Shown here in pieces: positions 1 to 64,000 of a DNA stretch of 64,000 bases (position 1 is its first letter; each line of letters begins with the position of its first letter). The notes under the pieces were generated by a model. The model was not told the origin of the DNA. It searched no databases and saw nothing but the letters and a program-made list of their open reading frames with translations. The position numbers and the translations under genes are program-made. Origin of the DNA: Telmatospirillum siberiense (GTDB lineage Bacteria; Pseudomonadota; Alphaproteobacteria; Rhodospirillales; Magnetospirillaceae); contig NZ_PIUM01000002.1 in NCBI RefSeq assembly GCF_002845745.1, positions 1-64,000 of the forward strand, given 5' to 3'.

Positions 1-19
1 AGATGTGTATAAGAGACAG
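1..19. other. Sequencing adapter remnant (Nextera/Tn5 mosaic end)
   Basis: The first 19 bases, AGATGTGTATAAGAGACAG, are exactly the Tn5 mosaic end used in Nextera libraries. The next base continues the open reading frame of the truncated gene to its right, so the junction is artificial. It marks an untrimmed contig end; nothing left of base 20 should be interpreted as genome sequence. Confidence 0.97.
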
Positions 20-1219
20 TGCCGGTGGCGCGGAAGCGGCTGTCTTTGGATCCGACGCGACGGGGGGATTGACCGTAGGTTGTGATGGCGGTTCGGCCGC
101 GTGACCGGATGGGGCGGGGGGGGATGACGGTCCGGCAATTGGCGGATCGGATGGATGACCCCCGAGTCCCGCAGGGGGAGTCGGCGAGAGGGGAGCTCCT
201 CCGGCCGTTTGTTGAGGGGCGCCGATCACGTCCGGGGATGACGCCGGCGTAGGCGTTCCCGCCGCCGGCGTCGTTGGCGAAGTGCCCGGGGGGGGGCCTG
301 ACGTCACCGGCAGCGGCTGTGAAGCGACGGTACCGGGCGATTGGCTGGTTGTGGGGAGTGACGAGGCCAAGGCGGGGGGCGCGGCGGTTCCTTTGTCCTC
401 CGCCACCGGGGGGGCCGTCTTTTCAGCCATTGGCAGGAGGGGGGCTTGTGGAAGTGGAGCCCCTCCCAGCGGAGGCAGGGGACTCAATGCCGGGGGCGGA
501 CCCGGAATCAATGTGCCCGATTGGCCATAGGCCTGCCGCGCCAGACTGGCTGTGGTGAAGGGGTTGTCCGGTACCAAAGGCTCGCCCGTGATGCCCGGTC
601 CGGAAAAGATGGTGGCGGAATTCGCTCCGGCCGGAGGGGCGGCGGCGCCATTTTGAATATCGACGATTCGGACGGTAAAGGTGGCGCCGGCCGGCAGAGG
701 CGCCGCCGTGTTCTTCTCGGCCTGGCCCGTTTGGTTGGATATGACGGTCGCGGTGACGCCTTTTGCCGGTGATGACGCGACGACATCGGTGGTGGGGGGC
801 GTGCTTACGACAGGTGCTGATGTCGTGGCCGTGTCGGCCGGGGCCGCCGCCGCCGTCCCACCTAACGCGGCGGGCTGCCGGAAAGCGGTTTGTCCGGCAG
901 GGGATATCGGTTGGCCGTTGACGGTGAGCAGGCGAAGCGGAACGGCGTCGCCGGCGTCGCCCACGCGCAGTTGAAGGGTCGTTCCGGCAGGCATCGCGAC
1001 AGGGAGTTTGACCTCAAGGGCGCCGTCGGAATTTTGCAAGGTGACGGCCGTCTTGGCCGGCGCCGTCCCGGTGCCGGTCGATGTCAATTCGATGACCGAA
1101 CCCGCGGCAAGGCGGGACAACAGGGCTGCGGGGTCGCTCAACACCGTAACTCCGCCTGCCGCCGGGGTGGGCGTCGCGATGGGCCCGGATGGCGGCAGGG
1201 ACGGGGAAATGGTGCTCAT
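20..1219 (-). CDS. FliK-like proline-rich protein, C-terminus cut off by the contig end
   Basis: An open frame of 400 codons runs without a stop from ATG at 1219 to the adapter junction, so the 3' end is missing. The start overlaps the flhG stop as ATGA (1216-1219), with GGAGG just upstream inside the flhG end, which implies translational coupling. The visible protein begins MSTISPSLPPSGP, has an Ala/Val/Thr-rich part of about 200 residues that includes a stretch about the effect of two VxLPxAMPAGTTLQLRV-like strands, then a long Pro/Ala/Gly/Ser-rich tail. Low-complexity proline-rich sequence followed by a C-terminal Flg_hook domain is typical of FliK-family hook-length proteins, but that domain, if present, lies beyond the edge. 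The canonical FliK is at 10891-12879, so this would be a second family member. The reading frame is well supported; the family call is inference from context and composition. Confidence 0.62.
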
Positions 1220-2013
1220 CGGCCTCCTAGCAATTTGTCGACGATGGCTTCCACATCGGCGGCGGCTTCGCTATTGGGCGATCGGGTCAGCAGCGGGCTC
1301 TGGTTCCGGATGGCCTCCCTGACCTTGAGATCCCGGCGGATCACTCCGGCCAGAGGGGGGGAGGATTTGAGAAATCCTTCGCAGGCCTTGAGCAGGGTAT
1401 TGTAAATGCGTTCGCCCTCGCGGGTCGAATTGGCCATATTGACGACGACGCGGATATCGGTGCCGGGGCGTTCCATCAATGTCACCTTGATGAAGGCATA
1501 GGCATCGGTCAGCGATGTCGGCTCGTCGGTGGTCACCACCAGGATGGTGCCGGCATTGTTGGACAAGGCCCGCACCGTCTTTTCGACACCGGCGCCCAGG
1601 TCGAGGACCACTCTATCATAGGCGCAGGCCAGAAGATTGAGGTCATCCCCAAGAAGTTGCAGGCGCGAAAGGGGGATGTTGGCCAAAGATCCCGATCCGG
1701 ACCGGCCGGCGATGACGTCGAAACCGCCCTCGGGATAATTGACGGCAGCCTGATTCAACGTCAGGCGCCCGGTGACCACGCTGCCCAGATCGTATTTGGG
1801 CATCAACCCCAATTGAATGTCGACGTTGGCCAAGCCGAGATCGCCATCGAACAGCAACACGCGCTGATTGGCCCGGGCCAGCGCATGGGTCAGCGTGATG
1901 GAGAACCACGTCTTGCCGACGCCACCCTTGCCCGACGCCACGGCGAGCACATTGCGTCCCTTGGCCCGTTGAGTCGGCCGAGGCGCAAGAGTGGGGACTG
2001 GCGTTGCGGTCAT
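1216..2013 (-). CDS. flhG: FlhG, MinD-like ATPase controlling flagellar number
   Basis: A 265-residue ParA/MinD-type ATPase. Residues 28-35 form the deviant Walker A motif GKGGVGKT, followed by LLFDGDLGLANVD, the typical FlhG/FleN/YlxH signature, and the switch-like VVLDLGAG. FlhG works with FlhF at the cell pole to limit flagellum number and feeds back on flagellar transcription. A longer frame reaches 2148, but it would overlap flhF by over 130 bases. The ATG at 2013 overlaps the flhF stop as ATGA (2010-2013) and has an AGAGG ribosome site, so I chose it. The gene sits directly after flhF, the normal order, and overlaps the next gene by 4 bases. Confidence 0.93.
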   Translation of the reverse strand: MTATPVPTLAPRPTQRAKGRNVLAVASGKGGVGKTWFSITLTHALARANQRVLLFDGDLGLANVDIQLGLMPKYDLGSVVTGRLTLNQAAVNYPEGGFDVIAGRSGSGSLANIPLSRLQLLGDDLNLLACAYDRVVLDLGAGVEKTVRALSNNAGTILVVTTDEPTSLTDAYAFIKVTLMERPGTDIRVVVNMANSTREGERIYNTLLKACEGFLKSSPPLAGVIRRDLKVREAIRNQSPLLTRSPNSEAAADVEAIVDKLLGGR

Positions 2014-3005
2014 AAAGTGGCCTCTGTCGTCGTTGGGGCTGACTTTGCGCTGATCTGAGAAACGTTGGGCAATAACATGCGCGCCATGGTAGGGGCGCTG
2101 ATGGGGGTTACTCCATTCGCGACATGGGGTGTCGCACTTACATCGCAAAACATTAGTGGCGCGGAGTCTGCTGCCGCCATGATTGAGCCCAATCGGCGGG
2201 TGGTGTCAAGGCGCGTGGCTAAAAGTCGTGTCGCACCGACGGCGGCGAAGGCCTCGCCGACTTCGGAGGCCTCTACCGGATCGCTGCCGGCGGCCAGCAC
2301 CAGGATAGGCTCGACATTGGCGGCCTCCACCAGGGCCGCCAGATATTCCATGTCGGTCTGCTTGAAGGGGTTGAGCCCAGGGCTGTCGATGAAGACGATA
2401 TCATAGGCGCCGGCGCATTGCTCGACCGCGCGGCGCAACGATTCCGGACCGCGGGCCGGGATCAGGTCGATTTGCAAAATGCGCGTGAAGGCGGCGAGCT
2501 GTTCGGTGGCGCCGGCACGGACATTGTCGGCGGTGATGACGCCTACTCGCCGGTTTCTCAGGGCCGAGCGGGCGGTCAATTTGGCCACCACCATGGATTT
2601 CCCGTTGCCGGGTGGTCCGACCAGCATGAAAGGGCGGGGGGCGCCATGATCGGGCAGCGGCGCGAAAGCGAAACCCGCTTCCAGGGCGGCGGTGCAGGCC
2701 GCCAACGGATCTTCGATGCCGCTCATGCGCACCGCGTTGACCAGACGTTCGGTCAGACGTGCCGGCACGCCATGCTCGGTCAGGGCCTCGCGCACCACTT
2801 CGGCGGCCGGCGTGCTGTTGGCCTCGGCCAGCATTTCGTTGATGGCGTCTTCGACATCCGTCGGTTCCAGCGCGGCGGTGATGCGAATCCCCTTGCCGCC
2901 CGCCGCCCGCTGAGTCGAGACGATGATCGCGTCGTCTCCCAGTTCCTCACGGACCATGTGCATGGCTTCCGCCATGCTGGGTGCGGTATATGATTTGAGC
3001 CGCAT
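2010..3005 (-). CDS. flhF: FlhF, SRP-type GTPase for flagellar placement
   Basis: A 331-residue protein whose N-terminus (MRLKSYTAPSMAEAMHMVREELGDDAIIVST) is the conserved FlhF opening. The G domain shows the P-loop GPPGNGKS, an RVGVITADN strand, VFIDSPG as the G3 region (usually DTAG) and a TRLDTT element. FlhF is a membrane-associated GTPase related to FtsY and Ffh that marks the flagellated pole and stimulates early flagellar assembly. It starts 3 bases after the flhA stop and its own stop overlaps flhG, so flhA-flhF-flhG form one transcription unit. The protein is short for the family because the N-terminal B region is small; nothing essential appears lost. Confidence 0.93.
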   Translation of the reverse strand: MRLKSYTAPSMAEAMHMVREELGDDAIIVSTQRAAGGKGIRITAALEPTDVEDAINEMLAEANSTPAAEVVREALTEHGVPARLTERLVNAVRMSGIEDPLAACTAALEAGFAFAPLPDHGAPRPFMLVGPPGNGKSMVVAKLTARSALRNRRVGVITADNVRAGATEQLAAFTRILQIDLIPARGPESLRRAVEQCAGAYDIVFIDSPGLNPFKQTDMEYLAALVEAANVEPILVLAAGSDPVEASEVGEAFAAVGATRLLATRLDTTRRLGSIMAAADSAPLMFCDVSATPHVANGVTPISAPTMARMLLPNVSQISAKSAPTTTEATL

Positions 3006-3008
3006 CGC

Positions 3009-5177
3009 TTAGATTTGCCCCATGGTCTTGATTTTCGCCTTGGGGTGAATTTCCGACTGGGACATGACCACGGTGACGGGACGGAAGCGTTCGACGATCG
3101 AGCGGACGTAAGGCCGTACCGTCGGGCTGGTCAGCAGGACGGGGGTCTCGCCCTGCATGGCAAAACGCTCGAAGGTCTGGCGGGTCTTTGTGATGAAATC
3201 CTGAAGGCGGGACGGGGCCATCACCAATTGACGCTCCTCGCCGGTACCCTGCAACGATTCGATGAAGGCCTGTTCCCATTCGGGCGACAGCGTGACCAGC
3301 GGAATGAAACCCTGGGCGCTGGTGTTGGCGTCGCTGATCTGACGGGCGAGGCGGGTCCGGACGTGCTCGGTGATGATCATGACGTTGCGGCTGTGACTGC
3401 AGGCTTCGCTGACACCTTCCAGAACGGAGGCCAGATCGCGGATCGAAACCCGCTCCTGCAACAGATTTTGCAGAACCCGCTGGATGCCGCCCAGGGTGAT
3501 CTGCGACGGCACCATGTCCGCCACCAGCTTCTGATTTTCCTTGTCCAGTTCGTCGAGCAGTTTTTGCGTCTCGGCGTAGGACAGCAGATCGGACATATGG
3601 TCCTTGATGACTTCGGTCAGATGGGTGGTGATGATGGTCGAGGGATCGACCACCGTGTAGCCGCGGAACAAGGCTTCCTCGCGGTTGGCGGGATCGATCC
3701 AGACGGCCGGCAGGCCGAATGTCGGTTCGCGGGTCTGCTCGCCGGCCAGCGTGATGTCTTCGCCGCGCGGGTCCATGACCATCAGCATGTTGGGGCGCAG
3801 ATCGCCGTGTCCCGCCTCCACCTCCTTGATGAAGACCGTATAGTTGTTGGCCGGCAACTGCATATTGTCCTGGATGCGCACGCTGGGCATGACAAAGCCC
3901 ATTTCGGAGGCCAGTGCGCGTCTCAGGGCCTTGATCTGATCGGTCAGTTTCTGACCGTGCGGATTGTTGATCATCGCCAACAGGCCGTAGCCCAGTTCGA
4001 GCCGGACCTGGTCGATCTTGAGCGCCGTCGCGATGGGATCCTCGGCGACCGGAGCCTTGAGCGGGGCCTTGAGCGCCTCCTCCTCGGCCTGGGCGACCCG
4101 GTTCCGCTCATTGCGGTCGAGGAAATAAGCCGCTCCGCCGGTAAGCAGCGCCAATCCGAGGAAGGGCGCCATCGGCATGTCGGGCAGAAGGGATATCGAC
4201 ATCAGCAGGAAGGCGCTCATGCCGAGCGCTTTGGGATAACTGGACAACTGGCCGAACAGGGCCTTGTCGGTCGCCTCCTGCAAGCCTGCCTTGGTGACCA
4301 GCATACCGGCGGCGGTGGAGACGATCAGGGCCGGAATCTGCGTGACCAGGCCGTCACCGACGGTCAGTTTCGTATAGAAGTCGGCCGCCTGGCTGAAGGC
4401 CAGATGCTGTTGCACCATGCCGATGATCATGCCGCCGATGACGTTGATCACCGTGATCATCAGACCGGCCACCGCGTCGCCGCGCACGAACTTCGAGGCG
4501 CCGTCCATGGCGCCGAAGAAGGAGCTTTCGCCTTCCAACTCCTTGCGTCGCGCCCGGGCGATGCCTTCATCGATCAGGCCCGACGACAGATCGGCGTCGA
4601 TGGCCATCTGTTTGCCGGGCATGGCGTCCAGGTTGAAGCGGGCCGCCACTTCGGCGATACGGGTCGAGCCCTTGGTGATGACCACGAAATTGACGATCAC
4701 CAGGATGGCGAAGACGATCACGCCGATGACGAAATTGCCGCCCATGACGAAGCCGGCGAAGGCCTGGATGACGTTGCCGGCGCCGGCCGTTCCTTCGTGG
4801 CCATGGGTGAGGATCAGACGGCTCGATGCCAGGTTGAGGGACAGCCTGAGCAACGTGGAGATCAGCAACACCGTCGGGAAGGAACTGAACTGCATCGGCT
4901 TTTCGATGAAGATCGCCGTCATCAGGATCATCACCGAGAAGGTCAGGGAAAAGGCCAGGGCGATGTCCAGAAGCCAAGCCGGCATCGGCAGGATCATCGC
5001 CACCAGCAGCAGGACGACGCCGAGGGCGAAGACGATGTCGCCGCGCTTGAGGGCGCGCATCACCTGATCCAGCGTCGCCTTCATGGCCGGATTGCCGAAT
5101 CCGGCACCACCCACGCCGGACGTGGTGCCGGCGGTCGTGGCGACGGGAGCTGAGGCGGCTTCGGCGTTGTCGGCCAC
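3009..5177 (-). CDS. flhA: FlhA, flagellar type III export gate protein
   Basis: An inner-membrane export-gate protein. The N-terminal half has about eight hydrophobic segments and the FHIPEP signature region (SLNLASSRLIL, then FFGAMDGASKFVRGDAVAG). The C-terminal half is the cytoplasmic domain that docks chaperone-substrate complexes. The frame can be read from ATG at 5228 (739 residues), but GTG at 5177 has a strong GGAAGGA ribosome site 8 bases upstream and gives 722 residues, close to family length; the choice of start is inferred. It follows flbD after about 150 bases and is followed almost directly by flhF. FlhA assembles with FlhB, FliP, FliQ and FliR, none of which is in this window. 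Confidence 0.96.
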   Translation of the reverse strand: MADNAEAASAPVATTAGTTSGVGGAGFGNPAMKATLDQVMRALKRGDIVFALGVVLLLVAMILPMPAWLLDIALAFSLTFSVMILMTAIFIEKPMQFSSFPTVLLISTLLRLSLNLASSRLILTHGHEGTAGAGNVIQAFAGFVMGGNFVIGVIVFAILVIVNFVVITKGSTRIAEVAARFNLDAMPGKQMAIDADLSSGLIDEGIARARRKELEGESSFFGAMDGASKFVRGDAVAGLMITVINVIGGMIIGMVQQHLAFSQAADFYTKLTVGDGLVTQIPALIVSTAAGMLVTKAGLQEATDKALFGQLSSYPKALGMSAFLLMSISLLPDMPMAPFLGLALLTGGAAYFLDRNERNRVAQAEEEALKAPLKAPVAEDPIATALKIDQVRLELGYGLLAMINNPHGQKLTDQIKALRRALASEMGFVMPSVRIQDNMQLPANNYTVFIKEVEAGHGDLRPNMLMVMDPRGEDITLAGEQTREPTFGLPAVWIDPANREEALFRGYTVVDPSTIITTHLTEVIKDHMSDLLSYAETQKLLDELDKENQKLVADMVPSQITLGGIQRVLQNLLQERVSIRDLASVLEGVSEACSHSRNVMIITEHVRTRLARQISDANTSAQGFIPLVTLSPEWEQAFIESLQGTGEERQLVMAPSRLQDFITKTRQTFERFAMQGETPVLLTSPTVRPYVRSIVERFRPVTVVMSQSEIHPKAKIKTMGQI

Positions 5178-5328
5178 GGTTAGAGTTCCTTCCCCCAACT
5201 TACTGGATGATGCGGCGGACCGCGCCATGCCCAGAAGACTTCAAATGATGCAGTCGCCTCGCCTCTGGCGGGGTCGGGTATTGTCCGGCCCCTTGGATCC
5301 GACACCTGTAAACGTTCAGGCCGGAATC

Positions 5329-6702
<1,374 letters not shown>

Positions 6703-6721
6703 GCTGTCCTACTCCACCGAT

Positions 6722-7039
6722 TCAACTGCGATCGGTCTTGATGATTTCCGTCATCGTCACCCCAAGTCGGTCCTCCACCACCACGACCTCTCCACGGGCA
6801 ACCAGACGATTGTTGACGTAAATGTCTATGGCCTCGCCGACCTTGCGATCCAGTTCGACGACGGCGCCCCTGCCCAGTTTCAACAACTGGTTGACCTGCA
6901 TCGTCGCCTTGCCGAGAACCGCGGAGACCTGCACCGGGATGTCATAGACGGCTTCCAGGTCGCGCGCCGAGCGCGGACCTTCCGGGATGTCGGCATCCAT
7001 CATATCCGACTTCAGTTCGTTCAGTTCGAGATCCGACAT
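6722..7039 (-). CDS. fliN: FliN, flagellar C-ring switch protein
   Basis: A 105-residue protein with the SpoA/FliN fold: VYDIPVQVSAVLGKATMQVNQLLKLGRGAVVELD, then EAIDIYVNNRLVARGEVVVVEDRLGVTMTEI, which contains all the usual FliN landmarks. FliN forms the bottom of the cytoplasmic C-ring and helps recruit FliH-bound export substrates. ATG at 7039 has GGAG 6 bases upstream; a TTG codon immediately before it is not needed. About 140 bases without a gene separate it from the fliH stop, and flbD starts 19 bases downstream. No FliM gene is present in the window. Confidence 0.96.
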   Translation of the reverse strand: MSDLELNELKSDMMDADIPEGPRSARDLEAVYDIPVQVSAVLGKATMQVNQLLKLGRGAVVELDRKVGEAIDIYVNNRLVARGEVVVVEDRLGVTMTEIIKTDRS

Positions 7040-7178
7040 CAAATTCTCCCCGTGGCCTCACTCCGATATCGCACTCTGTCGCCATGTCAGAGCGGGACCG
7101 TCATTCCGTCACCCGGTGCCCTTCGATTCGGCTGGACGGTGGACAATCGCCACCTCCAGCCGGGGCACACAACCATTC

Positions 7179-7910
7179 TTAATCCGCGATTGCAACCTCG
7201 CCGTCGGCATCCCCGGGATTCTCCTCGGCCACCGGATCGGGCAGGGGTTCCCCCATCGCCCGGGCAATAACCGAATCGATTTCTTCCCACAGGCGTGCCT
7301 GGTCCCGCTCGGCTCCCCCATCGCCCCATTCGACGCGGCAATCGCCGGGGGCGATGCGCGGATCGGCGGTGAAGATCAGCTTGCCCTCGAACCCCGTGGT
7401 CTCGGCGGCTTGCTCGGCCTGCTCGCGAATATTGTCCATGTGCTCGGGGTTGACGCGAATGGTGACACGGATGTCCTTCTCGATGTGGGAGAGGCATTCC
7501 CGAACCACGCCGGTAATTTCTTCCAGATCGTGCTCCCGCGACGTTTCGGGGAGAAGCTTGCGGATCACCGCCGTCGCCACCGCCACCGCGTCGCGCATGC
7601 GCTCTTCGTTGGCGGCCTCCTGAATGGCGGCCATGTCCTGCAATTGGGTGGCGATCGCCTCCATGGCCCAGGCGATCAGACGCTCGTTGTAACTTTCGGC
7701 CTCCTGGAGTCCGGCCTGGCGTCCCGCCTCCGTCGCCTGCTCGCGGGCCAGCGCCAGTTCCTCTTCCGAGAAGGTCGGAGGTGGCGGAGGCACATCCTCC
7801 AGGGCCTCGTCCGTCATGTCGGCGAATTCGTCCTCGACGACGATCTCCATCGGCCGCGGCGGCGGCGCGTCGAAATCAAGGTCGAAGAGGTATTTCTGAA
7901 GCTTCGCCAT
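7179..7910 (-). CDS. fliH: FliH-like export ATPase regulator (FlbE position)
   Basis: A 243-residue soluble protein in the slot called flbE in the Caulobacter fliF operon. Residues 1-60 are acidic and proline-rich (VEDEFADMTDE, PPPPPTFSEEE). Residues 60-120 form a charged Ala/Glu/Gln-rich probable coiled coil, and the C-terminal part (IRKLLPETSREHDLEEIT, VTIRVNPEHMDNI, ADPRIAPGDCRVEW) matches the FliH/type III stator domain. FliH dimers bind the ATPase FliI and link it to FliN in the C-ring. The ATG overlaps the fliG stop as TGATG, indicating coupling. FliI is not in the window. Confidence 0.85.
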   Translation of the reverse strand: MAKLQKYLFDLDFDAPPPRPMEIVVEDEFADMTDEALEDVPPPPPTFSEEELALAREQATEAGRQAGLQEAESYNERLIAWAMEAIATQLQDMAAIQEAANEERMRDAVAVATAVIRKLLPETSREHDLEEITGVVRECLSHIEKDIRVTIRVNPEHMDNIREQAEQAAETTGFEGKLIFTADPRIAPGDCRVEWGDGGAERDQARLWEEIDSVIARAMGEPLPDPVAEENPGDADGEVAIAD

Positions 7911-8932
7911 CAATACACCAACTCATCTTCTTCGCGGCCCTCGGAGATGACGATCTGGCCGCTGGCGGCGAGTTCCTTGGCCAGAACGACGATGGCGCTT
8001 TGCGCCTGATCGACATCGCGCAGGCGGACCGGCCCCATGGCGTCCATGTCTTCCCGCATCATCTTGCCGGCGCGTTCCGACATGTTCTTGAAGAACAGTT
8101 CCTTGATGGTGTCTGAGGCGCCTTTGAGGGCCATGCCCAGCTTGTCCTTCTCGACGCTTCGCAGCAGGGTCTGGATGCCGGCCATGTCGATGCGGACCAG
8201 ATCCTCGAAGGTGAACATCAATTGCTTGATGCGCTCCGCCGATTCGCGGTTGCGTTCCTCGAGCGCGCTCATGAACCGGTTTTCGGCGTTGCGATCGAGG
8301 TTGTTGAAGATGTCGGCCATCAACTCGTGGGCGTCGCGGCGGGCCGTACGCGCCAAGTTGGACATGAATTCGGTCCGCAGCGTCTTCTCGACGCCGTCCA
8401 GGACCTCCTTCTGCACCGCCTCCATCCGCAGCATGCGCATGATCACTTCCATGGCGAAGTTTTCCGGCAACAGCGAGAGGACCCGCGCCGCATGGTCGGC
8501 CTTGATCTTGGCCAGTACGACGGCGACCGTCTGCGGATATTCGTTCTTCAGATAGTTGGCCAGCACCGTCTCGTTGACGTTGCCCAGCTTGTCCCACATG
8601 GTGCGTCCGGCGGGACCTCGGATTTCCTCCATGATCATGTCGACGCGGTCCTTGGACAGCGTCTTCATCAGCAGCCGTTCGGTACTCTCGTAGGAACCGA
8701 CCAGCGATCCCGTCGAGGAGATCTGATCGGCGAATTCGACGAACAGGCGTTCCACCACGCCGGCATTGACCGTGCCGAGATTGGCCATGGTCTGGGAGAT
8801 CTCCTTGATCTCCTCGTCGTCCATCATCGCGAAGATTCGCGATGATTGTTCTTCACCGAGGGACAGCATCAGAATGGCCGCCTTTTGGGGGCCGGTCAGG
8901 CTGCGATAGTCTTCTTTCATACGTGGTGCCAT
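7910..8932 (-). CDS. fliG: FliG, flagellar motor switch protein
   Basis: A 340-residue C-ring protein with three armadillo-like regions. The N-terminus ([26 protein letters not shown]) binds FliF. The middle domain carries the EHPQ-type FliM-binding motif, here EYPQ in [13 protein letters not shown]. The C-terminal domain has the charged torque helix ([20 protein letters not shown]) that interacts with stator MotA. Length and order are normal. It lies 45 bases downstream of fliF and its stop overlaps the fliH start. The Tyr for His change in the EHPQ motif is a common conservative variation rather than damage. Confidence 0.97.
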
Positions 8933-8977
8933 AGGGCTCGATCCCGACTTAAGGTCTTCCGCTTAACTCAGCAATGG

Positions 8978-10636
8978 TCAGGTATCCGAATACATCCAGC
9001 CCCGGATAATGCCCAGTGCTTCCTCGGGGTGTTTTTCCACGATTTCGCCGATCTTCCGGAGCGAGGAGGCCTTGACCCGGCCTTCGACCTTGTCGATATC
9101 GATCAACTCGTCGACGCTTTCCATCTCGTCGGTCAGCATGCCCGCGGCGGGAGCCGGCGGCATGGCGCCGGGACCGAGCAACGGCGGCCCGCCGCCTTCT
9201 GTCAGCAGGCGCCGGTCGCTCATGCCCTGCGCGGCCATGGATTCCACCGCACGGCTGACCAGGGGACGCAGAACCAGCAGCAGGAAAAGGATGGCGACCA
9301 CGGACAGGCCGAGATTGGAGGCCACCTTCTCGATGAAGTCGCGATCGAAGCCGAACAGCTTGTTCTCCGAACCGTCGGGCTCGGGCTCGTCATGCCCGGC
9401 GAAAGGCATATTGGTGACCTCGACCTGGTCGCCGCGATTGGCATCATAGCCAATGGCGTTGCGCACCAGGCTGGCCATCTGGTCCATTTCCTTTTCACTG
9501 CGGGGTTGATAGGACAGCTTCTTCTGCCCTTCGGCTGGTGGCCCGTACCGCCCGTCGACCAGAACGGCGGCGGTGACCCGCTTCAGTGCGCCCAATTCCT
9601 TGACCTGATTCTTGACGGTCTTGGAAATTTCGTAATTCACCGTTTCCTGGGTGCGGTTCTGTTTGCTTTGGCTCTTCGCCCCGGCGTTGTTGGCGCCGGC
9701 ATCGGGAAGGTTCTGCTGCACGCTGACCGAATTGCTTTCGGCGTCCTGCGTCTGCTCGCCTTCCTCGACGGTGACCTGGGAGCGCACCACCTTGCTGTCC
9801 GGATCATAGGTCTCCTGCGTCGTCGCGACGCGGTCGAGATCCAATTCGACGGAAACCTCGGCGCGCACGCGGTCGGGGCCGATGGACCGCTCCAACAGAT
9901 CCTCGATCGTCCTTTGCAGACGCTGTTCGGTGTTCAGCTTCAATTCGTCGGCGGTTTCGGCCGCGGCTGTCCGGTCGTCGTCGGTGCCTCTGGCAAGCAG
10001 CGTGCCCTTGTCGTCGACGATGGAAATGCGCGATGGCTTGAGCTTCGGCACGGCCGCCGCCACCAAATGCTGGATGGCCTTGACCTGCGCCTTGGACAGG
10101 CGGGCATTGCCGTCCATCTTCAAGATGATCGAGGCCGAAGGTTCCTGCACTTCGCGGGTGAACATTTCACGTTTCGGCAGAACCAGATGGACCCGGGCCG
10201 ACTTCACCCGCTCGATCGAATGAATGGTGCGGGCCAGTTCGCCTTCCATGGCACGCACGAGATTGAGGTTTTGCATGAAGCTGGTGGAACCCAGCATGTC
10301 GCCCTTGTCGAAAACCTCGTAGCCGGTCGATACCGAGCCGCCGCTCGGCAGTTGCTGCTCGGCCATCTTGACGCGGAGGTCGAGCTTGCGATCCCGGGGC
10401 ACCCAAACTTCGGAGCCTTCCTTGCGCAATTCATAGGGAACTTTGTCGGCCTGCAGCTTGTTCACGATCATGTTGGCGTCTTGCAGGTCGAGCCCGCCAT
10501 AGAGCATTTCCATGGGAGGCGACGACATGCGCGCCATGACGTAAATGAGGAAGGCCAAAACCGCGACGCCACCCCCCGCGATGGCGGTCAGGCGCATCGT
10601 GCCGAGATTTTTCAGAGATTGAAGGAATGCGTTCAC
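8978..10636 (-). CDS. fliF: FliF, flagellar MS-ring protein
   Basis: An inner-membrane protein forming the MS ring. It has an N-terminal membrane segment (LTAIAGGGVAVLAFLIYVMA), the ring-building periplasmic domain with VHLVLPKREMF, and a second membrane segment (LGLSVVAILFLLLVLRPLV) before the cytoplasmic tail that binds FliG (SSLRKIGEIVEKHPEEALGIIRGWM). The frame opens at ATG 10669, but GTG at 10636 is preceded by GGGGA and yields the usual start NAFLQSLKNLGTMRL, so I prefer it (552 residues). It is the first gene of the fliF-flbD operon. Its upstream region carries a strong copy of the proposed FlbD motif next to a sigma-70-like promoter. Confidence 0.95.
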   Translation of the reverse strand: MNAFLQSLKNLGTMRLTAIAGGGVAVLAFLIYVMARMSSPPMEMLYGGLDLQDANMIVNKLQADKVPYELRKEGSEVWVPRDRKLDLRVKMAEQQLPSGGSVSTGYEVFDKGDMLGSTSFMQNLNLVRAMEGELARTIHSIERVKSARVHLVLPKREMFTREVQEPSASIILKMDGNARLSKAQVKAIQHLVAAAVPKLKPSRISIVDDKGTLLARGTDDDRTAAAETADELKLNTEQRLQRTIEDLLERSIGPDRVRAEVSVELDLDRVATTQETYDPDSKVVRSQVTVEEGEQTQDAESNSVSVQQNLPDAGANNAGAKSQSKQNRTQETVNYEISKTVKNQVKELGALKRVTAAVLVDGRYGPPAEGQKKLSYQPRSEKEMDQMASLVRNAIGYDANRGDQVEVTNMPFAGHDEPEPDGSENKLFGFDRDFIEKVASNLGLSVVAILFLLLVLRPLVSRAVESMAAQGMSDRRLLTEGGGPPLLGPGAMPPAPAAGMLTDEMESVDELIDIDKVEGRVKASSLRKIGEIVEKHPEEALGIIRGWMYSDT

Positions 10637-10695
10637 GGCTGGGTTCCCCACGTCGCATGCGCGTGACATTGCGCAGCTTTTTCCATCAAGCCGAC

Positions 10696-10745
10696 GCTAT
10701 ACCTTGAAAATGAATCACAGGTTAACGACCGGGCAAATCTTGCCG
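10696..10745 (-). promoter_or_regulatory. fliF promoter with FlbD-like operator
   Basis: On the minus strand, 10745-10730 reads CGGCAAGATTTGCCCG, a near-palindrome that matches the motifs upstream of flgI and the ECF sigma gene. Five bases later comes TTAACC (10725-10720), an 18-base spacer and TATAGC (10701-10696), an acceptable sigma-70 promoter about 60 bases before the fliF start. A single site abutting a sigma-70 promoter suits repression, as known for FlbD at Caulobacter fliF. The motif is directly visible; promoter and repressor role are inferred. Confidence 0.5.
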
Positions 10746-10823
10746 GGTCGGACCCGGAGGGGAACCGGGGCGGGACACATCGTGGGCCGGCCGAGAGGTC
10801 GGCGAGGATCGTTTGTTGACCTG

Positions 10824-10888
10824 CCGGGCGGGATGAACGCCCGGAAACTCAGTTATGCCGGCGAAAAGTCAGATCAACGGCTCGCCGG
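10824..10888 (-). terminator. Hairpins after fliK, possible terminator
   Basis: Just beyond the fliK stop lie CCGGCGA/TCGCCGG (10858-10864 with 10882-10888) and a tighter hairpin CCGGGCG/CGCCCGG (10824-10830 with 10838-10844, 7-base loop). Neither is followed by a clear U-run, so rho-independent termination is only possible. They separate the fliK and fliF units. Confidence 0.35.
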
Positions 10889-10890
10889 TA

Positions 10891-12879
10891 TTATACGTTG
10901 ATGTCGAGACCGCTGCCTTCGCCACCGGTCTGCTGCAAGGCGGCCAAGGCCTGGGCGGCGGCTCCCCCCTCTTCGTCGTCTTCCCCGGAATTATCGCCGG
11001 CGAGGCCGGCGTTGTTTCCATTCTGTCCGGTTTGCCCGTTCTGGGCCGCCTGACGCTGCTGTTCGTCGCGCAATTGGAAGCTCAGCGAGTTCGCGTCCGT
11101 GCTGAGGCCGGCATTGTTCAAGGACTGCTGCAGACTGCTGGCATCGTTTTTCAGCAGTTGCAGGGTTTCCGGGCGATCTGCGGTCACGGTCGCCTTCACT
11201 TGTCCGTTCTGCATCTCAAGCTTGACGTCGACCCGGCCGAGATCCGCCGGATGCAGTTGCAGGCTCAGGGTATCCGTGCCGTCTTTCAGGCTTTTGCTCA
11301 GTTGCACCTTGATCTGATCGGTCGGACTGGGTTGAACCGTCTGGCGAACCGGCTGGGAGGAGCTTACCGAGGAGGTTTCCTGCGCCTGGGTCAGGCTTTG
11401 GACGCCACCAGGGGCGGCGATGACGGCATCGGTCGCCAGATTGGCTTTTACTTCGACGGGGTTGGATGAGGAAGCCGCCGCGCCCGTCAAGGTCATCGCG
11501 GTCGCGATATCGGCCTTGCCCGCCGAAGACGACGCGTCGAGATGGAAGGCGTCCTGTTCTCCCGAAAGTCCGAAAGCCGAAGCCGATGATCCGCTTCCCT
11601 TGGTGTCGGCCTCCTGGTCGCCGGATGAGGTGGATGTCCCGGATTGTCCGCCCGACTGGGAGGTAATCGGTGAGACGCCCACGGTCAGGCCGTTCTGGCC
11701 CAAGGAAGATGTGTCGACCGAAGTCGCGGTCGCCGGTTCCGCGCTGGTGGCGGCGGCGGCAACGGCGGCATTGGACGCCAATTGACTGGTGTTTTGCTGG
11801 GGCACGCTTCCCGAGGTTGCCGTGCCGGAGCTTTTCACCGAAACCCGCGTCGAACCGGCGATTTGACCCAGCGAGGCGGCTTGTGTCGCGGTGGCGGAAT
11901 CCGCGGTCTGCGACGATTGTGTCGCAGTCTGCGCGTCGGCATTCTGCCCGGCCTGAGGTTGTGCCGCGTCGGCGGATGGGCTCTGGGAGGCCGCCAAACC
12001 GGAGATCTGTCCGCTGGCGTCTTGTTGTCCGGTCGATGCCGATGCGGAAGGAGTGGTTGTCTGTCCGTCGGCGCCGGCCGTTTCCGGCGAGGCGGCCGAG
12101 GCCGGAGATTGGCCGAGCGGATTGCCGCCCGACAAAGGGTCCATCGCGTCGGAAGGTACGCTCGAGCCGGTTTCGGATCGGCTATCCGTTCCGTTCGGCG
12201 ATGTCTCTGTCGTCTGGGCGGCGGGGGCGGACGCCTGAGCCGCCTGAGCCTCTTGAACCGCGTCGTTCGTTTGGGGTGGAACGCCGTTTCCGGCCGCTGC
12301 GGCCGTCGTGTCGGCCGTATTGTTGGCTTGGGTATCCGCTTTCCGGCTTTGTTTGCCGGCGCCGGCCGTCGAGGATTTTGCGGTTCCGGATGACGATGCG
12401 GGCGGGGCTGCGCGCGGGCGCGTCGGGAAACTCCCCTGGCTGTTGCCGATTTGCGCGGGGGTTGCGGACCCGCTCGAGGCCAGGGCCGAGCGTTGTTGAG
12501 CCAAGCCGGACGAGTTTGAGTCGGTCAGAGTGGACGTGCCGGTCCTCGTCAGGTCACGGGAAGACGGGGGCGACATCATGGCCGACGAGTCCAGCGACGC
12601 CGTCAATGCATCGGTGGAAGACGACTGCAGCGCGCTGAGCGAGGTGCTGGTCCCTCGGCGCGTCGAGGCCGTTTTCGCATGCTTCTCCGTGGCGTCGCCG
12701 CCGGAAGGTTGAGACCTGCCGATGGCGGCGGGGTCCTGGGATTGGTCTTGCCCCAGCGTGGAAACCGATTGCATGAGGAGATTGGCGAAGCCGTCGGAAC
12801 TTCCGTCCGACAGGCGATTGACGGTCAGGGGCGTTGCAGAGGTGCGGTTGGATTGTACTGCAATGGCCTCTAGCGCCAT
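10891..12879 (-). CDS. fliK: FliK, flagellar hook-length control protein
   Basis: A secreted molecular ruler. Most of the protein is Ser/Thr/Ala/Gln/Gly-rich low complexity, as expected for the ruler part. The C-terminal 170 residues contain the conserved Flg_hook domain (DTLSLQLHPADLGRVDVKLEMQNGQVKATVTAD, then LQQSLNNAGL and LSFQLRD), which interacts with FlhB to switch export specificity from hook to filament. The frame can start at ATG 12954, but a sigma-54 promoter lies inside that extension (12922-12939), and ATG at 12879 has an AGGA ribosome site, so I place the start at 12879 (662 residues). It lies downstream of flgK and upstream of the fliF operon. Confidence 0.9.
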   Translation of the reverse strand: MALEAIAVQSNRTSATPLTVNRLSDGSSDGFANLLMQSVSTLGQDQSQDPAAIGRSQPSGGDATEKHAKTASTRRGTSTSLSALQSSSTDALTASLDSSAMMSPPSSRDLTRTGTSTLTDSNSSGLAQQRSALASSGSATPAQIGNSQGSFPTRPRAAPPASSSGTAKSSTAGAGKQSRKADTQANNTADTTAAAAGNGVPPQTNDAVQEAQAAQASAPAAQTTETSPNGTDSRSETGSSVPSDAMDPLSGGNPLGQSPASAASPETAGADGQTTTPSASASTGQQDASGQISGLAASQSPSADAAQPQAGQNADAQTATQSSQTADSATATQAASLGQIAGSTRVSVKSSGTATSGSVPQQNTSQLASNAAVAAAATSAEPATATSVDTSSLGQNGLTVGVSPITSQSGGQSGTSTSSGDQEADTKGSGSSASAFGLSGEQDAFHLDASSSAGKADIATAMTLTGAAASSSNPVEVKANLATDAVIAAPGGVQSLTQAQETSSVSSSQPVRQTVQPSPTDQIKVQLSKSLKDGTDTLSLQLHPADLGRVDVKLEMQNGQVKATVTADRPETLQLLKNDASSLQQSLNNAGLSTDANSLSFQLRDEQQRQAAQNGQTGQNGNNAGLAGDNSGEDDEEGGAAAQALAALQQTGGEGSGLDINV

Positions 12880-12921
12880 AATTTCTGCTTCCTGCTGCGG
12901 GTCAATGGACTGGAGTATGTG

Positions 12922-13018
12922 AAGCAATTCCCGGGCCAACTGGAGCGTTGCCAAGAGGTGCGCTTTTTCGCCAATTCAGCCATCCGGAAGGATTTGCCGA
13001 AGTGAGCATTATTTGCCG
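12922..13018 (-). promoter_or_regulatory. Sigma-54 promoter of fliK with two FlbD-like sites
   Basis: Minus-strand 12939-12922 reads TTGGCCCGGGAATTGCTT: TGGCCCG, four bases, TTGC, matching the -24/-12 consensus with one change. Upstream on the same strand are CGGCAAATAATGCTCA (13018-13003) and CGGCAAATCCTTCCGG (12999-12984), weaker members of the motif family, centred about 98 and 79 bases before the inferred start near 12912. The core CGGCAA is exact in both. This placement is typical for an enhancer-binding activator such as FlbD. Confidence 0.6.
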
Positions 13019-13083
13019 GGCGGTCAAAGTTTCCTCTTGGGAAAAGGCAATGTCTGCTCCCCCGATTTCGCCGGTCCCTCTGG

Positions 13084-15870
13084 TCAATGGACCGGCGCGT
13101 CCAGGCTTCCGAACAATTGAGCCATGGTAGAGACGATGCGCGACGAATCGTGGAATGCCTGTTGATAGGCCGTCAGCGTCGAGACCGTATCGTTCATGTT
13201 CATGCCGCCGACTCGCGAATGTTGCAGTTTCAGTCCGTCGAGCAGCGTGCGCTGGAAATCGATCTGTCCGCGTGAGACGGTTGCCTGAGCCTTCACCGTG
13301 GCGATGATCGTTTCAGCGTAGTTGGTCAGGGTATGGCTGCCGCGCGGCATGTTGCCCGCCGCGCCGAGATTGACCTGTCCGCGCAGCAGATTGGCGATTC
13401 GGGTGATGAATGCCGGGTCGTCGAGGATCGAGGCATCGGTGAGGATGTCCGCGCTCAAGCTCAAAGACTGGGCCGTTCCCGGAATGGCCGTCGTGGTGAA
13501 AACCCCGGTCGGAGCCTTGCCGTCGAAGGCGTCGAAGGGGGTCGCGGCCAAGACGTCGTTCAGGCCAAGGAAATTGGTGAATCCCGGGATCGCTTGCGTC
13601 GCCGGCGGATTGAGCCCCAGGCTGTCGCGCACATTCAATTGCAATGCCAGCGTGTCGCCGCCTCCCTGTCCTTTCCATTCTCCCTGAAAGGCGAGGGGGA
13701 GGCCGGTGTCGGAAGCGATTTCCAGGAAGGAGTAGTCGCCGATCTCTTCCACCGAGGCCCTGATGCCGCATGCGGCGAATGGCTCCGTGGGGGCATTGAT
13801 CGTCTCGGCGATGGTTTGCAGATCGCTGCCTGCCTTGACGTCGAGCCGGCCAACGGCCTTTCCGTCGAGATTGACGGCCAAGGTACCGCCAGCGGCGGAA
13901 AAGGCTTCAGCGGGACTGCTGCGGAACGAGTCCGGCGCGCCATCCATCCGCATTTTCTGGCCCATGGGGGCGGCGATCTTCAGGGCGACCTGATTTCCGG
14001 CATGGATGACCGTCGCCTTGATGTCTTTTTTCTTGGCGGCCCCGTTGATCTGCGACGTGAGGGTGGCAAGCGTCCAGTCGGGTCTCAGGATGAGTTGCGC
14101 GATCAACTCGCTTTCCTGATTGCGAAACACCAACGGTCCATCCAGGCCCAGCGGAGTCGTCGCGTCGGGCCGGGGAGAGCTGAGGAAGCTCGATCCTTGC
14201 GAATCGGGCTGATAATTGACCACAACGTCGTCTTGCGCTTGGTCGGGGGCCGGCCGAAGCCCCAGGCCGGCGACGACATTCGTTCCGCCCATGTCGGGTT
14301 CGATGCTGATGTCGCTGCCGATGGTGGTGGCGACGTGGAGGGCTACGCCGCTTTCGGTTTCGATCACGCTCGCATCCAGCCCTTCCAAACTCTTGAGCTT
14401 GCCGGCGATGGCGGTGAGGCTGTCGCCTGGAACGATGGGCTGGGGAGGATTGGCGCGGTCCGTGGAAATGAGGTTGCCGGCGCTGTCGGTGAAGGCGATC
14501 GTTCCGGAAAGGCCGAGCGGCTTATTGGCGTCGGCGACGCTGGACGAACGATAGGCGAGGCTCCGCTGGTCTTGAAATGTTAGCCCGGTGACGGAGCCCT
14601 GGGGTAGATGGAAGACGATCTGCCCATCCTCGTTGAGGCTGGTGTAAGGCTCGCTCCGGGTCCCGAGACGCTGAACGAACCAGCGATTCAAAGCCATTGC
14701 GGCCTGGGGGGCGGTCCATGGGCGGTTGCCGGGCAGTCCGTTGGAGCGCAGATACTGCTTCATCAGCAGGGACAGGCCGACGCTGGCGGCCGGCTTTCCC
14801 TCGGCTGTCGAAAGGCTGAGGATGACATCGCCCCCCAACAGGGTGAATTTCTGTATCGTGGGATCGGTGAAGCGTCTGCTGCCGCGGCGGGTGGACGTCA
14901 ACCCCTTGCGGGCCAATGCCCGGTTGCTGATCTGATTGATATGCGACTGTAGTGTTTGCGCCAAAGTGTCCAATTGGCTCTGCACGTTGGGCAGGGTGGC
15001 GTCTCTGGTTTTCAAGAGGGTGTGGAGCGTGCCGGCCGTCACATGGCCGCTGATGTCGATCCCATTGGCCGTGATTCCGCTCAATCCGCCGTTGGACAGC
15101 GTCATCGACGGTTCGATCTTCGCGGTGGCCTTGTGCTCAAGGGGGGTTACCGAGCCGTTGATCAGAGGGGTGCCGCCCTTGGTGTAGAGCGAGACGGTGC
15201 CGTCGTCACGGTTGAAAGAGGCAAAATCGAAGGTGCCGGACAGAGTGTCGAGCACCGCGTCCCGTTCCGTTCCGATGGCGCTGCTCGACTGCCCGACCGC
15301 CGCGTTGAAGGCGATCTTATTGTTGAGATCGGCAATTTGCCGCAAGATCGCATTCGCTTTCCCGACGGTAATGCCGATATCGCTATCGGCCTGGCTTCTC
15401 AGGGCCTGGATCTGCGTCGTCGTGGTTTTCAGCTTATCGGTGAAGGTCGCCGCCGCCCGCATCACGGCTTTCGAGGAAGCCCCCTGCTGGTCGGCCATGT
15501 CCGCAAAGGCGTCTGTCAGATCGCGCATCGAATGAGCGATGGAGGCGGGATCCTCAGGCGCACCCAGAAGCTTCTGGAGCGTTTCGCTGATCTTGTCGTC
15601 GGCCAACAGCGTATGCAACGTTCCGATGGCATCCCGGATGCTGGCTTTCAGGCCCTCTTCGACGCTGCTCTGGATGGCTTCGAGGGGGAACAGGGCACCC
15701 AGAATCCAGGATTCGTCGGGGCGCTCGGTTTTGGTCTTTTTCGTTTTCGGCGCGGCCGCCGCGGCCATCGCGGCGCCCGCCGCATAGGCGGCCCCGCCGT
15801 TGGACGCGGCCTGTTGCTGCGCCCAAGTCAGGCCATTGGTTACCGCGCCTGTTTCCCCCGTGGCCGCCAT
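13084..15870 (-). CDS. flgK: FlgK-like hook-filament junction protein (HAP1), atypical N-terminus
   Basis: A 928-residue protein. The central part carries FlgK traits (ADSDIGITVGKANAILRQIADLNNKI, then AVGQSSSAIGTERDAVLDTLS), and the C-terminal helix (MNMNDTVSTLTAYQQAFHDSSRIVSTMAQLFGSL) is the classic FlgK D0 segment that packs in the axial core. The partner N-terminal D0 helix, normally LxxAxSGLxxxQxxLxxxSxNIANxNTxGYSR, is absent. Instead there is an Ala-rich segment, a Lys-rich stretch (PKTKKTKTE) and a helical region. The upstream 87 bases cannot encode the missing part. It lies after the flgN-like gene and before fliK. It may be a divergent HAP1, a filament accessory protein, or work with another FlgK elsewhere. 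No FlgL is present. Confidence 0.75.
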   Translation of the reverse strand: MAATGETGAVTNGLTWAQQQAASNGGAAYAAGAAMAAAAAPKTKKTKTERPDESWILGALFPLEAIQSSVEEGLKASIRDAIGTLHTLLADDKISETLQKLLGAPEDPASIAHSMRDLTDAFADMADQQGASSKAVMRAAATFTDKLKTTTTQIQALRSQADSDIGITVGKANAILRQIADLNNKIAFNAAVGQSSSAIGTERDAVLDTLSGTFDFASFNRDDGTVSLYTKGGTPLINGSVTPLEHKATAKIEPSMTLSNGGLSGITANGIDISGHVTAGTLHTLLKTRDATLPNVQSQLDTLAQTLQSHINQISNRALARKGLTSTRRGSRRFTDPTIQKFTLLGGDVILSLSTAEGKPAASVGLSLLMKQYLRSNGLPGNRPWTAPQAAMALNRWFVQRLGTRSEPYTSLNEDGQIVFHLPQGSVTGLTFQDQRSLAYRSSSVADANKPLGLSGTIAFTDSAGNLISTDRANPPQPIVPGDSLTAIAGKLKSLEGLDASVIETESGVALHVATTIGSDISIEPDMGGTNVVAGLGLRPAPDQAQDDVVVNYQPDSQGSSFLSSPRPDATTPLGLDGPLVFRNQESELIAQLILRPDWTLATLTSQINGAAKKKDIKATVIHAGNQVALKIAAPMGQKMRMDGAPDSFRSSPAEAFSAAGGTLAVNLDGKAVGRLDVKAGSDLQTIAETINAPTEPFAACGIRASVEEIGDYSFLEIASDTGLPLAFQGEWKGQGGGDTLALQLNVRDSLGLNPPATQAIPGFTNFLGLNDVLAATPFDAFDGKAPTGVFTTTAIPGTAQSLSLSADILTDASILDDPAFITRIANLLRGQVNLGAAGNMPRGSHTLTNYAETIIATVKAQATVSRGQIDFQRTLLDGLKLQHSRVGGMNMNDTVSTLTAYQQAFHDSSRIVSTMAQLFGSLDAPVH

Positions 15871-15905
15871 GCTCGCACGTCCCCCGTGATCCGTTTACGT
15901 CCGGT

Positions 15906-15936
15906 CCGCATCCGGCGGCGGGGCCGCCGGATGCGG
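15906..15936. other. Perfect 14-base inverted repeat between flgN-like and flgK-like genes
   Basis: CCGCATCCGGCGGC (15906-15919), a GGG loop and the exact complement (15923-15936) form a very stable hairpin 22 bases beyond the flgN-like stop and 36 bases before the flgK-like start. No U-run follows on the minus strand, so an intercistronic RNA stabiliser or attenuator of flgK expression is as likely as a terminator. Confidence 0.75.
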
Positions 15937-15957
15937 GTATTTCCGATCGATGCCCGC

Positions 15958-16653
15958 TCAGATGGTGTTGTTGTAAGCGAGCGAGACGCCGTTTCGAATG
16001 TAGCCGTCGCACATCATTCCAGCCTTGGAATAGGAGACGTCCTGACGGCGCATCCTGCGGGCGGCGGTATTGATGACTTCGAAGAGCTGTTCGATCGCCT
16101 TCATGTTGGCTTTGAGCAGCGTGGTGTTTTCCTTGGCCCGCTCCTCAAGTCTGCGGACCATGGCGGTCACCAGGCTCCGTTGCTCAGGCGTGATGCCGCG
16201 CTTGTTTTGAGGTTCGGCCAGCAGAGCGCGCAGTCGCTCCTGGTAAAGCCGGGTGGCGGCCATCTTCCGATCGAGCAGGGCTTCGACGGCTTTCGAATCG
16301 CCGGCTTTGAGCGCCTCGTTCTCCTCGATCAAAAGGTCGTCATAGACTTGGATAGCCTCGACCATCGGTCCCAAGCTGCCGGGTAGCGTCCTGGGGTCGA
16401 TTTTGGGCATGGCTTTCGCGGTGCCGGCGGCGGCTTTCGTCGCGGCTGGTCCGGCTGGTCCGGTGGCGGCCGGCTGCCCAGGACGTCCGGCGACGGCGGG
16501 CGGCTTCCCGGGATGGCTCGCGGCCATGGGCGGCCGCGTGGGCTTGTTTCCCACGGCGGGGGGCGCTGGCGGCGGCGCCAACGGAGCGCGCGCTCCAGGT
16601 GCCGCTTTCGGTGGCGGTTTGTGCAGGTTGGAACGCGGCGGCGGAGCGCTCAT
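15958..16653 (-). CDS. FlgN-like flagellar export chaperone with proline-rich N-terminus
   Basis: A 231-residue protein. Residues 1-85 are Pro/Ala/Gly/Lys-rich and probably disordered. Residues 95-231 are helical and charged (VEAIQVYDDLLIEENEALKAGD, LLDRKMAATRLYQERL, then LLKANMKAIEQLFEVINTAARRM and a conserved-looking SLAYNNTI end), consistent with the FlgN chaperone family that escorts FlgK and FlgL to the export gate. Position directly before flgK supports this. The start ATG overlaps the flgJ-like stop as ATGA (16650-16653). The long basic proline-rich N-terminal extension is unusual for FlgN, which is normally about 140 residues. Identity is moderate confidence, based on helical pattern and gene order. 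Confidence 0.65.
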   Translation of the reverse strand: MSAPPPRSNLHKPPPKAAPGARAPLAPPPAPPAVGNKPTRPPMAASHPGKPPAVAGRPGQPAATGPAGPAATKAAAGTAKAMPKIDPRTLPGSLGPMVEAIQVYDDLLIEENEALKAGDSKAVEALLDRKMAATRLYQERLRALLAEPQNKRGITPEQRSLVTAMVRRLEERAKENTTLLKANMKAIEQLFEVINTAARRMRRQDVSYSKAGMMCDGYIRNGVSLAYNNTI

Positions 16654-17024
16654 TGTGTCTTCTCCTGTTGCTTGATCAGCGTGCGCATGACGGCGTCGGC
16701 GATGCCGATACCGCCCTTCTGCGCCATTAACTTTCCGTATTCGTCGAGCAGCATCGGCTTGAACATGTCCTCGCCCGCACCGCCGCCGAACAGCGTATTT
16801 TTGCCGACACCCTCGAACATGTGGCCAAGCATCTGCGACAGAAAGACCGACTCGAAGCTCTGCGCGGCCTTCTTGGCGGCGACCATGTCGATGGGGGCGT
16901 GCGAGGATGAGCCTGTCGTCGCTCCGCTTTGATCGCTCACTTCCTGGGCCGCAAGGGCCTGGGCGTTCATCGCTCGCGTGGCGAGAGCCTGGCTGGCCAT
17001 GCCCTGGGTCGGATCGGTTAGCAT
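16650..17024 (-). CDS. flgJ: FlgJ-like rod-binding protein, single domain
   Basis: A 124-residue protein matching only the N-terminal rod-binding domain of FlgJ: AAKKAAQSFESVFLSQMLGHMFEGVG, then GGAGEDMFKPMLLDEYGKLMAQKGGIGIADAVMRTLI. The C-terminal muramidase domain of enteric FlgJ is missing, as usual in alphaproteobacteria, where a separate lytic enzyme opens the wall. It helps assemble the rod in the periplasm. ATG at 17024 overlaps the flgI stop (TGATG) with GAGG upstream; its stop overlaps the flgN-like start. It is clearly in one operon with flgI. Confidence 0.87.
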   Translation of the reverse strand: MLTDPTQGMASQALATRAMNAQALAAQEVSDQSGATTGSSSHAPIDMVAAKKAAQSFESVFLSQMLGHMFEGVGKNTLFGGGAGEDMFKPMLLDEYGKLMAQKGGIGIADAVMRTLIKQQEKTQ

Positions 17025-18187
17025 CACATCACCTCGATGGTGGCTTGCATGGCGCCGGCCGCCTTGATCGCCTGAAGAATATTGATGAGATCCGTCGGGG
17101 CGATGCCGAGAGAGTTCAGTCCGTCGACCAGTTCCTGAAGCGTCACCCCGCCACGGACCACGGCCAATTTCTTGTCGGCGCCTTCATCGACCTGGATGTC
17201 GGTTCGGTTGACGGTGGTGGTCGATCCGGTGGAGGAGAAGGGCGAAGGCTGGGAGACCTGCGGTGTCTCGGTAATGCGGATGGTGAGGCTGCCCTGCGCG
17301 ATGGCGACCGTGCTGACGCGGACATTCTCGCCCATGACGATGGTGCCGGTTCGGTTGTCGATGACCACGCGGGCGATCTGGTCGGGCTGCACCTGCAATT
17401 GCTCGATGTCGGTCAGCAGCGCCACGGTGTTGCCGAGATAGCGGGGTGGCACGGCGAGACGGACGGTGGCGGGATCCGTGGGGCGGGCCGTGTCGGAACC
17501 CAGATAGGCATTGACGGCCTGGGCGATGCGGCGCGCCGTGGTGAAGTCCGGGTTGCGCAAGGAGATCTGGACCGATTCCATGCGGCTCATGTCGACGCCG
17601 ACCTCGCGCTCGATGACCGCCCCGTTGGCGACCCGGCCGGATGTCGTCACATTCTTTGTGACCGACGCGGCGGCGCCCGAGGCGATGTATCCGGCGGTGA
17701 TCTGGCCCTGGCCGACGGCATAGACCTCGCCGTCGGCGCCAACCAGGGGCGTGACCAGCAACGTGCCGCCGTAAAGGCTGGTGGCGTCGCCCAGCGCGCT
17801 GACCGTCACATCGATGCGTGTCCCCTGCCGGGCATAGGACGCCAGTGTCGCCGTAACGACCACCGCGGCGACGTCCTTCGCCTTCAAGCCGGTGTTCGAC
17901 CCGGCCACCAGGCCGGAGCTGCGGGCGTTGACACCCAACCGCTCCAACATGCCGATCAAGGATTGCTTGGTGAATTCCGAGTTGTCGAGGCCGTCGCCAG
18001 TGCCTTGAAGGCCGACGACAAGGCCGTAACCGATGAGGATGTTGTCGCGCACCCCCTCGAAGGTCGCGATGTCCTTGATCCGCGAACTGGCCTGGGCCGG
18101 CACGCCGGCAAACAACATGGCCAGCGCGCAGAAGCCGGCGACGAGGTTTTTCAGGACAGAAAACGGTCGGGTGTTACCCCTGTTCAT
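17024..18187 (-). CDS. flgI: FlgI, flagellar P-ring protein
   Basis: A 387-residue exported protein. Residues 1-33 form a Sec signal peptide (NLVAGFCALAMLFAGVPAQASS, cleavage likely after AQA). The mature part is colinear with FlgI: RIKDIATFEGVRDNILIGYGLVVGLQGTGD, ARSSGLVAGSNTGLKAKDVAAVVVTA, and the C-terminal VDGLNSLGIAPTDLINILQAIKAAGAMQATIEVM. FlgI forms the ring around the rod at the peptidoglycan layer. It is first in the operon flgI-flgJ-flgN-flgK and divergent from fliX, the same arrangement as in Caulobacter. A strong sigma-54 promoter lies 73 bases upstream. Confidence 0.97.
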   Translation of the reverse strand: MNRGNTRPFSVLKNLVAGFCALAMLFAGVPAQASSRIKDIATFEGVRDNILIGYGLVVGLQGTGDGLDNSEFTKQSLIGMLERLGVNARSSGLVAGSNTGLKAKDVAAVVVTATLASYARQGTRIDVTVSALGDATSLYGGTLLVTPLVGADGEVYAVGQGQITAGYIASGAAASVTKNVTTSGRVANGAVIEREVGVDMSRMESVQISLRNPDFTTARRIAQAVNAYLGSDTARPTDPATVRLAVPPRYLGNTVALLTDIEQLQVQPDQIARVVIDNRTGTIVMGENVRVSTVAIAQGSLTIRITETPQVSQPSPFSSTGSTTTVNRTDIQVDEGADKKLAVVRGGVTLQELVDGLNSLGIAPTDLINILQAIKAAGAMQATIEVM

Positions 18188-18259
18188 GGCGATCTTCTCC
18201 GGTACATCGCTTCAAGGACCTGCGGGTCCCTTGGTGAAGGACAATCAGCGCTGACCTTC

Positions 18260-18366
18260 ATGCGAATCCCGTGCCATGAAGGGAGGGTCAGGAAAACCGC
18301 CATTTTTCGACAGGAAAGAGGCGGCGTCGGCAACTTCTGTCCGGCTATGGCGGCAATTTCTGCCCG
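18260..18366 (-). promoter_or_regulatory. Sigma-54 promoter of flgI with two FlbD-like sites
   Basis: Minus-strand 18276-18260 reads TGGCACGGGATTCGCAT, a perfect -24 element TGGCACG, four bases and a near-perfect -12 element (TCGC for TTGC). Upstream are two copies of the shared motif, CGGCAACTTCTGTCCG (18328-18343) and CGGCAATTTCTGCCCG (18351-18366), offset by 23 bases and centred about 85 and 108 bases before the inferred start near 18250. They lie in the flgI-fliX divergent region of 488 bases, in which I see no further gene; a fliX promoter could not be assigned. Confidence 0.75.
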
Positions 18367-18675
18367 AGGTGTTTTCCCATCGGGTCCGCTCCGTCCCGGT
18401 TTGGCTGAAAATGGAAGGTTATGAACAAGAACCGGATACAAGGCCCGGGGGTGCGGCCTCAACATCGGCGGTCTTTCGAAAGGTGCGGATAAGATGAAAC
18501 AAAAATGCCTGATGTCTCGAATTCTTATCCTTCGCCGATCAAAGGGCTTTGTTTTTTTTCATCCCTGGGGTGATGTGTTGCGGGGGTGACGGCCCCTTGC
18601 CGGATTTCCCTGTTTTCAACGGGACTCCCCACAGTGTACACTCGCCCCTGAAATTCCAGTCTTTGCAGGCGAAGT

Positions 18676-19116
18676 ATGAAAGTTTCCGGCGTCGGAGCGA
18701 CCGCAGGGTCGGGACAATCCAGAAAGACGGCCAAGACCGACAAGACGTCGACGGGTGCCTTTGCGGAGAAATTGGCCGAGACATTCGACGCGGTCGAAGA
18801 GAATCTGGGTGTCGACGCGCCTTCCGCCGTCGGCGGCATCGACGCTTTGCTGGCCGCTCAGGGGGTGGGGGATGCCACCGACGGCGAAGAGCGTCGCCGA
18901 ATGGTGAGATATGGCGAGGATCTTCTCGAGAAACTCGAGGAGATTCGGCATGGCCTGCTGCTGGGCGCCATCCCCAAGGAAAAGCTGATCGCCTTGGCCC
19001 AGATGGTGCGCACCCGCCGGGGGAACGTCGCCGATCCCAGGCTCTCCTCCCTGCTCGACGAGATCGAGTTGCGGGCGGAGGTCGAGCTTGCGAAACTCTC
19101 CGTCCGTGGGGCGTAA
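18676..19116 (+). CDS. fliX: FliX, regulator of FlbD
   Basis: A 146-residue protein matching the alphaproteobacterial FliX family: N-terminal MKVSGVGATAGSG, a flexible middle (TGAFAEKLAETFDAV), the GGIDALLAAQGVGDATDGEERRRMVRYGEDLLEKLEEIRHGLLLG core and the ending DPRLSSLLDEIELRAEVELAKL. In Caulobacter FliX links early assembly of the basal body to FlbD activity, holding FlbD inactive until class II structures are complete. Being divergent from flgI matches Caulobacter. Only a weak ribosome site (AGGCGAAG) precedes the ATG. Its presence with a FlbD whose receiver looks degenerate suggests the same protein-protein control here. Confidence 0.9.
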   Translation: MKVSGVGATAGSGQSRKTAKTDKTSTGAFAEKLAETFDAVEENLGVDAPSAVGGIDALLAAQGVGDATDGEERRRMVRYGEDLLEKLEEIRHGLLLGAIPKEKLIALAQMVRTRRGNVADPRLSSLLDEIELRAEVELAKLSVRGA

Positions 19117-19184
19117 TCGCCCATCCGGTCCGCCTCTCCAATCCGGCGAAATCCATCCCAACCAATCCGTCTTGCATTCCTTTC

Positions 19185-19213
19185 TTGCGGGGATCGGCCT
19201 CGGTCCTTATATT
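19185..19213 (+). promoter_or_regulatory. Sigma-70-like promoter of dksA
   Basis: TTGCGG (19185-19190), a 17-base spacer and TATATT (19208-19213) stand 35 bases before the dksA start. Spacing is ideal and both hexamers are close to consensus, suggesting housekeeping expression independent of the flagellar regulators. Confidence 0.5.
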
Positions 19214-19248
19214 CCGCGGCGGAATTCGCACTCGAACGTGGGGAATGC

Positions 19249-19665
19249 ATGACAGTTACGCTTCCGCCGGATTACCGTCCTCGTGACGACGAACCGTTCA
19301 TGAACGAATACCAGACGGAGTATTTTCGCCAGAAGTTACTGCGCTGGCGCGGAGAGTTGTTGCGGGAATCCGATGAAACGCTCCAGCATTTGCAGGAGGG
19401 TGGGGCTCAGGAGGCGGATATCGCCGATCGCGCTCAGACCGAAACGGATCGTTCGCTGGAACTCCGGACCCGTGACCGGGCCCGCAAGCTGATCGCCAAG
19501 ATCGATGCGGCCCTGATGCGGATCGAAGATGGAACCTACGGCTTTTGCGAGGAAACGCAGGAGCCGATCGGAATCCGCCGTTTGGATGCTCGACCCATCG
19601 CCACCTTGTCCATCGAGGCGCAGGAGCGCCACGAGCGGTTGGAACGAACCCACCGCGACGAGTAA
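19249..19665 (+). CDS. dksA: DksA-type RNA polymerase-binding transcription factor
   Basis: A 138-residue coiled-coil protein of the DksA/TraR family that enters the RNA polymerase secondary channel and adjusts stringent-response promoters with ppGpp. Residues 20-95 form the helical hairpin with the tip motif DIADRA (58-62 region). The zinc-finger part (GTYGFCEETQEPIGIRRLDARPIATLS) keeps only one cysteine (Cys100); the other three ligand positions are Thr, Ala and Ser. This single-Cys form is known among alphaproteobacterial DksA proteins and is not damage. The gene has its own promoter and is followed by a hairpin shared with the convergent gene. Confidence 0.92.
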   Translation: MTVTLPPDYRPRDDEPFMNEYQTEYFRQKLLRWRGELLRESDETLQHLQEGGAQEADIADRAQTETDRSLELRTRDRARKLIAKIDAALMRIEDGTYGFCEETQEPIGIRRLDARPIATLSIEAQERHERLERTHRDE

Positions 19666-19691
19666 GCCGCACGCGCGAAAAGGCCTGAAAA

Positions 19692-19718
19692 GCGGCACCG
19701 GCGTTTCGCTGGTGCCGC
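19692..19718. terminator. Bidirectional terminator-like hairpin between dksA and the TPR/GT gene
   Basis: GCGGCACCGGCG pairs with CGCTGGTGCCGC across a 3-base loop (12 pairs with one G-T), 26 bases after dksA and 25 bases from the stop of the convergent gene. No U-run follows, so efficiency is uncertain. Confidence 0.5.
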
Positions 19719-19743
19719 CGCCTCGCGGAAATGCGGAGCCCGA

Positions 19744-21204
19744 TCAGGCCTGGGAGTTCAGGTCGTCGGCGACGCGGGTTATGACTTCTCGCCAATCCCC
19801 AGGACGGTTTTGCCGATAAAGTCGCATCGACGGATACCAGGCCGTGCGGTCCGGACCCGGCAACCAACGCCAATCGGGTGAGGCATGCAGCAATGTCCAG
19901 ACCGGGCGCCCCATGGCGCCGGCGAGATGGGCTGCGGCGGTATCCACGCTGATCAGGAGATCCAGGCCGGTAAGGATTGCAGCCAGATCATCGAAGTCGG
20001 CAATTCCCCCTCCGAGATCGGTGACGCTTTGACCTCCGTCCGTTCGCCGGATGGTGTCGCCTCCCTCCCTTTGCAGGCTGTAAAGAGCCACGCCGGGGAC
20101 GAGCGTCAGTCCGGACAGAAGGTTGGGCGGGATTGCCCGCTTCGGGTCCAGCCCGGCGGCGTTCCCCGCCCAGATTAGACCCACTTTGAGCTTGTCGTCG
20201 TCCCGCGAAAGGGCTTTTCGCCACCTCGCTTCGCGGTCCGGCACGGCGTGGAGATAAGGATCCCCTGGTGCCGCCGCCAGGACGTCCGAGTCGACGCCGA
20301 ATGCGAAGGGCAAGCTGGGGATGGGGATTTCAAAGTCGAAATCGGGAAGCGGAGAGCCCCATTCGATCACATCGGCCACGCCCGGCATCCGTTTGATCAG
20401 GCCCGCCAAAGGGGCGCGGCATTCGACGATCAGTCGTCCGCCGCGTCGCGCCGCTTCCGGCAGATAGCGGCAGAACTGGATGACATCGCCGTAACCCTGT
20501 TCGGCGTGCGCCAGCAAAGTCCGGCCTTCGAAGGGTTTTCCGTCCCAGCGCGGTTGGGAGAAGCTCCTGGGCGGAGAGAGGGGGCGCCATTCCCATTCGG
20601 CGAAGCCCTCCGCCAGATGGCCGGCGGCCAGCAGGGCGTGAGCGTGATTGGCATGATGTCCGGCGACATGGGGGGCCGCCGCGACGGCTCTCCGGTGGGC
20701 CTGGACGGCTTCGGCGGCCAGTTGAAGGTTTTGAAGGCTGATGCCGAGGTTGTTGTGGATTTCGGCGAAGGCCGGCTGCAGCACCAGCGCGTGGCGAAAC
20801 GCCGCGGCCGCGGCTTGGTGACGGTCGGCCTGGGAGAAGGTGACGCCCAATTGGAACCACGCCTGGACGTCGTCAGGATGGATCATGACGCCCTGCAGGT
20901 TGGTCGCGATGACCAAGGCCAGCATCGCGCGGTCAGGCTGCCCCAATGCTTGGTAAGCGCTGCCCAGATGCATATGGGGTTCCGGCGAGGAAGGCGCGGC
21001 ATCGGCGGCGCGTTCCAGGAAAACAGTGCCTTCTTCGGCCGATCCCCGGCGCACCAAGAGCCGACCCAAATGAAGATTTGCTTCGGGATGCGTCGGGTTT
21101 TCCTTGAGCAGGCCACGATAAAAGAGTTCCGCGCCCGTCCAATCGCCGGCTTTTTCGTTTTCAATGGCCTGGGCCAAGAGGAGATCGGAGTAGTCCATAG
21201 GCAT
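19744..21204 (-). CDS. TPR protein with GT9-like glycosyltransferase domain
   Basis: A 486-residue protein. Residues about 1-195 hold tetratricopeptide repeats (for example HPEANLHLGRLLVRRGSAEEGTVFLERA and FAEIHNNLGISLQNLQLAAEAVQAH). The C-terminal 280 residues resemble the heptosyltransferase-like GT9 fold: LLAHAEQGYGDVIQFCRYLPEAARRGGRLIVECRAPLAGL, VGLIWAGN, then DLLISVDTAAAHLAGAMGRPVWTLL. It shares architecture with the protein at 61941-64000. Such TPR/GT proteins commonly sit next to flagellin genes and are thought to take part in protein or surface glycosylation; the actual substrate is unknown. It is a single gene converging on dksA. A multi-hairpin repeat lies about 210 bases upstream of its start. 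Confidence 0.83.
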   Translation of the reverse strand: MPMDYSDLLLAQAIENEKAGDWTGAELFYRGLLKENPTHPEANLHLGRLLVRRGSAEEGTVFLERAADAAPSSPEPHMHLGSAYQALGQPDRAMLALVIATNLQGVMIHPDDVQAWFQLGVTFSQADRHQAAAAAFRHALVLQPAFAEIHNNLGISLQNLQLAAEAVQAHRRAVAAAPHVAGHHANHAHALLAAGHLAEGFAEWEWRPLSPPRSFSQPRWDGKPFEGRTLLAHAEQGYGDVIQFCRYLPEAARRGGRLIVECRAPLAGLIKRMPGVADVIEWGSPLPDFDFEIPIPSLPFAFGVDSDVLAAAPGDPYLHAVPDREARWRKALSRDDDKLKVGLIWAGNAAGLDPKRAIPPNLLSGLTLVPGVALYSLQREGGDTIRRTDGGQSVTDLGGGIADFDDLAAILTGLDLLISVDTAAAHLAGAMGRPVWTLLHASPDWRWLPGPDRTAWYPSMRLYRQNRPGDWREVITRVADDLNSQA

Positions 21205-21412
21205 GTTGATCTGCGGTCTCCAATCTCGATGAACGGTTCAGGTGCATCTGGAGTAAACGGTTGGCGGGATTCAGTGATTCATGATCCAAGCCGTTTGGCA
21301 AGTCCCGCTGAATCGGATCACGCGACTACATCCAGCTGACAAACCGCATGTTTGTGATATGGCCCTGGTCTTGTCTGGCTCGAAAGTGGCAGGCGTGTTA
21401 TCCATGGGGTAA

Positions 21413-21606
21413 TACCAAGTCTCGCTGAGTGCGGTTCATCGAGACTTGGCTGGCCTATTGAGAAGCCGCGCTCCGCCGGCCTTGCCGGCAATTATCGGGA
21501 ATGTGCGCGAAGCGCACAGGGCATTGGCGCAAAGCCCAGGGTTTCGGAGAAACCCGCCCGACGATTGAGGACAGAGGTGATCGGTGCCGATCACCGAGAG
21601 TTGGTA
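21413..21606. repeat. Multi-hairpin structured repeat, copy 1
   Basis: This is the first of two related elements (the other at 61802-61940). In plus orientation it holds, in order: CCAAGTCTCG...CGAGACTTGG, GGCCTATTGAGAAGCC, GCCGGC-CTT-GCCGGC, TGTGCGC-GAA-GCGCACA, GGGTTTC-GGA-GAAACCC, the box CCCGACGATTGAGGAC and GGTGATCGG-TG-CCGATCACC. It begins TACCAA and ends TTGGTA, a short terminal inverted repeat. Relative to copy 2 the stems carry paired changes that keep pairing, while ATTGAG boxes and the CGGAG loop are unchanged. It lies in the 457-base gap between divergent genes at 21204 and 21662, where I see no gene. Read on the minus strand the GGA loop becomes CTCC, an anti-Shine-Dalgarno-like sequence. 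Confidence 0.8.
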
Positions 21607-21661
21607 TAAGACGGCTCCCATTGGGCTGGGGGTGACCCGGATGGTTTGAGGCGAGGGTGGA

Positions 21662-23116
21662 ATGTTAGCTGGATTGGTCATTTCCACGTCTTCCGGACGC
21701 CAGCAACGATTCGACTTCCGTTTTTCGCAAGGTACCTTTGGCGACGAGGACATCTTCGATTCAGCGCTCAGCGTTCCAGGGCGTTACCTCGTGGAGGTTG
21801 CCCGCCGGTTGCGGCGGCAAACGCCCGAGGCTGATTGGTTCGTTGTCGGCAATCCGCTGCTGCCTTTGAGGACCGATCTTCTGGCCGGTTGGCTGGACGG
21901 CCCCCCATCCAGTCCCGTGGTGGCGACCGATCGCGCCAACTTTCCCGTCTTCTATGTTCTGCCGCGCCGTCTTTTCGACGACGCGGAGCGCTTCCTGCTG
22001 CTTCTGTCCGCGTTGGACGCCACTCTCGACGCCTGTTTGCTGACGAGGCTCCTGGGCGAGACGGTGTCGTGCCGGCAGGTGGATCTGGAGCCCGTCGGCG
22101 AGGCCCTGTCGGCCAGCCCTAACGGATGGGTGAATGGCGACCAGAGGCTGCTGTCGCTTAAATTGCAATGCGGCACCGCGCTGAAGCTCATCGAAGAACG
22201 GAGCGACTGGCGGACCTTGCCGTTCGCCACGTTCTATCCGATGCATGCCGGCGACGTTCTTTTCGTGAGCGTGGCCTCGCGTATGGCCGAACAAACGTTC
22301 TTCGGCAAGCACGTGGTCTGTTCGTCCTACATGGACATCCCGGCCGCCTGCGGCAGCCGTTTCGAAGCCATCCGCCTCGATCTTCCATGGATCCCCCGGG
22401 ATGGCTCGGTCAGCGAGTTGACCTATTTTTCCCAGGCGATAGAAAAGCTGGGGTCCGAGGTCTTGGAAGAAAACGTTCTCGTTTTTTCGAGAATTCTTCG
22501 CCTTTATTACCATTCGCCATTTCATCTGGTCGATCAGGCGCGTTTCGCCTTGGGCGAATCGCTCGAGTCCATCAGCCAGACGGTCCATGGCCGGCCCGCC
22601 GCGGAGCAGGCGCGCTGCCGGCTTCCGACGAAGCCGTTGCGCGTCCTGTTCCATTTGAACGGCGGCTGGTCCTTGAAGACCTATCCTCTGGACAAGATGC
22701 GCGTGGTGATCGGCACCTTGCGCAAGCTCGGTGTGGAGGTCAGCGTCCTGTCCCGGCCCGACCTTGAGTCGGCGGGGGCGGTGTCCCTGGAAAGCAAGGA
22801 TTCGGAAACTTTGCGCCGGCTGATCGAAGAGCATCACCTGTTTGTCGGGGTGGATTCATTCCCGCACCATTTTTCCACCCTCGTGGCCGGCTGGCCGACC
22901 ATTGGCCTGTTCGGCAATACCAAGCCCTGTAATTCGGATTCCATGTATCGGGCCGGTTATCGGTCATCGGATCTATCGCTGTCCTGTAACCGTTGCGGCG
23001 CCTATGACGGCTGCCCGGTTTTCGGGACCAAGGAATGCCTCAATTACGCGCCGCCGGCCAAGGTCGTGACCGATATCTTCGATCTGGCGCGCGAGACCTA
23101 TGGTTACGAGCCGTGA
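21662..23116 (+). CDS. GT9-like glycosyltransferase-related protein, paralogue 1 (484 aa)
   Basis: A 484-residue protein of a family I recognise only by its C-terminus, which looks like a GT9/heptosyltransferase donor-binding half: LFVGVDSFPHHFSTLVAGWPTIGLFGNTKPCNSD, followed by a cysteine cluster LSCNRCGAYDGCPVFGTKECLN. The N-terminal 330 residues (FDFRFSQGTFGDEDIFDSA, FVVGNPLLPL, FYVLPRRLFDDAERFLLLLSALD) form a distinct domain shared with the protein at 23749. Both paralogues have exactly 484 residues and are similar throughout. The gene opens a four-gene plus-strand cluster with a methyltransferase-like gene, the paralogue and a GH99-like gene, suggesting joint action in glycan assembly. 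Function is inferred. Confidence 0.75.
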   Translation: MLAGLVISTSSGRQQRFDFRFSQGTFGDEDIFDSALSVPGRYLVEVARRLRRQTPEADWFVVGNPLLPLRTDLLAGWLDGPPSSPVVATDRANFPVFYVLPRRLFDDAERFLLLLSALDATLDACLLTRLLGETVSCRQVDLEPVGEALSASPNGWVNGDQRLLSLKLQCGTALKLIEERSDWRTLPFATFYPMHAGDVLFVSVASRMAEQTFFGKHVVCSSYMDIPAACGSRFEAIRLDLPWIPRDGSVSELTYFSQAIEKLGSEVLEENVLVFSRILRLYYHSPFHLVDQARFALGESLESISQTVHGRPAAEQARCRLPTKPLRVLFHLNGGWSLKTYPLDKMRVVIGTLRKLGVEVSVLSRPDLESAGAVSLESKDSETLRRLIEEHHLFVGVDSFPHHFSTLVAGWPTIGLFGNTKPCNSDSMYRAGYRSSDLSLSCNRCGAYDGCPVFGTKECLNYAPPAKVVTDIFDLARETYGYEP

Positions 23117-23164
23117 CGGTTGGAACGGAGAGCCGGGACATGTTCATCGGAAGGGAGGCGGGGC

Positions 23165-23743
23165 GTGGGTCGTTTGTCGGACTTTCAGCTTGAGCGTCTG
23201 ATCGCCGATTATGGATGCCGTTTTTTTGTCGAAACGGGTACCGGCGAGGGGGTGGATGCGGAATTCGCCGCCACCTTTGCGTTCGATCACGTCTATTCCA
23301 TCGAGAAGGTCCATGGCCTGGCGATCAAGGTGGCATTCCGCAATGCGCGGAACCTTAAGATGACGGTCGTGCACGCCCAAGCCGAACGCGGTCTCAAGAT
23401 GGTTTTGGACGAAATTCCGCCCCACGCCCCGGTTCTTTTCTGGATGGACACCGAGCCGTCCTTCGACGCGAGCCAGTCCTCGTCGCCGCTCGAGCGCGAT
23501 TTGCGGCTGATCGCCAGCCTGCGCGATGTCGTGGGGGATGTTTTCCTGATCGATGATCTTCGGCTTTACGAAAGTGGTGTCTTCGAGGATGGTCCTTGTC
23601 CCGTCGAGGCGATGGCGCCGTCAGGACAGCGCAACCTGGATTTCGTCGAGGATATTTTCGGAAAGACGCATCACCTCCAGAGGCTGGCGCGACAGACCGG
23701 CTATCTATGCGCCTATCCCATTCGCAGACAATCGGACGCTTAA
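23165..23743 (+). CDS. Probable SAM-dependent methyltransferase-like protein
   Basis: A 192-residue protein with a Rossmann-type opening resembling methyltransferase motif I: FVETGTGEGVDAEFAATFAFDHVYSIEKVHGLAIKVAFRN, then HAQAERGLKMVLDEI and PVLFWMDTEPSF. Overall it resembles small class I methyltransferase-like proteins found in glycan loci. GTG at 23165 has a strong GGGAGG ribosome site 6 bases upstream; the frame also extends to TTG at 23120. It lies between the two 484-residue paralogues, 5 bases before the second one. No catalytic residue confirms activity, so substrate and reaction stay open. Confidence 0.62.
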   Translation: MGRLSDFQLERLIADYGCRFFVETGTGEGVDAEFAATFAFDHVYSIEKVHGLAIKVAFRNARNLKMTVVHAQAERGLKMVLDEIPPHAPVLFWMDTEPSFDASQSSSPLERDLRLIASLRDVVGDVFLIDDLRLYESGVFEDGPCPVEAMAPSGQRNLDFVEDIFGKTHHLQRLARQTGYLCAYPIRRQSDA

Positions 23744-23748
23744 GGATC

Positions 23749-25203
23749 ATGCTGGCTGGGCTTTCCGTCACTTCCTCGGGTTCCGTCGAACGATTTTCCT
23801 TCGTGTTCGGTTCGGGAGCCTTCCGCGATAACGAGATCTTCGACTCGGCGACCTGCCCGCCCAGCCGCTATGTCGTGGAAGTCGGCCGCCGCATGATCCG
23901 GGCGGTTCCCTCCACGGAAGTGCTGATCATCGGCAATCCCCTGTTGCCGCTCAGCCCTCAGCAATTGGCCGAATGGAGCGGCGCGGTCCGATCCGTCCCG
24001 GCCATCGTCACCGACGCACGCAAATTTCCCATTCTCTACGTCCTGCCCCGGCGACTTTTCGACGACCTCGAGCGCTTCCTCCTATCGCTGTCGACGATGG
24101 ATGGCGACATCGATAGGCGTCTGCTTCAGTTGGTGACCGGTCAAGAGGTGAGCCAGATCCGCACGCCCGGGCTGGAGATCAAGCACTTCCCTGTGACGAC
24201 GCCGACCAATTGGTTCCAGGGGGAAGTCCGCCAGCAGATGCTGAAGGTCTTGTCTCTGGCGGCCATCCAGACCATCGAGCGCAATCCCGGCTGGCGGAAT
24301 TTACCCTTCGCCACCTATCAGCCCTATCATGCTGGCTCCTTGCTGTTTCTCAATCTCGCTGCGCGCCAGGTTCCCGACGGTTTTTTCAAGAAGCAGATCC
24401 TTTGTTGGACGTACAAGGACATCTATCAATCCTGCCCCGGCCCGTTGGAGCCCGTCTGGTTGCGTCTGCCCTGGCTGCCCCGCGACAATTCCGTCGGGGA
24501 ACTCGAATATCTCGCTCGGTCGCTCGAGCGCCTGGGGCAGGACGTCATCGACAATCACTTCATTGTCTTCATGCGCTATTCCCGCAACTACAGCGTTCCA
24601 CCGTTTCACTTGATCGACCAGGTGAAGTTCGCCCTGGGAGAGTCGATGACGGATGTGAGCCGGACGGTGCATGGTCAGCCTCCGGCCTGTTCGGATCGTC
24701 CCGATCTGCCGCCCCACCCCTTGAAGCTGTTATTTCATCTGGTGGGGGGATGGTCGCTGAAAAGCTATCGCGACAACGATGCTGCGACGGTATTCACGGT
24801 CCTGAAGTCCCTGGGGTGCGATATCACGGTCATCGACCGGCCCGATCTGGCGGCGCGGCTTGGCGTGCGATCGATCATCAGCGATGATACCGAACGGCTG
24901 ACGGCGGCGGTCAAAAGCCACCACATCTTCATCGGCGTCGATTCCTTCCCTCACCATTTCGTCCGGCACGTCCTGGGATGGCCGACGATCGGCCTGTTCG
25001 CCAATACCAAACCCTGCAATTCCGATGCGAAGGAGGCTCCGGATTACCGTCCGGTGGTCGGCAACCTCCCCTGCAATCCGTGCGGGGGGCACGATTCCTG
25101 TCCGGTGTTGGGTGGGGAGAACTGCGCCAATTTCGCCGATCCCGCCCAACTGATCACCGCCATTCTCGGGATGGCGAGCGATCTCTACGGTTTTACCTTC
25201 TAG
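23749..25203 (+). CDS. GT9-like glycosyltransferase-related protein, paralogue 2 (484 aa)
   Basis: A 484-residue paralogue of the 21662-23116 protein with matching landmarks in the same order: MLAGLSVTSSGSVERFSFVFGSGAFRDNEIFDSA, LIIGNPLLPL, LYVLPRRLFDDLERFLLSLS, the FHLIDQVKFALGESMTDVSRTVHGQP segment, GVDSFPHHF, TIGLFANTKPCNSD and a cysteine cluster LPCNPCGGHDSCPVLGGENC. The frame is open from 23596, but ATG at 23749 directly follows the preceding stop (TAAGGATC, which also supplies a ribosome site) and gives a protein of identical length to its sister, so this start is preferred. The two probably arose by tandem duplication and divergence, perhaps with different sugar specificity. Confidence 0.77.
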   Translation: MLAGLSVTSSGSVERFSFVFGSGAFRDNEIFDSATCPPSRYVVEVGRRMIRAVPSTEVLIIGNPLLPLSPQQLAEWSGAVRSVPAIVTDARKFPILYVLPRRLFDDLERFLLSLSTMDGDIDRRLLQLVTGQEVSQIRTPGLEIKHFPVTTPTNWFQGEVRQQMLKVLSLAAIQTIERNPGWRNLPFATYQPYHAGSLLFLNLAARQVPDGFFKKQILCWTYKDIYQSCPGPLEPVWLRLPWLPRDNSVGELEYLARSLERLGQDVIDNHFIVFMRYSRNYSVPPFHLIDQVKFALGESMTDVSRTVHGQPPACSDRPDLPPHPLKLLFHLVGGWSLKSYRDNDAATVFTVLKSLGCDITVIDRPDLAARLGVRSIISDDTERLTAAVKSHHIFIGVDSFPHHFVRHVLGWPTIGLFANTKPCNSDAKEAPDYRPVVGNLPCNPCGGHDSCPVLGGENCANFADPAQLITAILGMASDLYGFTF

Positions 25204-25212
25204 GAGAAGAAG

Positions 25213-26397
25213 ATGTCGGTCCGCGTCCTAGCCTTCTTCGATGCGCGTTACCAGTCGAGCGCCGATGTCCGGCGGTTATATGGCGAGGGCGATGCCTGGC
25301 GTCGCGTCCGTGAGGCGCGACCGGCTAGCCGGCAACATTTCGCCCTTAATCTGCCATCGACGCTGGGGCAATATGATCTGGCGCAGCCCGAGGCGGCGGG
25401 ACGAGTCGTGGCCATGGCGCGCCAAGTGGGTATCGACGGCTTCGTTCTCGATTGCCGCTGGGACGGCGAGGCTTACGTAACCGGTGCGCAGGCACTGGCT
25501 CCGATGTGCGGAGATTCGTTCGCTCTTGCATTTCAGTGGCGCAACGGCGAGGAGGATTTCTGGAAGGCGCCGGCCTCCAGGTCCGACCGGACCGAACGGG
25601 CGTCGCGGCTGATTTCCGCTCTCAAGGTGGGGCTGCCGATACTGGCGGACGGGCGTCTTCTGATGATCGTTGATCGTCCCAAGGAACTCGCCGACCCGGG
25701 CGAGGTTCTCGGGATCCTCAAGGAAGAGGCTTGCCGGGCGGGCTTGCCGGGCCTTTACGTCATCGCCAACCGTTCCGAGGACAAGGGGCGCTTCCTATCC
25801 AACGGGTATGATGCGCTGGTCGATCCCGGGCCGGCGGAGTGGCATTCCTGTTCGCCCAGCAACCGCCCCAACGGGCTGACCTTTCTGGAGGTGATGGCGG
25901 GCCTCAGGGATTCGGTCGACTACCTGGACCGCTTTTTTCCTTACGTCCTGTTCGCCGTGGCTCGGATGATCAATCGGTCCCAGCGCGGCAAGGTGATGCC
26001 TCGGGTGTTCCCGGCTTACTACGACTGGGCGTTGCACCCGGATGGCGGCGCCACTCATCTGGCGGTCCAGGGCAAGCCTTTTGATTCCTATATCTATGGC
26101 TTGTTCGTTGAGAACGCCATGCTGTTTTCCCAACAGAACTTTGCGCCGGACGAGCGCTTCGTCTTCCTGGAATCCTGGAACGACTGGCTGACCGGCAGCC
26201 AGGTGGAGCCGAGCCTTCTGGACGGGGACATGATCTACAACGCCACCAAAAGCGCGATCGACCGCGGCCGGTACGTCATTCAAACGCGTAACGAAGAGAG
26301 CGCCGGGGGGATCGACGAGGCCATGAAGACCCGGATCGCGCTGCTGGTCGAGGCGGCTCAGACGCTGTCTGCGGCAAGCGGGAAGACGGGCGGCTGA
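25213..26397 (+). CDS. GH99-like / WbsX-type protein
   Basis: A 394-residue protein resembling the glycoside-hydrolase-99-like (WbsX) domain found in polysaccharide loci. Visible signs are the N-terminal VRVLAFFDARYQSSADVRR with LPSTLGQYDLAQPEAAGRVVAMARQVGIDGFVLDCRW, where family members have a GIxGFxFYxYWF motif, and near the end RFVFLESWNDWLTGSQVEPSLLDG, which corresponds to the family's NAWNEWxEGxxLEPD signature carrying acidic active-site candidates. Enzymes of this group probably hydrolyse or transglycosylate mannose-type linkages, but members in biosynthetic clusters are poorly characterised. TAGGAGAAG precedes the ATG; it is the last gene of the 21662-26397 cluster. Confidence 0.75.
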   Translation: MSVRVLAFFDARYQSSADVRRLYGEGDAWRRVREARPASRQHFALNLPSTLGQYDLAQPEAAGRVVAMARQVGIDGFVLDCRWDGEAYVTGAQALAPMCGDSFALAFQWRNGEEDFWKAPASRSDRTERASRLISALKVGLPILADGRLLMIVDRPKELADPGEVLGILKEEACRAGLPGLYVIANRSEDKGRFLSNGYDALVDPGPAEWHSCSPSNRPNGLTFLEVMAGLRDSVDYLDRFFPYVLFAVARMINRSQRGKVMPRVFPAYYDWALHPDGGATHLAVQGKPFDSYIYGLFVENAMLFSQQNFAPDERFVFLESWNDWLTGSQVEPSLLDGDMIYNATKSAIDRGRYVIQTRNEESAGGIDEAMKTRIALLVEAAQTLSAASGKTGG

Positions 26398-26403
26398 CGC
26401 GGA

Positions 26404-27417
26404 TCAGCCGCGCAATTTAGAAAGCTCGGTCAGATCGACGATCGGGTCGCTGAACATCGGGTTGCGCAGCATCTCGCGAAGAGCGCCGTGATCGGGGTGG
26501 CTGGGATCGGCGATTTTGCGGGCGGCTGCGGGCTGCGGAAGGAAGGCCGTCGCGGCGATGGGCGAAAAGATCACGCGGTCGCAGTGTAGTGTTTGGCCCA
26601 GTTCCACCATGGTCGGCATTTGCGGCAGGCTTGCCGTTTCGACGGTCATTGAAATGGCGAGCCGGCGCAGCCGGCCGTTGCGGCGCAGGCTGGCGGCCAA
26701 GTCGAGTGCGCCGGACAGGGCCTCCCAGGTCACGGCGGAGCGTCGATGATCCTCCGACCAGGGCCAGACGGCATCCAGCGTCACTTCGAGGCCGAGGTCG
26801 TATCGCTCCAGTCCGCTCAAAAGGCGCCAGGTCTGCTCGGACAGGTTCTGCGCGTTGGTCTGGATGTCGAGGCGCAAGGGGCCTCGTTCGCGTTCTGCCA
26901 GATGGTGGAGAATGCGCAGCATGTGCGGGCTGGCTAATGGATCTCCCGGGCCGACCACTGCGATCGAGCGGGGGGTATTCCAGAATTGCAAGCCGGCGAT
27001 CAGCCGGTCGGTCACCACGGCGCGCCGCTGATTGTCGGCGGCTCGCATGGCTTCGTCGACGCCGGAGGACCATCGCGTCGCGGAGGACGGGGCATAGGAC
27101 AGGACCAGCCGGCTGGGACGTCGCTCCAGCGTCACCTGACGGTCGGCAGCGATCGCGCGCAAGTCCGGATCGGACTGTCGCTCGGCTTCTGGCAGGGTGG
27201 CGAGATGGGGGCAGCGGGCGCGCAGGCAAAAGCGGAAAGACTGGTCGTGAACACTCTCCCGCATGGTCCGGGCGGCGGCGGAGTTCCATACCTCATCGAG
27301 AGACTGTTCGGTCAGATTACCGGCGTTGCCGATAATCCAGGTGGAATGGCAAAGCAGGGCGTCGCCATTCAGAGAGATTTCCAGCCGGTCGAAGGGGCGG
27401 GGGCAGAATTGGGCCAA
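26404..27417 (-). CDS. Radical-SAM-like protein with SPASM-type N-terminus but no cluster cysteines
   Basis: A 337-residue protein. Residues 1-75 look like a SPASM-type iron-sulfur region: FCPRPFDRLEISLNGDALLCHSTWIIGNAGN, LDEVWNSAAARTMRESV, then FRFCLRARCPHL, with Cys5, Cys23, Cys64 and Cys69. In related proteins this precedes a radical-SAM core with CxxxCxxC. At that place here (about 105-120, LVLSYAPSSATRWSSG) there is no cysteine, while downstream barrel-like strands (IAVVGPGDPLASPHMLRIL, LRLDIQTNAQNL, YDLGLEVTLDA) persist. It is thus a probable catalytically dead radical-SAM relative, perhaps a binding partner. TTG at 27417 is the likely start, with GAGGG upstream. It is 12 bases from the following glycosyltransferase gene and probably cotranscribed. 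Confidence 0.7.
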   Translation of the reverse strand: MAQFCPRPFDRLEISLNGDALLCHSTWIIGNAGNLTEQSLDEVWNSAAARTMRESVHDQSFRFCLRARCPHLATLPEAERQSDPDLRAIAADRQVTLERRPSRLVLSYAPSSATRWSSGVDEAMRAADNQRRAVVTDRLIAGLQFWNTPRSIAVVGPGDPLASPHMLRILHHLAERERGPLRLDIQTNAQNLSEQTWRLLSGLERYDLGLEVTLDAVWPWSEDHRRSAVTWEALSGALDLAASLRRNGRLRRLAISMTVETASLPQMPTMVELGQTLHCDRVIFSPIAATAFLPQPAAARKIADPSHPDHGALREMLRNPMFSDPIVDLTELSKLRG

Positions 27418-27429
27418 GATTTGTTTCCC

Positions 27430-29574
27430 TCAGTTCCAGCCGGCTGTCTTGCGCCGCAGGGTTTCCACCTCGCGCGTCAGCATTTCCACCTGCTCGGCGA
27501 ACAGGATCGCGCGCTGGTGTTCCTGTTGAAGCTGTTGAGCCAGCGCGATCAGCGGCGTTTTATCCAGATGACAGCCCATCGCGTAGCGTAAGACCGGTCT
27601 CAACCAGGCCGGAACCACTTTCAGATAGGGACGTAGTCCGCGCATGTTGCTTTGATACATCGAGCGGGTGGCGCCCCGCGTCATGCTGCCGGCGGTGTCG
27701 CGATACCAGAACAGGCTGTCCGGGACGCAGATCAACGAAAATCCGGCGAACAGCGCATGGACGAAGAACTCCTTGTCTTCGTAGCCGATACCGAAATCCT
27801 GGGTGTAGCGGACGGTGTCGAAGATCTTGCGGCGGATTAGCGCGCAGACGGTACCGAAAACATGATCCTGAATGCCACGTGTCAGATCGGCGCCGGTAAA
27901 CAGGTACAACCCACGGAAGCGGTCGGGGGCGTAATCCTGCATCGGCTCCTCGCCGGCGACGCGCTCGCAGAAACTGGTGACGATGTCCGCCCCGCGGGCC
28001 TGGGAGGCGGCGACCATGATGGAAACCATGTCCGGTTTCCAGGCGTCGTCGTCATCCAGGAACAGCACATAGTCTCCCTTGGCCGCCAGGGCTCCGGCGT
28101 TCCGCGCGGCCCCCTGGTACAGGTTTTCCTGGCGCACGATTCGCAATGGCCGCCCCTGCCATTCCTTCTCAAGCCTGGCCAAGCTGTCCTTCGAAACCTG
28201 ATCCCGGCTGCCGTCGTCGACGACGATGATTTCGATGTTGGGATAGGTTTGGTCCTGTACCGATTGCAGCGCTTGCGACAGGAGATGCGACCGCTGGAAG
28301 TGGGTGATGCAGGCCGAGACCAGCGGCAGCGGCGGCCGGGGACTTCCCGGTGGGACATTGGGTGGTGCCGCCGCGAGGCGGCGATGGCGTTCCCGCCAGA
28401 TTTCCCAAAGCGCGTCCTGCGAGATGGCGGGAGTGGGGCGCGGCAAGGCCTCGCGGCCGACCAGTTCGAGCAGTTTCTCGGCGACGCGTGCCGTGTCGGC
28501 GGGCGGTCCCATGTTGTCCAGTCTGCTTTCCTCGGCCAGCAGGCTGGAGGCATCCGTCCGCGAGGTCATGAGAACCGGAACGCCTCGTGCCACCAATGCT
28601 CCTTGCAGGGCTCCCGCCAATTCGTCGGGACAGGGAAAGATGACAAGGCAGTCGAGCATCGACAGGACTGTGGCCGCTTCCTGCCAGGTGACCCAGTCGT
28701 AGTTGACCGGACGACCGTTGGCAGCCGGCTCGATCTCCTGGCGCAGCCTGTCGGCGGGAAGTCCGGGGTCGACGGACAGGATGCGCAACGAGACATCGGC
28801 CAGCCCGGCTTTTCCCGCCGGCAGGCTATCGCATGCGCGCAGGATGCGACGGGTCATTTCGCAGAAGGTGCCGGCTGGCTGGCTGGCGACGAAGACGATT
28901 TCACGCCGGATCGTGGGTTCCATGCGGAACGGTCCGGAATGAGTGGAATCGACCCCCAACAAGACCGGTTCGATCACATGCCGGGCCGGAAAGGCGCATT
29001 CGGCCGCCGCATAGTCCCTGTAGACGTAGTCGCTGGTGACGATGACCTCGTCGGCCAGTTCCAGGCAGGTGCGTTCGAAAAAGGCGTTGGTGACGGGCGC
29101 GATGTCGTTGACGAAGGACCCCAGTCCATCCTGGTAAAGCAGGCTGCTTCCGAAGGCCGTCACGATGAAATGGGTATCGCGATATCTGCGGCCGACGGAG
29201 CGTGCGGTCATGGCGTAATAGCCGAAACCACCCAGGTCCGGCACATGCACGACGTCGAAACGGTGCCGGCTGAGCCATTGATCGACGATCCATGCCTGCC
29301 GGCTGCCATGACCGCGCGTGACCACGGGTTCGTCGGGCGCTGCGACGAAAGTGACACCGGCCCGCTCATGCCGTTCCCGGACTCCGACGAACCTTTGGTC
29401 ATAGGCTTCGGCGGCGCACTCGACGATATGCACCAGGGTGACCCGATGTCCCCAGCCGGTCAGTTTGACCGCCAGTGCGAAATAGAATTCTCCGATGCGT
29501 GCCGGGGTATAACAGCCGGCCACCTCGGGAGTAATGATGGCGATATCGAGCGTTCTGTCCTGATCGGTCATCAT
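27430..29574 (-). CDS. Two-domain glycosyltransferase (GT4-like plus GT2)
   Basis: A 714-residue protein. Residues 1-400 resemble a GT-B glycosyltransferase of the GT4 kind: DIAIITPEVAGCYTPARIGEFYFALAVKLTGWGHRVTLV, RFDVVHVPDLGGFGYYA, then the donor half with DWVTWQEAATVLSMLDCLVIFPCPDELAGALQGALVARGVPVLMT. Residues 425-650 are a GT-A/GT2 domain: PLVSACITHFQRSHLLSQALQSVQDQTYPNIEIIVVDDGS and YVLFLDDDDAWKPDMV, with the DxD-type metal motif. A C-terminal tail of about 45 residues is a predicted coiled coil (QQLQQEHQRAILFAEQVEMLTREVETLRRK). Two catalytic domains in one chain suggest consecutive sugar additions on a repeat. It lies in the minus cluster 31040-26404. Confidence 0.87.
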   Translation of the reverse strand: MMTDQDRTLDIAIITPEVAGCYTPARIGEFYFALAVKLTGWGHRVTLVHIVECAAEAYDQRFVGVRERHERAGVTFVAAPDEPVVTRGHGSRQAWIVDQWLSRHRFDVVHVPDLGGFGYYAMTARSVGRRYRDTHFIVTAFGSSLLYQDGLGSFVNDIAPVTNAFFERTCLELADEVIVTSDYVYRDYAAAECAFPARHVIEPVLLGVDSTHSGPFRMEPTIRREIVFVASQPAGTFCEMTRRILRACDSLPAGKAGLADVSLRILSVDPGLPADRLRQEIEPAANGRPVNYDWVTWQEAATVLSMLDCLVIFPCPDELAGALQGALVARGVPVLMTSRTDASSLLAEESRLDNMGPPADTARVAEKLLELVGREALPRPTPAISQDALWEIWRERHRRLAAAPPNVPPGSPRPPLPLVSACITHFQRSHLLSQALQSVQDQTYPNIEIIVVDDGSRDQVSKDSLARLEKEWQGRPLRIVRQENLYQGAARNAGALAAKGDYVLFLDDDDAWKPDMVSIMVAASQARGADIVTSFCERVAGEEPMQDYAPDRFRGLYLFTGADLTRGIQDHVFGTVCALIRRKIFDTVRYTQDFGIGYEDKEFFVHALFAGFSLICVPDSLFWYRDTAGSMTRGATRSMYQSNMRGLRPYLKVVPAWLRPVLRYAMGCHLDKTPLIALAQQLQQEHQRAILFAEQVEMLTREVETLRRKTAGWN

Positions 29575-29612
29575 CGGCTCCAGCTACCGGACGAATGTCG
29601 GGGTGGCCCCCT

Positions 29613-31040
29613 TCAGCGCTTTCTTTCTCTGGCGAGAAAAGTTGGAAAGAGGGCGTGCGACTCGGCCGCCAAACATTCACCGAGCGCCTTGCTGAAGACT
29701 GTCCGCAATTGATCGAGAGTATAGTCGAAATGATCGCCCCGCCGCGTCAGCAAATCGCCGAGACAGGATACGCATTCACAAATGAACTCATGACGCGCCC
29801 GTTCGTCGGTGGTGCGATCCTCCGGAGCGAACCGGCGGACCAGGGCCCCGGACGGCGCATCCAGTCCAAGATCCAGAACGGAGGGATAGCCCGACTCCAG
29901 CAGCACTTCCAATCCATGGCAATGATGCTTGTAGTCATCGATGTTGGCGAGGGAGTGCAGCCGCCCGGATGCGAATCTAGCGTTCCGCTCCGCCATTTCC
30001 TCTTCGGACAGCCAGCGTTGCATGAGCATGCCGACGATGACCGGGATGTCGATTCCCGTCCGGTTGGTGAACATTGAGAGGCTGCGGCCCGAAGCCAGGA
30101 TGTCGACGATGGTCGAATCCTGCCCCAGATGGTTCAGAAAATAGCCGTCGTAGTTTTCGTTGCTGAGCAGCGCCCGGTTCAAATTAAGGTTCTCGCACTC
30201 GATGGCGTCGTTCAATTGGCGGAACAGATAGGAGAGCTGATCGCAGTCGCGACTGGCGAAGACGTAGCGGCGGATCCCCTTTGCCTGGGCAAACGCTCTT
30301 AGATAGAGAGCGTAAGTCAATAGGAAGGTACAGAATGGGCCGACGACGACGTGGTGGAAGCGGTCGGCTCCGGCCGGTAATTGTCGCAGCCGCAATTCGC
30401 GGATGACAAGGGCCAAATGGCCGACGCCGGCGTCTCGCAGGAAGGTTTCCCAGGGGACGAGCTTGTGATCCTCGATCAGTTCGCTGGCGATGCCGAATTG
30501 GGCGGGAACCAGCAGATCCGAATCAAGCTTATCGCCGTGATGGCAGCGGATCGTATATTTTTCCAGCAGCACCGGCCAGATCGTGCCGCGCGACTTGCCC
30601 CAGTTGCCGACGACCGGGGGCGCCATGGTATGGAAGCCGCAGATGCCGCGCAGAATGTCGCCGACGAAATCGGGCCCCATATACATGTCGGAGACGACCA
30701 GGTCTTCGGGCCGGACCCGGGTGATCTGCCGGCGAATGGGAAGAAGCTGTTCCTTTTCGGCGGTGATTTCCAAAGCCAGCAGTTGGCGGGCCCGCAACCT
30801 GTCGACGCCGAATTGTTCGTGCAGGCATTGGTAGATCGCGTGGATGACGTAAGGCTGGCCGATTCTGTCGAGATAGGACTGGGCGCTTTTGCGGAGCTTG
30901 GCGAAACCGGAAAGGCCGGAGGTTTCTTCCACTAATTGGAAAATATACTCGTGTCCGATACCGAAACGCGCGACGAGTGTGTCGAACACGTCCCAGGTGT
31001 CGACGACGGGATGCGTCCATTTATCGACGGGATAGGACAT
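29613..31040 (-). CDS. HAD-superfamily hydrolase-like protein (COG5610 type)
   Basis: A 475-residue protein beginning with HAD motif I, VVDTWDVFDTLVAR, which corresponds to FDxFDTL of the COG5610 group and has its nucleophile candidate Asp17 in place. Later landmarks are VSDMYMGPDFVGDIL (motif II region), GDKLDSDLLVP (the acidic motif region) and a second half with RRYVFASRDCDQLSYLF and STIVDILASGRSL, the segment that gives this group its typical length. These large HAD proteins are found in LPS and capsule loci; the substrate is unknown. It is the first gene of the minus cluster. The longer relative at 52249-54699 has lost the nucleophile. Confidence 0.75.
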   Translation of the reverse strand: MSYPVDKWTHPVVDTWDVFDTLVARFGIGHEYIFQLVEETSGLSGFAKLRKSAQSYLDRIGQPYVIHAIYQCLHEQFGVDRLRARQLLALEITAEKEQLLPIRRQITRVRPEDLVVSDMYMGPDFVGDILRGICGFHTMAPPVVGNWGKSRGTIWPVLLEKYTIRCHHGDKLDSDLLVPAQFGIASELIEDHKLVPWETFLRDAGVGHLALVIRELRLRQLPAGADRFHHVVVGPFCTFLLTYALYLRAFAQAKGIRRYVFASRDCDQLSYLFRQLNDAIECENLNLNRALLSNENYDGYFLNHLGQDSTIVDILASGRSLSMFTNRTGIDIPVIVGMLMQRWLSEEEMAERNARFASGRLHSLANIDDYKHHCHGLEVLLESGYPSVLDLGLDAPSGALVRRFAPEDRTTDERARHEFICECVSCLGDLLTRRGDHFDYTLDQLRTVFSKALGECLAAESHALFPTFLARERKR

Positions 31041-31600
31041 AAAGACTTATTTTCTATCAAATTTTCGAGCCGAACCCATGATTAAGGTGTCCGCATTAAT
31101 TTCGGGTTAACACATTGGGTGCGCCCGGGATGATCTGCGGCATCCGTCGGTGAGTGATGCTCAGAGGGGACGCATTTCCATTCCTGACGCAGAATCTCTC
31201 TTGCATTAATCATTTAGGTAGGATTTCCCGTCATCCTGGTGCCTCTTGGCTGTGTCTTTCAGTGTGATGACGGCGATGGCGCACCCGGCACCGGCTGAAC
31301 ATTCACGGCTTGGGGTGGAAATGCATTGTTCTGTCTGAGGTGGTCATTGTATGAAGGGGCGGGATCAGAGTAATCAAGACGGGGATTTGAACGAGGTTGC
31401 GATAAACATCTCTAATGTTTGCCAAATACCTATTATTTTAATGTGCCTTTTCCGCGAATTCCTGTTTGGTTGAATTAACGACATTATTCGGTTCGTCCTG
31501 CTTCATAGCGCTTTTTGCGTGATGATATCGAAGGTTATATTCTGAGCGCAGGATCGCTTTTGCGCTAATGTGATCCCCCCGGTTTGTAGAGGAGTGTCGA
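31041..31600. other. AT-richer intergenic region between divergent glycan genes
   Basis: This 560-base gap separates the divergent genes at 31040 (minus) and 31601 (plus) and must hold their promoters. It is visibly AT-richer than the flanking flagellar DNA. AGCGCA/TGCGCT (31545-31550 with 31561-31566) forms a small hairpin 35-56 bases before the plus-strand gene. I could not assign -10/-35 boxes with confidence. A 40-codon frame at 31351-31473 has poor support and is not called. Confidence 0.5.
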
Positions 31601-33580
31601 ATGGGGTATCCGTACTATTATCATGCGCCGATGTTTCCGAGCCGTGCCGCGGTTCTTGACGTCGGGCTCAAATGCACGCACTCCTGCCGGTTTTGTTATT
31701 ACAGTTTTCTGGATGGATCGACCGATCAGTTCAGTGGGATGCGCCATGCCAAGTTCCGGGAAGGTGCCGCGCTTCGGGATGTGCTCACCCAGTTGAAGGC
31801 ATCCGGTTTCCTGGCTTTCGACATCACAGGGGGCGAGCCGACGCTGCATCCTGACATCATCGACTTGATCCGTTACGCCGAAGTGGATCTGGGGATGAGC
31901 GCCAGACTCATCACCCTGGGACAGTTCCTGATGAAAAAGCATCGGAACGGAAAACGGGATCGGTTGATCGAGGATCTGCTTGACGCCCAGTTGACGAATT
32001 TTCTGTTTTCCTGCCACGCGGTTGACGAGACGTTGTTCCAGCACTTGACCGGAGGGTCGTGGCTTGTCCAGCGGGATGCGATGAATCTCCTGGATGAGAA
32101 GGGGATTCAGTATACCAGCAATACGACCGTCTGCGCTGATAACTATTCTCACCTACCGGATCTGGCGCGAGAAATATTGAAGCATAATGTATATCTTCAT
32201 AATTTTATCGCGATGAATGCGTATCATTACTGGTCAAAGGAAGGTCGTGCCGCCGGAGTTCAGGCCGGATACGTCGAAATGGGCCACTATCTGCGGGAAG
32301 CGGTGGCTATCCTGGAGGAAGGAGGCGTTGCCGTTAATATCCGCTATGCGCCCCTGTGCACGATGGCGGGTGTCGAAAAGAACGTCGTCGGTGTCGTGGG
32401 GGTGCGCTACGATCCCTACGAATGGATGAACGCCGTCAACCACCAAAGCCCCGTTCCCACGACGGACGGCCAGCGGCTTCCCTTGCAGGGAGGGCAGATC
32501 GAGCGGGTTTTCGGGCTCGTCGAGAAAAAGGAAGTCGTGAACGGTGTCAAGCTCATCGCGGCCCGCGGCATTCCCGGCCATCCTGACGGTTTCAACAAGC
32601 TTTTTTCCGCGGAATGCGGCTCGTGCTCGGCGCTCAATGTCTGCGACGGCTTCGCGCCGTCCTATCTTTTTCAGCATGGCACGATGGACGCCGTCCCCTA
32701 TATCGGCTCCAGCCGGGGTGATCTGCTCGACAATGCGAGGATGGCCTATACCGCCCCGTTTTTCGTAAAGCGTCGCCAGGGCGCGGATATGAAGTCCGTC
32801 GTCCGCAGGGCGTTGCATCCCCAGCCGATTGGCGCCAACCCGAAGGTTTCGATCATTGTCACCTGCTACAATTACGAGCGGTACTTGGCTGGAGCCCTGG
32901 AAAGCGCGCTGAAGCAGACGTATGAAAATTTGCAGGTGATCCTGGTCGACGACGGTAGCACCGACGATAGCCTTGCCGTCGCCATGACTTACGGGATCAG
33001 ATATCCGGAAAAGTTGACGGTGATACGTCAGGACAACTCCGGCCAGCCGGCGATCGCCCGCAACAAGGGGATTGAACGCTCGGATGGCGAGTTGATCCTT
33101 TGCCTGGATGCCGATGATCTGCTCGCTCCGACGATGGTCGAGGAGTGCGTCGATTGGATGCGCCGCCATCCGGAGACATCGATCGTCTATCCTTGCATGC
33201 ACGATTTCGGAATTAAGGAAGGGATCTATGACGCCAAGCCATATTCCTTCCCCATGCTGCTTCTGGGAAATTTCCTGCCTTATTGCAGCCTCTACAAACG
33301 TGAGGTGTGGGAGACCGTCGGCGGGTACCGCACCAATGTGCGCGGCTGCGAGGATTACGACTTCTGGGTTGCGGCGGGTGGATTGGGATATTTCGGCAAG
33401 CAAATACCCCGGGTTCTTTTCCACTATCGCAATCATCAGGAGGGCATATACCTGACTGATGTGAAGCCGAACTATCCGGAAAAATTCAGGCAGATCATTT
33501 TGAATAACAGCGACCTTTACCCGCCGTCGATGGTTCGGCAGGCCAAGTCCGGCGAGCCCATCGCGCTGGTGGTTTCTTGA
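31601..33580 (+). CDS. Radical SAM protein fused to a GT2 glycosyltransferase
   Basis: A 659-residue fusion. Residues 15-390 are a radical-SAM enzyme: the cluster motif CTHSCRFC (Cys25, Cys29, Cys32), FDITGGEPTLHPDII (SAM-binding GGEP), and an auxiliary-cluster-like ECGSCSALNVCDGF (Cys339, Cys342, Cys348). From about residue 415 a GT-A family 2 domain follows: PKVSIIVTCYNYERYLAGALESALKQTYENLQVILVDDGSTD, LILCLDADDLLAPTMVEEC (DxD-like) and VRGCEDYDFWV. Such a fusion could couple radical chemistry on a sugar or protein to its transfer. GAGG precedes the ATG. The gene is isolated on the plus strand between two AT-rich gaps, and its base composition is lower in GC than the flagellar block. Confidence 0.87.
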   Translation: MGYPYYYHAPMFPSRAAVLDVGLKCTHSCRFCYYSFLDGSTDQFSGMRHAKFREGAALRDVLTQLKASGFLAFDITGGEPTLHPDIIDLIRYAEVDLGMSARLITLGQFLMKKHRNGKRDRLIEDLLDAQLTNFLFSCHAVDETLFQHLTGGSWLVQRDAMNLLDEKGIQYTSNTTVCADNYSHLPDLAREILKHNVYLHNFIAMNAYHYWSKEGRAAGVQAGYVEMGHYLREAVAILEEGGVAVNIRYAPLCTMAGVEKNVVGVVGVRYDPYEWMNAVNHQSPVPTTDGQRLPLQGGQIERVFGLVEKKEVVNGVKLIAARGIPGHPDGFNKLFSAECGSCSALNVCDGFAPSYLFQHGTMDAVPYIGSSRGDLLDNARMAYTAPFFVKRRQGADMKSVVRRALHPQPIGANPKVSIIVTCYNYERYLAGALESALKQTYENLQVILVDDGSTDDSLAVAMTYGIRYPEKLTVIRQDNSGQPAIARNKGIERSDGELILCLDADDLLAPTMVEECVDWMRRHPETSIVYPCMHDFGIKEGIYDAKPYSFPMLLLGNFLPYCSLYKREVWETVGGYRTNVRGCEDYDFWVAAGGLGYFGKQIPRVLFHYRNHQEGIYLTDVKPNYPEKFRQIILNNSDLYPPSMVRQAKSGEPIALVVS

Positions 33581-33960
33581 CGGTGAAAACGACCTAGAGC
33601 ATTGAGTTATTCAGATGATTCAATGCTCTAGACTCTGCAAGAGCGAAAAAGCTCCGTTTTTTCAACGCTCGAGCGCCGCGCAGGCTGGAGTGCAAAGACG
33701 AAATTGTTGAATCCTCTGTTTGTGTCAATGCACTAGGGTTGGTGGGGGAGTGGTGTCATGAAGGTTCGCCCGTTATTCCAGCGAACGGATTTGGTCTCCG
33801 ATTGCAATTGGAAACCGAGACATGGCGTAATGCATCCCATGCATGGTGACTCCTCCACCGAGATCGCAATATCGCTCTTAACAAGACGGCTTAACGGCAT
33901 TACGTAAAAAGTGTCTTCCATCTATGAGCTGAATTTGGTCGGATCTGCGGAGTTCTAATA
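33581..33960. repeat. Intergenic region with 12-base inverted repeat
   Basis: Thirteen bases after the radical-SAM/GT2 stop, CTAGAGCATTGA (33594-33605) and TCAATGCTCTAG (33620-33631) form a perfect 12-base inverted repeat with a 14-base loop. A weak GAGC/GCTC stem followed by six T (33641-33662) comes next and may help termination. The remaining 300 bases are AT-rich and contain no supportable gene; the promoter of the next gene is presumably here but no clear boxes were found. Confidence 0.6.
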
Positions 33961-35688
33961 ATGAAAAGGGTTCTTTTCCTTATTCCCATGCACGTCGAAT
34001 TTGAGAGCTTCGTTAATCCCATTTTTAATATGAGAACATTTGCGAAGTCCGACGGAAAAATTTTCTCAACGCTAGCGACGGATCTACCCATCGGCCCGCT
34101 ATCGATGAGTGCGTATATAAAGAAGTTTGAAGATGTCGATGTTAAATTAATCGACTTTAATGTTGAGGCTATGCTCGCTCCGACATTTAATTACGATCGG
34201 TTCTATGACTTCTGTTATGACGTCATGAAGGATCTCTCATTCGTTCCCGATATCGTTGGGGTTTCGTCGCTGTTCGGGCCGTCTTTCTTTAATTTTATAG
34301 ACTGCGCAAAGGTCGCAAAATCCCTGTTCAAGGATGCTTTGGTTATCGGCGGAGGAAATATTCCGACAAATAGTTATAAATATATTTATAACGACTTGAA
34401 ATGTGCATATTTTGACGCTCTGTGTTTCGGTGAGGGGGAGAAGCCTCTTCTCGCGCTGCTTCGGGCTCCGGATGTTCGTTCCTATCTAGAGGAATCGAAT
34501 TCGTGGATCACCATGGATAAAATTCGGAATAGTCCAGCTGGATTTTTTCCGGTGCATGATTTCATAGAAAATCTGGATGAAATCCCCTTTTACGACTATG
34601 GGTTGGTGGACATCACCCGACATGGCTTGAACCCTTTGACAACAGGGTTCAAGGCTGTGATCGATGCTGGTCAGAAGCAGAGTTATCACGTCATGACCTC
34701 AAGGGGATGTCCCTATTTCTGCACCTTCTGCGCCTCCCATCGTGTCCATGGACGCAAGATGCGCTACCACAGCCTTGAGCGTGTAAGGGAAGATCTGGTC
34801 AGGCTGAAAAACGAGTGTGGGGCACAGACAATCATCTTTCAGGATGATCACCTGATGAGTGATCGGGAGCGAGTCTATGAAATCCTTCGAATGGTGAAGG
34901 AATTGGAGTTCAGTGCTCTGTTTCAAAACGGATTGACGCTCTATGCCCTGGATCGTCCGATGTTGGAGGCGTTTTACGATGCCGGCGTTCGCCACCTGGT
35001 CCTGCCTGTTGAATCCGGTAGCGAAAAAGTTCTTAAGGAACAGATGCATAAGCCGCTAAAGATAAAAATATCAAAACGTGTGGCAGAGGATTGTCGAGAT
35101 CTCGGTATTTATACGAATACCAATATTCTGATCGGAATGCCGGGAGAAACGAAGAAAGATATTGATGAGGCAATTGAAAATCTTAAAGATATACCGGTAA
35201 ACTGGTTTAATATTGCGTGCGCCAGTCCCTTGGCCGGCAGCGAGATGCATGAGATTGCCTTAAGAAAAGGCTATATTAGTGGAGAGGTCTTGGGATCTGA
35301 TTACCACAAGGCATTGATTGAAACCGAAGATTTTACTCCTGAGTTTATTCAGGAAAAACGATATCTCATGAATCTTGAACTGAATTTTGTATTCAACAAC
35401 GACATGCGGTGCGGAAGATACGACCTTGCCGTCAAAGGCTTCGACAACGTATTACGGTTCCGCTCAGACCACGCTTTTGCGTATTATTTTCTTACGAAAT
35501 GTTATCAGGAGCTTGGTCTCGAGAATGACCACCAAGAAGCATTAGAAGGATACCTGAAGTATAAAACAAACCCGTCCTGGCAGAAGTATTTTGAGTATTT
35601 CAATCTACCGGATGATCCGAGCCAGTTTGATGCCGTTTATCAAAAATCGATGAATACCGGGAAAGGAAGCGCGATCGAGCGAGTTTGA
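33961..35688 (+). CDS. B12-binding-type radical SAM protein with C-terminal helical repeats
   Basis: A 575-residue protein. Residues 1-165 resemble the Rossmann-like B12-binding domain seen in many radical-SAM proteins (VLFLIPMHVEF, IVGVSSLFGPSFFNFIDCAKVAK, ALVIGGGNIPT, then ALCFGEGEKPL); a DxHxxG cobalamin motif is not evident. The core has CPYFCTFC (Cys250, Cys254, Cys257), IIFQDDHLMSD, VLPVESGSEKVL and NILIGMPGETKKDID. The last 110 residues look like a TPR pair (YDLAVKGFDNVLRFRSDHAFAYYFLTKCYQELG). Likely reactions include methylation or rearrangement of an unactivated carbon. Codons and base composition are clearly more AT-rich than in neighbouring genes, a sign of acquisition from another genome. 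It stands alone, ending in a terminator-like hairpin. Confidence 0.85.
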   Translation: MKRVLFLIPMHVEFESFVNPIFNMRTFAKSDGKIFSTLATDLPIGPLSMSAYIKKFEDVDVKLIDFNVEAMLAPTFNYDRFYDFCYDVMKDLSFVPDIVGVSSLFGPSFFNFIDCAKVAKSLFKDALVIGGGNIPTNSYKYIYNDLKCAYFDALCFGEGEKPLLALLRAPDVRSYLEESNSWITMDKIRNSPAGFFPVHDFIENLDEIPFYDYGLVDITRHGLNPLTTGFKAVIDAGQKQSYHVMTSRGCPYFCTFCASHRVHGRKMRYHSLERVREDLVRLKNECGAQTIIFQDDHLMSDRERVYEILRMVKELEFSALFQNGLTLYALDRPMLEAFYDAGVRHLVLPVESGSEKVLKEQMHKPLKIKISKRVAEDCRDLGIYTNTNILIGMPGETKKDIDEAIENLKDIPVNWFNIACASPLAGSEMHEIALRKGYISGEVLGSDYHKALIETEDFTPEFIQEKRYLMNLELNFVFNNDMRCGRYDLAVKGFDNVLRFRSDHAFAYYFLTKCYQELGLENDHQEALEGYLKYKTNPSWQKYFEYFNLPDDPSQFDAVYQKSMNTGKGSAIERV

Positions 35689-35712
35689 CGTATTTTGAGT
35701 GAAATTGATGCC

Positions 35713-35744
35713 CCCCTCCCGCGAGGGGCGGAAATTTCTTTTAA
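35713..35744 (+). terminator. Rho-independent-like terminator
   Basis: CCCCTC (35713-35718), a CCGC loop and GAGGGG (35723-35728) are followed by a T-rich stretch (AAATTTCTTTT), 25 bases after the radical-SAM stop and between convergent genes. Stem length is short but the U-tract is real. Confidence 0.6.
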
Positions 35745-35869
35745 AGTCAACGCCTATGCGCTTTCGCGGGGATGACGACGGAAATGATGTCACGAAGACT
35801 TTTTCCGCAGCCTGCTAGGGGTGGGGGAGACCTGCTTCGGGGGGCAAGAGTGATATCGTTGATGTTTGC

Positions 35870-36763
35870 TCATTTTAGTTTGCAGGCGAGAACCCGATAG
35901 TAATTATGGTACCCATCAGAGACGTTGAGCAGCTTCCTATCAATAATTTTCAGGCCAGAGCGTTCCATTAATTCAGTAAGCGACTGATCTGAAAAGAAGT
36001 TTATATGTTCGTGCCAGTGACGTTTCTTCTTGTGTAGTTCTTTCGATGTTTCATCATCGGAAAATATCGGTTCACGAGGAACTTCGACATAAAGCACCGT
36101 ATCGCGGTGCATCGAACGACCGATGTCGCGCACGACATCGCCCGGATAGGGGATGTGTTCGAGTACATTGGCGCAGATGATCAAATCATATTCGGTCGAT
36201 TGGACGGTTGCCTGTCCCACGAGTTCGCCCCCCGACACCACGGGGCGATCGCTAATGTCGTAGACATGCAGTAAAGAACGCTGAGCGGCGAAGGGTGCGT
36301 TCTGTCCGGTATCTCCACCCCAGTCGAGTATGCGCACCGGGAAATGTAGATGCGGGGAGAGGAAGTCCTCAATCTGCGGGACATAGGTTACACCATTGTT
36401 AATGGTGACGTTGGTGGCGAGATAACCGGGCTCGAAGCGCCCGCGCATCTCTGCGTAGGCGCTGCTGCGATAGCCATGATACATCGCATTCATCTCGAAA
36501 TTATTGAAGCGGATGTCGAGGAATAGCAAGCCGCAATCAGCGCATTGGACCGAGTTGCAAAGCGGATAGGCAAGTCCGGTGGGGATCGTCCGCAGGCCCC
36601 ATTCTGGGGTGATTTCCACAGCCTGCCAGCCGAAAGCGCGATAGGCAACAAAAGGCATCAGTATCGCCGGCGACCGCGCCAGATTACGACTACCGCAGCA
36701 CACGCAATTTTGGGCGATACGTTCGCCATCGTGGGAACCTATCGTCTGAACCGTTTCAGTCAT
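35870..36763 (-). CDS. Class I SAM-dependent methyltransferase with N-terminal CxxC pairs
   Basis: A 297-residue protein. The N-terminus carries CVCCGS and, about 55 residues on, CADCGLLF, a zinc-finger-like pair seen in sugar C- and other methyltransferases. Then come SAM motif I ILDWGGDTGQNAPF, a YDLIICANVLEHIPYPGDVVRDI motif (a post-I/II landmark typical of Methyltransf_11/23 members) and a C-terminal RSGLKIIDRKLLN. The ATG at 36763 has GAGGA 8 bases upstream; the frame extends to TTG 36784. It is the last gene of the minus-strand cluster running from 43433. A role in methylating a nucleotide sugar or glycan is likely; the position methylated cannot be told. Confidence 0.82.
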   Translation of the reverse strand: MTETVQTIGSHDGERIAQNCVCCGSRNLARSPAILMPFVAYRAFGWQAVEITPEWGLRTIPTGLAYPLCNSVQCADCGLLFLDIRFNNFEMNAMYHGYRSSAYAEMRGRFEPGYLATNVTINNGVTYVPQIEDFLSPHLHFPVRILDWGGDTGQNAPFAAQRSLLHVYDISDRPVVSGGELVGQATVQSTEYDLIICANVLEHIPYPGDVVRDIGRSMHRDTVLYVEVPREPIFSDDETSKELHKKKRHWHEHINFFSDQSLTELMERSGLKIIDRKLLNVSDGYHNYYRVLACKLK

Positions 36764-36812
36764 CCCGTTATTCCTCGGCAACACGCTGTTTCAAAGCGGG
36801 AATCTTCTTGTT

Positions 36813-37748
36813 TCAGACACCATGACGTGCCAGAAAATCCGCATGCTTCTGTGGGTCGGCGAAGAAAAAATTCTTGTGGGTTGTTTCCTCGTCCATCACT
36901 TCGAAGGGCGCGAGTGCGTTATCGTTCAGCACGAAACACCGATAACCGATGCCTCTCAACAGTGAGATCACGTCGTTCGGATGATAGCCGAACGGCTTTG
37001 CCCATTTTCGTAGCAATTCCAAGAAGATCAGGGGGCGCTGCGCCGCAATGGTTTTATATGCACCCTTGATCACGAACAATTCCGCCCCCTCCACATCGGC
37101 TTTCAGCATGTCGAGTTGGGGGCAACCTGCCTGGACATAATATTCATCGAGTGAAATCACCGGGACAGAGATTTCGACATTGGAGCTATTTGGGTGAAGT
37201 CGATTCAACGAGGCTGCCGCTGGACCAGGGTACTCGGGAATAAACAGCGTCAGTGTGCTTGCGGTTTCGCCAACCGCTGTATTGTTGGCGACGATGCAAC
37301 TCTCTCTCCTGTTAAGGACAATATTACGCTGTAATTGTGAATAGGAGAGAGGAACCGGTTCGAATGCATGGATTTTTCCACCGGGGGCGAGGTTGGCCGC
37401 CCATTGCAGCGAAAAGAAGCCAATATTGGAACCGACATCAAAAATGGTGGAAGCCCCGCGAGCTGCATCATTCAGGACCGGGCATTCCTCGCTTTCATAA
37501 TGGCCGATATTGATCAATTCGCTTGGGGCATAGCAGGAATCTTCCAGATTCCAATGCAGTCGCAGACCGCTATGCGTCACCACCACCAATTCCTCAGGAT
37601 GAATTTCGATGCTGGCGACTTCGGTACCAGAGATCAGTTCCTGGTATTGCCTGAGAATCAGATGCTTCTCCAGCATCTTCATACGGCATTCGAGTCGATC
37701 CCAGGCCCCGGAGGGGAAGGCATTGCGGATTGAAATCAGGTTGTCCAT
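36813..37748 (-). CDS. FkbM-family methyltransferase
   Basis: A 311-residue protein of the FkbM type: IFDVGSNIGFFSLQWAANLAPGGKIHAFEPVPLSYSQLQRNI (motifs I and II), VISLDEYYVQAGCPQLDMLKADVEGAELFVIKGA (the VDxLKxDVEGxE signature) and LIFLELLRKW. Members O-methylate sugars, including on LPS and glycoproteins. ATG at 37748 follows GCGAGGAAAA, a good ribosome site; the frame is open to 37838 but would overlap the preceding gene. It starts 14 bases after the epimerase/dehydratase stop, so the two are cotranscribed. Confidence 0.9.
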   Translation of the reverse strand: MDNLISIRNAFPSGAWDRLECRMKMLEKHLILRQYQELISGTEVASIEIHPEELVVVTHSGLRLHWNLEDSCYAPSELINIGHYESEECPVLNDAARGASTIFDVGSNIGFFSLQWAANLAPGGKIHAFEPVPLSYSQLQRNIVLNRRESCIVANNTAVGETASTLTLFIPEYPGPAAASLNRLHPNSSNVEISVPVISLDEYYVQAGCPQLDMLKADVEGAELFVIKGAYKTIAAQRPLIFLELLRKWAKPFGYHPNDVISLLRGIGYRCFVLNDNALAPFEVMDEETTHKNFFFADPQKHADFLARHGV

Positions 37749-37762
37749 TTTTCCTCGCGGGT

Positions 37763-38812
37763 TCAGTTTTTCTTGACGCCACCGAAGCTTTCGATCGTGC
37801 GTCGGAAGCCTTGGGCTATCGTGGTCCGGGGATGCCAACCAAGCGAGGCCAGCCGGGAGATATCGGGCGCCGATCGTTTTGGTGGGGAGGGTGATGCCGG
37901 AGCTTCGATTACCACCGACAGGCCCAACTCTCCAAACTCCTCGACCAGCAGGTCGGCCAGTCCACGAATGCTGGTTTCAACCCCGGTGCCGACGTTGTAG
38001 GGGAGGGCTCGTTGCCCCCGCAACATTACGGTGAAATAAGCCAAGGTCGCGTCGGCGATGTAGCAGAACGAGCGGGTGGCGAGGCCATCGCTTGTAATCA
38101 CGAGATTGCGTCGGGCCATGATGTCGTTGATAAAATCGGAATGGACCCAGCCGCCAGCGAGATTCATGCCTGGGCCGTAGGTGTGGAATGGCCGGACGAT
38201 CCGAGTTTCCAGGCCATATTGCTGAGCCCAGGCTGCGCACATCGTCTCGCCGACCCGCTTGCCCTCGGCATAACAGGCGCGGGCGTCAGCCGGATCAACT
38301 GGGCCATAGACATCCTCGCGCATTGGGATCTGGTGTGCCTCAGGCGATCCGCACACTTCTCCCGAAGAAAAAAAGAGGACGTGCCGGCTGCCCTGCTCGC
38401 GGCCGAGCTCGAGCATCCGGTAAGTGCCGAGCATGTTCGCGGTCAATGTTCCCGCGGGGTCAGTCATCATCTGTCGCGAATTGGCGATGCTGGCGGCATG
38501 GATGATCACGTTGACCGGTCCTTCAATGGGCGGTGGAGCGATGACATCGCCGGTGATCAGGGTGAAATCATTCCTTTCGCGCAAATGCGGGAAGCGGTTC
38601 CAGGCCTTTTGAGGGTCGCGAACCAGTCCAAGCAGACGAGTCGGACCGAAACCTTTGTGTTCCCGCATCGCCAGGAGAACCTCGACCATGTACGAGGCCA
38701 ACAGTCCGGACGCACCACTTACCAGCACGGTGGTGCCGGCAAAGGACTCCCAAGGCAGATCTGCGGCGAGGATGTCGGCTACATCTGCGCGGATTACGGG
38801 ATTCATTGCCAT
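37763..38812 (-). CDS. NAD-dependent sugar epimerase/dehydratase (extended SDR)
   Basis: A 349-residue extended short-chain dehydrogenase/reductase. It has the nucleotide-binding VLVSGASGLLASYMVEVLL near residue 28-46, the HAASIANSRQMMTDP segment, FFSSGEVCG, the catalytic YAEGK (Tyr and Lys), and RPFHTYGPGM followed by RSFCYIADA. The overall pattern is close to UDP-glucuronate decarboxylase and dTDP-glucose 4,6-dehydratase, but I cannot choose between them. It makes an activated, modified hexose or pentose. It lies between a GT2 gene and the FkbM methyltransferase gene on the same strand. Confidence 0.85.
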   Translation of the reverse strand: MAMNPVIRADVADILAADLPWESFAGTTVLVSGASGLLASYMVEVLLAMREHKGFGPTRLLGLVRDPQKAWNRFPHLRERNDFTLITGDVIAPPPIEGPVNVIIHAASIANSRQMMTDPAGTLTANMLGTYRMLELGREQGSRHVLFFSSGEVCGSPEAHQIPMREDVYGPVDPADARACYAEGKRVGETMCAAWAQQYGLETRIVRPFHTYGPGMNLAGGWVHSDFINDIMARRNLVITSDGLATRSFCYIADATLAYFTVMLRGQRALPYNVGTGVETSIRGLADLLVEEFGELGLSVVIEAPASPSPPKRSAPDISRLASLGWHPRTTIAQGFRRTIESFGGVKKN

Positions 38813-38834
38813 GATTTCATAGCTCTCTGAAAGC

Positions 38835-39851
38835 CTAGAGCGAGGACCAGAATGAATAGTAGCTTTGTCCTCGTTCTCGGTTGATGAGTCCCATGAAGTC
38901 AGAGAGATCCGTCAACAGCTCGTGGAAATCGACGTTTCTTTGATTGATCCATTTAAAGCGCAGGGCCGTGCCGATGGTGTGGATATGGTTGCTTGCCTCG
39001 ATCTGCGGCATCCCTTTTGCGAATACGGAGTGCCAGTGGCCATACCATGTGCGCAAAATCGTTTGTCGTTCCGTCTCGGAAAGATGACCGCAAATCATCG
39101 GCGAATCGATGATTCGGCAACCTTCGTAAGCGATGTATAGCGGGTAGAGGAAATGTATCGTTTGATCAAGGCCAACTTCTTCGAACCAGTGGATATCCTT
39201 TCGCTTGGTTTCCCAAACGCTAAAGTCGTAATAGTAGATAATCCGCCCGATATTGAGGAAACGGCCGCTCAAGACCTGCATCAGGGTTGAAAGCCAATCT
39301 CGATAAGGCATTTCAAATGGCATCGACATAATAAAATCAAGGATGCGGCTCATCACTTCTCGTCGGATGACGGAGTAAACCAAGTGATTTGAGTCGTCTC
39401 CAGACAGAATATAGTTGCGGCAGCGTTCCACGGCGTCAAGTTGATCGAGCGGGGGATATCGGAGGATTTCCGACGTCCTGGCCCTCTCGCGCAGGTAATC
39501 TCCCGTAATTCCGGTCAGAGAATGATCGTCGCCATGTTGCTCGATCAAGTGAAGCACCATGTCGATTGCTTTGTGTTCACAGAAATCGTCGTCCCCAAAG
39601 CCCACAACGAAATCACCGCGCGCCAACTTGAATGCTTCCTGAGTGTTCTGCCAAGCGAGGCAGTAGTCAGTGAATATGATGTCGCAATTTTCAGCTTCTA
39701 TCCGTGAAAGCAGGTCTCTTTTTTTTGGATCGCACGAATTGTCGCGAATTACGACCTGTATGTCTTTGCTACCCCAGGAGCAATACTCGAAAAGTCGTGC
39801 GCAGGTCGAAAGGGTCGCTCGGTTGCTGGGGATTACGATAGAAAGTTTCAT
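38835..39851 (-). CDS. Family 2 glycosyltransferase
   Basis: A 338-residue protein opening with the GT-A signature MKLSIVIPSNRATLSTCARLFEYCSWGSKDIQVVIRDNS and the metal-binding FVVGFGDDDFCEHKAIDMVLHLI. The second half (ILRYPPLDQLDAVERCRNYILSGD and onward) is less conserved and presumably holds acceptor specificity. It is a cytoplasmic glycosyltransferase without membrane segments. Base composition is lower in GC than the flagellar genes. It ends 22 bases before the epimerase gene start, within the minus-strand cluster. Confidence 0.85.
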   Translation of the reverse strand: MKLSIVIPSNRATLSTCARLFEYCSWGSKDIQVVIRDNSCDPKKRDLLSRIEAENCDIIFTDYCLAWQNTQEAFKLARGDFVVGFGDDDFCEHKAIDMVLHLIEQHGDDHSLTGITGDYLRERARTSEILRYPPLDQLDAVERCRNYILSGDDSNHLVYSVIRREVMSRILDFIMSMPFEMPYRDWLSTLMQVLSGRFLNIGRIIYYYDFSVWETKRKDIHWFEEVGLDQTIHFLYPLYIAYEGCRIIDSPMICGHLSETERQTILRTWYGHWHSVFAKGMPQIEASNHIHTIGTALRFKWINQRNVDFHELLTDLSDFMGLINRERGQSYYSFWSSL

Positions 39852-40100
39852 GATGTACTACTGCCTAAGGTTAGCGATCCGCAGGGTACACGACTTTTCG
39901 TGTTAGTGGCGCAACATGGAAGAGAGGTCTGTCACACAATCAAGTCCGGCTCGTCTGGTCGGGGCAAACGATTGATATATTTATTATCGCTGCCACGTTG
40001 CGGCGGGAGTCGGGGAGAGGTTCCCAAGGCCATTCACGCTGCTTAATTTTGCGTCACTGATAAAAGTGTGGCGATGAACAGGGGGGGGGACTCCGGAACG

Positions 40101-40904
40101 TCACTCCGCCAATACCGTCAGTCCTGCTGCCCAATATTCAGCGGCCTGGTCAAAATGGACGCGGCGGTTGAAGGTCAAATTCCGACCGTAGGCCTCCAGA
40201 TGGTATGCCGTCTGGAGTTTTTCGGCGCTCAGGGCGGCGAGCCATAACAATGGCGGATAGGCATCCGGGTTCAGAAGCAGGCTGGGGGACCCGGCAAAGG
40301 CCGCGCAGGTATCGGCGCCGCCCGCCAGCAGGAACGTATCCGGCAGTCTTCGCACTTGTTCGACGGACGCCGGCACTGAATATTCCTGTAGCGCCAGGAA
40401 GAAATAACCGACAACGGTCGTCCGGGAAACGGCTTGCAGCAAGCGGTCGTGGCGAGAGCCTCCGGTCACGGACAATTGACCTGTCAGGCTGCCTTTGTGA
40501 TGTCGGGTGTAGCTGGACTGGGGATGGGCATCGAGGAAAGACTTCTCCACCGCTGGCAAGTAGATCTTATCCAGGTCCGAGCCAATGTCTCGGGACAGTG
40601 CATCGGGCATTCTGGGCAGGAAAAATGGGAGGTGGATGCCTTTGGCCAATCCACTTGTGGCAGGATCCCGGCTGACCTTGTCCAGCACGGACCGCGCTTG
40701 TCGTTCGAAATCATCGCGCGACAGGCCCCCGTCATCGTTCAGTGCGCCGGCTATGCGGGAATGGATGGCGGAATAGTCGATTTCGGGCTGAATGCAGACG
40801 AAACGGCGGCGAGTCCGTCTATGTACCTCCGCCTTCAAGTCTGATGATGGCACGCACCGGCCATGTTCATCAAAAATGGCGAGATCAATAATTGCGTCTG
40901 GCAT
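40101..40904 (-). CDS. Unrecognised protein beside radical-SAM genes
   Basis: A 267-residue protein I do not recognise. It begins MPDAIIDLAIFDEHGRCVPSSDLKAEVHRRTRRRFVCIQPEID, has no signal peptide or membrane span, a mixed helical profile and a Leu/Ala-rich C-terminal third (PPLLWLAALSAEKLQTAYHLEAYGRNLTFNRRVHFDQAAEYWAAGL). AGGTGG stands just before the ATG, so translation is credible. It is downstream of two radical-SAM/SPASM-type genes on the same strand, which makes it a candidate partner or substrate carrier. It is followed by a 249-base gap with no visible gene. Confidence 0.65.
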   Translation of the reverse strand: MPDAIIDLAIFDEHGRCVPSSDLKAEVHRRTRRRFVCIQPEIDYSAIHSRIAGALNDDGGLSRDDFERQARSVLDKVSRDPATSGLAKGIHLPFFLPRMPDALSRDIGSDLDKIYLPAVEKSFLDAHPQSSYTRHHKGSLTGQLSVTGGSRHDRLLQAVSRTTVVGYFFLALQEYSVPASVEQVRRLPDTFLLAGGADTCAAFAGSPSLLLNPDAYPPLLWLAALSAEKLQTAYHLEAYGRNLTFNRRVHFDQAAEYWAAGLTVLAE

Positions 40905-40973
40905 AATCCACCTTCGTTGCCCAAAAAGACTGGGATAAAAATCTGCGGTACCCGGCTCGGAGCCGTCGAGGCG

Positions 40974-42083
40974 TCAGGGTATCAGCTTGTCCTCATCCGA
41001 AAAGCCCTGTCCCCAAGGCAGGGGCAGAAGTTTGGCGTCTGCGGTTTTTTCTGTATGCATCTTGATGAACTGGGGGTCCTCGCCGATCAGGCAGTCCGGT
41101 CGATAGGGGCCCAGCCACGGATTACGCATACCGCGTGCCAGAACTTCCTTCAACGAGGTTTCCCGGAGATTGCCCAACGAGAAATCAATATACGGGCAAG
41201 GCGTCACTTCCATAGACGACGTCACCGTGATGATCCCTTTGACCGTGATGCATCCCTTGAAGGAGCCGTAAGAAGGGGTCATGTGCGTGAAAACGTTGTA
41301 TTTTTTCTCCAGTTCACGCAGAAAGTCCGCTTCCTCCTTGTCGATAACGAACTCGGGGTGCTGTGTGCATGAACCGGTCGGCTTGGCGTAGGACACATAG
41401 AGGCCGATGCCGTGTTTGGTGGCGAATTCGCAGAAATCCAGGAATTCCTTCGTGTGTGCTCGGCCCTTGATCAGAACGGTTTGGATGATCAGGTTCAGGC
41501 CGGCATCAAGGCACGCATATATGCCGCGCATGGCTCGCTTGTAGGCGCCGGGCTTGTTGCGGAAAGCGTCATGCTCGGCCTCGATAAAGCTGTCGATCGA
41601 TATCTGGGCCTTTTCCACGCCGATCGACTTGATATGTTTGGCGCGGGCTTCGTCCATAAACCAACCGTTGGTGTCGGTGATGACGTAATGTTTTTCGGGA
41701 TCGATGGCGGCCACCACTTCGTCGAAATCTCTCATCACCAAAGGTTCTCCTCCGGTAATGACGAAACGGGCCAGCCCCAGTTCATCGGCCTGTCGCGATA
41801 GCGTGCGGACGTCGTCCATGTTCATTTTGCGACGCTCATCCGTCACCCCGGTTTTTTCCAGATGGCGGTCCATATAGAATTCGGCGGAGCAATGGGTGCA
41901 TTGGAAATTGCACAAATAACTTTTTTCAAGGCGGATAATCGGGCTGATTTCTCCTCGTTCTTCCATGACGGCGATCTGTGCCAGTTTGTCGGCCACGTAA
42001 GGTTTGCGCGACCGCAGGTCGTTTCGCTTGGTCAACTCGGCTGAGGTGAGCTTGCTGTCAACAGAGTCGTTAGTAGCGGCCAT
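40974..42083 (-). CDS. Radical SAM protein (SPASM-like)
   Basis: A 369-residue protein. The cluster motif is CNFQCTHC (Cys58, Cys62, Cys65), with FVITGGEPLVMRDFDEVV, ITDTNGWFMDE, AQISIDSFIEAEHDAF and a C-terminal CITVKGIITVTSSMEVTPCPYIDFSLGNL region that resembles a SPASM/twitch auxiliary-cluster segment, ending with a Cys in RPDCLIGED. The frame is open to 42302, but ATG at 42083 has GGAG 9 bases upstream and is the best start; an ATG at 42101 has no ribosome site. It lies between another radical-SAM gene and an unknown gene on the same strand. Confidence 0.87.
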   Translation of the reverse strand: MAATNDSVDSKLTSAELTKRNDLRSRKPYVADKLAQIAVMEERGEISPIIRLEKSYLCNFQCTHCSAEFYMDRHLEKTGVTDERRKMNMDDVRTLSRQADELGLARFVITGGEPLVMRDFDEVVAAIDPEKHYVITDTNGWFMDEARAKHIKSIGVEKAQISIDSFIEAEHDAFRNKPGAYKRAMRGIYACLDAGLNLIIQTVLIKGRAHTKEFLDFCEFATKHGIGLYVSYAKPTGSCTQHPEFVIDKEEADFLRELEKKYNVFTHMTPSYGSFKGCITVKGIITVTSSMEVTPCPYIDFSLGNLRETSLKEVLARGMRNPWLGPYRPDCLIGEDPQFIKMHTEKTADAKLLPLPWGQGFSDEDKLIP

Positions 42084-42416
42084 AGGGATGAACTCCGTCA
42101 TTCGGAAAGAACTGAAGAGGGCGGTGCAGCATGAGATCGAAGCCGTGTTCTTCGCTGGCGTCTGCCGATGGTCGAGAAGACCCGGGCGACGCCGCCGGAA
42201 GTGGGGCGGACGAAAAAATCGATCGGAGGCACCGTATCGTATATCGAGGTTAAACCATACTTCGAGCTTATGAAGAATTGGTAAATCATCGGCTCCACCC
42301 AAGCGGTTCCGGCCACAATTCCTTTCCGCAAGAAATGGTTATCTGATAAATTGCTATACACGGACTTTTATTGTCTATATTCCGGCAGCCCGATCCTTGT
42401 GATGGCTGGATATCTA
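42084..42416. other. Gap between two radical-SAM genes
   Basis: This 333-base stretch holds no supportable gene. The open frame that enters it from the left is only an upstream extension without a ribosome site. The segment near 42340-42400 is AT-rich (for example a TATACACGG...TTGTCTATATTCC region), compatible with a promoter for the 42083 gene, but I found no convincing boxes. Confidence 0.45.
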
Positions 42417-43433
42417 TCAAAGATAGAATGGCATTAGGCGCTCTACGTCGTTGCGGAGATCATCTTCGGGAAATAGCCGGTATTTGATGATATTGCAGTT
42501 CTTGCAGGCGTGGGAGGCCTGATCGCATCCGTGCAACTGGCTCAGTCGGAACTTACGGAAAGTTTCGCTGTTCCATATCTCCACCATGCTCTGTTCCCGA
42601 CAATCGCCCATGATGGCCGGGTAATCCCATGAGTAGCAGGGAACGATCTTGCCGTCGGGGTTTATCTGCATATGGAAGAAGGGCTGGGGGCAGACTTTGA
42701 CGTCGGTGACGGGCAGGCCGTATTGGGTGAGGCGTTTCTCCCGGTCTCCGAGGATGTCGTCGTAGTTGACCGAGTCGTGGATCGGGACGGTGTTTTCAAC
42801 GGCGATGGTGTCGCAGACCTTGCCGAAAATATCATGGAAGCGCTGCCGGTCCGCGTCGTCGTCCAAAGCGGTGTCGACGATTTTGACGTAAAGATGGGCC
42901 TTGCCTTTGTTGCGGTAGAAGTAGGCCAAGTTATCCACGAACCGCTCGAAATCAATGCGGGTGCGGCTTTCCTGCCAGTATTTGTCGGCGCTGGTTCCTT
43001 GAACGGACACCACCAACCGGTTCAGTCCGGCTTCGAGCAGGGCGTCGCTCATGGTCGGCGTGAGCAGTACCGCGTTGCTCACGATTTCAATCGTGTTGGC
43101 AATGCGTCGCTCGGCTGTGTAGCGGATCATGTCGACGAGCTTTTTGTGGATCAGGGGTTCTCCGATTCCCACGAACCGCAGCACTTTGATCTTCTCGGGA
43201 AAACCCGACATGTCATCGACGCATTTGCGGTAAAGGTCGTAATCCAGGAGTGTCTTGTCGGAAATGAACCCGTGCAGGGACTTGTCGACAGAAAAAATGC
43301 AGTAATTGCATTTCAGGTTGCAGGCATAAACTGGGAACACCTGGACGACAAAGGGGGTTTTCAATGGCAACGAGTCCGCCAGTCTCCGACGGGTTCCTCC
43401 CGGTGCGTGGCCGCTGATGTCGATTGCCGTCAA
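42417..43433 (-). CDS. Radical SAM/SPASM protein
   Basis: A 338-residue protein with CNLKCNYC (Cys38, Cys42, Cys45), FVGIGEPLIHKKLVDMI in place of GGEP, IEIVSNAVLLT, LVVSVQGTS, and a full SPASM segment: VCPQPFFHMQINPDGKIVPCYSWDYPAIMGDC, then EIWNSETFRKFRLSQL, GCDQASHACKNCNI. SPASM members often modify peptides or sugars using an auxiliary iron-sulfur cluster. TTG at 43433 has AGGAG upstream and gives the cleanest start; the frame is open to TTG 43496, so the start is uncertain. It is the first gene of a minus-strand group and divergent from the NeuB-like operon. Confidence 0.87.
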   Translation of the reverse strand: MTAIDISGHAPGGTRRRLADSLPLKTPFVVQVFPVYACNLKCNYCIFSVDKSLHGFISDKTLLDYDLYRKCVDDMSGFPEKIKVLRFVGIGEPLIHKKLVDMIRYTAERRIANTIEIVSNAVLLTPTMSDALLEAGLNRLVVSVQGTSADKYWQESRTRIDFERFVDNLAYFYRNKGKAHLYVKIVDTALDDDADRQRFHDIFGKVCDTIAVENTVPIHDSVNYDDILGDREKRLTQYGLPVTDVKVCPQPFFHMQINPDGKIVPCYSWDYPAIMGDCREQSMVEIWNSETFRKFRLSQLHGCDQASHACKNCNIIKYRLFPEDDLRNDVERLMPFYL

Positions 43434-43858
43434 AGTGTTTCGCTCCTGGAAGGTTCCGGAAGGCGCTCGTCTATTACCCACGACCGATGCGAACAAGCCG
43501 CCACAATAAACCTAAGTTTTCGCTCGTGGAATATAGAAGGGCAATCGCTAAGATTCGGTTAGGTTCTTTTCAAAAAAAAGACCCGGAAAATTTTGTCAAC
43601 AAGAGATGTGGGGACATTCTGCTGGATGCAACCGCCTGAACAATGACCTCCTCCTGATATGAAACTGTTAGAGTTGAGGGCCTCCACCCCATCACTTCTA
43701 TATTACGCAGATGCCATCCTGGGTAAACGCTCTCGCCCGAAGAGCGCATTTGTAATTTTTACCTTTATGCAAGGATGTATCTGCTATCGTTGCGCAATTC
43801 CATATCCGGATTGACGATTAGCTGCCGGTGAAGGACTGATAAACTGCGAGGCCGTCGG
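43434..43858. promoter_or_regulatory. Divergent promoter region of the radical-SAM and NeuB-like operons
   Basis: This 425-base AT-rich stretch separates two divergent operons and holds no gene. A perfect TTGACA lies on the minus strand at 43599-43594, but no good -10 box follows at proper distance, so the promoter call is tentative. On the plus side GAGG stands 8 bases before the 43859 ATG. Confidence 0.35.
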
Positions 43859-45364
43859 ATGACTGGATTCTGTGAAGCTCCCCTGTTCGTTTTGGAAATC
43901 GCCAATAATCATATGGGGGATGTCGAGCACGGGCTTCGCGTCATTCGCGAATTCGCCGAGGTCTGCCGGCCTTATCCTTTCAAGTTCGCATTCAAGCTTC
44001 AGTACCGTCATCTCGACAGTCTGATCCATCCCGATTTTATCGCGCGGACGGACATCAAATACATCAAACGCTTTTCGGAAACACGGCTGTCTCGTGCGGA
44101 TACCGGGCGCCTGGTGCGCGAGATCAAGGATCAGGGCTTTATCGCCATGTGCACGCCTTTCGACGAGGCGTCGGTGGATTTGATCCTCGAGGATGGCTTC
44201 GACATCCTGAAGATTGCCAGTTGTTCCTTCTTCGACTGGCCGCTGCTCGAAAAGGTTGTGGACGCCGACCGGCCCGTCATCGCGTCTACTGCCGGCGTGG
44301 CCCCGTCCGATATCGACAAGGTGGTAACCTTCCTGCGTAATCGCAAGAAGCATTTCGCATTGATGCATTGCGTGGCCGAATATCCGACACCGTCCGAGAA
44401 GCTGGAAATCAATCAGATCGATTTCCTCAAGGCTCGCTATCCCGACGTGCCGATCGGTTATTCCACCCACGAGAATCCATCCCTGACCCTGCCGGTCGGA
44501 TTGGCGATCGCGAAAGGCTGTACCATTTTCGAAAAGCACATCGGCGTGCCCACGGACCGATATGCGCTGAATGCCTATTCGGCAACTCCCACGCAGGTGG
44601 CGGCCTGGTTGGAAACGGCACAGCAGGCATTGCACTGCTGCGGTTCCACTTCTGGCCGCGCGCAGCCGTCTCAGGCCGAGGCAGACAGCCTGTTCGCGCT
44701 CCGACGAGGCGGTTACGCCAAACGGCACATTGCCGCGGGAGAGCGGATTACGGATGCCGATGTCTTCTTTGCCATTCCGACCCAGCCTGGGCATGTGACG
44801 GCCAATGACTGGTCCAAATATACGCAGTTTTATGCCGAACGCGCGATTGAGCCCAACCAGCCCGTGTTGGTGGACAATACCCGCCAGATCAATACCAGGG
44901 ATACCGTGCTGAATATCGTGGAGCGGGTAAAGGCCCTGTTACGCAAGGGAAATATCATCGTTCCCGGTCAGGCGGAGCTTGAGATATCGCATCATTATGG
45001 GCTCGAGCGCTTCGATGAATGCGGCATTACCATGATCACGGTCGTCAATCGGGAGTATTGCAAGAAGCTGATCGTGGTCCTGCCGGGCCAGCGACATCCC
45101 GAGCAGTACCATAATCTCAAGGAGGAAACCTTCGTCGTGCTGCATGGCAGTCTCGAACTGACGCTGAATGGTGCGGTCCAGACATATGGAGCTGGTTCCG
45201 TGGCCGTGGTTGAGCGGGGGGTGAAACATGCCTTCGAGAGCGCTGAAGGCGTGGTCTTCGAGGAAATCTCCTCCACCCATTACGTGAACGATTCGTTCTA
45301 TACGGATTCCCGGATCGGGGAGAATAAACAGCGCAAAACCGTTCTTAGCTATTGGCTGGACTGA
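43859..45364 (+). CDS. NeuB-like sugar acid synthase with SAF and cupin domains
   Basis: A 501-residue protein. Residues 1-270 match the NeuB TIM barrel that condenses phosphoenolpyruvate with a sugar: LEIANNHMGDVEHGLRVIREF, FKLQYR, KYIKRFSETRLS, GFIAMCTPFDEASVDLI, LKIASCSFFDWPLL, HCVAEYPTP, IGYSTHE and IFEKHIGVPTDRYALNAYSATP. Residues about 282-345 are a SAF-like domain (GGYAKRHIAAGERITDADVFFAIP). The last 130 residues are a cupin-like barrel (HPEQYHNLKEETFVVLHGSLELTLNG, GVKHAFESAEGVVFEE), an unusual addition that may bind a sugar or shield a product. Reaction by homology: nonulosonic-acid-type synthesis. It opens a plus-strand operon with genes spaced 3 to 22 bases or overlapping. Confidence 0.85.
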   Translation: MTGFCEAPLFVLEIANNHMGDVEHGLRVIREFAEVCRPYPFKFAFKLQYRHLDSLIHPDFIARTDIKYIKRFSETRLSRADTGRLVREIKDQGFIAMCTPFDEASVDLILEDGFDILKIASCSFFDWPLLEKVVDADRPVIASTAGVAPSDIDKVVTFLRNRKKHFALMHCVAEYPTPSEKLEINQIDFLKARYPDVPIGYSTHENPSLTLPVGLAIAKGCTIFEKHIGVPTDRYALNAYSATPTQVAAWLETAQQALHCCGSTSGRAQPSQAEADSLFALRRGGYAKRHIAAGERITDADVFFAIPTQPGHVTANDWSKYTQFYAERAIEPNQPVLVDNTRQINTRDTVLNIVERVKALLRKGNIIVPGQAELEISHHYGLERFDECGITMITVVNREYCKKLIVVLPGQRHPEQYHNLKEETFVVLHGSLELTLNGAVQTYGAGSVAVVERGVKHAFESAEGVVFEEISSTHYVNDSFYTDSRIGENKQRKTVLSYWLD

Positions 45365-45367
45365 ATA

Positions 45368-47188
45368 ATGGAATCTCCTGTGAGAGTCGCCGATTACGTT
45401 TTTTCCTTTGTTGCGGAACAAGGGGTTTCAACCGTCTTCCTCGTTCCCGGTGGCGGAGCCATGTTTCTGGCCGACGCGGCCGGTCTCGCCAAGGGCGTCG
45501 ATTTTGTTCCCAATCATCACGAACAGGCATCTTCCATTGCCGCCGAGGCCTATTCCCGAATCAACGGGACCTTGGGCGTGGCGGTGGTGACCACCGGGCC
45601 GGGTGGGACAAACGCCATCACGGGCGTGGCCGGGGCTTGGATCGAATCCGTTCCGATGCTGGTGATTTCCGGTCAGGTCAAACGAGCCGACCTGAAGGGT
45701 GATACAGGTGTCCGCCAGATCGGCCCCCAAGAGGTTGACATCGTGTCATTGGTTCGACCGATTACCAAATATGCGGCGACCGTCATGGACGCGGGGGACA
45801 TTCGCTATCATCTCGAAAAGGCCGTCCATTTGGCGACTTCCGGTCGCCGAGGGCCGGTTTGGGTGGACATTCCTCTGGATATCCAGGCGGCGACGGTCGA
45901 TGGGGCGACGTTGCGGCCGTTCGTGCCCGAAGTCGTGGCAAAGCCAGATCTGTCCAAGGCGGCGGACGAGATCATCGACCTGCTGAACCAGGCGGAGCGG
46001 CCGTTAATCTTGGCCGGACATGGTATTCGTCTGGCGGGGGCGGCCGAGACGTTTCGTCAGTTGTATGAGGCGCTGCAGATCCCGGTGGTGGCCACTTGGA
46101 ATGCCATGGATCTGATCCCCGCCTCGCATCCGTTGAGTGTTGGCAAGCCTGGAACCGTGGCGCTGAGAGCCCCCAATTTCGCGGTGCAGAACTGCGACCT
46201 TCTGATCGGCATCGGCGCCCGTTTCGACAATGTGGTGACCGCATTCAATCCGGCTCGCTTCGGCAGAGATGCGCGCAAGGTGGTGGTGGACGTGGATCCG
46301 GCGGAGTTGGCCAAGTTCACGCATCACATTGATTTGAAAGTGGAGGCGGACGCGGCGGCATTGATCGGCGCGCTGCTTGAAAGGCGTTCCCGGATCAAAG
46401 CGCGAGATCGTTCTCCGTGGCTTGCCCGGTGCGCAGAATGGAAGCGGCGCTACACCGTCAATGACGGCAAGCCGTTTCCGACTTCGGGGGCGATCAGCCA
46501 CTATCACCTGATGCAAATCCTGTCCGAGGAGATTCCGGAAGATACCCTGGTGGTTACCGGCAGTTCGGGACTGGCCGTCGAGGTGTTCTATACCGTTTTC
46601 CAGAACAAGCCGGGGCAGCGGGTTTTTCTGACCTCGGGTTTGGGGGCCATGGGCTACGGGTTGCCGGCGATGATCGGTGCGGGCGTCGCCAATGGCCGCA
46701 AACCGTTCGTCGGTGTCGAGAGCGATGGAAGCCTGCAAATGAATCTGCAGGAGTTGGCGACGCTGAAGGCACAGAATCTGCCGGTGCGCATGTTTGTCGT
46801 CAACAACAACGGTTATGCTTCGATCCGTAACACTCAGCGTAACTATTTCGACGGGCGCTATGTGGGGACAGGACCCGAAGGCGGTCTGTTCATCCCTGAT
46901 ATCGTCGCCGTTGCCAATGCCGTTGGTATTCCTGCCTCCAGTGTCAGCGATGTCGCCGATCTCAGGAGCGCTGTGCGGCGCACTCTGGAGCAGACCGGGC
47001 CTGTGCTGCTGGACGTGCGAGTGATGAACGACGAGAGTCTCTGGCCTAAGTCGGCGGCATTGCCACAGCCGGATGGCTCCATGCTGTCGATGCCTTTGGA
47101 GGATATGTCTCCCTTGTTGCCGCGCGCCGAGTTGCGAGCTCAGATGCTGGTACCTTTGGCCCCCGAATCGGAAAAGGTGCGCGACTGA
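45368..47188 (+). CDS. Thiamine-diphosphate enzyme, acetolactate-synthase-like (YerE-like candidate)
   Basis: A 606-residue TPP enzyme with the three-domain acetolactate-synthase layout: PYR domain with GGGAMFLADAAGL and the catalytic glutamate in NHHEQASSIAAEAYSRI (Glu52), a central domain (RPLILAGHGIRLAGAAETF), and PP domain with GLGAMGYGLPAMIGAGVANGRKPFVGVESDGSLQMNLQELATL, where GDGS is replaced by SDGS. The usual acetolactate-synthase operon partners are missing; instead it neighbours CDP-deoxysugar genes. YerE of Yersinia is a TPP enzyme that attaches a two-carbon unit from pyruvate to a CDP-4-keto-3,6-dideoxyhexose, so a branched-sugar role is plausible. It starts 3 bases after the NeuB-like gene. 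Confidence 0.87.
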   Translation: MESPVRVADYVFSFVAEQGVSTVFLVPGGGAMFLADAAGLAKGVDFVPNHHEQASSIAAEAYSRINGTLGVAVVTTGPGGTNAITGVAGAWIESVPMLVISGQVKRADLKGDTGVRQIGPQEVDIVSLVRPITKYAATVMDAGDIRYHLEKAVHLATSGRRGPVWVDIPLDIQAATVDGATLRPFVPEVVAKPDLSKAADEIIDLLNQAERPLILAGHGIRLAGAAETFRQLYEALQIPVVATWNAMDLIPASHPLSVGKPGTVALRAPNFAVQNCDLLIGIGARFDNVVTAFNPARFGRDARKVVVDVDPAELAKFTHHIDLKVEADAAALIGALLERRSRIKARDRSPWLARCAEWKRRYTVNDGKPFPTSGAISHYHLMQILSEEIPEDTLVVTGSSGLAVEVFYTVFQNKPGQRVFLTSGLGAMGYGLPAMIGAGVANGRKPFVGVESDGSLQMNLQELATLKAQNLPVRMFVVNNNGYASIRNTQRNYFDGRYVGTGPEGGLFIPDIVAVANAVGIPASSVSDVADLRSAVRRTLEQTGPVLLDVRVMNDESLWPKSAALPQPDGSMLSMPLEDMSPLLPRAELRAQMLVPLAPESEKVRD

Positions 47189-48009
47189 TGGCTGGCGATG
47201 GAGTGCTTTTGTCCGATTATCTGGATCCTGGGCACCCCTTGCTGAGTTTGTCGCGGACTCTGGACTGGCCAAGTCTGATCGCCGACGCCTCTCGATTTTC
47301 CAAGTCGGGGCGACTGATGCTTGGTCTTTATTTATTGTCGATTCAGCGTGGCTTGTCCGATCGGGCGCTTTGCGAAGCTTGGCCCGAAAATCCCTATTTC
47401 CAGGCCTTCTGCGGCGAGACGGTTTTTTGCCGTCAGCTGGACGTGACGCCGGAGGAGATGGAGGATTGGCGGCGATCCGCCGGTGCGGCAAACCTGGAGT
47501 CCTGGGCGGCCATCGTGGCGTCGGGAGACGGAGAGGACGGGGCGCGCACGTTCGTAATAGACGTGGATGGAGTGGTCGCCACATTGACACCTGGCAACGA
47601 CTACCGGCGGGCGCGGCCTCTTCCCGACGTGATCGCCGCCATCAACCGATTATATCGGCGAGGTCATCGCATCGTGATGCTGACAGCGCGTGGCTCGGCG
47701 ACCGGTCTATCATGGGAGGATGTGACCCGGGAGCAGTTCGAGCGCTGGGGCTTGCTCTATCATGAATTGCGGTTCGGCAAGCCGGCAGCGGACTATTACG
47801 TCGACGATCGGCTCATCGGGGTGGAAATGTTGTGCGCCATGTCGCTGGGCCGGCGGTTTCCCCCAAGCACCCTGGCGCCCCGGTTGAGTGAGGCCGACCT
47901 TGCCAGCGAGCATGAGGATGCCGTCATTGGTGTCTGTGGCAACGGAGCGCATGGTGCTCCCGGTGGCGTGGAAAACGAGAAGGCCGGATCTGCAAGGATA
48001 ATCGGATGA
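47188..48009 (+). CDS. Chimera of IS5-type transposase N-terminus and HAD phosphatase
   Basis: A 273-residue protein with two unrelated parts. Residues 11-115 (YLDPGHPLLSLSRTLDWPSL, GRLMLGLYLLSIQRGLSDRA, LCEAWPENPYFQAFCGETVF, then MEDWRRSAGAANLESW) align with the N-terminal domain of IS5-family (DUF772) transposases, whose hallmark is LMxGLxxLxxxxxLSDxxVxxxWxENPYxQxFCG. The DDE catalytic domain is absent. From about residue 120 a small HAD domain follows with DVDGV (Asp125, Asp127), LTARG, FGKPAADYYVDDR (Lys198, Asp206, Asp207), a family common in capsule and sugar loci. Start and stop overlap neighbours by 1 and 4 bases, so it is a stable operon member, not a mobile element remnant sitting by chance. 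Rest of the C-terminus is unassigned. Confidence 0.8.
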   Translation: MAGDGVLLSDYLDPGHPLLSLSRTLDWPSLIADASRFSKSGRLMLGLYLLSIQRGLSDRALCEAWPENPYFQAFCGETVFCRQLDVTPEEMEDWRRSAGAANLESWAAIVASGDGEDGARTFVIDVDGVVATLTPGNDYRRARPLPDVIAAINRLYRRGHRIVMLTARGSATGLSWEDVTREQFERWGLLYHELRFGKPAADYYVDDRLIGVEMLCAMSLGRRFPPSTLAPRLSEADLASEHEDAVIGVCGNGAHGAPGGVENEKAGSARIIG

Positions 48010-49112
48010 TTTCTCGCGAGTTCTGGCGCGGAAAGCGGGTTTTTCTGACCGGGCACACCGGATTCAAGGGCAGTTGGCTGTCGTTGTGGCTGACCTCTCT
48101 GGGTGCGCAGGTTTCAGGTTATGCGTTGGCTCCACCCACTAACCCGTCGCTGTTCGAATTGGCTCGTGTCGATGGACTGGTCGATCACCATGTGGGTGAT
48201 ATCCGCGACCTCCCCTTTCTGCAGGCTGTTTTGCGGCAGGCTAATCCGGATATCGTGATTCACTTGGCGGCGCAACCTTTGGTGCGCCTTTCCTACGCTC
48301 AACCGGTGGATACCTATGCCATCAATGTCATGGGCACGGTCAATCTGCTCGAGGCGGTGCGCAATTGCGGCGGCATACGCGCGGTGATTTGTGTGACAAG
48401 CGACAAGTGCTACGAAAATAGAGAGTGGGATTGGGGCTATCGGGAAAACGATTCCATGGGGGGGAGTGATCCTTACAGCGGAAGCAAAGGCTGTGCCGAA
48501 CTGGTGACGGCGTCCTACCGCGCCTCCTTTTTTCCATCGGATCGTCATGCCGAACATGGCGTGGCCGTGGCGTCGGCGAGAGCGGGTAATGTGATCGGTG
48601 GCGGGGACTGGGCCGCCGACCGGCTTGTCCCGGATCTGATGCGCGCGTTGATTGCGCGGCAGCGTCCGCTGTTGCGCAATCCGCATTCGGTGCGGCCGTG
48701 GCAACATGTGTTGGATCCCTTGGCCGGCTATTTGATATTGGCGCAGCATCTCTTCCCAGAGGGAGGAGGCGCCTTCGCGGAGGGCTGGAATTTCGGGCCG
48801 TCCGAGGATGACGCTTGGCCGGTGAACCGGCTGACCGATCGGCTTTGCGCTTTGTGGGGCGGGGATTGCTCGTGGGATGCCTCGGGTTCGCCGCAGTTGC
48901 GGGAAGCCGGGACGTTGAGACTCGATTGCGCCAAGGCGCGTCACCGGTTGGGGTGGGGACCGACGTGGCGGCTGTCCGATGCCCTGGCCGAGGTCGTCGC
49001 CTTCAACAAGGCGTTGCTGGATGAGGCCGACATGCGCGAAGTGGCCTTTAAGCACATTGCCCTTTTCGAAAGCGGGCAGACATGCGCCGAGGAAGTTCTA
49101 TCCTTGGCGTAA
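48006..49112 (+). CDS. rfbG: CDP-glucose 4,6-dehydratase
   Basis: A 368-residue extended SDR enzyme that converts CDP-glucose to CDP-4-keto-6-deoxyglucose. It shows the nucleotide-binding VFLTGHTGFKGSWLSLWL (typical RfbG/DdhB opening, GxxGxxG), VIHLAAQPLVRLSYAQPVDTYAINVMGT, the catalytic VTSDKCYENREW and YSGSKGCAEL (Tyr and Lys), RAGNVIGGGDWAADRLVPD and WNFGPSEDDAWPV. Length is normal. It overlaps the preceding HAD/transposase-like gene as ATGA (48006-48009), and precedes rfbF and rfbH, so the first three steps of CDP-3,6-dideoxyhexose formation are encoded in order rfbG-rfbF-rfbH. Confidence 0.96.
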   Translation: MISREFWRGKRVFLTGHTGFKGSWLSLWLTSLGAQVSGYALAPPTNPSLFELARVDGLVDHHVGDIRDLPFLQAVLRQANPDIVIHLAAQPLVRLSYAQPVDTYAINVMGTVNLLEAVRNCGGIRAVICVTSDKCYENREWDWGYRENDSMGGSDPYSGSKGCAELVTASYRASFFPSDRHAEHGVAVASARAGNVIGGGDWAADRLVPDLMRALIARQRPLLRNPHSVRPWQHVLDPLAGYLILAQHLFPEGGGAFAEGWNFGPSEDDAWPVNRLTDRLCALWGGDCSWDASGSPQLREAGTLRLDCAKARHRLGWGPTWRLSDALAEVVAFNKALLDEADMREVAFKHIALFESGQTCAEEVLSLA

Positions 49113-49131
49113 CGGGGAAGGAGACAAGAAT

Positions 49132-49902
49132 ATGAAAGCCGTTATCCTGGCGGGGGGGCTCGGGACGAGGCTCGCAGAGGAAACCTCGCTTCGGCCGAAG
49201 CCTATGGTGGAAATAGGCGGAAAACCAATTCTTTGGCATATCATGAAAATATACTCTGCTTATGGTGTAAATGATTTCGTGATATGCCTTGGCTATAAAG
49301 GATATATGGTCAAGGAATATTTTTCTAATTATTTTACACATAACTCTGATATAACGATAGATCTTAACAGTAACAATATTAATATTCATCATAAGTCTGT
49401 TGAGCCCTGGCGTGTGACCTTGGTGGACACCGGGGAGTCTACGCAGACGGGTGGCCGAGTGCGACGGGTTCGCCATCATCTCCAGGACGAAGAAGCCTTC
49501 TGCCTGACCTATGGCGATGGCGTGGGCGACATCGATATCGGTGCGCTGATGGCTTTCCATAAGCGGCATGGGCGGCTGGCGACTGTTACCGCCGTAAGGC
49601 CGCCAGGCCGTTTTGGCATGCTTGACTTGGAAGGGGATCGGGTGACCCGCTTCAATGAAAAGCCCATCGGGGATGGCAGCTGGATCAATGGCGGATTTTT
49701 CGTTCTCTCGCGCGATGTGATCGATCTGATCGCCGGCGACCAGGAACCCCTGGAGGATTTTCCTCTGCGGACGTTGGTGGCGCGGGATCAGTTGCGGGCG
49801 TTTTTGCATGACGGCTTTTGGCAGCCGATGGATACCCTGCGGGAAAAGAACCTGTTGGAAGATTATTGGGCCTCGGGTTGCGCGCAATGGAAATGCTGGT
49901 GA
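49132..49902 (+). CDS. rfbF: Glucose-1-phosphate cytidylyltransferase
   Basis: A 256-residue nucleotidyltransferase making CDP-glucose from CTP and glucose 1-phosphate: [92 protein letters not shown] and [18 protein letters not shown] match RfbF closely, and length is typical. GGGAAGGAG precedes ATG 49132. Codons from about 49215 to 49400 (residues about 28-90) are strikingly AT-rich, while both flanks within the same gene are GC-rich, suggesting a recombinant segment. The protein appears intact. Confidence 0.96.
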
Positions 49903-49924
49903 GCCCGAGGGAAAAGGAGCGGCG

Positions 49925-51265
49925 ATGTCGGTGACGACGGTGGAAAGCGAAACCCGAGACGAGGCGGAGGCTCTTCGGGAACAGATCCTGGCACTGGCCG
50001 AGCGTTATCATGCCTTGACGCACGCGGTGCCTCCTTTCGTTCCTGGGCAGATGCCGGTCCAGGTTTCCGGCAAGGTGATGAGCGCAGCCGACATGCGGAA
50101 CCTGGTGGACGCGTCGTTGGATATGTGGCTGACCGCCGGACGTTTTTCGGATCGCTTCGAGAAGGCGTTCGCTGCCGTTTGCGGCTTGAAGCATGCTCTG
50201 CTGGTCAATTCCGGCTCATCGGCCAACCTGCTGGCGGTTTCGGCGCTGACCTCGCCCGATCTCAAGGATCGGCGTCTTACCTCGGGCGACGAAGTGATCA
50301 CCGTTGCCGCAGGATTTCCCACCACCGTGAATCCTATCCTGCAGAACGGGGCCGTTCCTGTCTTCATCGATGTCGACATCCCGACGTACAATGCCGACGT
50401 TTCCCTGCTGGAACAGGCTGTGTCATCTCGTACTCGTGCGGTGATCTTCGCTCATACGCTAGGGAACCCGTTCGATCTGGCGGCGGTGCGGGCTTTCTGC
50501 GACCGTCATGGCCTTTGGCTGATCGAAGACTGCTGCGATGCTCTCGGAGCCCGTTATGACGGCCGTAAGGTCGGGACTTTTGGCGACATTGCAACTTATA
50601 GCTTTTATCCTGCCCATCACATCACCACCGGAGAAGGCGGGGCGGTGGCGACCAATAGCGGTCCTTTGAAGCGTGTTCTGGAAAGTCTGCGGGATTGGGG
50701 GCGCGACTGCTGGTGCCCTCCGGGCAAGGACAATACTTGCCGGCGCCGTTTTTCCACCCAAAAAGGGCAGCTGCCCAGCGGATATGATCATAAGTATATA
50801 TATAGTCATGTTGGCTACAATCTGAAAGCTACGGATCTGCAGGCGGCAGTCGGATTGTCGCAGTTGGATCGTCTGGATGAATTCATCGACGCACGTCGCA
50901 CCAATTTTGCTGCGTTACGTCAGGGGTTGACTGACCTCGAGGACATCCTGATCCTGCCCCAAGCCACAGCCAATGCTGACCCGTCCTGGTTCGGTTTTCC
51001 CATCGCGGTGCGTCGCGAGGCGCCACTGACCCGTTACCAACTGGTGACCGGCTTGGATCAGCGCCTCATCGGCACCAGGCTTCTGTTCGGAGGAAATCTT
51101 CTGCGTCAGCCGGCTTACGCCGGCGTGGCTCATCGGGTGGTGGGCTCGCTGGAGCGTTCGGATTTCGTCATGGAGCAAGTGTTCTGGATCGGAGTGTTCC
51201 CGGGCCTGGACCGGTCTCGGATCGATTACGTGATTGAATCGCTCCACACCTTGTGTGGCCGTTAA
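49925..51265 (+). CDS. rfbH: CDP-4-keto-6-deoxyglucose 3-dehydrase (E1)
   Basis: A 446-residue PMP-dependent iron-sulfur enzyme. The usual active-site Lys of aminotransferases is replaced by His231 in [16 protein letters not shown], the diagnostic feature of RfbH/AscC E1. Cluster cysteine candidates are in [12 protein letters not shown] and [42 protein letters not shown] and [22 protein letters not shown]-type landmarks complete the match. It removes the C3 hydroxyl from CDP-4-keto-6-deoxyglucose and needs a reductase (E3, DdhD/AscD type), which is not in the window. GGAG is 6 bases before ATG 49925. Located directly after rfbF. Confidence 0.95.
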
Positions 51266-51404
51266 GTTTGAGCGGCCTCCGCTTGGTGGTTTGGTCGATT
51301 GGCTGCGCCGGTCGGGACAGCAGGCGAGGGAGGGGCGGACATGACGGAGTTCCGTCCCCTGTAATGTTCCGGGGTATGCATCAAAGATTGATTGGGGAAA
51401 GACG

Positions 51405-51902
51405 ATGACGTTCGCAGAGGCCATTGCGGTACTTGATCGTGCCGTGCCCGATCCGAGCAAAGGGTTGCCCGACGAGGTATTCTATTACATCAGCCGGACA
51501 ACTCCCCTGCTGAACGTGGATCTGCTTATCAAGGATGAGACGGGGCGCACTCTATTGTCCTGGCGGAATGATCAATATTGCGGGGCCGGTTGGCATATAC
51601 CGGGAGGTATCGTCCGCTTCAAGGAAACCATGGAAACGCGCCTTTTGAAGGTGGCCGAGCGCGAGATTGGGCGTCCTGTCGATTTTGATCCGGTGCCCAT
51701 CAAGATTACCGAGATGCTGCATCCGGAGCGGGCCAACCGCAGCCATTTCGTTTCATTTCTGTTTTCCTGCCATCTATCCAGCGATTTCGTGCCCAGCAAT
51801 GCGGGATTGTCGCCGGGAGACGTTGGTTTCCTCGAATGGCACAAGGGCTGTCCTGATTGTCTTATCCGGTATCATCAGTTGCATTACGGGGCGTTTATTT
51901 GA
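51405..51902 (+). CDS. Nudix hydrolase of GDP-mannose mannosyl-hydrolase type
   Basis: A 165-residue protein with a modified Nudix box: GGIVRFKETMETRLLKVAEREIG, lacking the standard REUxEExGU spacing, as in GDP-mannose mannosyl hydrolase (WcaH/GMM), which releases GDP and a sugar. Other matches are LLNVDLLIKDETGRTLLSWRNDQYCGAGWHIPGG, TEMLHPERANRSHFVSFLFSC and the C-terminal LEWHKG. Members of this group are found in LPS and capsule clusters. The gene starts 139 bases after rfbH and may share its transcript; its exact sugar nucleotide substrate cannot be told from sequence. Confidence 0.8.
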   Translation: MTFAEAIAVLDRAVPDPSKGLPDEVFYYISRTTPLLNVDLLIKDETGRTLLSWRNDQYCGAGWHIPGGIVRFKETMETRLLKVAEREIGRPVDFDPVPIKITEMLHPERANRSHFVSFLFSCHLSSDFVPSNAGLSPGDVGFLEWHKGCPDCLIRYHQLHYGAFI

Positions 51903-52248
51903 TTCCCGAATTGAGTTCGAGGGCGTGCGCGGATCGGAGGGAGTCAGGGAAGGCCTCGACGGAAGGTCCCCGGCGGTCCAAGACGAAAAACCGCTGGGGC
52001 TCGCCATGTTCATTTTCGGCGAGATCAGGCCGTCGGAAATTCGATGATGATTTTGAATGAGCGTGGTGATGGAAACATTCGTCCGCTTTTTCCAATCAAC
52101 GAGATAATTGGATTTTGTCTTCAAATCAAATTAACCACGTAATTGCCGAAGCTTACTGTTAGCTGGTATCTAGTCCATATTTTTCTGGTGTCGCGGTTGG
52201 CGATATCGGCGCTGGCGATTTCCCGCCGCGTATCTTTGCGGAGCGATA
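51903..52248. other. Intergenic region before the HAD-like gene
   Basis: This 346-base stretch has no convincing gene. Short open frames on both strands lack ribosome sites and family likeness. The part 52040-52200 is AT-richer and probably holds the promoter of the 52249 gene, but I could not identify its boxes; GGAG stands 7 bases before the start. Confidence 0.45.
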
Positions 52249-54699
52249 ATGATGACTGCCGAAATGGTCCAGCTGTCGGATGGATTGATTTTCAAGAAGG
52301 GCATCTCGACCGTCTCCTTCGCGCTCTTTGGCACGTTGCTGCTCCGCCGGTGCGTGAGCGTCGAAGGCGTCTACGAGCGGACTCTCCATTACGCTCCCGT
52401 TCCCGAGCGCATGAAGCAGTTGGGCGAATCCTTTATTCAGCATCGCACGCTGGCGCAGAATATGCTGCGCATCAATCGCAAAGGGGGGGGCGTGTTGGGG
52501 GGCGTCTCCATGGTGTCCGGCGTTTCCATCGAGGCGATCTACAATCATTTCGCCGTTCATGCGCTCAATCTGCCGCGTTCCATCCGGCCCGCCCTCGTCG
52601 AAGCGGAATTGAAGGCCGAACAGGAGCTCTGCTTCATCAATCCGGACATTTTGGGGCTCTATCAGGAGGCGCGACGGCTTGGACGCCGGGTCGGCATCGT
52701 CGCCGAGTCTCACTGGTCTCCCGAGCAGGTGCGGACGCTGTTGCGGGCGGTGGCGCCCGATCTGGTCTTTGATTTTGTCTATACCTCGGCGCAGCCCGAG
52801 GCTGTGGAGGCTGGGGGGCTCTTCAAGCTTTTTCGGGCGTCCGAGGGCTTGAAGCCCAGCAAGGCCGTTCATATCGGCATCGATGAGGATACCGTCGAAC
52901 AGCAGATGGCCGGTATAGCTTTGATCCCCTATGAGTTGCCTGCCGACCCATGGGGGGGGCACTCCAAGCGGGAAGAGGCCGCGGCAAGGCTGCTTGCCAT
53001 GTCGGATCGCGGATTCAACTGGCGGCTCGACGGAGGTTTGCGGCTGATGCGCAGGTTGGCTTTGGCCAAGGTGCAGCCCGCTTCCCCTCACCATGCCGTC
53101 GGCGCCGCCGTGCTTGGGCCGGTCATGGCTGGTTTCCAGCGCCATATCGAGCGACGGTTGGCCGAATTGGCCGGGCCGGGGCGCCGGATCAAGGTGCTGT
53201 TTCTGGCTCGCGATGGCTATCTGCCCATGCGGATGTGGAGCGCGTCCGGCGCCGGCCGGGCGGAGTATGTCGAAATCAATCGCCGCATCGCCATGATCGC
53301 CGGCGCCGAGGGCGAGGGGGGGCTGGAAACCGTGCAGGGGCTGATCGCCTCCATGCCTTTCGTCAGCGCGTCCGGTGTCGAAGACTTCTTCAAGATCAAG
53401 CTGCCTGCCAAGGTGAAGGCCTTTTTCGCCGAGCAGGAGGACAACGTCTCTCCGGGTGATAAGTTCGCGGCGGCCATTCCCCGTCTAATGGGGCGCAAGA
53501 CCCTCAAGAAGCTGAGCGAAAATTTGCGGGCCGCCCTTCTCGATTATCTGCGGGTCAAGATCGATGATCTGGAGAGCTGTACCGACATGGTGTTGGTCGA
53601 TATCGGCTATACCGGCAATATACAGAAGGGCCTGCGCCGGGTTTTCAATGTCGAGGGACGGAAAATTCGTCTGCATGGCATCTATCTGATGCCACATGGC
53701 GAAAGCTTCGTCGAATTGCCTGACGAAGATACGGTCAGCGGTTATCTCGACGACACGGTGATGAGCCCCGGGGCCAAACGGGCCTTGATGCGCGATGCGC
53801 CGCTGATCGAGGAGTTCTGCTGCGCTCCGGTCGGCTCGGCGCGTAGCTACGATAAGGGGCGGGAGGTCCGGGAGGTCGACGTGCGTCTTCCGCAGGAAAT
53901 CTCCTTCTGCCTGGAAATGCAGGATGAATGCGTCCGTTATTTCGATGCCTATCGCGACGTCGTGAAGCGTTTCGGCGTCGATCCAATGGAGGATTTCGAG
54001 ACTTATCGTGTCTGGACGGCGGCCATTCTCAGTCGTTTCGTCATGATGCCGAACGGTCTTGAATGCCAAACCTTCGGTCCGCTGCTGCATGATGTCAGTC
54101 TCGGTTCCAGGGCCTTGATCGCCACCATCACTACGGCCGATATCAAAAACCTGATGGGGACGCTGCCGTTCCCCGCCGTGTGCAGTATTCATCATCCGCC
54201 GGTCTGGTTGGGGGGGAGCCTGGCCGCCTACAGTGCCGCCGCCGGCTTCTGTTACGCGGCGACCGGCTTCGGTCTGGGGACCGATGATTTCTTCGGCGAC
54301 GTCGAGGTGGGGGCGTTCGAGGCGACGATCATCAAGGAGGAGCGGGCGGTGCCGATCCCCGTACCGGCCTCGCTGACCCCCTTTGGTGATTTGCGATTGC
54401 GTATTCCCGTTCTTAATAAGGACGGGGACAGCGTTGTCGCCCTTCCCTTGAAGGGGCCCTTGTCTCGCGGTGTGGTGCGGTCCTTGATCTTGCAGGGCGG
54501 CGCCGATATCACCGAGGCGACCACCACCCGCTATGGAGAACCTCAGCCCATCGAGACACTGCAGGCCCTCGGGGCAATGTTGGACGGTACTTTTTTTCAC
54601 GCCGTTCAGCCGGAAGCCTATTTGTTGTTGAGCATTCCGGCATTCAAGCAGACCGTCAGCGTATTGACTGTCCTGATCACTCCGCTGTTCGACAATTGA
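52249..54699 (+). CDS. Large HAD-like protein with missing nucleophile (COG5610 type)
   Basis: An 816-residue relative of the protein at 29613-31040. The opening VSFALFGTLLLRR corresponds to HAD motif I, but the nucleophilic Asp is Ala25 and the second Asp is Gly28, so phosphatase activity is unlikely. Later parts include GRRVGIVAESHWSPEQVRTLL, KAVHIGIDEDTVEQQMAGIALIPYELP, KVLFLARDGYLPMRMW and MVLVDIGYTGNIQKGLRRV (the group's second-half landmarks). The C-terminal 250 residues (ETYRVWTAAILSRFVMMPNGLECQ, then VCSIHHPPVWLGGSL) are unassigned. No membrane spans. It is the last gene of the island; the role may be structural or regulatory in glycan assembly. A weak CCCGC/GCGGG hairpin (54707-54720) follows. 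Confidence 0.75.
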   Translation: MMTAEMVQLSDGLIFKKGISTVSFALFGTLLLRRCVSVEGVYERTLHYAPVPERMKQLGESFIQHRTLAQNMLRINRKGGGVLGGVSMVSGVSIEAIYNHFAVHALNLPRSIRPALVEAELKAEQELCFINPDILGLYQEARRLGRRVGIVAESHWSPEQVRTLLRAVAPDLVFDFVYTSAQPEAVEAGGLFKLFRASEGLKPSKAVHIGIDEDTVEQQMAGIALIPYELPADPWGGHSKREEAAARLLAMSDRGFNWRLDGGLRLMRRLALAKVQPASPHHAVGAAVLGPVMAGFQRHIERRLAELAGPGRRIKVLFLARDGYLPMRMWSASGAGRAEYVEINRRIAMIAGAEGEGGLETVQGLIASMPFVSASGVEDFFKIKLPAKVKAFFAEQEDNVSPGDKFAAAIPRLMGRKTLKKLSENLRAALLDYLRVKIDDLESCTDMVLVDIGYTGNIQKGLRRVFNVEGRKIRLHGIYLMPHGESFVELPDEDTVSGYLDDTVMSPGAKRALMRDAPLIEEFCCAPVGSARSYDKGREVREVDVRLPQEISFCLEMQDECVRYFDAYRDVVKRFGVDPMEDFETYRVWTAAILSRFVMMPNGLECQTFGPLLHDVSLGSRALIATITTADIKNLMGTLPFPAVCSIHHPPVWLGGSLAAYSAAAGFCYAATGFGLGTDDFFGDVEVGAFEATIIKEERAVPIPVPASLTPFGDLRLRIPVLNKDGDSVVALPLKGPLSRGVVRSLILQGGADITEATTTRYGEPQPIETLQALGAMLDGTFFHAVQPEAYLLLSIPAFKQTVSVLTVLITPLFDN

Positions 54700-54820
54700 G
54701 CGAATTCCCGCAGCGGCGGGATGTTGCCTGAGGTGGTCTTTCAGTAATAACTCGTCCGCCTAAAATATAAAAATTCGATAAAAATTTTAAGTTTATTTGT
54801 GGGGGCGCCCCTCCTCGTCA

Positions 54821-54940
54821 TGGGCAAATTTTGCCGACCAAATTGATCTCGATGTGGCAGATTCTTCCCGGAATATTCCGTCTCATGTCATTGTAGGCTT
54901 GAATTTACTGACAGTTTATTTGTGGCATGCCTCTTGCTTT
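54821..54940 (+). promoter_or_regulatory. Sigma-54 promoter of the ECF sigma gene with FlbD-like sites
   Basis: TGGCATGCCTCTTGCTTT (54923-54940) matches the sigma-54 consensus: TGGCATG, four bases, TTGCT. Upstream, the minus strand of 54821-54836 reads CGGCAAAATTTGCCCA, nearly identical to the fliF site, and TGGCAGATTCTTCCCG (54855-54870) is a weaker second copy; centres are about 120 and 86 bases before the inferred start near 54949. The rest of the gap 54700-55019 contains no gene. The gene start is about 70 bases downstream of the inferred transcript start. Confidence 0.7.
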
Positions 54941-55019
54941 GGTCTCTTCGGGCTATTGGTCTTGCCGACTCTGATAGGGGCGGTAGGGGGCTCATTGGAG
55001 ATCCGGAGCGAACGGCGCC

Positions 55020-55634
55020 ATGAATAAGATGCTTTCATTCGCCAGCAATACGATGACCGCGTTGACACCGCTGGACGGGAGTGACGATGCTCTCCTTGAG
55101 CGGATGCGGCAGGACGATGTGGATGCCTACCGTACCTTGGTGGAGCGGCATATCGACCATGCCTATGCTGTCGCGATGCGCATCTTGAAGAACCCTGCCG
55201 ACGCCGAGGATGTGACTCAGGACGCCTTCGTCAAGGCGTGGCTCAATCGGCATCGGTGGGATGCCGGCAGGGCCAAGTTCAGCACATGGCTTTATCGGGT
55301 CATCGTCAATCGTTGTATCGACAAGCAGCGCTTGTTGAAGACCGAATGGCTGGACGACGTCGAGGAGCCCGCCGCCGATATTACCGATGCGGTTACCCTG
55401 ATCCATCGGCAGCGGGTTTATGGACGGCTGGAGGACGCTCTACACAGGCTGCCGACCCAGCAGCGGGTGGCGCTGGTGTTGTCCTACTACGAGGACATGA
55501 GCAATATCGAGGTGGCCGATGTGATGGGCACGACGGTCGGGGCGGTCGAATCTTTATTGAAGCGGGGGCGTAAGCGTTTGCGCGAGCTTCTGCGGCGTTC
55601 GGAGGGCGATATCCGAACCGGTTTTGCCGACTGA
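55020..55634 (+). CDS. ECF-type sigma factor
   Basis: A 204-residue sigma-70 family protein with the two-domain ECF layout: region 2 (AYRTLVERHIDHAYAVAMRILKNPADAEDVTQDAFVKAWLNRHRWDAGRAKFSTWLYRVIVNRCIDKQR) and region 4 (LEDALHRLPTQQRVALVLSYYEDMSNIEVADVMGTTVGAVESLLKRGRKRLRELL). No anti-sigma gene is adjacent. A 132-base gap separates it from flagellin. Its sigma-54 promoter with FlbD-like sites places it in the flagellar hierarchy, so it may relay late-stage control, possibly to flagellin, in a genome where FliA is not seen in this window. Regulon and regulatory partner are unknown. The start could also be ATG 12 codons later. Confidence 0.9.
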   Translation: MNKMLSFASNTMTALTPLDGSDDALLERMRQDDVDAYRTLVERHIDHAYAVAMRILKNPADAEDVTQDAFVKAWLNRHRWDAGRAKFSTWLYRVIVNRCIDKQRLLKTEWLDDVEEPAADITDAVTLIHRQRVYGRLEDALHRLPTQQRVALVLSYYEDMSNIEVADVMGTTVGAVESLLKRGRKRLRELLRRSEGDIRTGFAD

Positions 55635-55690
55635 CGGAAAAAACCTTCATTTTTGTGCGCCCGATTTTTCCGGACGGTCCGTTCAATCAA

Positions 55691-55719
55691 TGAATGAGCT
55701 TAATCGCATTGCTCATTCA
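55691..55719 (+). promoter_or_regulatory. Inverted repeat in the flagellin leader
   Basis: TGAATGAGC (55691-55699) and GCTCATTCA (55711-55719) form a perfect 9-base inverted repeat with an 11-base loop, 48 bases before the flagellin start and 57 bases after the sigma gene stop. It may terminate the sigma transcript, bind a regulator, or stabilise flagellin mRNA. A second small hairpin, CCCCT/AGGGG, follows. Flagellin has an excellent ribosome site (AGGAGG, 5 bases spacing). Confidence 0.6.
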
Positions 55720-55766
55720 GCCCCCCTCCGAGGGGATTCCGAGTGAAGGACTATTAGGAGGCCAGC

Positions 55767-56603
55767 ATGCCCGTTATTTCGACCAATAATGCCGCCAACG
55801 CGTCATTGAACTATCTGAACAACAACTCCAACAAAGAAACCAATCTGCTCTCCCAGCTGGCCAGTGGCTCGCGCATCGTGCAGGCGTCTGACGACGCCGC
55901 CGGCCTCGCCATCGGCACCCAGTTGCAAGCCAACGTCACCGTCTATAACCAGGATGCCACCAACGTCAGCCAAGGTACCGCCATCCTGCAGTCGGCCGAC
56001 GGCGCCCTGGCCCAGATCAGCAACGTCCTCCAGCGCATGATGGCGCTGGCCACCGAGGCCGCGTCCGGCCAGGTGACCAACTCCCAGCGTTCCGAGGACA
56101 TCAATACGGAATACACGCAGCTCAAGAGCGAAATCAGCAGCATCGTCAGCAGCACCACCTACGCTGGCCAGACCCTGCTCTCCGGCTCCTTCCTCAGCAA
56201 CGTGAAGTTCCTCGTCGGCACCCTGTCGTCCAACTTCATCACCATTTCGGTGGCCTCGGTTTCCGTCGGCGGCACCAACGGTCTGCTGGGTAACACGGGC
56301 TCGACGGTCAGCACGGCGGCCACGGCGTTGCAGGCGATCAACAAGATCAACTCGGCGATCAATACGATCACCAAGGATCGCGCCAAGATCGGTGCCTACG
56401 AATCGCAGTTCTCCTTCAGCAGCCAGGACATCGCCACCAACTCGCAGAACATCACGGCGGCCGCCTCGGTGGTTCTCGATGCCGACGTTGCTTCGGTGAA
56501 GTCGCAGTTGTCGTCGGTCGACGTGAAGACCCAGGCTTCCGTCGCCGCTCTGACCCAGGCCGCCCAGTTGCCGTCCGAACTGCTGCGTTTGATCCAGTCG
56601 TAA
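55767..56603 (+). CDS. fliC: Flagellin
   Basis: A 278-residue flagellin. The N-terminal D0/D1 part (ISTNNAANASLNYLNNNSNKETNLLSQLASGSRIVQASDDAAGLAIGTQLQANVTVYNQDATNVSQGTAILQSADGALAQISNVLQRMMALATEAASG) and the C-terminal part (INTITKDRAKIGAYESQFSFSSQDIATNSQNITAAASVVLDADVASVKSQLSSVDVKTQASVAALTQAAQLPSELLRLIQ) are canonical. The central variable domain is short, rich in Ser/Thr/Gly, and offers many potential O-glycosylation sites. It is preceded by a near-perfect ribosome site and followed by a strong hairpin at 56708. Glycosyltransferase genes downstream and upstream suggest glycosylation. It is the only flagellin here. Confidence 0.97.
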   Translation: MPVISTNNAANASLNYLNNNSNKETNLLSQLASGSRIVQASDDAAGLAIGTQLQANVTVYNQDATNVSQGTAILQSADGALAQISNVLQRMMALATEAASGQVTNSQRSEDINTEYTQLKSEISSIVSSTTYAGQTLLSGSFLSNVKFLVGTLSSNFITISVASVSVGGTNGLLGNTGSTVSTAATALQAINKINSAINTITKDRAKIGAYESQFSFSSQDIATNSQNITAAASVVLDADVASVKSQLSSVDVKTQASVAALTQAAQLPSELLRLIQS

Positions 56604-56707
56604 GTTTCCTGACTGGATTTGGACGTGTTGGATCTGCTGGTCGAAAATCTGTCGGCAGACCCCGGCGGCATCGGAGGCTAGGCTGCCGGCGACGTCGGTG
56701 ATAAGTT

Positions 56708-56739
56708 ACGGCGTGGAACTGGGTTCGGTTCCACGCCGT
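56708..56739 (+). terminator. Terminator-like hairpin after flagellin
   Basis: ACGGCGTGGAAC (56708-56719) and GTTCCACGCCGT (56728-56739) form a perfect 12-base stem with an 8-base loop, 105 bases after the flagellin stop and 36 bases before fliD. No U-run follows, so it may also protect the flagellin mRNA end. Confidence 0.65.
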
Positions 56740-56774
56740 GGCGGTTCTGGCCCGCTCAAGCAGGGAAGTTGGAA

Positions 56775-58841
56775 ATGAGCAGCGTCTCAACATCGTCCAC
56801 CGTCTCGACCGGCAATGCGACGGATATTTCCACTGTCCAGAGCAGCAATTATTCCGTGTCGCTGGCCTCGGCTGTTACTACCAAAGTCCAGCCTTACCTG
56901 ACCCGTGCCGATTCCATCGCCACGGAAATCACCACGAACAAAACGAAGATCGCCGCTTATCAAAGTATGCAGAGCCTGCTGCTGGCCCTGAAGACGGCGA
57001 CATCGAATTTAAGTTCGCAATCGACCGAAGGCACGAACGTCTTCAACAGCCGGTCTGCCGGATTGACCTCGAAGGCGGCGGTCAGTGGCTCGACCCCCTC
57101 GGATGCCAGCACGCTGTTGTCCGCGACCGTCAATTCGGGGACCAACTCCGGGACCCATACGGTGGTGGTCAACCAATTGGCCGCGGCCGAGGAAGATGTC
57201 GGCAGCACCATCAATCTGTCGAGCACGGCGGTCCTGTCGTCGTCCTCGTCCTTCAGCAGCCTGGTCGGCGGAACCTTCTCGATTTCCGAAACGGGAAAAC
57301 AGGCGGTCAGCATTACGCTGACTTCGTCGATGTCGCTGACCGACGTTGCCAGCGCCATCAATGGCAACACGGACACCACGGGCGTCAGCGCGTCGGTCGT
57401 CACGATCGATAGCACGCATTCGGTGCTGGTGGTCTCGGGACAGGATACCGACGTGCCGCTGGAATTCAGCGACGGCAGCGGGATCTTGTCCAAACTCGGG
57501 CTTCATACGAGTTCGACGACCCAGAGCAGCACGGCGACCATTTCGGACACGACCTCGGCGCTCGGCCTCGCCGGAGCCTTCACCATTAATGGCGGCGTGG
57601 TGGGCAGCACGGCGACCGCGGTGAGTGTCACCATCACCTCGACGATGTCGCTCGCCGATGTCGCGAGCACCATCAACGCCGCCGCCACGGCCGCGGGTAT
57701 CAGCGGAACCATGGCCAGTCTGTCGGGCACGACGCTGACGCTGTCTTCCGGCACTGGCGGTTCCACCTTGTCCTTCTCCGGTATTTCCGGCGATGTGCTG
57801 TCGACGCTGGGCATTGATGAGGTGGCGAGCAACGGTGCGGTCAATCAGGTCAATGCGGCGCAGGCGGCGATTTTGACTATCGACGGGGTTTCGGGCATTA
57901 CCCGGACCACCAATAGCGTGACCGACGCCTTGAGCGGCGTATCGCTCGATTTGACCGGGGCGGATTCGAATACCATCGTCACGGTTACGGTGCAGCCGAA
58001 TACCACATCGATCGGAAACACCATTCTGGCCTTCATGACCGCCTACAATAACTGGGAGTCCTTCGTTCAGATGAACGAAGCGACCGGCAGTGACGGGACG
58101 GCGTCCAGTTCGGCCACGTTGTTCGGCGATTCGACCCTGCGTGAAGTCAGCCTGGATATCGATAGCAAGATCACCTCCATGATCAGCAGCATGACGTTGG
58201 CCGACATTGGCCTGACGCTCAACAGCAGCAATGAGTTGGAAGCTGACACCACGACGCTGACCAGCCAGCTCAAAGACAATTTCAGCAATGTCCTGAACCT
58301 GTTCCAGTCCCATATTTCGAGCAGTTCCTATACCTTGCAGACCCGGGGTACCGATTACAGTACCTATTCCGGAACCTTCAATATGACGATCACCAAGTCG
58401 TCGGGGAGCATCACCGGAATCACCCTGACATTGGCCGACGGCTCGACCGTCGATGCTTTGGCCAAGGGGCTTTTTACCGTCAGCGGGCAAAAGATTTCCG
58501 GTGTTTCCGGAAGCGCTTACGATAGCCTAAACTTAACCTATACCGGTGAGAATGGCACGGCGACGGTGACGGTCAGCGCGACCGTCGGGCTGGCCAATCA
58601 GCTCTATACCACCTCGAAAAACTATGGGAACACGCTCAACGGCACTGTTGAAAATCTGATTGAAAATCTTCAGGACGAAGACACGGCCTTGACCTCGCAG
58701 TACAATACGATCATCAATCAGGCAAATAGTTACGCGACGTTCCTTCTCCAGCAGTATTCCAGTCTGACGTCGACGGTCCAGGCTGCGGCTTATGCCAGTT
58801 CCGTGCTGAGTTCGATGTTCGCCATGCAGACCAGTAGTTGA
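56775..58841 (+). CDS. fliD: FliD, flagellar filament cap protein
   Basis: A 688-residue Ser/Thr/Ala-rich secreted protein. The N-terminal segment (YSVSLASAVTTKVQPYLTRADSIATEITTNKTKIAAYQSMQSLLLALKTATSNL) matches the FliD N-terminal domain with its LxxKxxxY-like linkage region. A repeated hook-IN-like motif occurs as SMSLTDVASAINGN and TMSLADVASTINAA. The C-terminal FliD domain shows NTILAFMTAYNNWESFV, SLDIDSKITSM, ADIGLTLNSSNELEADTTTLTSQLKDNFSNVLNLF and a heptad-like LQDEDTALTSQYNTIINQANSYATFLLQQYSSLTSTVQ. FliD caps the filament and promotes flagellin folding. ATG 56775 lies after GGGAAG. It is longer than most FliD proteins because of duplicated middle repeats. Confidence 0.93.
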   Translation: MSSVSTSSTVSTGNATDISTVQSSNYSVSLASAVTTKVQPYLTRADSIATEITTNKTKIAAYQSMQSLLLALKTATSNLSSQSTEGTNVFNSRSAGLTSKAAVSGSTPSDASTLLSATVNSGTNSGTHTVVVNQLAAAEEDVGSTINLSSTAVLSSSSSFSSLVGGTFSISETGKQAVSITLTSSMSLTDVASAINGNTDTTGVSASVVTIDSTHSVLVVSGQDTDVPLEFSDGSGILSKLGLHTSSTTQSSTATISDTTSALGLAGAFTINGGVVGSTATAVSVTITSTMSLADVASTINAAATAAGISGTMASLSGTTLTLSSGTGGSTLSFSGISGDVLSTLGIDEVASNGAVNQVNAAQAAILTIDGVSGITRTTNSVTDALSGVSLDLTGADSNTIVTVTVQPNTTSIGNTILAFMTAYNNWESFVQMNEATGSDGTASSSATLFGDSTLREVSLDIDSKITSMISSMTLADIGLTLNSSNELEADTTTLTSQLKDNFSNVLNLFQSHISSSSYTLQTRGTDYSTYSGTFNMTITKSSGSITGITLTLADGSTVDALAKGLFTVSGQKISGVSGSAYDSLNLTYTGENGTATVTVSATVGLANQLYTTSKNYGNTLNGTVENLIENLQDEDTALTSQYNTIINQANSYATFLLQQYSSLTSTVQAAAYASSVLSSMFAMQTSS

Positions 58842-58859
58842 TGATCTAGGAGTGCCCCG

Positions 58860-59294
58860 ATGAGCCAGACCCGTTACGCCATTTCCGCCTATGAGACGGC
58901 CCAGCGCACGACGCCCCCATTGAAGATCGTGGTGATGCTCTATGACGGCATTTTGGCCCGGATCGCCAGGGCTGCGGATGCCGCGCGGCAAGGCGATTCC
59001 CAGAGGCAATTCGAGGCGGTGATGAGCGCGGCGCGCATCATCGACGGTTTGAACCGCCATCTCGACATGGAGAAGGGTGGGGATGTGGCCATCCGGTTGC
59101 GTGAAACTTACGAGGCCGTCGCCCGGACCTTGTTCCGTTCCGTCGGCAAGGAGACCGGAGCCGAGGCTTGTGACCGCCTGCTTGTCGCCGTCCGCGAGTT
59201 GCGTGACGCCTGGGCGGAAATCGCCGAAGCCGATCCCGCGTCCCGCGGAACGATCGATAAGCCGCAAAATTTCTCCACCTCGGAAGCCGTGTGA
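58860..59294 (+). CDS. fliS: FliS, flagellin export chaperone (copy 1)
   Basis: A 144-residue helical protein: YAISAYETAQRTTPPLKIVVMLYDGILARIARAADAARQGDSQRQFEAVMSAARIIDGLNRHLDMEKGGDVAIRLRETYEAVARTLFRSVGKETG matches FliS, including the VVMLYDG opening. FliS binds the flagellin C-terminus in the cytoplasm and delivers it to the export gate. It is 18 bases after fliD, typical operon order fliD-fliS. A C-terminal tail of about 20 residues is specific to this copy. Confidence 0.92.
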   Translation: MSQTRYAISAYETAQRTTPPLKIVVMLYDGILARIARAADAARQGDSQRQFEAVMSAARIIDGLNRHLDMEKGGDVAIRLRETYEAVARTLFRSVGKETGAEACDRLLVAVRELRDAWAEIAEADPASRGTIDKPQNFSTSEAV

Positions 59295-59369
59295 GCCGGC
59301 CCCGAGGCCGGGCTCTGAAACGATCAACCGCATGTCCCGACGGCATGCTTATTTAAGACGGAAGTTGCC

Positions 59370-59642
59370 TTGGACGCTTTCGTGTCTCCGCAAGATCTGC
59401 AGGACATCGTCGATCAATACGGCGAAGATCCTGCTTGGTGGCCGGCGTCCCGCCGGACTGCCGCGCAGGAATTGATCGACGTCTGCGCCGAGGCCCGTGA
59501 GATCATTGCCCAGGCTCGCGAGTTGCGGGAGGCCTTGCGGTCCATGGGGCCCGCCGCGCCGGAATGTTTTAGCGACCGCATCATTTCCGTGGCGCTCGAA
59601 CTGGATCCCCCGATGGATGACGTGGTTTGGCTCCGAAATTGA
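59370..59642 (+). CDS. Small conserved-type protein between two fliS genes
   Basis: A 90-residue acidic protein. It contains DQYGEDPAWWPASRRTAAQELIDVCAEAREIIAQARELREAL, a motif of the form YGxDPAxWPxxxRxAAxxLI that I know from small uncharacterised alphaproteobacterial proteins. No membrane span or signal. TTG 59370 with GGAAG upstream is the likely start; GTG at 59382 is an alternative. Lying between two fliS genes, it may help flagellin export or control, but the function is unknown. A long hairpin (59644-59682) follows directly. Confidence 0.6.
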   Translation: MDAFVSPQDLQDIVDQYGEDPAWWPASRRTAAQELIDVCAEAREIIAQARELREALRSMGPAAPECFSDRIISVALELDPPMDDVVWLRN

Positions 59643-59643
59643 C

Positions 59644-59682
59644 CGGAGCCAAAAGACCCGCATAATTCTTTTGTTCTCCGGT
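59644..59682 (+). terminator. Stem-loop after the small gene
   Basis: CCGGAG (59644-59649) pairs with CTCCGG (59677-59682) and CAAAAGA with TCTTTTG inside, giving a long interrupted stem that begins 2 bases beyond the stop. It probably ends or protects the fliD-fliS transcript. About 95 bases then separate it from the second fliS gene. Confidence 0.55.
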
Positions 59683-59777
59683 AACCGTTCCTTAAACATC
59701 CAATAGGCATGATTGGCCGAACATATTTGCCTGGGCGCAGTTCAGGGTATGCCCGGCTGTTGGGGAGCGAGTAAGCG

Positions 59778-60155
59778 ATGTCTACGACCCAGACCAATCC
59801 TTCGGTGACGGCTGAGCCTTCGACGACGGCGGTCGTGCAGCTTTACGACACCGTCCTTTTACATGTGAGCCGGGCCGCCGAGGCTGCTCACAAGGGTGAT
59901 TTCCAGGCGCAGTTCGACGAAGTGATGAGCGCTACCCGTATTATCGACGGCTTGAACCGGTGCCTGGATATGGCGCAGGGCGGTCAGGTTGCGGTCAATC
60001 TGCGTGAAATGTATGAGGCCGTCAGCCGGACCTTGCTGCGTTCGGTCGGCAAGCCCTCGGCGGAAGAGGCTTGCGACAAGTTGATCTCGGCGGTGCGCGA
60101 TATGCGCAATGCCTGGGCGGAAATCTCGGGCTTGCCGCCGATCGCGGCGCAGTAA
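59778..60155 (+). CDS. FliS paralogue (copy 2)
   Basis: A 125-residue protein clearly paralogous to FliS copy 1: VVQLYDTVLLHVSRAAEAAHKGDFQAQFDEVMSATRIIDGLNRCLDMAQGGQVAVNLREMYEAVSRTLLRSVGKPSAEEACDKLISAVRDMRNAWAEI aligns residue by residue with it, but the N-terminal YAxxAYE segment, which contributes to flagellin binding, is replaced by an unrelated Thr/Ser-rich stretch. It may serve another client or regulate FliS. It has no close upstream gene and is followed by a strong hairpin at 60189. Confidence 0.85.
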   Translation: MSTTQTNPSVTAEPSTTAVVQLYDTVLLHVSRAAEAAHKGDFQAQFDEVMSATRIIDGLNRCLDMAQGGQVAVNLREMYEAVSRTLLRSVGKPSAEEACDKLISAVRDMRNAWAEISGLPPIAAQ

Positions 60156-60188
60156 TCCGCTTTATCTTAGGACGACATCTTTCCTCCG

Positions 60189-60219
60189 AGAGTGCTTCGG
60201 ACTCGTGCCGAAGCACTCT
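60189..60219. terminator. Bidirectional terminator-like hairpin
   Basis: AGAGTGCTTCGG (60189-60200) and CCGAAGCACTCT (60208-60219) form a perfect 12-base stem with a 7-base loop between the convergent fliS paralogue and the OGT-like gene. U-runs are weak on both sides. Confidence 0.7.
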
Positions 60220-60248
60220 TCGCATGCCCGGCCCTATAGAGCTGGCCG

Positions 60249-61775
60249 TCACCTGTTCCCCACCGCCCATAGAAATGCTTCGAATGCGCGGAGCGCCATC
60301 TCGTCCTCGTAAAGGACGTGGCTTGCCGCCGCGATACGGCGGCTCAACTCGTCCCGTCGCTGCCGGTCGCGGCCGATGGCCAAGGCGATTTCGACATAGT
60401 GGTCGAGATCCCGGGCGATGCAGTCCTCGATCCCCAGCAGCCGATAGAATCCGAACGTGTGGCGGGCCCGCATATGACGGCCGGGCCAGGTGACGACGGG
60501 CGTGCCGCAGGCGAAGGCCTCCAGTGTGGTATGGCCGCCGCTGTAATGGGGCGGGTCGAGCATCACGTCGGCAAGGCGCATCAAGCCGATGAAGCGCGGT
60601 CGATCTTGCGGCCCGAGAATATGAATCCGTTCCGCCAGCTCCGGCGCGGGACCGAGGATGCGCCCGCGCACGGCCTGCATCAGCGGTCCCGTCCAGCCAG
60701 CCGTCAGTACGAGGTGGGCCGAGGGGGCTTCCGTCAGAATACGCCGGATGACCGCGTCGAAATCGGGATGAAACTTTTGCGGCGTCTGCGGGCAGAGATA
60801 CAGCAAGACGCCTTCCGGCAATCCGTAATCGCCCGGCGCCGGGGCGGCGGATGGAATGTCCGGTCGGCGGACCCAACTGCCGATTCCCGGCAGGCGGATC
60901 AGTTTTTCACCGTAATGGGTCTCTCCCTCCTCGGGCTCCATCGCATCGCTGCTGAGGAAGACGTCGATGCTGGGCAGGCCGGTGGTATCGGGGTGTCCCC
61001 ACAGCACGGCCTGCGTTGCGGCCAGACGGGCATGGGCGAGGAACAGGGTGAAGGGATCCATCCCGAGGTCGAGATAAACAAGGACGTCCAGCCGTTCCCC
61101 GGCGATCCTCAGGCGGGCCTCCGAGAGATCGGCGGGCAGAGTGACAATGCGTTTTCCCCGCATGCCCGCCTGCCGGAGGTAAGCGTCGCTCCCTTCGATG
61201 GCGAAGGCGCAAATGTCGAAACTGTCCGCATCCAGCCGCTCGATCAGGCCGGTGAACAGCCGCGCGATGGTGTGGTCGCAGAAGAACCAGGAGACGAATC
61301 CCACGCGGATGGGACCGGGCGCCCGCGGCTCCGAGACATGGGGGGCCTGCCAGTCGAGGTCGGGTGTCGCTTTCGAGCAGACCTGATGAAACAGCCGATG
61401 CAAAGGGCCGTTGCCATGTTCGCCGTGATAGGCAAGCAGAAAGCAGGTCCAGTCGATTTCCTTTACCGGGTTGGCGACATGCAGATCTTCCGTCAGCAAG
61501 GCCCGCAGGCGTTCCTCCATCCTGGCGCGCAGATCGTCGATTTGCCGCCGCGATTCGGGCACACTGGGAAGCATGATCGCTTGACGGATGCGCCAGGCGT
61601 CATTGGGCGCCAGCGCGATCGCGTGGGCCAGTTCGGCTTCCGCCTCGGAAAAGAGGCCCGCCGTCCATAGCTGCTTGGAGAGCAGCGCATGCGCCCTGGC
61701 TTCCAGCGCGACCAGGGCTTTGCGTCTGTTTTCCTCGGCGGCGACCGCGTCGCCATCGTTCTTTCCATCTTCCAT
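60249..61775 (-). CDS. OGT-like (GT41) glycosyltransferase
   Basis: A 508-residue protein whose C-terminal 360 residues match the SPINDLY/O-GlcNAc-transferase (GT41) catalytic region: IRVGFVSWFFCDHTIARLFTGLIERLDADSFDICAFAIE, LDVLVYLDLGMDP, GHPDTTGLPSIDVFLSSDAMEP, LLYLCPQTPQKFHPDFDAVIRRIL, DVMLDPPHYSGGHTTLEAFACGTPVVTWPG. Residues 20-75 hold one TPR-like pair (EARAHALLSKQLWTAGLFSEAEAELAHAIALAPNDAW), far fewer than in typical OGT. Enzymes of this type O-glycosylate Ser/Thr of flagellin in several bacteria, and the position next to the flagellin genes fits. It lies 165 bases beyond the stop of the TPR/GT9 gene, with structured repeat copy 2 in between. Confidence 0.85.
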   Translation of the reverse strand: MEDGKNDGDAVAAEENRRKALVALEARAHALLSKQLWTAGLFSEAEAELAHAIALAPNDAWRIRQAIMLPSVPESRRQIDDLRARMEERLRALLTEDLHVANPVKEIDWTCFLLAYHGEHGNGPLHRLFHQVCSKATPDLDWQAPHVSEPRAPGPIRVGFVSWFFCDHTIARLFTGLIERLDADSFDICAFAIEGSDAYLRQAGMRGKRIVTLPADLSEARLRIAGERLDVLVYLDLGMDPFTLFLAHARLAATQAVLWGHPDTTGLPSIDVFLSSDAMEPEEGETHYGEKLIRLPGIGSWVRRPDIPSAAPAPGDYGLPEGVLLYLCPQTPQKFHPDFDAVIRRILTEAPSAHLVLTAGWTGPLMQAVRGRILGPAPELAERIHILGPQDRPRFIGLMRLADVMLDPPHYSGGHTTLEAFACGTPVVTWPGRHMRARHTFGFYRLLGIEDCIARDLDHYVEIALAIGRDRQRRDELSRRIAAASHVLYEDEMALRAFEAFLWAVGNR

Positions 61776-61801
61776 GGTTACCGATCCGCAAGGTTATTTT
61801 A

Positions 61802-61940
61802 TACCAGGTCTCGATGAGGATAACTCATCGAGACCTGGTCTGGCCCATTGAGGGCCCGCGCCATCGTTGGCGCGAAGCCAAGGGGTGCGGAGGCACCCCG
61901 CCCGGCGATTGAGGGCTCGGTGACCGGTTGCGGTCACCGA
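61802..61940. repeat. Multi-hairpin structured repeat, copy 2
   Basis: This is the second element, same orientation as copy 1: GGTCTCGATGAG-GATAA-CTCATCGAGACC, GGCCC-ATTGA-GGGCC, GCGCCA-TCGT-TGGCGC with TTGGC-GCGAA-GCCAA overlapping, GGGGTGC-GGAG-GCACCCC, the box CCCGGCGATTGAGGGC, and CGGTGACCG-GTTG-CGGTCACCG. It is shorter than copy 1 by about 55 bases and lacks its right terminal repeat because the element abuts the stop codon of the adjacent gene at 61941. Stems differ from copy 1 by paired substitutions while loops are kept. It separates two minus-strand genes, and read on the minus strand carries a CTCC loop. Confidence 0.8.
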
Positions 61941-64000
61941 TTAGTCCATCCATTGTCGCAGGCTTGCCGTGACGCGCTCGACGACGCCATCCCAATCTTC
62001 TGGGGCCATCTGGCGGAACAATCGGAGCGTCGGATACCATGGGCTGTCCTCCCGGCCGCGTCCCCAGCGCCAGCAACCGTCGAAACGCGAGAGGATCCAG
62101 ACCGGCTTGCCCATGGCCCCGGCCAGGTGCGCCGGCGCGGTGTCGACGGAAATGAGCAGGTCCAGGTTGGCGAGCAACCCGGCCGTATCGGCGAAGTCCC
62201 CCAGGTGGGTGGAAAAATCGGCGGGTCGGAGGGCCTGGGCGACGTCATCGAGTTGACCCGCCGCCATTCCCGTCTGCACACTGACGAAGTCGATGCCGGG
62301 GAGAGACAGAAGGGGGCCCAGGCGCGACAATGGCAAGCTGCGCCGGCGATCGATGGCGTGGGCGCCCGCATCCTGTAGCCGCGGATTGCCGGCCCAGACC
62401 AGCCCGACTCGCGGCTTGCGCAGTCCGGCGAGGCGATGGCGCCATGCGGCGACATCCTCAGCCGTGGCGCGCAGATAAGGCACGATGGACGGCCTGGTGC
62501 CGATCGCCGTTCCCATCACATGCGGTAGGCTCATCAGGGGAAGATGGCAGTCGAAGGGCGGCAGGGGATCGCCGGCCGCCACGATTCGCAAGGTCCCGTC
62601 GAGACTGTCCAGCAAGCGGGCCAACGGCGGATAGGCCTCGACGACGACGGTGCCGCCCCGCGCGGCGACGAGCGGAGCGTAACGGACGAATTGGATGACG
62701 TCGCCGAACCCCTGTTCTCCATGCAGAAGGATGGTTCGGCCCGTCAGGTCTTCGCCTTGCCAGCGGGGCTCGCTGAAATCGCGCTCCGCCAGATTGGCCA
62801 GCCCCCCTTTCCAGCGCCATTCATAGTCGTCCCACCCGCTCTCGTCATTGCCGTTCGCCAGATGGGCCATGCCCCGGTTGGTCAGGGCTTCGGCATAGCG
62901 GGGGTTGAGGAGGACGGCACGGTCATAGGCTGAGATCGCCTCCTCCAGCCGTCCCATCTGATGCAGCGTCACGCCCAGATTGTTCTGCGGTTCGGGGTCG
63001 TCCGGACGGCAGGTGATCGCCGAGCGGTAGGCGGCGATCGCCAGATCCGGCCGGCGCAGTTCCATCAGCGTCACGGCGAGATTGTTATAGGCCTCGCCAT
63101 AGTCGGGATGGAGAGAAAGGGCCTGACGGAAGGCGGCGACGGCTTCCGTCAGGCGGCCTTGTTCCTTGAGGACGATGCCCAGATTGTTATGCGCCTTCGG
63201 ATAATCGGAACGGATCCCGATGCTGGTTCGCTGCGCGGCCTCCGCTTCGGCGAGCCTGCCGGCGCCGCGCAGGGCGCTCCCGAGATTGGTGTTGATTTCG
63301 GAACTGTCGGGATGAACCGACAAGGCGGCCTGATAGGCGGCCACCGCTTCCGGCAACCGGCCATGATGTTGAAATGCCAGGCCCAGATTATAGAGAGCCT
63401 CCCAGTAGCCGGGTCGGATCAGCAGGGCCGTTCGCAGGGCGCCGATGGCCTGGTCGAAGAGATCCTGATCCTTGAGGGCGTTGCCCAGATTGTTGAATGT
63501 CTGGGCGTCGTCGGGAACCAAAGTCAGGACCGCGCGGTAGGCGGTGGCGGCCTCGGCTGGACGGCCTTGCTCTTGAAGGACGACGCCCAGGCAATAATGG
63601 GCGTGCGGGTCGAGGGGGCGCGCGGCGATCGCCTGGCGGAAGACGCGTTCCGCTTCGTCCGGCCGTTTCCGGTCCAGCCAGGTCTTGCCGAGATTGATCA
63701 GCGCTTCCGGATAGTTCGCCTTGAGGCGCAAGGCGCGATGATAGGCTGCCTGCGCCGCGTCGGGGCACCCTTGAGCCCGGTAGGCGTTGCCCAGATTGTT
63801 GTGTCCCTCGGGACTTGCCGGAACCAACGCCAGGAAGCGGCGGATCAAGGTGGCGGCCAGGCCGTCACGTCGCGTTTGCAGGGCGACGGCGCCGAGAAGA
63901 TGCAGTCCGTCGGGATGATCGGGCCAAGCCGCCAGAAGATGGCGATAGCCGGTTTCCGCCTCGGCCAGACGTCCCGACAGATGATGGGTGCGGGCTTCCA
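61941..64000 (-). CDS. TPR protein with GT9-like domain, N-terminus beyond the right edge
   Basis: The frame is open to the window end (codons in phase to 63998), so the start lies outside; at least 685 residues are visible. Nearly 400 residues are tandem TPR units of the form NLGxxxxxxGxxxEAxxAYxxAL (about ten to eleven in sight). The C-terminal part repeats the GT9-like landmarks of the 19744-21204 protein: GRTILLHGEQGFGDVIQFVRYAPLVAARGGTVVVEAYPPLARLL, VGLVWAGN, DLLISVDTAPAHLAGAMGKPVWILSRFDGCWRW. Probably a protein or polysaccharide glycosylation factor in the flagellin neighbourhood; substrate unknown. Its stop codon touches the structured repeat copy 2. Confidence 0.85.
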   Translation of the reverse strand, partial: EARTHHLSGRLAEAETGYRHLLAAWPDHPDGLHLLGAVALQTRRDGLAATLIRRFLALVPASPEGHNNLGNAYRAQGCPDAAQAAYHRALRLKANYPEALINLGKTWLDRKRPDEAERVFRQAIAARPLDPHAHYCLGVVLQEQGRPAEAATAYRAVLTLVPDDAQTFNNLGNALKDQDLFDQAIGALRTALLIRPGYWEALYNLGLAFQHHGRLPEAVAAYQAALSVHPDSSEINTNLGSALRGAGRLAEAEAAQRTSIGIRSDYPKAHNNLGIVLKEQGRLTEAVAAFRQALSLHPDYGEAYNNLAVTLMELRRPDLAIAAYRSAITCRPDDPEPQNNLGVTLHQMGRLEEAISAYDRAVLLNPRYAEALTNRGMAHLANGNDESGWDDYEWRWKGGLANLAERDFSEPRWQGEDLTGRTILLHGEQGFGDVIQFVRYAPLVAARGGTVVVEAYPPLARLLDSLDGTLRIVAAGDPLPPFDCHLPLMSLPHVMGTAIGTRPSIVPYLRATAEDVAAWRHRLAGLRKPRVGLVWAGNPRLQDAGAHAIDRRRSLPLSRLGPLLSLPGIDFVSVQTGMAAGQLDDVAQALRPADFSTHLGDFADTAGLLANLDLLISVDTAPAHLAGAMGKPVWILSRFDGCWRWGRGREDSPWYPTLRLFRQMAPEDWDGVVERVTASLRQWMD

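Follow-up and report, generated by a model that had tools for sequence, protein, structure and literature searches.

A dispersed multi-hairpin repeat of Telmatospirillum siberiense with ends resembling those of IS630-type insertion sequences

Is the chain of hairpins at positions 21413-21606 of the window, a stretch of 64,000 nucleotides from Telmatospirillum siberiense, the trace of a noncoding RNA, or is it a piece of mobile DNA? The initial annotation, which compared two copies, had offered both possibilities, and the answer depends on the form and spread of the copies, on the changes in their stems and on the sites where they lie.

Form and spread of the copies

The element at 21413-21606 (copy 1, plus strand) measures 194 nt without its target duplication and scored 113.5 bits with the covariance model R1. 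It begins with TACC (21413-21416), ends with GGTA (21603-21606) and lies directly between two TAA triplets (21410-21412 and 21607-21609), which are read here from the sequence as target duplications, a class that was tested over many copies. The repeat is real, and the limits first given for it are exact. The order of the hairpins is constant among the copies: H1 at the left end, H2, H3, a GAAGCCAAGG-like linker, H4, H5 and H6 at the right end, with the loops CGGA in H4 and GGCGNNTGA in H5. On the plus strand of copy 1, H1 occupies 21415-21449; H2, which includes the first ATTGAG box, lies at 21452-21467 and is paired over a shorter length than in the consensus. H4 (21539-21555) reads GGGTTTC-GGA-GAAACCC with the conserved CGGAG loop, as seen in the sequence and in the covariation counts, and H5 (21556-21572, GCCC...ATTGAG...) contains the second ATTGAG box, but with GAGGAC replacing GAGGGC its pairing is partly lost. 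H6 follows at 21576-21596. The hairpins, the ATTGAG boxes and the CGGAG loop of the initial annotation were thus all recovered.

Copy 1 is not the standard form, however. It is a long form with about 50 nt of extra hairpin module inside the loop of H3 (21472-21523, plus strand; limits approximate and drawn partly by eye), which is absent from copy 2 and common to L009, L010, L011, L012, L016 and L047. The box at its left end is also worn, matching a Sinorhizobium IS end at 16 of 25 positions. The folding of 21406-21612 beat all of 200 dinucleotide shuffles (z of -5.3 on the plus strand and -6.1 on the minus strand). The copy lies between divergent called genes and off any stop codon. To its left, a remnant of 54 bp (21271-21324) comes from another IS630-type element, of which it represents the right end, at 87% to L282.

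Copy 2 (61802-61940, plus strand) has the standard form, with 171.7 bits for R1 and 63.5 bits for the core model R2, and lacks the last 9 bp of the consensus, GAGTTGGTA, at its right end. Its target duplication is TTA on both sides (61799-61801 and 61941-61943), and the right TTA is the stop codon of a called gene on the minus strand (61941-63848).

In the own genome (6.2 Mb, 81 contigs), two DNA searches with 40 candidates scored in each found 66 and 49 matching pieces. Alignment A1, made of 29 standard copies of this genome, was the source of R1, with which the genome-wide covariance-model search proposed in the initial annotation was run. Here R1 gave at least 140 rows at E up to 0.001 (150 places scored), some of the weaker ones falling on the opposite strand of palindromes already matched or on tandem core arrays, and at least 46 rows of 90 bits or more, copy 1 included. 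Over the own genome and 60 relatives, with up to 49 places scored in each, R1 matched in 38 of 61 genomes and in 20 of 41 genera, the rows listed being mostly 150-155 nt long, and the further covariation expected of such a search was found as well. The copies taken for analysis from related genomes were high-scoring ones. In one relative, G013, nine compared copies (L357-L365) were 97% alike and look recent; some other copies of this genome were at contig ends. Carriage by plasmids or phages was rejected, with one partial plasmid match from two queries and no match to a phage. No prior description of the repeat, or of an IS630 branch that duplicates TNA, was found in a literature search that had most subscription papers outside its coverage and included the available parts of PMC2229807, PMC10969869 and PMC2873474.

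The copies have no conserved gene: 28 of 30 own copies have some fully open frame, but any given frame is open in at most 18 of the 30. Deletion forms of 94 nt (L090, L094, L095, L096, L099 and L102) have the ATTGAGGGC boxes of H2 and H5 fused. A second type of insert (GCAGCCCGAAGGGC...GCAACGG) splits the core linker in L012, L047, L052, L054 and L100, as if hairpin modules had been swapped.

Paired changes and the structured core

The stems had been reported to differ in pairs between the two copies of the window, and this pattern extends well beyond them. Over the 29 standard own copies, pairing was kept in 98.4% of cells, and 12 of 46 pairs were changed on both sides, compared to a shuffled mean of 3.6 (0 of 500 shuffles). 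In a mixed set of 29 copies (27 related and two own), both sides had changed in 124 cells, where shuffles gave 32.7 (again 0 of 500), although in the own-genome register only 60% of the H2 pairs and 45% of the H3 pairs were formed. It is plausible, rather than proven, that the paired changes reflect a selected structure. In a DNA palindrome, paired change can also come from one arm templating the other.

If repair templated by the hairpin at replication keeps the arms alike, the paired changes would be unselected and the repeat could be inert mobile DNA, which is compatible with the reading as a transposon derivative given below. The arms of H1, H4 and H6 vary in pairs even within one genome, and the element is mobile and intergenic, as this explanation would have it. 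However, arm templating alone would not fix unpaired boxes across genera, and in the copies found with R1 the CGGA loop was present in 28 of 29 and the apex of H6 in 27 of 29, even if R1, being built from own copies, favours matches with fixed unpaired boxes. We regard unselected pairing as less likely than not.

Between H1 and H6 lies a core that consists of a variable H2, then H3, the linker, H4 and H5. A pattern for H4-H5 matched named Alphaproteobacteria, including Magnetospirillum, Azospirillum, Niveispirillum, Roseomonas, Terasakiella and Erythrobacter (80 of 117 stretches listed, of which at least four, L151, L160, L179 and L206, look like chance). Because this pattern fixed CGGA, CCGCCCGSCG and TGAGGG, and later selections also needed a match to the linker, the boxes in the alignments A2 and A3 owe part of their conservation to the way in which the copies were chosen. 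The model R2 covers H3-H5 only, H2 being badly aligned. Its covariation amounted to 57 cells compared to 23.6 in shuffles (0 of 500), with the CCC/GGG stem of H5 invariant and so uninformative. At E up to 1e-4, and with up to 14 places scored per genome, R2 had matches in 36 of the 385 alphaproteobacterial genomes; the core of copy 1 was not matched by it.

The core also exists without H1 and H6, singly or in tandem arrays. Four tandem units of 102 nt stand between genes read as aroA and cmk (L390:2902-3268), and the last TGAGGG of this array is about 9 nt ahead of the cmk start. Further tandem cores of the own genome are at L391:57-337, L392:2022-2192, L393:884-1054 and L394:2056-2227, and in those read at L105 the spacer is of the ACAAAATTTATAACCGG type, with H1 and H6 absent. 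Among the 67 of 110 R2 rows that could be assigned a place, 52 were flanked by a called gene on either side (six of them in divergent regions), two were inside a called gene and 13 at an edge.

Landing sites and a probable IS630-type partner

Duplication of a TNA target is a regular feature of the copies. Among copies with exact ends, the 3-nt flanks were identical in 20 of 22 from the own genome (mean of permutations 8.1; 0 of 10000 reached 20) and in 14 of 16 from relatives (mean 6.3; 0 of 10000 reached 14). The filter for exact TACC/GGTA ends had removed 38 of the 60 own copies and 4 of the 20 related ones; in another set filtered in this way 26 of 56 were removed. At fixed positions and with no end filter, the flanks were identical in 39 of 57 related copies (L356, at a contig end, was left out), and the middle base of TNA agreed between the flanks in 38 of 45. 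By eye, the TNA flanks were identical in all six 94-nt forms examined. At the orthologous gene pair of a congener (G002) the element is absent and another ORF lies in between, so that this is not a clean empty site, and none was found.

Any TNA is a stop codon, either on one strand (TAA, TGA) or on the other (TTA, TCA), and the copies are found on stop codons in excess. In relatives, the target coincided exactly with the in-frame stop of a neighbouring ORF in 34 of 57 copies, compared to 63 of 471 in a local control (p=9e-14) made of TNA sites within 120 bp, sites inside genes included. In the own genome this was so for 18 of 60 copies, a hand count requiring the stop at offset 0 and a GC3 of at least 0.6, compared to 61 of 485 non-coding or stop TNA sites in the window (p=8e-4), a control that leaves out TNA sites inside genes. 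The test rests on ORF openness and GC3, without a gene finder. Only 3 of 16 IS630-type IS copies were on a stop codon. The excess may come from either target choice or survival: the duplication of TNA restores the stop, and an intrinsic target preference perhaps adds to this.

TNA duplication is known from IS1031 and ISL2, which are of the IS5 type, and for this reason an IS5-type partner was suspected first. This candidate was rejected. PF01609 had one match in the own genome and PF13586 none there, and at the IS5-like loci of relatives no inverted-repeat pair found began with TACC. A scan for TNA-bounded TACC/GGTA pairs led to an IS630-type element of the own genome that adjoins a copy of the repeat; a second such pair, in L156, was taken as chance. 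The element (L282:1391-2557) belongs to a second IS630 subtype, with ends TACCGGCGAAC, flanks TGA/TGA and a transposase in two frames, and its TGA is common to the right end of the neighbouring copy. No cognate IS was found in the own genome, where the single DDE_3 match is an IS of this other subtype.

The search with DDE_3 also yielded L279, an IS that is similar to the repeat at both ends. For 33 exact-ended copies, comparison beyond TACC gave 14.2 of 22 matching positions between the left end and the transposase-upstream end of L279 (mean 5.4 and maximum 11.8 in 2000 shuffles), and 10.7 of 16 between the right end and the opposite end of L279 (mean 4.0 and maximum 9.8). Since the crossed comparison gave nearly equal values (13.7 and 10.2), the assignment of the ends rests on their boxes. 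All 16 IS copies have GACT at positions 21-24 of one end, and 14 of the 16 have RACC on the other end, although L279 itself is without the RACC box. In the repeat, GACT stands at the exact position in the left end of 11 of the 29 own copies and 18 of the 29 in the mixed set, and RACC in the right end of 21 of 29 and 26 of 29. H1 of copy 1 may accordingly be read as the counterpart of the transposase-upstream end, and the TGATCGG box in H6 as that of the other end, with CACC here compared to AACC in the consensus. When the 234 TACC sites of the window were compared with one end of a Sinorhizobium IS, the right end of copy 1 scored highest, with 19 of 24 positions.

A search of 297 genomes of the order found relatives of the L279 protein in 43. 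Plausible TACC ends, 1140-1179 bp apart, were recognized at 15 of 30 IS loci, and 9 of these 15 had identical 3-bp TNA flanks, a count that leans to a match because the end-finder rewarded identical flanks. With the same end-finder, three of three named Sinorhizobium copies on plasmids had such ends between TTA and TTA. A Methylosinus copy had the flanks TAG/TAA, and the search for ends of a Niveispirillum copy found none. Rhizobial plasmids carry this IS630 branch widely (L396, L397 and L398), and the L309 protein matches 286 plasmid records. The pattern TNATACC-N9-TGA-N4-GACTC occurred in 26 of 385 genomes of the class and 98 times in G013, while the reversed pattern had one match overall. 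G013 gave no DDE_3 match and no match to the L279 protein.

The partner IS has the DDE_3 domain (PF13358) and a winged-helix N-terminus (PF13592), and its relatives are annotated in their records as IS630 family transposases. Its scores against NF033545 were 79.5-115 bits, with the cut-off of 100 passed by one of four pieces. The usual target duplication of the IS630 family is the 2-bp TA, whereas the IS copies here have a 3-bp TNA and the IS of the own genome has TGA/TGA. In rhizobial records, the transposase coding sequences are annotated with lengths of 1061 and 1064 nt, which would fit a programmed frameshift; decay is the alternative explanation of the two-frame ORFs.

These observations lead us to suggest that the element is very probably a MITE without its own gene, moved in trans by a transposase of the IS630 family (DDE_3). 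Short, multi-copy and dispersed, without a conserved gene and with a target duplication, it has ends resembling those of autonomous ISs of relatives and rhizobial plasmids, as expected of a MITE. The transposase would bind both end hairpins. The left consensus TACC-N9-TGA-N4-GACTC and the right one, read inward, TACC-N9-TGATC-N2-RACC, would be the asymmetric box pair of the two IS ends. A cut at TACC/GGTA and joining to a TNA target would duplicate the TNA, and a landing on a stop codon would rebuild the stop and leave the gene intact. The core carried between the ends may be an older intergenic repeat of Alphaproteobacteria that was captured. The weak points of the MITE reading are the absence of a cognate IS from the own genome and the recent-looking copies of G013 in a genome without a DDE_3 match.

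Rival readings and known repeats

Several known repeats are similar in part. The RUP of Streptococcus pneumoniae, an IS630 MITE described in PMC2229807, likewise measures about 100-200 bp, encodes no protein and has IS630-family ends and a target duplication. RUP and IS630-Spn1 use TA targets according to the same source, whereas the element described here has a 3-bp TNA, a chain of six hairpins, a core that also lives without the ends and an excess on stop codons. The CIR of Caulobacter and Brucella (Chen and Shapiro 2003, as described in PMC2229807 and PMC10969869) is likewise alphaproteobacterial and intergenic, with two palindromic arms and a linker, a terminal TA and a GANTC near one loop. 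Going by the description of CIR, the 94-nt forms here may correspond to its architecture of two arms plus linker over about 110 bp. The GANTC of CIR is conserved, whereas in our element it occurs within the apex of H1 in 13 of 29 own and 17 of 29 mixed-set copies, and with these counts we rejected GANTC as a conserved methylation site. The way in which CIR spreads is left open in the review consulted. One might imagine that the CIRs are MITEs of the TNA-duplicating IS630 branch, that their GANTC is the GACTC end box and not a methylation signal, and that the MITE described here took up a functional core, with the GGCGNNTGA loop beside a TGAGGG usable as a ribosome-binding site, and spreads it to the ends of genes; as a whole we consider this unlikely.

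The reading as RNA is improbable. It holds that a structured noncoding RNA gene or a cis-regulatory RNA was spread secondarily, its fold being kept as RNA and its CGGA and GGCGNNTGA loops binding a partner. The covarying stems and the existence of the core without mobile ends would fit this, as would the spacing to genes: five of the 19 placements in sense orientation have the end of the core model 7-8 nt ahead of the called start codon, which, judged from the sequence, may be a Shine-Dalgarno spacing for TGAGGG. However, the orientation bias is weak, with 19 sense and 11 antisense placements of the core (p=0.20) and with the gene on the left in 23 and on the right in 11 of the related copies on a stop codon (p=0.058). 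Rfam gave no match at gathering score in the window and none at E up to 1 in 21200-21670, and the six rows of a further search were all below gathering. A promoter-like or terminator-like site was looked for in copy 1 and none was found, and the IS ends account for the end boxes. Between the two possibilities of the initial annotation, the small non-autonomous mobile repeat is thus the better supported, by the duplications, the dispersal and the IS630-like ends, while the RNA gained no direct support.

It is highly improbable that the whole element is a palindrome of the REP/BIME type, mobilised by a RAYT (Y1) transposase: the intergenic palindromes, the tandem arrays of the core and one Y1_Tnp match in the own genome resemble that system, but only our element has a target duplication and IS630-like ends, and a RAYT/IS200 partner did not fit. 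Movement of the RAYT type is not known to leave a target duplication, and it could apply to the core alone.

The MITE reading joins three things, a structured repeat of many Alphaproteobacteria that is absent from Rfam 15, a transposon type able to move it and a target rule. Because a TNA always reads as a stop codon on one of the two strands, duplication of TNA allows an element to settle at the ends of genes without breaking them, and this would help to explain how such repeats fill compact genomes. Stem covariation can mark a transposon end and not an RNA, which calls for caution when RNAs are sought across whole genomes. Should the core function as an RNA, its transposon would spread a ready-made regulatory part.

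The 30 loci of the end-pattern search, inspected by eye, include the starts of full IS copies as well as MITE-sized elements with and without the core. Three of MITE size, L405, L424 and L430 (162-261 bp), share the pattern of the left end and are matched in their right flank, but they carry different cargo.
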